A DNA stretch of 20,133 nucleotides, from positions 4,141-24,273 of IMG/VR virus record IMGVR_UViG_3300002514_000246; one strand, written 5' to 3'. The position numbers and the translations under genes are program-made. Origin of the DNA: a virus. The notes under the pieces are model-generated. The model worked only from the letters and a program-made list of their open reading frames with translations. It ran no database searches and was not told the DNA's origin. This document shows, piece after piece, positions 1-20,133 of this stretch (its first letter is position 1; the number at the start of each line of letters is the position of its first letter).

Positions 1-3000
1 ATCCTATAAAAATCCCCACCTCCGTTGATGTCCACGATAGCATCGAACATACGCGGCATCATCGGAACCCCGGTTGCCATAACCCCGAACACTGATGGTG
101 TCGGCTTCACGCTTGCTACATTACTGGCAACATCAGCCACCACCGGATCAGGCTGTATCAGCCGCAGACCGCCAGTGCCTAATGCCATCGCCACGCCGTA
201 GGATTCGATGGAGCTGTCTGGCTTGGCTCCGTTCACACTCCACACGTCTATGTCAACCAGACCGCTTGCTGTGAGCGTGTCTGTCGGGATGCCTGTCGGC
301 GTCAGACGGTGCAACGTTGAGTCGGCTGAAGTCGATGCTCCTGCGAGAACCCAAATCGAACCGTCCTCTGCCGTTTCCACGTCTTGCACCGATGCGCCTA
401 CGAGAACATCGTTGGCTATGACGTTCTGTTGGATTGCGTCCTTTTCTTTTGCGATTAACGCTTTCATCTCGTTCGTGGTGAGAACACGCGAAAGAAAGAA
501 CGCGTTTTTGATCTTCCCGTCGAAGTGCGCCGCTACGGAAGTCTTTTTGTAGGCTCCTATCAGCAAGTCGTTCGCGTTGTTATCAATGCTTGAACCTGCA
601 ACTGTAGACTGATCCTGAAAAACACCATCAACGTAAATCTTTAAAAATCCAGTGGTGGTTTCCCACGTCAAAGCCACGAAATACCACTTATTTGCCGACA
701 GAGCCACATTAGATGTCCTTACCGAACCCCCTCCTCCAGCAGATATTCGCGCATTAAACTTGTTACTCGCATCAACCCACATCAACCACCCGCCTGATGT
801 GGTAGCGTCTAAGTTCAGATTCCCCATAATGCCTGCAAGCGCACCTACGGATTCCAGATTGATCCACGCGCCAGCGGTCAACGCAGTCATCTCATTGAAG
901 TCAGCGTGATCTGCGATGTTGAGGTATTCAGTATTGTCGAGTTCAAAATCAGCATAATCAGCAGGGAACGTGACGGTGTTATTGTTCGTTAAAACGCTCC
1001 CGAAAGTGCTTGTAACAGTTGAGACTGAATTCAAAGCCCAACCGCGCTTTTTTGTCCCTTCGCCTGACCACGGTGGCGCGTTCTGCGTGGCGTCGATCTC
1101 ATAAGTAAGGATGCTTGTAGTCGGGAGATTCGCTAAGTTTGGGAACCCTGTCGAAATTATCAGCCCCTCGTCTGACCCGACAATTACGCTTGGCCCTGCG
1201 CCTGTCTCAATCCCTCTGCCGTATGCAAGACCCTTCATTACAGCACTGTCACTGATTGTAATATCTCGACCACCAGAAGCCGCGCCGTTCAGGTTCCAGT
1301 TCGCCCAATACCCATCGGCATCGGAGTCAGCAAACACGTTCCAATCAAGGGCTAACTCATCCCGAGTAGCCTGTTGCGCCCAAGCAATGTGTCCCAACGG
1401 AGAAATCGCCAGTTCCGTAATCGGAATCGGGGAGCCAGATGCGGCAGAATCGTATATGACGTTGAGGACGGGATTGTAGAACGACACTTCATCTGCTGTC
1501 CCGACCATCCAGTAGTGCAACGGTCGCCCGAACTCGTCCACGCCGCCCTCTGGATCGCGGACCACGTCGACGGCGTATGCTACATTATTAACAAGTGCTG
1601 GACTTGAGGTATAGAGCACCCTACCTGACCCGCTGTTCCGCATTCCGATATTTCCACCGTATCTGGCTTTTCCAGAATTTGACCAGTGGAATATCATATC
1701 CTTCACAAAATCGATCTCTGCCAGAACCGCATATTCGCTTGTTCCGTTTGCTGTCGCGCGAAGGATGCCATCTTTAAAAGAAACGTCTGTTTGGGTTACG
1801 GCTTGGCCAATCGCATTCAGATCACTTGCGCCTGACCCCCCATCAGTAAACCAGATCCACTGTTCCCCTGTGTCCGTATTAACAATCCCAAGCGAATCAC
1901 CAGTAGCGTCACCGACCACCGCAAAGTTCGTCGGCCACGCCGCAGTCGTATCGCCGCGTGTGCCGATGCTCGACACGCTGACCTTCGCTTGAAACTCATC
2001 GCGGTCCCACATCACGGCAGGGTCGTTCAGGCTGTAACGCTTGACGATGTTCGCGCTGAATCCGGTGATCGTGGTATCGCGACCGTTGAGCGTGAATGTC
2101 TCAGGATATACGCTCGTAGCCCCGTCCGAAGATAAGGTCGTAAACGCGCCCGTTGAAGGCGTTGTAGCTCCGACAGTGGTTCCATCTATAGCACCTGAGT
2201 CGATGTCAACGTTGGTCTGTTCGTGGTTGTTGTAGTCGATCTCGACTGCACCGTCACCACCGTAGGTCAACTTCCCGGCTGAATGGGTTACCGTAACGTC
2301 ACCACCGTCTAAATTAACCACCCCTCCCGTGGCAATAAGAAGATCGTCACCAACATAGATGTCTTTAGCGACACCCAAGCCCCCGTCCGTGTGGATGGAG
2401 CCATCAGTCCCTGAAGTTGTCTCCGTTACGTCATCAATCGACAGCACACCAGACCCGGTAATCGTAGTTGCTGACGCAGAAGCCGGGGTTGTCCCGCCTA
2501 CGACGCCATCGAACGTCCCTGCATTGATGTCTGCCGTGGTAGCAACGATGGATGTGATAGCTGTTCCCGCGCCCATTGTTACTTCGTCAATCGTCCCGCC
2601 GTCTATATTGATCGTGGTTACGTCACCGAGGTCAGACCACGTTCCAGTAAGAGCACCACCACCTGTGGCATTGAGTGTCGTTGCTGTCACCGCCGCCGGG
2701 GTATTCGACCCGACGATGCCGTCCAGATCCGTAGCCGATACATCGCCTGTAACCGTCAGGGTCGTGCCGTCAAACGTCAGGTTGGCCTCGCCCTGGATGG
2801 CATCTGCGCCTGTGACCGTGGTGATAGTATTATTCGTAGATCCGGTGAGGACAGGGAAACCAGAGATATTAGACGTGCCGAGCGCGGTAAAATTGTTTAC
2901 CGTGAGCGAGTCTGCTCTCAGGGTGTCAGCGATGGTCGTGCCTTTTGAATCTAACACCTTGCCGTTCGCCAGTTGCAGCGTGTCGGCGCGAGTAGCTTGC

Positions 3001-3068
3001 GTGACCGTGCCGGCGAAAGTATTAACGGGAAAGGTTAATAGAAATAGCGCGAGAAGAAGTCGTTTCAT
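1..3068 (-). CDS. Tail fibre / receptor-binding protein with signal-like N-terminus, 3' end outside window
   Basis: The frame stays open from the ATG at 3068 to the window edge (1022 codons, no stop), so this is the N-terminal part of a large protein. A GAGGA Shine-Dalgarno overlaps the stop of the gene before it, 8 nt upstream. Residues 1-19 look like a Sec signal peptide (KR, then LLLALFLLTFP, then NTFA before Gly20). Residues 100-320 hold at least three fibre-shaft repeats of the type GxxxTPxxxxxTT (about 118-137, 188-207, 296-316) and the segment GLGVAKDIYVGDDL, typical of phage fibre shafts. Residues about 700-875 resemble a LamG/concanavalin-like sugar-binding domain (YLNIADHADF, AGAWINL, WYFVALTWE, IYVDGVF, IGAYKK). 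A last visible part has propeller-like strands (EDGSIWVLAG). As last gene of the virion operon it probably binds the host surface. The family role is firm; the exact receptor is unknown. Confidence 0.85.
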   Translation of the reverse strand, partial: MKRLLLALFLLTFPVNTFAGTVTQATRADTLQLANGKVLDSKGTTIADTLRADSLTVNNFTALGTSNISGFPVLTGSTNNTITTVTGADAIQGEANLTFDGTTLTVTGDVSATDLDGIVGSNTPAAVTATTLNATGGGALTGTWSDLGDVTTINIDGGTIDEVTMGAGTAITSIVATTADINAGTFDGVVGGTTPASASATTITGSGVLSIDDVTETTSGTDGSIHTDGGLGVAKDIYVGDDLLIATGGVVNLDGGDVTVTHSAGKLTYGGDGAVEIDYNNHEQTNVDIDSGAIDGTTVGATTPSTGAFTTLSSDGATSVYPETFTLNGRDTTITGFSANIVKRYSLNDPAVMWDRDEFQAKVSVSSIGTRGDTTAAWPTNFAVVGDATGDSLGIVNTDTGEQWIWFTDGGSGASDLNAIGQAVTQTDVSFKDGILRATANGTSEYAVLAEIDFVKDMIFHWSNSGKARYGGNIGMRNSGSGRVLYTSSPALVNNVAYAVDVVRDPEGGVDEFGRPLHYWMVGTADEVSFYNPVLNVIYDSAASGSPIPITELAISPLGHIAWAQQATRDELALDWNVFADSDADGYWANWNLNGAASGGRDITISDSAVMKGLAYGRGIETGAGPSVIVGSDEGLIISTGFPNLANLPTTSILTYEIDATQNAPPWSGEGTKKRGWALNSVSTVTSTFGSVLTNNNTVTFPADYADFELDNTEYLNIADHADFNEMTALTAGAWINLESVGALAGIMGNLNLDATTSGGWLMWVDASNKFNARISAGGGGSVRTSNVALSANKWYFVALTWETTTGFLKIYVDGVFQDQSTVAGSSIDNNANDLLIGAYKKTSVAAHFDGKIKNAFFLSRVLTTNEMKALIAKEKDAIQQNVIANDVLVGASVQDVETAEDGSIWVLAGASTSADSTLHRLTPTGIPTDTLTASGLVDIDVWSVNGAKPDSSIESYGVAMALGTGGLRLIQPDPVVADVASNVASVKPTPSVFGVMATGVPMMPRMFDAIVDINGGGDFYR

Positions 3069-3076
3069 TGGATTCC

Positions 3077-3688
3077 TCACTGGACGCATTGGTCGGCGAT
3101 TGAGTGTGGTATTATCTGCCACCCTCCGAACACGATCCGGCCCGTCGAAGCGTGGACGACGGACACCATACCTACTACCTGGACACGGTAAGTGACATCG
3201 CCGAGGGCAGCTAGGTTCGCAGCGTAGCCGCCGGCGGTGTCATCGAGAAGCACCTGGTCGCCGACCGTGAATGCCGAAGTATCGAGACTCTCCACTTCCT
3301 TCAGGAGTTTCACATATCCGTCGGCGCCGTCTGCCACTGCCGCGTCGAGGATGCACGTAGCGTATTTGGTTGTCGAGGCCGAGTTGGTCGAGACAGCCTT
3401 CGCGATCGTGGGGTAGTTGTCTGTCCCATCGCTGTATGTGCCCGAGAAATAGCAGATCGTGTTGATCGCGAGCGTCCCGCCGGTATCGTTCCGGACCTTG
3501 ATCGGGTCGGCTTCGGCGTGCGCGTGGGAGCTGATGTTCGTGACGCGAATCCCATTCGTCTGCAAATTCAGGTAGTCTAGCTTTGTGGTGTTCAGGAGCG
3601 CCTTGACCTCATTGAAAGGAACCAGACAGTCGTTCCAATCGTGAGCCTCGCCGTTCGCACCATCGAGCGTCAGTGATAGTGTTGGCAT
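3077..3688 (-). CDS. Probable virion protein next to the tail fibre
   Basis: The 203-aa protein begins at an ATG that shares one base with the stop of the nozzle gene (TAATG), with GAGAGG upstream, so it is translationally coupled. Its N-terminal third is helical or mixed. From about residue 60 it is rich in Thr, Ser, Gly and Asp (KVRNDTGGTLAINTICYFSG, then DGYVKLLKEVESLDT, then FTVGDQVLLDDTAGG), which suggests a beta-sandwich of the kind found in phage fibre and decoration proteins. Lying between the nozzle and the tail fibre, it may join the fibre to the tail or form a short fibre. I see no catalytic motif and cannot name a family. Confidence 0.75.
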   Translation of the reverse strand: MPTLSLTLDGANGEAHDWNDCLVPFNEVKALLNTTKLDYLNLQTNGIRVTNISSHAHAEADPIKVRNDTGGTLAINTICYFSGTYSDGTDNYPTIAKAVSTNSASTTKYATCILDAAVADGADGYVKLLKEVESLDTSAFTVGDQVLLDDTAGGYAANLAALGDVTYRVQVVGMVSVVHASTGRIVFGGWQIIPHSIADQCVQ

Positions 3689-5313
3689 TATTGCCTCTCG
3701 TAGAGTTGGCCTTCAAGGACGATCCGATCCATCTCAAACTTCCCACTGAGCGCCCCCTGGTCGTGCATAGACACTTCAAACACCTTGCCTCTTACTCCTA
3801 CATCTGCCCTTGAGCTGGCGACGACGGCGCCGTTCCACGTCCCTACGTTCGGGTCTGTCGTCCACACCCCGCCATCCTTCCACTTTCCGAGGTTGGCGTC
3901 CAGGTCGAACTCTCCGGAGCCGACGGCCTGGTTGCCGTCTGCCGCCACCTGGACTTGCATAGCGTAGTCGGAATCTTGCGTCCCACTCACGCGCACCTGA
4001 GTCACGACTTTCTCTAGCTCGCCGATGCCTTCTTCGGCTCCTGAGTATCCGGACTTGCGCGTGTAATAGTAGATCGACTCGCCATCGTCGGTGAAGCCTT
4101 CATCGAGGCGATACAGGAATCCGTCGCGCATCCCATACAGGTGATCGACGCCGTTTGCTGAAGGCAGCAGCGTGGACGAGTCGGTACGGATCGGCATCAG
4201 CTGATCGCAGGGGTAGATGCTCGTCTGCCCGTTGTCCTTGAGGCTGTAATCCGGCGCCTCTTTGTTGCCGCCGATGAATGCCAGGAGAGATTGAAGGTCG
4301 ATGCAGAGACAGGCGTTGTTGTCAGAAGCGCCGACCAGGGACAGGCCGAACCGTATCTCCTGAATCTTCGGCTGATACGACGCTACGATGCTGCCGAACC
4401 GTTCCTCCTTGAAACCAGGAGCATTCGGATTCGGTGACTCGCCCTTCATCGCATCTTGCACGAACTCCCACAGGCTCCGCAGAATCGGCTTGCCTTCGCC
4501 CAGGCGATAGATCACGTACGGCCCTTCCTCAGACCAGAACACCGCCAGAGGAAAAGGAAGGTGGGAAATCTCCGTGTAGCTTTTCGCAGAGATATTCCCG
4601 ATCTGGTTCGAGATGTCGAGCCGGTCCCAATCGCCCTTGTTGCTAGGGTTCTGCCACTGAAGGATCGTGTTGTGCCTGGTGAAGTAGATGAGGTCATCGC
4701 CGAACGATCCGATGCCTGTGCATACCTCGCCGAGAGGGGTGGTTACAAGCACGTAGTCGTTTACGTTGTCGCGCGTATCCGGATCACGGACGGCAGAGAA
4801 CTCAAACAGGTGAGGCTTCTTCGACATACCGGCAGAGATCAGCCGGTTGTTGTGGACCGCGAGAAACTTCGCCAGACCAGGAGATCCACCGACATCCGAC
4901 CACGTTCCTGTGCAATCCATCTTCTTGAACTGATACCCGTTCGCCAGAATCGCGTAGTCCGAGAACATCAGCATATCGGCTTCTTGTCCGGCTTGCAGGG
5001 TCAGGCTTTGTGCGGTGAAGGAGAGGGTGCTGTTGACGAAGTTGTAGGCATCGGTCCCGCCCACAGCAATCACGGTCTGCGTGGCATCGGCGAAGTGGGC
5101 ATCGAGGCCACCGAGCATATCCGGACCGCCGGTGATCGCGGCTGAGTTGAGCACCGTGTATCCCTTGCGCTTGGTCACAGCCTTACGGCGAAAGACGTGG
5201 ACGTTCCTGAATGCCGTGTATCGCAGATCGGAGAACGACATATCCTGTCGCCATCCACCTACGAGATCGCGGTCCTCAAGTTGCCACTCGCCAGTTTGCT
5301 GATCTACGGACAA
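3688..5313 (-). CDS. Tail nozzle-like beta-propeller protein
   Basis: This 541-aa protein starts at a TTG placed directly after the TAA of the gene before it; GAGG lies 8-9 nt upstream. An ATG at codon 25 is the alternative start, but the segment before it (DRDLVGGWRQ) joins naturally to the conserved-looking part DMSFSDLRYTAFRNVHVF, so I prefer TTG. The protein is rich in beta strands, with repeated blade-like stretches (VHNNRLISAG; SAVRDPDTRD; FGDDLIYFTRHNTI; LAVFWSEEGPYVIYRLGEG). This resembles the propeller-like nozzle or stabilisation proteins that close the tail tip of short-tailed phages of the P22/SU10 kind. Position after the adaptor and before the fibre genes fits that role. The family is inferred from pattern and gene order only. 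Confidence 0.8.
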   Translation of the reverse strand: MSVDQQTGEWQLEDRDLVGGWRQDMSFSDLRYTAFRNVHVFRRKAVTKRKGYTVLNSAAITGGPDMLGGLDAHFADATQTVIAVGGTDAYNFVNSTLSFTAQSLTLQAGQEADMLMFSDYAILANGYQFKKMDCTGTWSDVGGSPGLAKFLAVHNNRLISAGMSKKPHLFEFSAVRDPDTRDNVNDYVLVTTPLGEVCTGIGSFGDDLIYFTRHNTILQWQNPSNKGDWDRLDISNQIGNISAKSYTEISHLPFPLAVFWSEEGPYVIYRLGEGKPILRSLWEFVQDAMKGESPNPNAPGFKEERFGSIVASYQPKIQEIRFGLSLVGASDNNACLCIDLQSLLAFIGGNKEAPDYSLKDNGQTSIYPCDQLMPIRTDSSTLLPSANGVDHLYGMRDGFLYRLDEGFTDDGESIYYYTRKSGYSGAEEGIGELEKVVTQVRVSGTQDSDYAMQVQVAADGNQAVGSGEFDLDANLGKWKDGGVWTTDPNVGTWNGAVVASSRADVGVRGKVFEVSMHDQGALSGKFEMDRIVLEGQLYERQ

Positions 5314-5679
5314 TTAGTGAACCTCAGTGTAAAGGATCGTTCCCATAATGTCGGCGGCTGTGCCACCGTTGTCGTAGGTGATCCAGAGCGCGGTTCCCTT
5401 CGTGGTTTTCATCCATTTGCACATCGAGTCGTTGGGAACTGGCGGGAGAATGAACTCCACCGCATCCTCCAAGTCGTAAGATCCGGTGAGCGCGGAGCCA
5501 CCCGATCCGTCAAGGAAGGCGAAGGCCGTCACGCCGGCATCGTCGATGCTCAGATGGACGGCCTTGACCTCGATCCGCTTGCCGGGAACTGCCGCGATCA
5601 ATACCTCCGTAACCGTATCGCTCGTTGTGGTCGAGTCGAGAGTTACGATCTGCGATTTCCATTCATTGGGTTCTGGCAT
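5314..5679 (-). CDS. Small beta-rich virion protein of unknown role
   Basis: This 121-aa protein has an ATG start with GGGAG upstream, 1 nt after the end of the adaptor gene, and its stop abuts the TTG of the nozzle gene. It is made of alternating hydrophobic strands and Gly/Ser/Thr turns (VPGKRIEVKAVHLSI, FLDGSGGSALTGSY, ALWITYDNGGTAAD) with no transmembrane segment. Such small sandwich proteins between adaptor and tail genes usually belong to the particle, as decoration or tail-joining proteins. I do not recognise the family. Confidence 0.72.
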   Translation of the reverse strand: MPEPNEWKSQIVTLDSTTTSDTVTEVLIAAVPGKRIEVKAVHLSIDDAGVTAFAFLDGSGGSALTGSYDLEDAVEFILPPVPNDSMCKWMKTTKGTALWITYDNGGTAADIMGTILYTEVH

Positions 5680-5680
5680 A

Positions 5681-6619
5681 TCAATAACTCCCTTGATCTG
5701 TGGGTATCACCTGGTTGCCTCTGAAACTCTGTTCTGCAGTCACGAATCCAAGTGCTTCCTGGTAAACGTCCATATACTGCTCTTTGATGAACGGAAGAAG
5801 GCGGGGTCGCTTTGACGCCGCCAACATCGCCGCACGAAGGCAGACGAGATCGTGAAAATCTTCAGGGATGGGGCAGAGGATGGCGTAGACGGCGGTCGCG
5901 GATGGCTGTGTCGACCAGGCCGTGTGCGTCACGACGCCGTACGTCTCGTTCCACGTATAGTCGGTGATCCGGCGCGTCTGGCCGACAGCACCTTCCGTGG
6001 TGGCGTCACTGACGATCGTGATGTCCATCGCGTTGTAGTAGTCATCGCGCTTGTCGATCTTATCTTCCGAAGTCGCGCCTTTGATGTAGGTCGGCTTTTC
6101 CGGCAGATGTGTCTCCGTGAGCGTTGCCGTAGTCTCGCCCACCGTGCCTTGATTCATATTCCCGAACATCGGATTATACCAGAAGCGGATACCGCTCGAT
6201 GTCGTCACTCCTGGCGCCGGCGAGAGGCGTAGCTTGTCGCGCTCCATCACCGCCCCGAAATCGGAGTCGGACGGATCGGTCACGCCGATCGGCCCTTCCA
6301 TCGTCAGCGTGTCCTGAAAGCGGATGTCGGCAACGTAGAGAGGGGGGTTCGCGCTAGAGATCCGGTTCTCGATCAATGCCCACTGAGTGCCTAAGCGCGC
6401 GTTTAAGGGCAGATCGTAGGTTCCGGTCCCAGACACCAGGTCGATGTCTTGCGACTCCAAGAACATATTGTCTCGCGCCTGAACCATCTTCCTGTAGATG
6501 TATCCCTGCGAATCGTGGAGCCGGTGCATCAGCTCCGAATTGTACCAGAAGGGACTCGACCCCTGTGCCGGCTCGTCTATGTGAATCCTTACTTGTCCCA
6601 CCATCTGCTGTGGATTCAT
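5681..6619 (-). CDS. Head-tail adaptor-like protein
   Basis: The 312-aa protein begins at an ATG overlapping the previous stop by one base (TAATG). Its opening resembles the common phage adaptor pattern: a first helix (VGQVRIHIDEP), then FWYNSELMHRLHDSQGYIY, a helical bundle that docks under the portal. Next comes a loop with YDLPLNARLGTQWALIENRI and then a beta-rich middle. A long C-terminal helical part (DFHDLVCLRAAMLAASKRP, then PFIKEQYMDVYQEALGF) completes the bundle. Adaptors of short-tailed phages (P22 gp4-like) sit between portal and nozzle, which matches the gene order here. Confidence is moderate to good because pattern, length and position agree. Confidence 0.75.
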   Translation of the reverse strand: MNPQQMVGQVRIHIDEPAQGSSPFWYNSELMHRLHDSQGYIYRKMVQARDNMFLESQDIDLVSGTGTYDLPLNARLGTQWALIENRISSANPPLYVADIRFQDTLTMEGPIGVTDPSDSDFGAVMERDKLRLSPAPGVTTSSGIRFWYNPMFGNMNQGTVGETTATLTETHLPEKPTYIKGATSEDKIDKRDDYYNAMDITIVSDATTEGAVGQTRRITDYTWNETYGVVTHTAWSTQPSATAVYAILCPIPEDFHDLVCLRAAMLAASKRPRLLPFIKEQYMDVYQEALGFVTAEQSFRGNQVIPTDQGSY

Positions 6620-7239
6620 TACTCGACCTCGATGTCCATGTCCATTGGCTGATACGCCATCGTGCGGTTTGCCAGATGCGCCGGCGCCGGTCGCGCTCCG
6701 AACCTGCCCTTGCGGAAGGCTTCCGGCTTGAAGTCCTCTTTCGGTACGTTCACCGCTCCGATGCTCAGCCCGGAGAGAGAGTGCGACACTTCGTTATCCA
6801 GATCGTGCTTCAGTCGTGGACGCAATTCCTGTTCCGAGTATTCGGCGTCCTGTTGCACCTGGTGGCGTTCCTCGCGCTCCTGATTCTCGATATTCTCTTC
6901 GACCAGATCGTCCATCACTTCGCGCGTGTTGCCATCGAGCCTTCGGAGCATATCCAGTGATCGTGCATCGAGCGGAGCGTATGTGCCGATCGTCGGATCG
7001 CCCTCGCATACGTGGAGCACGATCGCCTGTCCGAACTCTTTCGATGACCCCCAAATCTGCCAGATGCACCGCACCCTGTTCCAGTGTGCCGAGAGTCCAG
7101 GGTCTATCTCCCGCAGTCGCCTTTGGAATCCATCGGGAGCCGGCTTGACATCTCCAAGCCGGCGTCCCGATTTCAGTCCTTTTACTGCCGCATTGATCTC
7201 CGTGCGGATCAGTTCTTTTGGTCTGTTACGCTCAAACAC
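6619..7239 (-). CDS. Hypothetical protein, charged and helical, in the virion operon
   Basis: This 206-aa protein starts at GTG, with AAGGGGG about 6 nt upstream. It looks mixed alpha/beta at first (HWNRVRCIWQIWG, QAIVLHVCEGDP), then becomes strongly charged and helical (DLVEENIENQEREERHQVQQ), and ends in a Pro/Arg-rich tail. There are no transmembrane segments or catalytic motifs. Position between a decoration-like gene and the adaptor suggests an assembly factor or minor head protein. The helical charged stretch could be a coiled coil. I do not recognise the family. Confidence 0.7.
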   Translation of the reverse strand: MFERNRPKELIRTEINAAVKGLKSGRRLGDVKPAPDGFQRRLREIDPGLSAHWNRVRCIWQIWGSSKEFGQAIVLHVCEGDPTIGTYAPLDARSLDMLRRLDGNTREVMDDLVEENIENQEREERHQVQQDAEYSEQELRPRLKHDLDNEVSHSLSGLSIGAVNVPKEDFKPEAFRKGRFGARPAPAHLANRTMAYQPMDMDIEVE

Positions 7240-7256
7240 TGTCGCCCCCTTGTGTG

Positions 7257-7883
7257 TTACGATGCCGCCTGTGATGTCTGCGCTGTCACCTTCTCGCTCA
7301 ATGCCGCCTTCATGTAGTGATGCGGAAGGTAGTCGAACTCGACGCCCAGGAATACAACCTCGTCTGCGGAATATCCTGTCAGAACGTCGGCCTCGATACT
7401 GACGGCCAATGTGCCGAGTTTCGCAGTCTCGTCGAACGTGTTAGCGTTGATAATTCCGCGCGCCGTGCGCTCTAGCACGTATGGCGTCGTATGTGCCGGT
7501 TCGTGGTTTGCGATCACTGTGTCCAGGGCCGTTGCGGGAGCCGCAAGCGCCTCGCCTGGATCAGCTTGGTCATAGAGCGCAAGAAATGTCACGTCATCGG
7601 TTGCCGCCGGTGTCCCGTCACATGCCCACAGGACACGAACGCCTATCTCTTCAGAGAGATCGGCAACGGGAAGCAATTCCGGAACGAGCGCCACGACCGT
7701 ATCACCCGCCGCCGCGATCGAGAAACCTCCGAAGCCGAGTGAGTTAAACTCGTTGTACAGAGGATCGCCGGCTCCCCAACCATCGAGAAGCACAGCCGCG
7801 CCCGTTACCTGTCCGGAGATGAAAGCACTGGCAGGGATGCGCTGAAGCAGACGTTTTCGTGCGAGGTTTCTATCAGTAATCAT
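7257..7883 (-). CDS. Hypothetical virion-associated protein
   Basis: This 208-aa protein starts at ATG, with GGAG about 12 nt upstream. It is rich in Ala, Val, Leu, Asp and Thr with alternating strands (GFSIAAAGDTVVALVPEL, EIGVRVLWACDG, DVTFLALYDQADPG, EVVFLGVEFDYLP). This pattern fits a beta-sandwich structural protein. Genes of this size and composition are common just after the capsid gene in phages and often encode decoration or head-completion proteins. No motif confirms that. A hairpin (7908-7937) lies in the gap before this gene. Confidence 0.7.
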   Translation of the reverse strand: MITDRNLARKRLLQRIPASAFISGQVTGAAVLLDGWGAGDPLYNEFNSLGFGGFSIAAAGDTVVALVPELLPVADLSEEIGVRVLWACDGTPAATDDVTFLALYDQADPGEALAAPATALDTVIANHEPAHTTPYVLERTARGIINANTFDETAKLGTLAVSIEADVLTGYSADEVVFLGVEFDYLPHHYMKAALSEKVTAQTSQAAS

Positions 7884-7907
7884 AGGTTTGCCACTCCACA
7901 GTTAGCC

Positions 7908-7937
7908 CCCGCCGGCGCTCCGAAGAACGCCGACGGG
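7908..7937 (-). other. GC-rich hairpin between virion genes
   Basis: Arms CCCG-c-CGGCG and CGCCG-a-CGGG enclose a 10-nt loop, giving nine pairs with one mismatch. It lies in the 77-nt gap between the decoration-like gene and the 208-aa gene. No run of U follows on the minus strand, so it is not a normal intrinsic terminator. It could slow RNA decay, be an RNase site, or lower expression downstream of the highly expressed capsid genes. Confidence 0.45.
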
Positions 7938-7960
7938 ATACTCAGCAATGAAAGGACGGC

Positions 7961-8395
7961 TTAATCGTCGTCCAGAGGTTTCTTTACTTTGATCCGAACA
8001 CAGACCCCTGCGTTCGCGCCGGCGACGCTCGAACCGATCTGGTCGCAGTCCAAGCCGATCAGGTCGCCGTTCACCACCGAGGCGTTCTCAGGCGCATCCG
8101 CTTCCGTCGATTCCGTTCCCGAAATCGCGATCGTCGGACGATTGTCCTGTGTCGTGTAGATCGTGGTACCGTTGAGGTTCACGTCGTAGATGGCCGTTGC
8201 ACCCGTAGGTGCCGTGTCCACCGTGACGTTCACGCCAACAATCGTTCCGCCGGTATCCGGAAGCCCACCGACGACGGCAAAGTCCTGATCTGCCGCCGCG
8301 ACGAGTGTCGAAAGATCCTTCAACTGCAAGCGCACCAACCGCAGTTCGTCGTTCTGGTCGATGTCTTCGTATCCTGCTCTGGTAAGGTCGCTCAA
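7961..8395 (-). CDS. Probable capsid decoration / head fibre protein
   Basis: A frame with an ATG exists from 8470, but that start would overlap the capsid gene by 59 nt. A TTG at 8395 with AGGGGGG six bases before it lies just past the capsid stop and is the likelier start, giving 144 aa. The first 35 residues are helical (YEDIDQNDELRLVRLQLKDL). The rest is a beta-sandwich with IYDVNLNGTTIYTTQDNRP and a Ser/Asp-rich loop, a pattern I know from phage fibre and decoration proteins. It ends in a Lys/Asp tail. Placement straight after the major capsid gene supports binding to the head surface. The role is inferred. Confidence 0.72.
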   Translation of the reverse strand: MSDLTRAGYEDIDQNDELRLVRLQLKDLSTLVAAADQDFAVVGGLPDTGGTIVGVNVTVDTAPTGATAIYDVNLNGTTIYTTQDNRPTIAISGTESTEADAPENASVVNGDLIGLDCDQIGSSVAGANAGVCVRIKVKKPLDDD

Positions 8396-8411
8396 AAGAC
8401 TTCCCCCCTGG

Positions 8412-9590
8412 TTATGCCGCGAGTGAAACGATGCGGGAGTTGTTCTTGGGGTCGTCACAGGCAAGCTCACAGAAGTTGTAGAGCAATGCTTCGTAAGCCG
8501 CCTGACGCGAAACCTTATGGAGAATCCGACCGTCCGTTTCGTCCCACTGCCATCCGGCGGTCATCTCGTAGATCGTGAATGTCGACTCATCGAGGAAATA
8601 CATCCTCTGACTCTGACAGTCGCGATCCGGAACGATCGGGATACCGTTGAAGTCGAGTGCGGTGAATCCACCGTCCAGAGACAGTGCCGTTGGGAAACGA
8701 CGATCGCCTACCAAAAGGTTGCCATACTTCCGCCACTGCGTGTAGTCCGTGACGCCCAAAGAAAGATCGCCTTCGCCATTTTCCTCTGCGTCCGTGAACG
8801 CCTCTTGCATCAGATCCAGAGACAACGGCGCCGAGGAAGCATCTTTCTCATTCGCTTGCCACTCAGGATACGTGGAACGAGAAATCTGGTAGATCGTACC
8901 GGTGTCATCGTCCACGATAGCATCGAGGCCGAGAAGTTCCTGGCCGCGAGCATCTTCGCGGATGAAATGCTCGTTGTCGGCACACGTAATCGCCGTTCCC
9001 ATCGTAGCGGTCGTGGCTGTGGTAGCCGTAACCTGGACGGAATCGACGGTACGCGTAGTCGAGGGATCGCCAGAGTTGTTCGTGTAGATGTCCACGATCA
9101 TACCGGCCTTGACCTTATGACCTGCATCGAGCGTCACGGCGGTCGAGGCTGTCACGGCGCCATTCACGGTTCCCAGGGAGCCGAGGCTGTCGCCGAACAT
9201 CTGGCGGTTGAGGTCGTTCTGAGCATCACGACGGATGCCCTTCATTTCCGAGTCCATCACGCGCGCGAACGCGCCGGCATCATTTCGGGATGCCAGGATG
9301 GTTGGAAGGTCGAACTGAATCGTACCGTAGAGGTAGTTCATGTTGACACGCATCTCTACGATCGTCTGACGTTGTGGAGCCGGTGTCGGACCCGCGCCTG
9401 AACGCGCACCAAGCGACTGTGATCCACGGATATTCACAGGGATCGTCACCTGTTTACCCGAAACCATCGTCGGATCGGCGTTACGACGCAGACGAGAGAG
9501 CAAGACGCGCTTCTCGTTGATCGTAGCGTTCATCCTGGGTCCGTACCAAATCTTCAACGCTTCGTCAAAGTTGGTTAGATCCTGTGGCAT
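8412..9590 (-). CDS. Major capsid protein (HK97-type fold likely)
   Basis: The protein is 392 aa, within the usual range for phage capsid proteins, and follows portal and scaffold genes in the classical head order. The N-terminal arm (FDEALKIWYGPRMNATINEK) is followed by a basic stretch and a long strand region. The helix-rich core has FARVMDSEMKGIRRDAQNDL, resembling the spine helix. About residues 140-205 form a Thr/Val/Ala-rich beta insert (VNGAVTASTAVTLDAG). The C-terminal part has FNGIPIVPDRDCQSQRMYF and WDETDGRILHKVSRQAAYE, a pattern typical of the axial domain of many phage capsid proteins. The Shine-Dalgarno (GCGAGAT) is weak for a gene that should be made in large amounts. Confidence 0.85.
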   Translation of the reverse strand: MPQDLTNFDEALKIWYGPRMNATINEKRVLLSRLRRNADPTMVSGKQVTIPVNIRGSQSLGARSGAGPTPAPQRQTIVEMRVNMNYLYGTIQFDLPTILASRNDAGAFARVMDSEMKGIRRDAQNDLNRQMFGDSLGSLGTVNGAVTASTAVTLDAGHKVKAGMIVDIYTNNSGDPSTTRTVDSVQVTATTATTATMGTAITCADNEHFIREDARGQELLGLDAIVDDDTGTIYQISRSTYPEWQANEKDASSAPLSLDLMQEAFTDAEENGEGDLSLGVTDYTQWRKYGNLLVGDRRFPTALSLDGGFTALDFNGIPIVPDRDCQSQRMYFLDESTFTIYEMTAGWQWDETDGRILHKVSRQAAYEALLYNFCELACDDPKNNSRIVSLAA

Positions 9591-9603
9591 TTCAATCTCG
9601 CTG

Positions 9604-10572
9604 TTAAGTGTTCAAAGAACCGCGGTTGAGGATTCCCTTCACGATCGCGAGTGATCCGGTGCCACCGAAGTCCATGTCTTTGCGCTTGGAGTTGACGGCC
9701 TTCTTGGTAATATCCTCTCTACCTGCAGGGCCACCCCTTCCGGCGGGAGGCGGGTTGGCCGCAGGGTCGTTTTCCTTCCCCAAAACCGTCCGCATCGTTT
9801 CCGCATTTCCGTGCAGAAGTTTCGTGAACGTCCCGTTGACATCCTTCACAACCGCCGGTAGGCGATCGGGAGTCATCTTCGGGTTGGCCGCAAAACGCGC
9901 GACCACGTTCTCCGTAATCATCTGCCGCAGTGAGGCATTTTCTTCGGTATCCGCGACCCCATCTTTCGTGATCTGGGAACTCAGGTTCGCGTAGAATTGC
10001 TGTACGTTGCCTTCCGTCGTTCGCTGATTGTCGTTGGCTTCGTACTTGTCCAACCTGGCCTGTAGCGGAGAAACCGCCGCATCCATCACGGCCTTGTTGT
10101 TCTGATACAGCCAGTCGATCCCGTCCTCGTCCATTCCTGGGTTGACCTTCTGAAGCGCGGCTTTCGCCACCGCCTCGATCGACTCAGTGGTAGACGGCTC
10201 CGGTGTTCCTCCCGCCTGTGCCTCTGCACCTTGCTTCAGGAGCAGTGCCAGGGCGGTACCCATCTGATTCATATTCGCCGTAAGCTGTGCGATCTCAGCG
10301 TTCTCGCCACCTTCTGTGGGCGTTCCGCTTCCCTCTGGCTCGCCTGTCTCCTGGGCTTCACCTTCGGGCGCCGCACCAACCTGGTCGAAGTCACCAGATA
10401 GGATTGCTTCCATTTCTGCATCGTTCAAAGAGTCCTCGACTACGGGACCGATCCCCTGGCGCTCGTTTGCCGCGCGAACCGCTTCCGGTGACGTGCTGTT
10501 ACCTTGCCCGTCGTGGTCGAGGAAAAACTGTGTGCTACTTGGGCCTTCCTGTACTGCCGCTTCTTCTGCCAT
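9604..10572 (-). CDS. Probable scaffolding protein
   Basis: This 322-aa protein has a strong AAGGAGG site before its ATG and lies between portal and capsid, the standard place for scaffold genes. The N-terminal third is acidic and low in complexity (EGEAQETGEPEGSGTPTEGG). The middle is predicted helical (IAQLTANMNQMGTALALLLK, later VSPLQARLDKYEANDNQ). The C-terminus is basic and Gly/Pro-rich (AVNSKRKDMDFGGTGS), which fits a capsid-binding tail. There is no protease motif, so scaffold removal would need another factor or exit without cleavage. Family evidence is composition and place only. Confidence 0.72.
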   Translation of the reverse strand: MAEEAAVQEGPSSTQFFLDHDGQGNSTSPEAVRAANERQGIGPVVEDSLNDAEMEAILSGDFDQVGAAPEGEAQETGEPEGSGTPTEGGENAEIAQLTANMNQMGTALALLLKQGAEAQAGGTPEPSTTESIEAVAKAALQKVNPGMDEDGIDWLYQNNKAVMDAAVSPLQARLDKYEANDNQRTTEGNVQQFYANLSSQITKDGVADTEENASLRQMITENVVARFAANPKMTPDRLPAVVKDVNGTFTKLLHGNAETMRTVLGKENDPAANPPPAGRGGPAGREDITKKAVNSKRKDMDFGGTGSLAIVKGILNRGSLNT

Positions 10573-10587
10573 CGTAACCTCCTTGTG

Positions 10588-12768
10588 TTACTGAACGGTT
10601 TCGGGCGCCTGTTGACCACCAAACGCCCCTGACTCGACGACAGCATTCTCAGCTTCCGGCCCTGCACCTTTCGTCGCCATCGCCGCCTGTTGAGCCTGTT
10701 GAGCTTGCTGTGCCATAGCTTCTTGATACTGTCCCGCCAACTGCATCAGACCCTGTTGCACTTCCTCCGGGTCTTTCTCAAAATCGGAACTCTTGATGTA
10801 GTCGGTGATGACTTTGAAGTGGACCGGATGAATATCGAACGGTCCCATTTCCACCTGTTCGCCGAGATCGCGGATCTTGTGGATGTTCCGTCGTGCGCGC
10901 TCCGCGTCTACCGTGAACTCGTTCTGGAACCCTGGTATCTCTAGTTTTTCCAGAACCTTCATCCTTACTTCAGGATTGCGCGCATCGCCGAGAATGCCTT
11001 TGTCGTAGGCCATTTGGATCTTCTGGTTCGCTACGGCTTTCGACAGGATCACGCTCGCGTCCATCTCTACGAACACGTCCTCGACACCAGAGAAGTCGGC
11101 GCCCTTGTAGTGGAACTGTTCGGTGATGCTATCCTCGCCGATGATCTTGACGGAGCGTTCCAGTTTCCAATGCTCCTGGGCGAGTCTCAGCTTGTGCTGT
11201 TCGTGTCTGCCGAAGGTGCGTTTGATACGTTTCAGCATCGGGCCGAACCGTTTCGCGGCCTGCTCCAGAAGGATCTCCGTCTGTCCTAGCGTGTCTACAC
11301 CTGACGGCTGTCTGCCGGCAAGGACATCGAGCGTTCCGGTAATATCTTCCAGATCGCGTTGCGCGGTTTCGCGCTCCTGAGTGATCGTGTTTGGCAGAGG
11401 GACGCCCCCGACTGGCTTCGGTTCGACACCGCGCGGGAGGCTGTGCGAGTCCCACCGAATAATCGACGCAGGGCGCCCCTCGATAATGCGGACGCCCGAC
11501 CTGTTCGGGATCATCCATCGAGGGTTCAACATCGTCTTGCGGTTGTGGATAATTCCTGAGTCTATACTGTTGATTCGCTTCTGCAGGGGGATCGCCGATC
11601 GCATAGGTCCGTGGCCCCACAACTCACCAGGGATCTTGCGATACTGCGTCAACTCCCACGGTAGTTCGCCGCCTTTGGTCTTGAGCGTGTCGATCGGACC
11701 TTCGTGGAGCAGGTTATTGCCGATCGTGCAAGTGTATTTGCCTTCTGGGAATTTGTCTGAGGGACGATGCCGGAAGAACTTCAACAGCGCGAACTCTGTC
11801 GCGTCGTAGTAGTTCTGCATCAGTCCGTGGCCGTGCTGATTCGTCAGGTAGGCGCCGAGGCCGAGCAGGGAAATATCTTCGGCGAACACTTTGTCGCGCC
11901 ACTTGGATCCAAACATCGACACGACCTCATCCGGCGTCGTGGCTTCGACCTCGATGGCGTAGTCAACATCCTTCCACCTGGACCGAGGCTGTGGAAAGAA
12001 GCCAAACGGGTTCGTGGCGCGTTCAATGACCTCGCCCTCGTATAGTTCGTCGTAGAGGGGTTGTCCGTTGTCACCCTTCTTGTGTTCGCGCGTAACGTTC
12101 ATCACAGGCTTGCCGTCTTGCATCATCGGCACGTTCTCGCGCTCCAACTCAAAGCCGTTCATCATCTGGCCGGCGAAGTCTGCCGGATGGCGCTCGTTCG
12201 TCATCCTGTTGATCGCGACATCCTCGTATGCCTGTTCCTCGTGGATGTCCATCTGTGGGATCTTGACGAGTTTGCCGGCGCGCGTGTCGTATTGGGAGAA
12301 AAGAATCAGATTGCCGGTGAGGATGCACCAGGCCGCTGCCTCATCGAAACAGTCGGCGGTGTCCATCCCTTGATAGAGCGCGCGGAGGACGCGGGAAGCG
12401 GCACGACCTCGATCGACATCATCAGCTCGTTGCGATGCCGGTCGCGCCTGACCCATCAGATCGCCGCCGGTGAGGATGTCTAAAAGGCGATCGTGGATCT
12501 TTTGGATGTAGTTGGTGACAGGAGTCGGAATCCAATCATCGAGGCCGTGGCGCCGGAACGTCTGCGTCGTGCTATTCCAACTGATCCATTGTTCGTCACC
12601 GAGAAAGAGTAGTGCTTCGCGCCAATGAAATTCGTGCGCTAGTTTCGCCCCGCGCGAATAGGCGAGGATTTCGTCGACGTAGGATACCCACTGTTCCGCA
12701 TCTCCCTTTGTAGGGATAGTCAGATCATGAACGGGCGATCCCTCGATCGAGCTAATATCAAATGCCAT
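10588..12768 (-). CDS. Portal protein
   Basis: A longer frame begins at 12801, but the ATG at 12768 has GAGGAAT seven bases before it and gives a natural N-terminus, so the product is 726 aa. That is the size of portals in P22-like and other short-tailed phages. Recognisable features are an N-terminal helical part (HWREALLFLGDEQWISW), TPVTNYIQKIHDRLLDILTG, the stretch WCILTGNLILFSQYD, and the motif GRQPSGVDTLGQTEILLEQA common to phage portals, followed by long stem helices. The C-terminus is Gln/Ala-rich (MAQQAQQAQQAAMATKG), like the barrel or tail end of large portals. The portal forms the dodecameric DNA channel at one vertex. It is the first gene of the virion operon, behind a hairpin leader. 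Confidence 0.85.
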   Translation of the reverse strand: MAFDISSIEGSPVHDLTIPTKGDAEQWVSYVDEILAYSRGAKLAHEFHWREALLFLGDEQWISWNSTTQTFRRHGLDDWIPTPVTNYIQKIHDRLLDILTGGDLMGQARPASQRADDVDRGRAASRVLRALYQGMDTADCFDEAAAWCILTGNLILFSQYDTRAGKLVKIPQMDIHEEQAYEDVAINRMTNERHPADFAGQMMNGFELERENVPMMQDGKPVMNVTREHKKGDNGQPLYDELYEGEVIERATNPFGFFPQPRSRWKDVDYAIEVEATTPDEVVSMFGSKWRDKVFAEDISLLGLGAYLTNQHGHGLMQNYYDATEFALLKFFRHRPSDKFPEGKYTCTIGNNLLHEGPIDTLKTKGGELPWELTQYRKIPGELWGHGPMRSAIPLQKRINSIDSGIIHNRKTMLNPRWMIPNRSGVRIIEGRPASIIRWDSHSLPRGVEPKPVGGVPLPNTITQERETAQRDLEDITGTLDVLAGRQPSGVDTLGQTEILLEQAAKRFGPMLKRIKRTFGRHEQHKLRLAQEHWKLERSVKIIGEDSITEQFHYKGADFSGVEDVFVEMDASVILSKAVANQKIQMAYDKGILGDARNPEVRMKVLEKLEIPGFQNEFTVDAERARRNIHKIRDLGEQVEMGPFDIHPVHFKVITDYIKSSDFEKDPEEVQQGLMQLAGQYQEAMAQQAQQAQQAAMATKGAGPEAENAVVESGAFGGQQAPETVQ

Positions 12769-12779
12769 CAATTCCTCAT

Positions 12780-12846
12780 AAAAAAAATGACCGATAGGCA
12801 ATCATGTAGGTGGAGGCGACCACCCACACCGATTCGCCTATCGGTC
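12780..12846 (-). terminator. 25-bp hairpin followed by U8, in the leader of the portal gene
   Basis: Outer arms GACCGATAGGC (12789-12799) and GCCTATCGGTC (12836-12846) pair perfectly. Inside, AATC pairs with GATT, and ATGTAGGTGG pairs with CCACCCACAC, leaving a 6-nt loop and two single-base bulges: 25 pairs in all. On the minus-strand RNA the hairpin is followed after one base by eight U (12780-12787), the form of a strong intrinsic terminator. The U run ends only a few bases before the portal Shine-Dalgarno, and a promoter-like sequence lies upstream (12881-12910). It should stop transcripts from the operon before it and also attenuate the portal operon. Confidence 0.75.
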
Positions 12847-12851
12847 GGTTC

Positions 12852-12880
12852 ACAAGGAGTACGACGAGCGTACCACTTGT
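12852..12880. promoter_or_regulatory. Interrupted inverted repeat at the putative start site of the portal promoter
   Basis: Arms ACAAG-ga-GTACG and CGTAC-ca-CTTGT are symmetrical around a 5-bp centre. The element begins beside the -10-like box at 12881-12886 and would cover the transcription start. Such symmetry suggests a protein-binding operator, or a second small hairpin at the very 5' end of the leader RNA. No regulator gene in the window can be linked to it. Confidence 0.45.
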
Positions 12881-12910
12881 AATTTAGAGCATATAGCTGT
12901 TTATCGTCAA
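12881..12910 (-). promoter_or_regulatory. Sigma70-like promoter upstream of the virion operon
   Basis: On the minus strand there is TTGACG (12905-12910), an 18-bp spacer, and TAAATT (12881-12886). The -35 box includes the stop codon of the 223-aa gene. Transcription would begin near 12874 and enter the hairpin leader of the portal gene. The -10 box matches consensus at four of six positions and the spacer is one longer than ideal, so this is a moderate prediction. Confidence 0.45.
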
Positions 12911-13578
12911 GTTATCTGCTGTCTGGCAACCTTATTAAGGATGGTATTCACGAACTGAGCAACGAATTCTAATTGGATCTTCTCACCGCCAAGAATCCAC
13001 CCATTTCCCGCGTCATCTGGCGTTATTTGCATCCCTAGAAGGTCCGGAATGCCCTGCTCGTTGTATCCGTCGTAGACATCCCCATCGAGGACGTAAAGAA
13101 TCTGCGGTCCAAGTGGTCCTTTTTCGACCCTAAATGCGAGGCAACGGAAGTCGTTTACGACGAAAATCGAGACTTTCTTGTCTCTGGATTCGGCATTCGC
13201 GCGTTTCAGGACGCATTCATCGAGTTTTAGACGAACGGCCTTCACCTTCTCTGCCGTCTGGCCGCGCCACTTGCGCTTGCGCTTCTCTCCTGGCTCAAAC
13301 TTCGGTCCCTGGTGGACCGTGCCGTCTGACAGTTCCAACGTCGCTTCACCGCCCCCAGGCCTCCAGTGTGAGCGCATCGAGATGTCGGTATCGTCTATGA
13401 TCGAGGTAGTGACGATCGACGTGCCACCAGGGTTGTTGAACGCGCGATTGGACTTGACAGCCGACTCAAAGGTGCGCTCGACCGTTCGTGCCGGCCCTCG
13501 CTCCATCTTGGACTGACCGATGATGTCGTCAGTCTCGACGCTGTTCAGTATGCCGTCATAATCTTCTTCTTCGGGCAT
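12907..13578 (-). CDS. Hypothetical protein, last gene of the packaging operon
   Basis: The 223-aa protein starts at an ATG sharing one base with the stop of the gene before it (TAATG), with GAGGAAGAAG upstream. The N-terminal 80 residues are polar and Ser/Thr/Asp-rich and probably disordered. A Lys/Arg stretch follows (GEKRKRKWRGQTAEKVKAV). The C-terminal part has strands and a helix (KKVSIFVVNDFRCLAFRV, then QILYVLDGDVYDGY, then QLEFVAQFVNTILNKVARQ). The basic middle could bind nucleic acid. I do not recognise the family, and the place between terminase nuclease and portal suggests a role in packaging or head assembly at most. Confidence 0.72.
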   Translation of the reverse strand: MPEEEDYDGILNSVETDDIIGQSKMERGPARTVERTFESAVKSNRAFNNPGGTSIVTTSIIDDTDISMRSHWRPGGGEATLELSDGTVHQGPKFEPGEKRKRKWRGQTAEKVKAVRLKLDECVLKRANAESRDKKVSIFVVNDFRCLAFRVEKGPLGPQILYVLDGDVYDGYNEQGIPDLLGMQITPDDAGNGWILGGEKIQLEFVAQFVNTILNKVARQQIT

Positions 13579-13925
13579 TACGCTTCTTCCTCAACGTCCA
13601 CGTCAGTAGGGAAAATTCCCTCGACAGATTCTGTCGTCGTTTCCCTGCCTCCGAATGGGCCATCATTCACGACAGGTCCGTTCAGTTCTGCTACCCATTG
13701 TCCATCTGGTTGCTTGTAAAATCCTCCTGTGCCGTCTTGCATCGGGATGTAGCCTGGCAGTTCTGGCACCGGCTCCCGATCGAGTTGTCGGATCGAGGCG
13801 TGTTCGACCAGGCCGACGAGTTTGTCGACAAGCTCGCTGTTCTGCTTTCGTAGGCCAATGGCGATGTTACCGATGAACCAGATACAGACGACCGCGAAGG
13901 CCGCGAACACCAGAAGTGTTTCCAT
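13578..13925 (-). CDS. Single-span membrane protein with acidic tail
   Basis: An ATG at 13925 has an excellent AAGGAGG site 6 nt before it; an upstream ATG at 13952, coupled to the previous stop by TGATG, would add nine residues. The 115-aa product has one N-terminal membrane span (residues about 3-25, METLLVFAAFAVVCIWFIG). A short helical, possibly coiled-coil stretch follows (KQNSELVDKLVGLVEHAS), then a Pro/Gly-rich region with GYIPMQDGTGGFYKQPDGQW and an acidic end. Together with the 44-aa membrane protein before it and the lysis genes nearby, it may take part in lysis, for instance as a spanin- or antiholin-like component. There is no lipobox and no direct proof. Confidence 0.7.
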   Translation of the reverse strand: METLLVFAAFAVVCIWFIGNIAIGLRKQNSELVDKLVGLVEHASIRQLDREPVPELPGYIPMQDGTGGFYKQPDGQWVAELNGPVVNDGPFGGRETTTESVEGIFPTDVDVEEEA

Positions 13926-13951
13926 CACTCCCCTCCTTACAAGATCCAACA

Positions 13952-14086
13952 TCAAAGTTCCTTCAAGTCAGGCTTTGGCCAAACCAATTCAAAAATTGAG
14001 TCGAATAAACCTATGCCAGCCCACATCACTGCCAGAATGAGAACTAACGGCACCGTTATCGGAAGACATAAAATTCTCAGGCCCAT
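13952..14086 (-). CDS. 44-aa single-span membrane protein
   Basis: This is a small gene with an ATG at 14086 and AGGTG upstream (spacing 3-4). The product has a basic N-terminus (MGLR) and one long hydrophobic span (about residues 4-27: ILCLPITVPLVLILAVMWAG), then a short polar end (VWPKPDLKEL). Its stop shares bases with an ATG of the following reading frame (TGATG). Two adjacent small membrane proteins after a lysis cassette resemble holin, antiholin or spanin arrangements, but size and one span do not decide the role. Confidence 0.6.
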   Translation of the reverse strand: MGLRILCLPITVPLVLILAVMWAGIGLFDSIFELVWPKPDLKEL

Positions 14087-14159
14087 CAGCACCTACTGTG
14101 CACGTTTTCAGTTAGCCGCGTGAATGCCACAGCCGACAACCACAGGCAATCTGTATCGC
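14087..14159. other. Short gap after the terminase nuclease
   Basis: 73 nt between the nuclease stop and the 44-aa gene. Apart from the AGGTG site of the small gene I see no terminator or promoter here. Confidence 0.4.
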
Positions 14160-14984
14160 TCAAATCAGTCCTCCCATCGTAGTTGATTCGCGCTCCATCT
14201 TCCTGAGCCGTATCGCCTTGTCCATCAAATCCTCATCCTCATCTTCCGGTTCCTCGTCGCGAATATACGGCTCCGCGAAGTCTGCCATCGACGGGTCGCC
14301 GATGTTCTCTACTGCGCGTGTTTTGAATGCCGGCGCGTGACCGGCCTCACGTAGTTCCTCTGCAATCGGGAAGTAGAGGATGCCCTGGATCGCGAGCATC
14401 CACCCGAAGATCGCATCATCTTTGGCACCTCTGATATGCTCGTATTTGCCACGCTTGTTCCTTTGAAAGACCGACATCTGGTCGAGAATCAGCGACGATC
14501 GGACGTGGTAGAGGTTGTCGCGCATCCCCGTTCGCGCGTCGTTCACTAGCTTGTTGCGAGTGAGCGCGTTGGTGTTCCACCCTAACTTTTCCTTCCGCGT
14601 GTCCGAGATGTCTGCCCTGTAAAACCACTCGTAATGGAGGTTAGGATATTCCAGATTCTTGAGGACTTGAAGCGGCGTAATATCCTTGTTGTTCTCGATG
14701 AGGACGTAGGACCAGTTGTACCATTTCCCGACGAGATAACAGAGTAAACCAAACTCGTCTGGGTCGATGGAGCCGGTGAACTCACAACACTGATTTCCTG
14801 TGTCTGACCGCAGTACGCACAGGGAACTGTCATCACCGTGTTCAAGTCCTTCTGCGACATCGGCTCCGAGAGAATAGGTTTTTCCTGGCTCCGGTCGCTC
14901 CCAAACTTTGAGCAAAATGCGCGCATCGCCTTCGACTCCGAAAAGGGATTCGACATCGTATTCTATTTTGAGGGCTTCAGGCAT
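14160..14984 (-). CDS. Terminase large subunit, nuclease domain as a separate protein
   Basis: The 274-aa protein matches the C-terminal RNase H-like nuclease half of large terminases and lacks any ATPase part. Key features are WERPEPGKTYSLGADVAEG with Asp42 as first metal ligand, followed by HGDDSS; VLIENNKD with Glu97 in the second acidic position; the helix TRNKLVNDARTGMRD; and GAKDDAIFGWMLAIQG with Asp189/Asp190 as the third. In a normal terminase these follow the ATPase domain in one chain and cut concatemeric DNA during packaging. Here the gene overlaps the peptidase gene by 8 nt and has no clear Shine-Dalgarno, suggesting coupling. The Asp/Glu-rich C-terminal extension (EEPEDEDEDL) may contact the ATPase or portal. 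Confidence 0.85.
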   Translation of the reverse strand: MPEALKIEYDVESLFGVEGDARILLKVWERPEPGKTYSLGADVAEGLEHGDDSSLCVLRSDTGNQCCEFTGSIDPDEFGLLCYLVGKWYNWSYVLIENNKDITPLQVLKNLEYPNLHYEWFYRADISDTRKEKLGWNTNALTRNKLVNDARTGMRDNLYHVRSSLILDQMSVFQRNKRGKYEHIRGAKDDAIFGWMLAIQGILYFPIAEELREAGHAPAFKTRAVENIGDPSMADFAEPYIRDEEPEDEDEDLMDKAIRLRKMERESTTMGGLI

Positions 14985-15390
14985 TTTGATAGATCAGCGT
15001 TGCGACACATCCGATGTGCCAGTGTTCGGAATCCTTCCCGCGCCCGACACGGACGAGGGGGATGCCCTGGTTGAGACACAGCCGTTCAAACCTGTTGGCC
15101 GTATCCTTCGTCCACGTCTTGTCTCCGAAGAAGGCTTTGTCGCCGGCACTGATCGCAGAGATGTCTGCCGCCTCACTGTGTTCGTGGAACGGCCCTGGCT
15201 TCGTTATTGCCGTCACACGGATGGGGCGATCGAAGTAACTCAGGGCGATAGCATTCGCCTGTGCTAACCAGATTGATAACGTCGCGTTGAGTTGGTTCGA
15301 TCGCCACAGTTGCAGATCCTTGACGCCCTTGAAGATCATCAGCTCGTAGACACTGCCTGTCGCCTCGTTTCGTTGAATCAGATCAGCCAT
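14977..15390 (-). CDS. M15-type peptidase, candidate endolysin
   Basis: The frame opens at 15441, but the ATG at 15390 has CGGAG 8-9 nt before it and an 8-nt overlap with the previous gene, giving 137 aa. The zinc peptidase signature of the M15 family (D-Ala-D-Ala carboxypeptidase / L-Ala-D-Glu endopeptidase) is present: PGPFHEHSEAADISA supplies the H-x6-D pair (His69, Asp76), and SEHWH supplies Glu122 and His125. The N-terminal helical region (NQLNATLSIWLAQANAIAL) and FFGDKTWTKDTANRFERLCL fit single-domain phage enzymes. It probably cleaves peptide bridges of the host cell wall at lysis. There is no signal peptide, so it would rely on a holin; a membrane protein is encoded just before it. 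Confidence 0.82.
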   Translation of the reverse strand: MADLIQRNEATGSVYELMIFKGVKDLQLWRSNQLNATLSIWLAQANAIALSYFDRPIRVTAITKPGPFHEHSEAADISAISAGDKAFFGDKTWTKDTANRFERLCLNQGIPLVRVGRGKDSEHWHIGCVATLIYQNA

Positions 15391-15682
15391 ACCACGCTCC
15401 GTATTTGCCGGCGATGAGTACGCCGAGTCTGAAGAACGCAAGCGAGGCTACGCCGGCAATAGCCGTGACGATCGCCAGACCCTTCCTTGTGAATACGCTC
15501 GGTCGAGGGACGAGCCACCCGATGATTGCTACATAGAAGTAGAAGTATCGTGTGACGATGTGCCAGAGGTCGTGCTTGGTTCCGGGGTGAATAATCGGGT
15601 CGCCCCACGTTGCATCCCCATAGCCTTTGGCGATCGACATCACGCAGATCGCGAGCAGTGAGCAGTATAGATCCCTCAACAT
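15383..15682 (-). CDS. Small multi-span membrane protein, candidate holin
   Basis: The ATG at 15682 overlaps the terminase ATPase stop (TGATG), with GAGG upstream; the product is 99 aa. Three hydrophobic stretches are visible: about residues 4-20 (LYCSLLAICVMSIA), 39-59 (VTRYFYFYVAIIGWLVP) and 68-93 (LAIVTAIAGVASLAFFRLG). Size, number of spans and the peptidase gene straight downstream fit a holin, which makes the membrane lesion that releases the endolysin. Holins share little sequence, so this rests on topology and context. Another type of phage membrane protein remains possible. Confidence 0.7.
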   Translation of the reverse strand: MLRDLYCSLLAICVMSIAKGYGDATWGDPIIHPGTKHDLWHIVTRYFYFYVAIIGWLVPRPSVFTRKGLAIVTAIAGVASLAFFRLGVLIAGKYGAWYG

Positions 15683-16782
15683 CACGCCGCCTCGTTGAAG
15701 ATGATGCGCTTCCGTGTTTCGTAGTGATGCTGCGTAGCCGCGCGCGCGAAGTATTCTGCGTCTGGCTCGATCTCTGCCTCGTATTCTTGCTCGTCTAGGA
15801 AACCGAGCGTTGGGTCCACCATGTGAACCTCCCTCTGTTCCTTGATAAGATCCATCGCGAAAGCCAATCGGATACCCGATGGCTGAAATAGACCGTATGT
15901 ACGCGTATCACGGCTGTCCTCGTCATACGAGGCGATGATTCTCGTTTTTTCTTCTTCGGGGATGATCCAGTCTGGAACGTCGAGAAGTGTCCAGAAGTGA
16001 AAGCGCAAATCTGGAATTTCCGCACGACGTGTGTAGAGACTTGGATGAATCCAAGAGATGCCAACACTCTCACGGTATATAGGCGTAAACGACCGAATGA
16101 TTTCACCTGGTGGTCCGCCCACACCGGCAGTCCTCGCAACACATTCGTCGTCCACGTCCTTTGGCTGTTCTTCGTCCAGGTGGACGATCTCTTGCTTGGT
16201 TCCCTGAAACGCTGCGGCTCCCTGACTTGAATACCTAAAACGGATGACAGAATTGAACGGTGGCTTAAATACGATGACGTTATTTTTCCATCCACGCTCA
16301 ACCGTGTAGTCGCAAGAATCCGTGAGTAGATACTCCGGACAAAGTTCGTGATACTTCGCTTGAACGATTTCAATGGATGTGTCCTCGGTGTCAGAGACAG
16401 TCCAGACGTTCACTGGCGGTAGGAAGCGTTCGCTCGCTTGCTTGGTGACGGGATTCATCCCGATGCATCCGGAGATCACTTCTGCGGCTGACGAGTAGGT
16501 CTTGGCGCAACGGTTTCCGGTGACGACGATGCGTTGCTTGGATGTGTCCAGGTGGAACTTCAGGGGCGAGGATTTGATGTCGCCGTTGGGTAGGGCGCCT
16601 TCGGGACAGTCGAAGGGCATATAGTTGTAGATGGGATCTGCCGCGACGTGATCCATGTAGTATCGGAAGTTGGGGATGGTGCGTTCGGCTCGTTCGGAAA
16701 GCTCGTTCGCCTCATTCGGATACTTCTGAATCATAAAGCTCAACATGGTCACGGCTGACCATATATCGCCTATGCTCGCCAT
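15682..16782 (-). CDS. Terminase large subunit, ATPase domain as a separate protein
   Basis: The 366-aa protein has the motor half of a large terminase. Walker A is VVTGNRCAKTYSSA (Gly89 to Thr95; Lys94 and Thr95 present, with Ala93 where Gly is usual). Walker B is EIVHLDEEQ (Asp203, catalytic Glu204). The coupling motif is RSFTPIYRES (about 230-239). An adenine-binding Gln-like N-terminal region precedes it. The chain ends at about the point where the linker to the nuclease normally begins; no RNase H motifs follow. The nuclease is encoded separately at 14160-14984. It powers DNA translocation into the head at the portal. The start shares one base with the stop of the 83-aa gene. Confidence 0.87.
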   Translation of the reverse strand: MASIGDIWSAVTMLSFMIQKYPNEANELSERAERTIPNFRYYMDHVAADPIYNYMPFDCPEGALPNGDIKSSPLKFHLDTSKQRIVVTGNRCAKTYSSAAEVISGCIGMNPVTKQASERFLPPVNVWTVSDTEDTSIEIVQAKYHELCPEYLLTDSCDYTVERGWKNNVIVFKPPFNSVIRFRYSSQGAAAFQGTKQEIVHLDEEQPKDVDDECVARTAGVGGPPGEIIRSFTPIYRESVGISWIHPSLYTRRAEIPDLRFHFWTLLDVPDWIIPEEEKTRIIASYDEDSRDTRTYGLFQPSGIRLAFAMDLIKEQREVHMVDPTLGFLDEQEYEAEIEPDAEYFARAATQHHYETRKRIIFNEAA

Positions 16783-17033
16783 CAGAACTGTGAGTGCTGC
16801 GTGATCGGATTCACCGACACATTCTCAGCCGCTACCGTGGCGTGTTTGTCTGCCTCCATCCAATCTGTAATCACTACTCCGTCCACTCTGAGCGCCCCCT
16901 TGTGAAAGGCATCCATCACCTGTTCGCGTTTCTTCTTGCCGGCGGCAGTCAGGTCGATGTTCTTCGCGCGCCGGCTCCCTGTCTCTTTCGGGACTTTGAA
17001 AACGCCCTTGCGATATTCTACCTTCTCAGGCAT
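16782..17033 (-). CDS. Hypothetical small basic protein before the terminase
   Basis: The 83-aa product has an ATG with GAGAGGAT upstream and overlaps the gene before it by 8 nt. It is basic at first (VEYRKGVFKVPKETGSRRAK), then a helix (AAGKKKREQVMDAFHKGAL) and a mixed C-terminus. Being directly before the ATPase, it could be a small terminase subunit or DNA-binding partner, but it is shorter than most and I see no clear helix-turn-helix. Function unknown. Confidence 0.65.
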   Translation of the reverse strand: MPEKVEYRKGVFKVPKETGSRRAKNIDLTAAGKKKREQVMDAFHKGALRVDGVVITDWMEADKHATVAAENVSVNPITQHSQF

Positions 17034-17238
17034 TGAGTATCCTCTCTGACGCGCGTGGTGCGTTGCCCTCGCCTCGCTCGATCTCGCCGGCCAGGAGTCG
17101 CGCGTCCTTCGTCAGTTGATCCTTGAGTCGTTTCTCGTCGCGGTCGAATGTCTCCGTGACGATGTTCGGGATCTCAGGATCGAGGTCTGCGAGTTCCGCG
17201 ACCTTGAATCCGGATTTGAATTTGTGTCGCTCGTTCAT
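17026..17238 (-). CDS. Hypothetical small charged protein
   Basis: The 70-aa product starts at an ATG overlapping the stop of the 109-aa gene by four bases (ATGA); there is no strong Shine-Dalgarno, so translation is probably coupled. It is polar, with a helical charged middle (RDEKRLKDQLTKDARLLAGE) that may form a coiled coil. It could be a terminase small-subunit part or an assembly factor. Function unknown. Confidence 0.62.
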   Translation of the reverse strand: MNERHKFKSGFKVAELADLDPEIPNIVTETFDRDEKRLKDQLTKDARLLAGEIERGEGNAPRASERILNA

Positions 17239-17564
17239 CCGGACGTGCGATCGTCGGTCGACTTCGGACCTTTGGAGAAGTAGGGATCTGCCGCTACCTC
17301 GACCGATGGCGGCTGAGTGTTGATCGAGTTGCCGACTGCGCTGATCTGTTGCTCTGCGGCCTTGAGGCGCCGTTCCAGGGAGAGGATGCGATCGTTAAAC
17401 TCCGGCATCAGTTCGCGCATCGCCCTGGTCACGCGCGTCTGTGCGCGTTCCTCGTCGGACGGATCTGGTTCTGCCGGTGGTGCGGATTTGACTACTGGCT
17501 CCGGATCGCCCTTCGGTGTCGCTTCGGCTTTTTTCGATGGTCTCTTTGGTTGTCGCTTGGCCAT
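17235..17564 (-). CDS. Hypothetical coiled-coil protein, first gene of the packaging operon
   Basis: The ATG at 17564 has a perfect GGAGGT site 3-4 nt away, placed immediately after a hairpin and U6 run. The 109-aa product has a basic Lys/Pro/Ala-rich N-terminus (KRQPKRPSKKAEATPKG), then a Pro/Glu region, then a likely coiled coil (residues about 41-77: LMPEFNDRILSLERRLKAAE) and a polar end. Position as first gene before the terminase suggests a small-terminase-like or packaging accessory role, since terminase small subunits form helical rings. That is inference only. Confidence 0.7.
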   Translation of the reverse strand: MAKRQPKRPSKKAEATPKGDPEPVVKSAPPAEPDPSDEERAQTRVTRAMRELMPEFNDRILSLERRLKAAEQQISAVGNSINTQPPSVEVAADPYFSKGPKSTDDRTSG

Positions 17565-17573
17565 GTTACCTCC

Positions 17574-17620
17574 AAAAAAGATGGCGAGGGTGACGGAATG
17601 ACGGTCCCGTCGCCCCCGCC
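17574..17620 (-). terminator. 14-bp hairpin with U6 in the leader of the packaging operon
   Basis: Arms GGCGAGGGTGACGG (17583-17596) and CCGTCGCCCCCGCC (17607-17620) pair around a 10-nt loop. As minus-strand RNA this gives 13 pairs including one G-U, with one C/A mismatch. Three bases after the stem comes U6 (17574-17579), followed at once by the GGAGGT Shine-Dalgarno of the 109-aa gene. It has the form of an intrinsic terminator but lies between a promoter (17643-17671) and the first gene, so it should act as an attenuator or processing site. Confidence 0.7.
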
Positions 17621-17642
17621 TGGGCTAAGAAAGTGTGATCTG

Positions 17643-17671
17643 ATAATAACCCTCTCTGGCGAGTATGTCAA
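17643..17671 (-). promoter_or_regulatory. Strong sigma70-type promoter for the packaging operon
   Basis: The minus strand has the consensus TTGACA (17666-17671), a 17-bp spacer and TATTAT (17643-17648, five of six). Transcription would begin near 17636 and run into the hairpin leader of the 109-aa gene. It is back to back with a plus-strand TTGACA at 17692-17697, so the region is a divergent promoter pair. Confidence 0.7.
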
Positions 17672-17691
17672 CATCTTGTGTGAGATTAGCG

Positions 17692-17720
17692 TTGACACGC
17701 GCGATATTGTAGGTTAAGAT
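17692..17720 (+). promoter_or_regulatory. Plus-strand sigma70-like promoter, unit 1
   Basis: TTGACA (17692-17697), a 17-bp spacer and TAAGAT (17715-17720). The start would be near 17727, and a strong plus-strand terminator ends at 17834. The -35 is perfect, the -10 matches at four positions. Confidence 0.5.
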
Positions 17721-17875
17721 TGGTTCGACACCCACGGTGTTTCTTCGGGTGTTTCCTCAACTGTTTCCTCTGCAGGCTTGGCCGTCCGTCGAGAAAACCC
17801 ACTGTCATCGGAGCCGTCCGATGGCAGTTTTTTTCGTGCGCGCTTGACTCGGTGCAATTCATGTGCTAATATCAT
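17714..17875 (-). CDS. Doubtful 53-aa ORF with EETx repeats, antisense to the candidate RNAs
   Basis: An ATG at 17875 (or a GTG at 17950, giving 78 aa) opens a frame ending just upstream of the packaging promoter. The protein has a basic start (HRVKRARKKLPSDG) and an acidic repeat EETV-EETP-EETP, from a 12-nt repeat in codon phase, which speaks for coding. Against it: no Shine-Dalgarno at either start, and the frame runs through the 12-bp plus-strand terminator at 17801-17834. Either this is a small real gene and the terminator is chance, or the frame is a shadow of the RNA unit. Confidence 0.3.
   Translation of the reverse strand: MILAHELHRVKRARKKLPSDGSDDSGFSRRTAKPAEETVEETPEETPWVSNQS
17727..17834 (+). 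ncRNA. Candidate small RNA 1 (about 108 nt)
   Basis: The span is set by a promoter at 17692-17720 and an intrinsic terminator at 17801-17834, with no plausible plus-strand gene between. The 5' part can fold in two exclusive ways, CACC/GGTG within 17730-17740 or ACACCC (17728-17733) with GGGTGT (17747-17752). The middle has segments CCTCTGCAG and GGCCGTCC that complement segments of candidate RNA 2. All other genes in the window are on the opposite strand. Length and function are inferred from signals only. Confidence 0.38.
17801..17834 (+). terminator. Strong intrinsic terminator, plus strand
   Basis: ACTGTCATCGGA and TCCGATGGCAGT form a 12-bp stem (one G-U) with a GCCG loop, followed directly by seven T (17828-17834). 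This is the clearest plus-strand terminator in the window and stands where no plus-strand gene is visible. Confidence 0.75.
17844..17872 (+). promoter_or_regulatory. Plus-strand sigma70-like promoter, unit 2
   Basis: TTGACT (17844-17849), a 17-bp spacer and TAATAT (17867-17872), beginning ten bases after the U run of the terminator before it. The start would be near 17879. The -10 matches at four of six positions. Confidence 0.5.
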
Positions 17876-17878
17876 TTC

Positions 17879-18051
17879 ACGAAAGGACGGCCACCACTTG
17901 AAACTGCAGAGGCTTGTATGACCTTTAGATCGAAAGCATACGCGGTTCACGCGACGCCACCGGATTCAGTATTGGGCGATCGAGTGAATCGTTTTTCTAT
18001 GTTATTCGTAGCCAAGCGCACAGCCGTCCTTCGGAAGAAGGCCGGCTTTTT
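17879..18051 (+). ncRNA. Candidate small RNA 2 (about 173 nt)
   Basis: The unit is bounded by the promoter at 17844-17872 and the intrinsic terminator at 18023-18051. A 54-codon frame beginning ATG at about 17917 has only a weak AGAGG upstream and reads through the terminator, so a non-coding product is more likely. The 5' end carries GGACGGCC and CTGCAGAGG, which complement candidate RNA 1. An internal hairpin GATTCA/TGAATC followed by GTTTTT may be a second, weaker stop site. Evidence is from signals only. Confidence 0.35.
18023..18051 (+). terminator. Intrinsic terminator, plus strand
   Basis: GCCG-t-CCTTC and GAAGG-c-CGGC pair around a GGAA loop (nine pairs, one mismatch), followed by TTTTT (18047-18051). 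Confidence 0.65.
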
Positions 18052-18246
18052 GCGTGTATGGATTGGTGAAGCACCCAGGTAACTCGCTGTAAAATCGAGA
18101 ATAAGGGTCGGCATGCGGGACTGACGACCGAAAACATTCGCCGCCGTATCGGGAACGAAACTCCGCGCCCCTTCAGCGATTGGGGCAGAATCCACAGGAA
18201 AGCCCAGGATTCCCACAAGGGATAGGCCCAGGTTGGATTCGACAAC
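18052..18246. other. Non-coding spacer, nothing firm seen
   Basis: There is no convincing gene here. A minus-strand frame of 89 codons (17947-18216) runs through it, but it has a GTG start without Shine-Dalgarno and crosses the terminator at 18023-18051. No tRNA or clear promoter is visible. Confidence 0.4.
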
Positions 18247-18278
18247 AAAAAACCCTCCGGACTCGAAAGTCCAGAGGG
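18247..18278 (-). terminator. Strong intrinsic terminator with UUCG loop, minus strand
   Basis: On the minus strand CCCTCTGGACT and AGTCCGGAGGG form an 11-bp stem (one G-U) closed by the very stable UUCG tetraloop, followed directly by TTTTTT (18247-18252). It ends the small-gene operon that comes down from 20049, and also any transcript from the promoter at 18324-18352. Confidence 0.82.
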
Positions 18279-18300
18279 CAGTGGGGAGAGATCGAACAAC

Positions 18301-18357
18301 CTACGTCAAGGTCGTTATTCAAAAGTATCGCACAACTTTAACTCTACGTCAAGGTCG
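18301..18357. repeat. Two 14-bp direct repeats around a promoter
   Basis: CTACGTCAAGGTCG occurs at 18301-18314 and again at 18344-18357, 43 bp apart. The second copy contains the -35 box of the minus-strand promoter and the first lies at or just after its start site. Spacing is near four helical turns, as for paired operator sites bound by one regulator. Confidence 0.6.
18324..18352 (-). promoter_or_regulatory. Minus-strand sigma70-like promoter inside the repeat pair
   Basis: TTGACG (18347-18352), a 17-bp spacer and GATACT (18324-18329). The start would be near 18317, only about 40 nt before the terminator at 18247-18278, so the product would be a short RNA of about 70 nt unless the terminator is read through. 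Confidence 0.45.
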
Positions 18358-18543
18358 GAGCTACCTCAATGCTCGGGGACGGGGGACATAGGTGTGCCAG
18401 AATCTACTTCAAATTCAGGTCGATGACACGAATCGCGCTGAACCTAATGATTTCCCGCAAAAAGTGTCACTATGCATCGGGAACAGCAATCCGTGACGCC
18501 CCACACCCCGCCTTATATGACGGTCCCTTCCCCGATTCCAAAG
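18358..18543. other. Spacer without visible gene
   Basis: No gene with a Shine-Dalgarno is present on either strand. A plus-strand frame of 64 codons (18369-18563) lacks support and overlaps the end of the 70-aa gene. The stretch may be the 3' untranslated part of the small-gene operon. Confidence 0.4.
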
Positions 18544-18756
18544 TCAACCCCGCGCATCAATGATCGGCGACATACACAACTTCCGCTCGATCTCGCGACA
18601 GTTTTCCTCGATGACTTTACTCCACGACAGATCGCCGTTCTTCATCTGGTGGATCTCAAACAGACTGAGCGAGATACGAACGTCGCAGTGATACTCAGCC
18701 TTGCACCCCGTCAATCGCCAAGACTTCCCATTGAAGTCATAAATCTCAACACTCAT
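18544..18756 (-). CDS. Hypothetical 70-aa protein after the HNH gene
   Basis: The ATG at 18756 overlaps the HNH stop by four bases (ATGA), a classical coupled start; the longer frame from 18798 is less likely. The product has a strand-rich first half (SVEIYDFNGKSWRLTG, then CDVRISLSLFEIHQM) and a helical second half (WSKVIEENCREIERKL) with three Cys. No known family is recognised. It is the last gene before the terminator at 18247-18278. Confidence 0.68.
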   Translation of the reverse strand: MSVEIYDFNGKSWRLTGCKAEYHCDVRISLSLFEIHQMKNGDLSWSKVIEENCREIERKLCMSPIIDARG

Positions 18757-19148
18757 CGACGATGCCCCCTGTGATACGAACCGTGACAACGATGACACAA
18801 CACTGTGACATCAGTTGCCATCGACTCATCAAACCAATGACGATAATTACGATGATGAACTACCAACTTCTTAACCTTCATCTCCCAATCAGAAGTCCTA
18901 CCCGCCTCGCACAAAACGCACGAACCAAAATACTGAATCGCCGACTTCTTCAGAGACTTGAACCACTCCGTCGCCTCATACTTCTTCCGATCCCGCGCTT
19001 CCGGCTTGTTCTTCGACGCCAACAGCCTTAGAACCACCGCCTGGTCCAGACCCTGCGACAAGCCCTCCACGAAGGGGTCCTTCTCCGGCCTCCGGAACTC
19101 CGGATCGTCCAACTTCACCGTCCTCGGCCTCCCCTTCCGACGATTCAT
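18753..19148 (-). CDS. HNH endonuclease
   Basis: The frame opens at 19223, but the ATG at 19148 has AAAGGAG 6 nt before it, giving 131 aa. The C-terminal half shows a zinc-ribbon HNH fold: CVLC (Cys77, Cys80), then KKLVVHHRNYRHW with His98, His99 and Asn101, then VTVLCHRCHGSYH with Cys118, Cys121, His122 and His126. The N-terminus is basic (MNRRKGRPR). HNH enzymes near terminase genes are known in several phages to support packaging (HK97 gp74 type); others are homing enzymes. Here it lies about 1.2 kb before the packaging operon, in a separate transcript, so both roles remain open. Confidence 0.82.
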   Translation of the reverse strand: MNRRKGRPRTVKLDDPEFRRPEKDPFVEGLSQGLDQAVVLRLLASKNKPEARDRKKYEATEWFKSLKKSAIQYFGSCVLCEAGRTSDWEMKVKKLVVHHRNYRHWFDESMATDVTVLCHRCHGSYHRGHRR

Positions 19149-19317
19149 AGAATCTCCTTTCCAAAAACTCGACCCTGCCGTGAAGCTGTACCAACATTTC
19201 CGACAACTCCGCCATACCCTCAAAACAGAAAACGATCAACGGCTCCGTTTTCAACATCCGAATCTGCCCCTTCGTTTCGGCCAACTCCCGCTGAAACTTC
19301 TGAATCACCTCGACCAT
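18976..19317 (-). CDS. Hypothetical helical protein, overlapping both neighbours
   Basis: The ATG at 19317 has GAGGGAG seven bases upstream. The first 55 of 113 residues look like a coiled coil (VEVIQKFQRELAETKGQIRM, then ELSEMLVQLHGRVEFLERRF). The rest (GEAEDGEVGRSGVPEAGEG and on) is Gly/Glu-rich and lies inside the HNH gene in another frame, so it may be a passive extension. It overlaps the gene before by 98 nt and the HNH gene by 173 nt. It fills the otherwise empty 71 nt between them, which with the Shine-Dalgarno supports a real gene. Function unknown. Confidence 0.55.
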   Translation of the reverse strand: MVEVIQKFQRELAETKGQIRMLKTEPLIVFCFEGMAELSEMLVQLHGRVEFLERRFYESSEGEAEDGEVGRSGVPEAGEGPLRGGLVAGSGPGGGSKAVGVEEQAGSAGSEEV

Positions 19318-19489
19318 TCTCGAACTCCCTCAGTGAACGCTCTATCGCCAACTTCTGCTGCCAAGCACCCGCAAACGTCTTATGACCCTCGCGCGGATTC
19401 GATGCCATCGGAAAACCACTGTCCAATACAAAGAACCGGGTCTGCTCCCCATTAGCGCCCGCTCGCACCGACCTTACTTCAAATGCCAT
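19220..19489 (-). CDS. Hypothetical 89-aa protein
   Basis: An ATG at 19489 with AGAGGAAGG upstream is preferred over 19519, and overlaps the previous gene by 11 nt. The product begins with strands (AFEVRSVRAGANGEQTRFFV) and a helix (AGAWQQKLAIERSLREFENG). Its last 33 residues are Gly/Asp-rich and overlap the next gene, so they may not be under selection. No known family recognised. Confidence 0.6.
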   Translation of the reverse strand: MAFEVRSVRAGANGEQTRFFVLDSGFPMASNPREGHKTFAGAWQQKLAIERSLREFENGRGDSEVSAGVGRNEGADSDVENGAVDRFLF

Positions 19490-19904
19490 CACCGCCTTCC
19501 TCTCCAGACGCCGACTCACCAGTTACCAACGGCTCCACCAAATTCAAATTCAGAACACGCTCAACCTCATTCAACCGAACCGACAAACGCTCGATCACCA
19601 CCCCAAACTTCTCAACAGCATCCATCCGATCCTGGATAGCATCAACAAACGAAGCCGTAAACTCGTCCACATACTTCATCCTCCCCAACACCTTCTCAAA
19701 ATTTCGATCGCATATCTCCATCGACCGAATCAAGTCCTTCACGAACCTCAGCAACGTCCCATCCACAGGCGGATTCTCTGCCACCCACGCCCGAAATACC
19801 GACGCACTACTCGTCAACGCATCCTTACCACCATCACCCGAACCACCCACCAACGCCTTGCCCTCCCCTGACTTCTCCATCCTACGACGCTCCTTCCGAT
19901 TCAT
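19479..19904 (-). CDS. Hypothetical 141-aa helical protein
   Basis: An ATG at 19904 with GGGAGG five bases away is the likely start; a GTG lies one codon earlier. The N-terminus is basic (NRKERRRMEKSGEGK), then Gly/Ser-rich, then a long helical region with heptad-like spacing (LLRFVKDLIRSMEICDRNFE, later FVDAIQDRMDAVEKFGVVIE, then RLSVRLNEVERVLNLNLVE). It may form a coiled-coil oligomer. No enzyme motif is seen. Function unknown. Confidence 0.65.
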   Translation of the reverse strand: MNRKERRRMEKSGEGKALVGGSGDGGKDALTSSASVFRAWVAENPPVDGTLLRFVKDLIRSMEICDRNFEKVLGRMKYVDEFTASFVDAIQDRMDAVEKFGVVIERLSVRLNEVERVLNLNLVEPLVTGESASGEEGGDGI

Positions 19905-20049
19905 CACTACCTCCCTGTGAACGACGATCTCGCATCATAGCTTCCCTGGCAACATCACCACCTTCGCTCGTTTCCTCCGTGAACTCCGCATCCTCTATCA
20001 CTTCGTGACCCCCAATATTATCAGAAAATCGTCCGTGGGGTGGTTCCAT
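19882..20049 (-). CDS. Hypothetical 55-aa protein
   Basis: This is a short frame with an ATG at 20049 and AAGGGAG just upstream (spacing about 3). The product is polar and acidic (PPHGRFSDNIGGHEVIEDAE, then FTEETSEGGDVAREAMM), probably unstructured, and its last codons overlap the start of the 141-aa gene by 23 nt. The frame stays open upstream of the ATG in the visible bases, so a longer protein entering from outside the window cannot be excluded. Confidence 0.5.
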   Translation of the reverse strand: MEPPHGRFSDNIGGHEVIEDAEFTEETSEGGDVAREAMMRDRRSQGGSDESEGAS

Positions 20050-20133
20050 AGTCTCCCTTCCCCTCCCCCCGGGGGCCGCGCCGTCGCGTGGGTGGGGGGG
20101 GGGTTCGCGCTCCTGACGTGGACCAGGGTCTGC
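20050..20133. other. Low-complexity G/C-tract region at window end
   Basis: Contains a CCCCCCGGGGG run and a run of ten G. No gene start is visible. Such homopolymers are prone to sequencing or assembly error. Confidence 0.5.

Follow-up and report, generated by a model that had tools for sequence, protein, structure and literature searches.

In textbooks a large terminase (TerL) is one chain with two domains; how such a chain switches between its motor and nuclease activities is still debated. Two-ORF terminases and suspected transfer of TerL domains are both already in print, as far as the available excerpts of two reports go. Arthrobacter cluster AY phages have a two-ORF large terminase, encoded in BlueShadow by genes 2 and 3 (PMC12820723). 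For the TerL of Xanthomonas phage PBR31, described as a two-domain protein and in this different from the arrangement reported here, the authors suspect that individual TerL domains were transferred horizontally, with faster evolution of the nuclease given as an alternative (PMC10975493). The excerpts of six other articles do not mention a two-gene terminase (PMC7824862, PMC7412058, PMC9004378, PMC10580990, PMC9915841, and PMC5468394). In Podoviridae sp. ctLwi270 (MW202554), two ORFs lie just before the portal gene, both annotated as terminase large subunit and separated by a 62-aa ORF; this TerL is of a type other than the window's (nuclease phrog_38), and its ATPase ORF looks intein-bearing from its sequence.

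The window analyzed here is a 20,133-nt stretch of viral DNA (positions 4,141 to 24,273 of IMG/VR record IMGVR_UViG_3300002514_000246). Unlike in a canonical TerL, its ATPase and nuclease are not in one chain, and two intact ORFs keep the ATPase ORF and the nuclease ORF apart. By description it is like BlueShadow, where the two domains also occupy separate ORFs, except that in the available excerpts BlueShadow's two terminase genes are consecutively numbered (PMC12820723). The features of the locus are as follows.

18753-19223, HNH endonuclease gene, upstream of the terminase genes
15682..16782, minus strand, terminase ATPase (motor), 366 aa, without a nuclease domain (fold and profile)
16498..16518, minus strand, Walker A, G89-N-R-C-A-K-T95
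16168..16185, minus strand, end of Walker B and catalytic glutamate, V200-H-L-D-E-E205
15383..15685, minus strand, small membrane protein (hydropathy), holin-like by position only
14977..15390, minus strand, putative zinc peptidase, 137 aa, M15-like by motif only (H..S.A.D and HWH)
14160..14984, minus strand, terminase nuclease (cutter), 274 aa, without an ATPase domain (fold and profile)
14859..14861, minus strand, catalytic Asp D42, conserved in 33/33 family rows
14694..14696, minus strand, catalytic Glu E97, conserved in 33/33 family rows
14415..14420, minus strand, catalytic Asp pair D189-D190, each conserved in 33/33 family rows
13578..13955, minus strand, small membrane protein with a single span, following the terminase (gene order and hydropathy)
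12907..13578, minus strand, 223-aa protein between terminase and portal (gene order)
10588..12801, minus strand, portal protein (phrog_332 head-tail adaptor, phrog_156 portal; tblastn to phage portals)

All four ORFs from ATPase to nuclease are intact on the minus strand, at the coordinates given by an initial sequence-only reading, and with ATG starts taken, successive ORFs overlap by 1 nt (TGATG), 8 nt, and 8 nt. That reading had argued that the arrangement is not a frameshift, and this holds: two intact genes intervene, and the nuclease frame is closed 9 nt ahead of the nuclease start. Splitting by a frameshift or an intron was rejected for the window, as intact ORFs intervene. The whole window is present at 100% identity in a second IMG/VR record, IMGVR_UViG_3300025131_000093 (42,850 bp), which we take as near-complete because its ends overlap by 181 bp, 179 of them identical. 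Both records of this virus are metagenomic and, being 100% identical across the window, possibly come from shared reads. A chimeric assembly at the locus is unlikely, since the second record holds the whole window and the two-gene layout recurs in related contigs.

The 366-aa protein is a TerL ATPase by predicted fold and profile. In a Foldseek search with its AlphaFold2 model (pLDDT 86.9), the top 30 PDB rows were all TerLs (P74-26 4znl, E 5e-9), while the family ATPase profile found no PDB terminase by sequence. Pfam Terminase_6N scores the protein at 20.1 bits, under the cut-off of 22, and scores relatives L205 (31.2 bits) and L187 (23.7 bits) above it. The three motifs named in the sequence-only reading are present, Walker A, Walker B, and a coupling motif at T233-P234, and the chain has no nuclease. 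Walker A of the window has A93 at a position that is G in 29/32 of the family rows having it; K94 is conserved in 32/32 such rows, and in Walker B E204 is found in 33/33 rows and D203 in 29/33. The other 32 family clusters all have orthologs, some of which are cut by contig ends.

The 274-aa protein is a TerL nuclease, likewise by predicted fold and profile. The three acidic sites claimed for it are D42, E97, and D189/D190, and it has no ATPase. It matches phrog_38407 (2e-21) and phrog_24361 "terminase" (7e-12) and has no Pfam match. Foldseek of its AlphaFold2 model (pLDDT 81.2) retrieves T4 gp17 (1.5e-10) and the G20c nuclease (9e-10), an RNase H-like TerL fold, and the family nuclease profile matches the RB49 gp17 nuclease at 4e-15. 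Structure prediction assigns both proteins to TerL folds. With separate intact ORFs and TerL folds, the proposal of a motor and a cutter on separate proteins is borne out, and they most likely act as two. We also searched the 42.85-kb record for the second complete terminase that would have undercut this proposal. None was found with Terminase_6N, phrog_2, TerL_ATPase, GpA_ATPase, Terminase_3, and the family nuclease profile; Terminase_6N and the family nuclease profile alone gave matches, each at the known gene. This search is weak, and phrog_2 is insensitive here because it missed the known pair as well.

Eight viral scans, five of which comprise the best 80 loci each, yielded at least 60 viral loci encoding both domains, in 34 clusters at 95% identity. 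The two genes are separate in 31/34 clusters and fused in three (L187, L188, L189), which are the window's nearest relatives; in L187 the TerL profile phrog_2 matches across both domains. The arrangement therefore recurs in related contigs, as the sequence-only reading had proposed to check, with 30 two-gene clusters besides the window's and two further two-gene loci, L316 and L317. ATPase and nuclease genes lie at most 0.7 kb apart in every two-gene cluster except L228 (3.2 kb), and the two are co-inherited, with ATPase distances tracking nuclease distances (r 0.92, reached by 0/999 permutations). With one locus taken per two-gene cluster, the nuclease frame closes before it reaches the ATPase ORF in 13/31, which precludes rejoining the halves by a single frameshift; in 18/31 a frameshift could join them. 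Among TerLs split inside the ATPase domain, six of seven had no Rfam group I intron (L105 left out). A first nuclease alignment of six rows was too divergent for scanning. A pattern scan of bacterial and archaeal genomes gave 58 stretches, none confirmed as family members. Nineteen of the named-phage records matched by tblastn were examined; two lack annotation under the match, and the other 17 have one ORF of 468-623 aa. Of these 17, three were reached via the portal; the match in Hydrogenobaculum is a weak one (E 0.05). Eight Arthrobacter records were matched by a family ATPase; no AY phage was identified among them, and two, Brad and Jasmine, are Jasminevirus with a one-chain TerL.

The two halves have different kin. 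Those of the window ATPase are the single-chain TerLs of LUZ24, SCYZ1, EBPR podovirus 1, and Arthrobacter phages Jasmine and Brad; TerLs of the LUZ24/Jasmine type (G1) carry a nuclease of their own in the same chain, unrecognized by the family nuclease profile. Kin of the window nuclease are found in the one-chain TerLs of Vibrio phage 252E42.2 (37% identity across 189 aa) and of T4/RB49 (gp17 nuclease domain, by fold and profile), here called G2. From the best 80 loci of each type we kept ORFs uncut by contig ends, of 440-620 aa for G1 (66) and 470-640 aa for G2 (58), and then those at most 90% identical (47 and 43). The family ATPase profile matches 47/47 G1 and 0/43 G2 chains; the family nuclease profile matches 0/47 G1 and 43/43 G2 chains. 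As each group was picked by similarity to one half, the positive counts are expected, and it is the zero counts that carry the argument. With control profiles of each single-chain lineage, both domains stay together. By hhalign, the family nuclease resembles G2 nucleases with probability 100 (E 6e-59) and G1 nucleases with probability 2.7, and the family ATPase shows some likeness to G2 ATPases (probability 50, E 2e-4). The two separate proteins of L109 are each matched by the broad profile phrog_2, at distinct places, so the lineages could form a single continuum. Sequence comparison places the ATPase nearest to G1-type and the nuclease nearest to G2-type single chains, and the two-protein terminase appears to be of mixed ancestry. 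In another contig, L325, an independent domain swap is seen within a single chain.

Trees bear on which form came first. In a concatenated tree of 33 ATPase-nuclease pairs (L138 was left out of this and the ATPase trees), the fused trio is supported at 100/98 and trio plus window at 100/100, with one change of state. A two-gene ancestor is cheaper than a fused one by a single step. "Split", the word used in the sequence-only reading, is probably wrong: with 31/34 clusters two-gene and two genes the cheaper ancestral state, one chain was probably not split in the window's phage, and its clade probably had two genes from the start. Under simple fission, a fused ancestral TerL would instead have been broken twice by gene insertion, once in the lineage of the window and once in the large two-gene clade. 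We regard this as unlikely, though it is the rival to be taken most seriously. The window's nearest relatives are fused, and the window is a long branch whose position varies between trees: one ATPase tree nests it within the fused trio (89/75), another sets it outside (90/69), and in the nuclease tree it branches basal to all 32 others (80/56). Against fission, two changes are needed rather than one, and the window lies outside the trio in the concatenated tree. The AU test disfavors a grouping of the window with L188 and L189 (p 0.028), and L138, which branches deepest in the nuclease clade, is two-gene too.

Other readings fare less well. The HNH endonuclease gene upstream could suggest that the 274-aa protein is an accessory TerL-derived nuclease, with the ATPase using another nuclease or cutting without it. 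This is improbable given catalytic residues kept in 33/33 rows, a partner gene that is close by in all two-gene clusters but L228, fusion to the ATPase in three sisters, and a family nuclease profile that matches one place only in the 42.85-kb record. The mixed ancestry could also be illusory if a native nuclease had evolved so fast that it is no longer recognized as its own lineage's kin, much as the PBR31 authors propose as an alternative in the excerpts available (PMC10975493). The likeness to G2 is positive and strong, both by hhalign and in the RB49 gp17 match, and leaves this reading with little probability. An assembly artefact or decaying genes could be invoked since the data are metagenomic throughout and two identical records may share reads; with the layout shared by 30 other clusters, intact ORFs, and conserved active sites, this is extremely unlikely.

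The genes at and around the junction are less readily assigned. The 99-100-aa membrane protein has no significant family match in Pfam, PHROGs, or NCBIfam. It had been described as three-span; it is a membrane protein, with two clear hydrophobic segments and a weaker one in the middle by hydropathy, giving two or three spans. The neighboring protein had been called an M15 peptidase, which was not confirmed. H..[GS].A.D and H.H, which we take to be the M15 zinc-site motif, occur at residues 86-93 and 140-142 of a 154-aa ORF (137 aa from the ATG at 15390), and this motif is the sole support. For the 137-aa protein, nothing significant emerges from Pfam, PHROGs, or NCBIfam; tblastn gives no phage match at E up to 1, PDB sequences give no peptidase match, and shared ancestry with the family's M15 genes was not found (hhalign probability 0.5). 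"Lysis genes between" the halves is consequently a guess for this phage. Lysis-type genes adjoining TerL are no peculiarity of the window, as a lysozyme gene abuts terL in LUZ24 and SCYZ1 (terS-lysozyme-terL-portal) and an M15 or DUF5675 gene lies near the terminase in 21/34 clusters (at least 60 loci sampled); in one of those 21 an M15 gene lies between the halves. Past the nuclease, the 13578..13955 protein has a positional counterpart in fused and two-gene relatives (L187, L188, L107), and the 12907..13578 protein is the positional counterpart of a protein of ~170-200 aa in relatives; phmmer finds no sequence match to these counterparts for either.

We consider it likely that this is a two-protein terminase of a motor and a trans-acting nuclease with different TerL kin, probably an ancestral two-gene form that re-fused once. 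The motor protein, with its TerL ATPase fold, would form a ring on the portal and pump DNA; the separate RNase H-like nuclease would join it in trans and make the start and end cuts. The two probably assemble in trans, through a docking surface that we infer, and separate genes may permit different amounts of motor and cutter. A single re-fusion would have taken place among the sisters closest to the window, and several lines would have acquired other genes at the junction, in the window the small membrane protein and the putative peptidase. That this is an uncultivated podovirus-like clade whose two-protein terminase is a chimera of two TerL lineages, ancestral and re-fused once as a new-style single TerL, is a bolder claim to which we give about even credence. 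If it is true, motor and cutter would be exchangeable, separately dosed modules joined by a protein interface only. Phage taxonomy often draws on TerL trees, and these could combine two histories, because ATPase and nuclease point to different kin and L325 carries a swap. A natural family with separate motor and nuclease, together with fused sisters, means that the two activities can be dosed, removed, and swapped apart.

All four open reading frames lie intact on the minus strand where a sequence-only reading had placed them:

15682-16782, minus strand, 366-aa ATPase
15383-15685, minus strand, membrane protein
14977-15390, minus strand, putative peptidase
14160-14984, minus strand, 274-aa nuclease

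Taking ATG starts, the genes overlap by 1, 8, and 8 nt, matching the 1-8 nt claimed. The 366-aa protein contains Walker A, Walker B, the catalytic glutamate, and the coupling motif, and the acidic residues that mark TerL nucleases are present in the 274-aa protein. AlphaFold2 produced good models of the ATPase (pLDDT 86.9) and the nuclease (81.2), and Foldseek comparisons establish both folds: the best 30 rows for the 366-aa model are TerL ATPases, including P74-26, D6E, Sf6, and T4, and 14/14 rows with E ≤ 0.001 for the 274-aa model are TerL nucleases (T4 gp17, G20c, RB49). The nuclease profile built from the family (the window and viral loci coding both terminase domains) matched RB49 gp17 at 4e-15; the family ATPase profile found no terminase among PDB sequences. 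Active-site residues are demonstrably kept across 33 family rows. Walker B Asp is replaced by Asn in 4 of the 33 ATPases (L107:2569-3600 and relatives), with the catalytic Glu retained. The window Walker A (16498-16518) reads GNRCAKT, with Ala replacing the usual Gly; this position is Ser in L187 and L188 and Gly in 29/32 family rows. An HNH endonuclease gene (18753-19223; phrog_119, 2e-6) lies upstream of the terminase genes.

The virus record holding the window is 24.3 kb. A 42,850-bp record, IMGVR_UViG_3300025131_000093, holds the window at 100% identity, and the two records may share reads. This 42.85-kb record has a 181-bp repeat at both ends (179/181 identical, two mismatches) and is taken as near-complete because its ends overlap by 181 bp; the LUZ24 record lists a 184-bp terminal repeat_region. 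Window positions 20084-20133 fall within the end repeat. No second terminase was found in the 42,850-bp record: Terminase_6N matches it at one place, as does the nuclease profile of the family, and TerL_ATPase, GpA_ATPase, Terminase_3, and phrog_2 gave no match (phrog_2 missed the known pair too).

Pattern scans of IMG/VR, in which a locus was kept only after a test finding both domains, yielded at least 60 loci, distributed over 56 differently named contigs; 60 loci form 34 clusters at 95% identity. The two-gene layout noted for the window recurs in its relatives, with separate ATPase and nuclease ORFs (representatives 334-431 aa and 236-308 aa, respectively) in 31/34 clusters; these include the window itself and L138, a deep branch. 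Two further two-gene loci, L316 and L317, were detected later and stand outside these counts. The remaining three clusters, L187, L188, and L189 (the last cut at its 5' end), encode one chain and are the nearest window relatives among the loci listed, with ATPases 50-60% identical. The nuclease frame is closed ahead of the ATPase stop in 13/31 two-gene clusters, and a single frameshift therefore cannot join both proteins there; in the other 18 it is open 10-583 nt into the ATPase ORF, and such joining is possible.

In a concatenated tree of 33 ATPase-nuclease pairs (L138 left out), the fused trio L187-L189 forms one clade (100/98) that the window joins (100/100), versus 29 two-gene clusters. 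One change of state suffices on this tree, or two if the ancestor was fused. An AU test disfavoured a grouping of the window with L188 and L189 (p 0.028); single-domain trees conflict over the position of the window, a long branch. L138, which branches deepest in the nuclease clade, is two-gene with an ATPase like those of LUZ24 and Jasmine. The two-gene state is probably ancestral. The L138 locus (L138:1022-3512) comprises an ATPase ORF (Walker A NQLGKT), a 114-aa ORF, and a 291-aa nuclease.

The claim of lysis genes between the two halves stood for the two intervening ORFs, one membrane protein and one putative peptidase, and not for family identity, neither protein having a significant family match. 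The ATPase-nuclease gap is ≤18 nt, with no room for a gene, in 20/31 two-gene clusters and 193-3,232 nt in 11. The junction ORFs include one of ~90 aa in L107 and L229 and one of 116 aa in L208; L206 and L207 carry an M15_3 endolysin (Pfam 3.7e-12; phrog_894 endolysin 1.5e-21). Those of L226 (163 aa) and L231 (186 aa) may be small terminases, a reading without backing in Pfam or PHROGs. At L228:7062-10295, the 3.2 kb between ATPase and nuclease includes an RGP-type glycosyltransferase-like gene. An M15 (6) or DUF5675 (15; a Pfam family of unknown function) gene lies near the terminase in 21/34 clusters, as counted with one query each at E ≤ 1e-3, some remaining loci ending too close upstream to judge; in 15 of the 21 it adjoins or overlaps the ATPase start. 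As a lysozyme gene directly adjoins terL in LUZ24 and SCYZ1, such a lysis-packaging link is not new.

Named ATPase relatives are single-chain TerLs (e.g., LUZ24, SCYZ1, EBPR podovirus 1, Jasmine), and named nuclease relatives include Vibrio 252E42.2 and T4-like phages. We compared two dereplicated sets of full-length single chains from two scans, G1 (n=47, picked by ATPase) and G2 (n=43, picked by nuclease). The family ATPase profile matched 47/47 G1 and 0/43 G2 chains, and the nuclease profile 0/47 and 43/43; the complete matches are expected from set selection, the zeros are not so explained. Control ATPase and nuclease profiles, built per lineage from 12 single chains, matched both domains in the remainder of their own lineage (35/35 twice, 31/31 twice) and 0/43, 2/43, 0/47, and 0/47 in the opposite one. 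All 60 family loci were matched by the G1 ATPase and G2 nuclease profiles and none by the other two, consistent with mixed ancestry. Against this, hhalign of family versus G2 ATPases gave a probability of 50, and in L109 the broad profile phrog_2 reaches the ATPase protein as well as the separate nuclease protein. Among 45 additional loci, L325:5824-7395 encodes a 523-aa single-chain TerL with a G1-type ATPase and G2-type nuclease; each of the two trees places it apart from the two-gene family, and it is an independent domain swap.

A large terminase across two ORFs is reported for Arthrobacter cluster AY phages (PMC12820723), and domain-level transfer within TerL is suggested for Xanthomonas phage PBR31 (PMC10975493). 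In the literature searched, with most subscription papers outside its reach, no earlier description of a terminase that is both two-protein and of mixed ancestry was found. A two-ORF terminase of different TerL type, with a 62-aa ORF between, occurs at L015:3669-6206 (MW202554, ctLwi270), where the ATPase ORF looks intein-bearing from its sequence. The TerL at L007:3869-5740 (MW202478, ctRVW222) likewise appears to contain an intein, in its nuclease half. TerL is split inside the ATPase domain (ORFs of 195-300 and 238-300 aa) in 7 of the best 80 ATPase-lineage loci:

L041, L045, L068, L085, L102, L105, and L106

No Rfam intron was found at the six tested (L105 left out).

The family ATPase and nuclease are co-inherited (Mantel r 0.92, reached by 0/999 permutations), although any two genes of the same genome would correlate. 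We propose that the ATPase ring would dock on the portal, and that the nuclease would join the ATPase in trans to make the first and last cuts.
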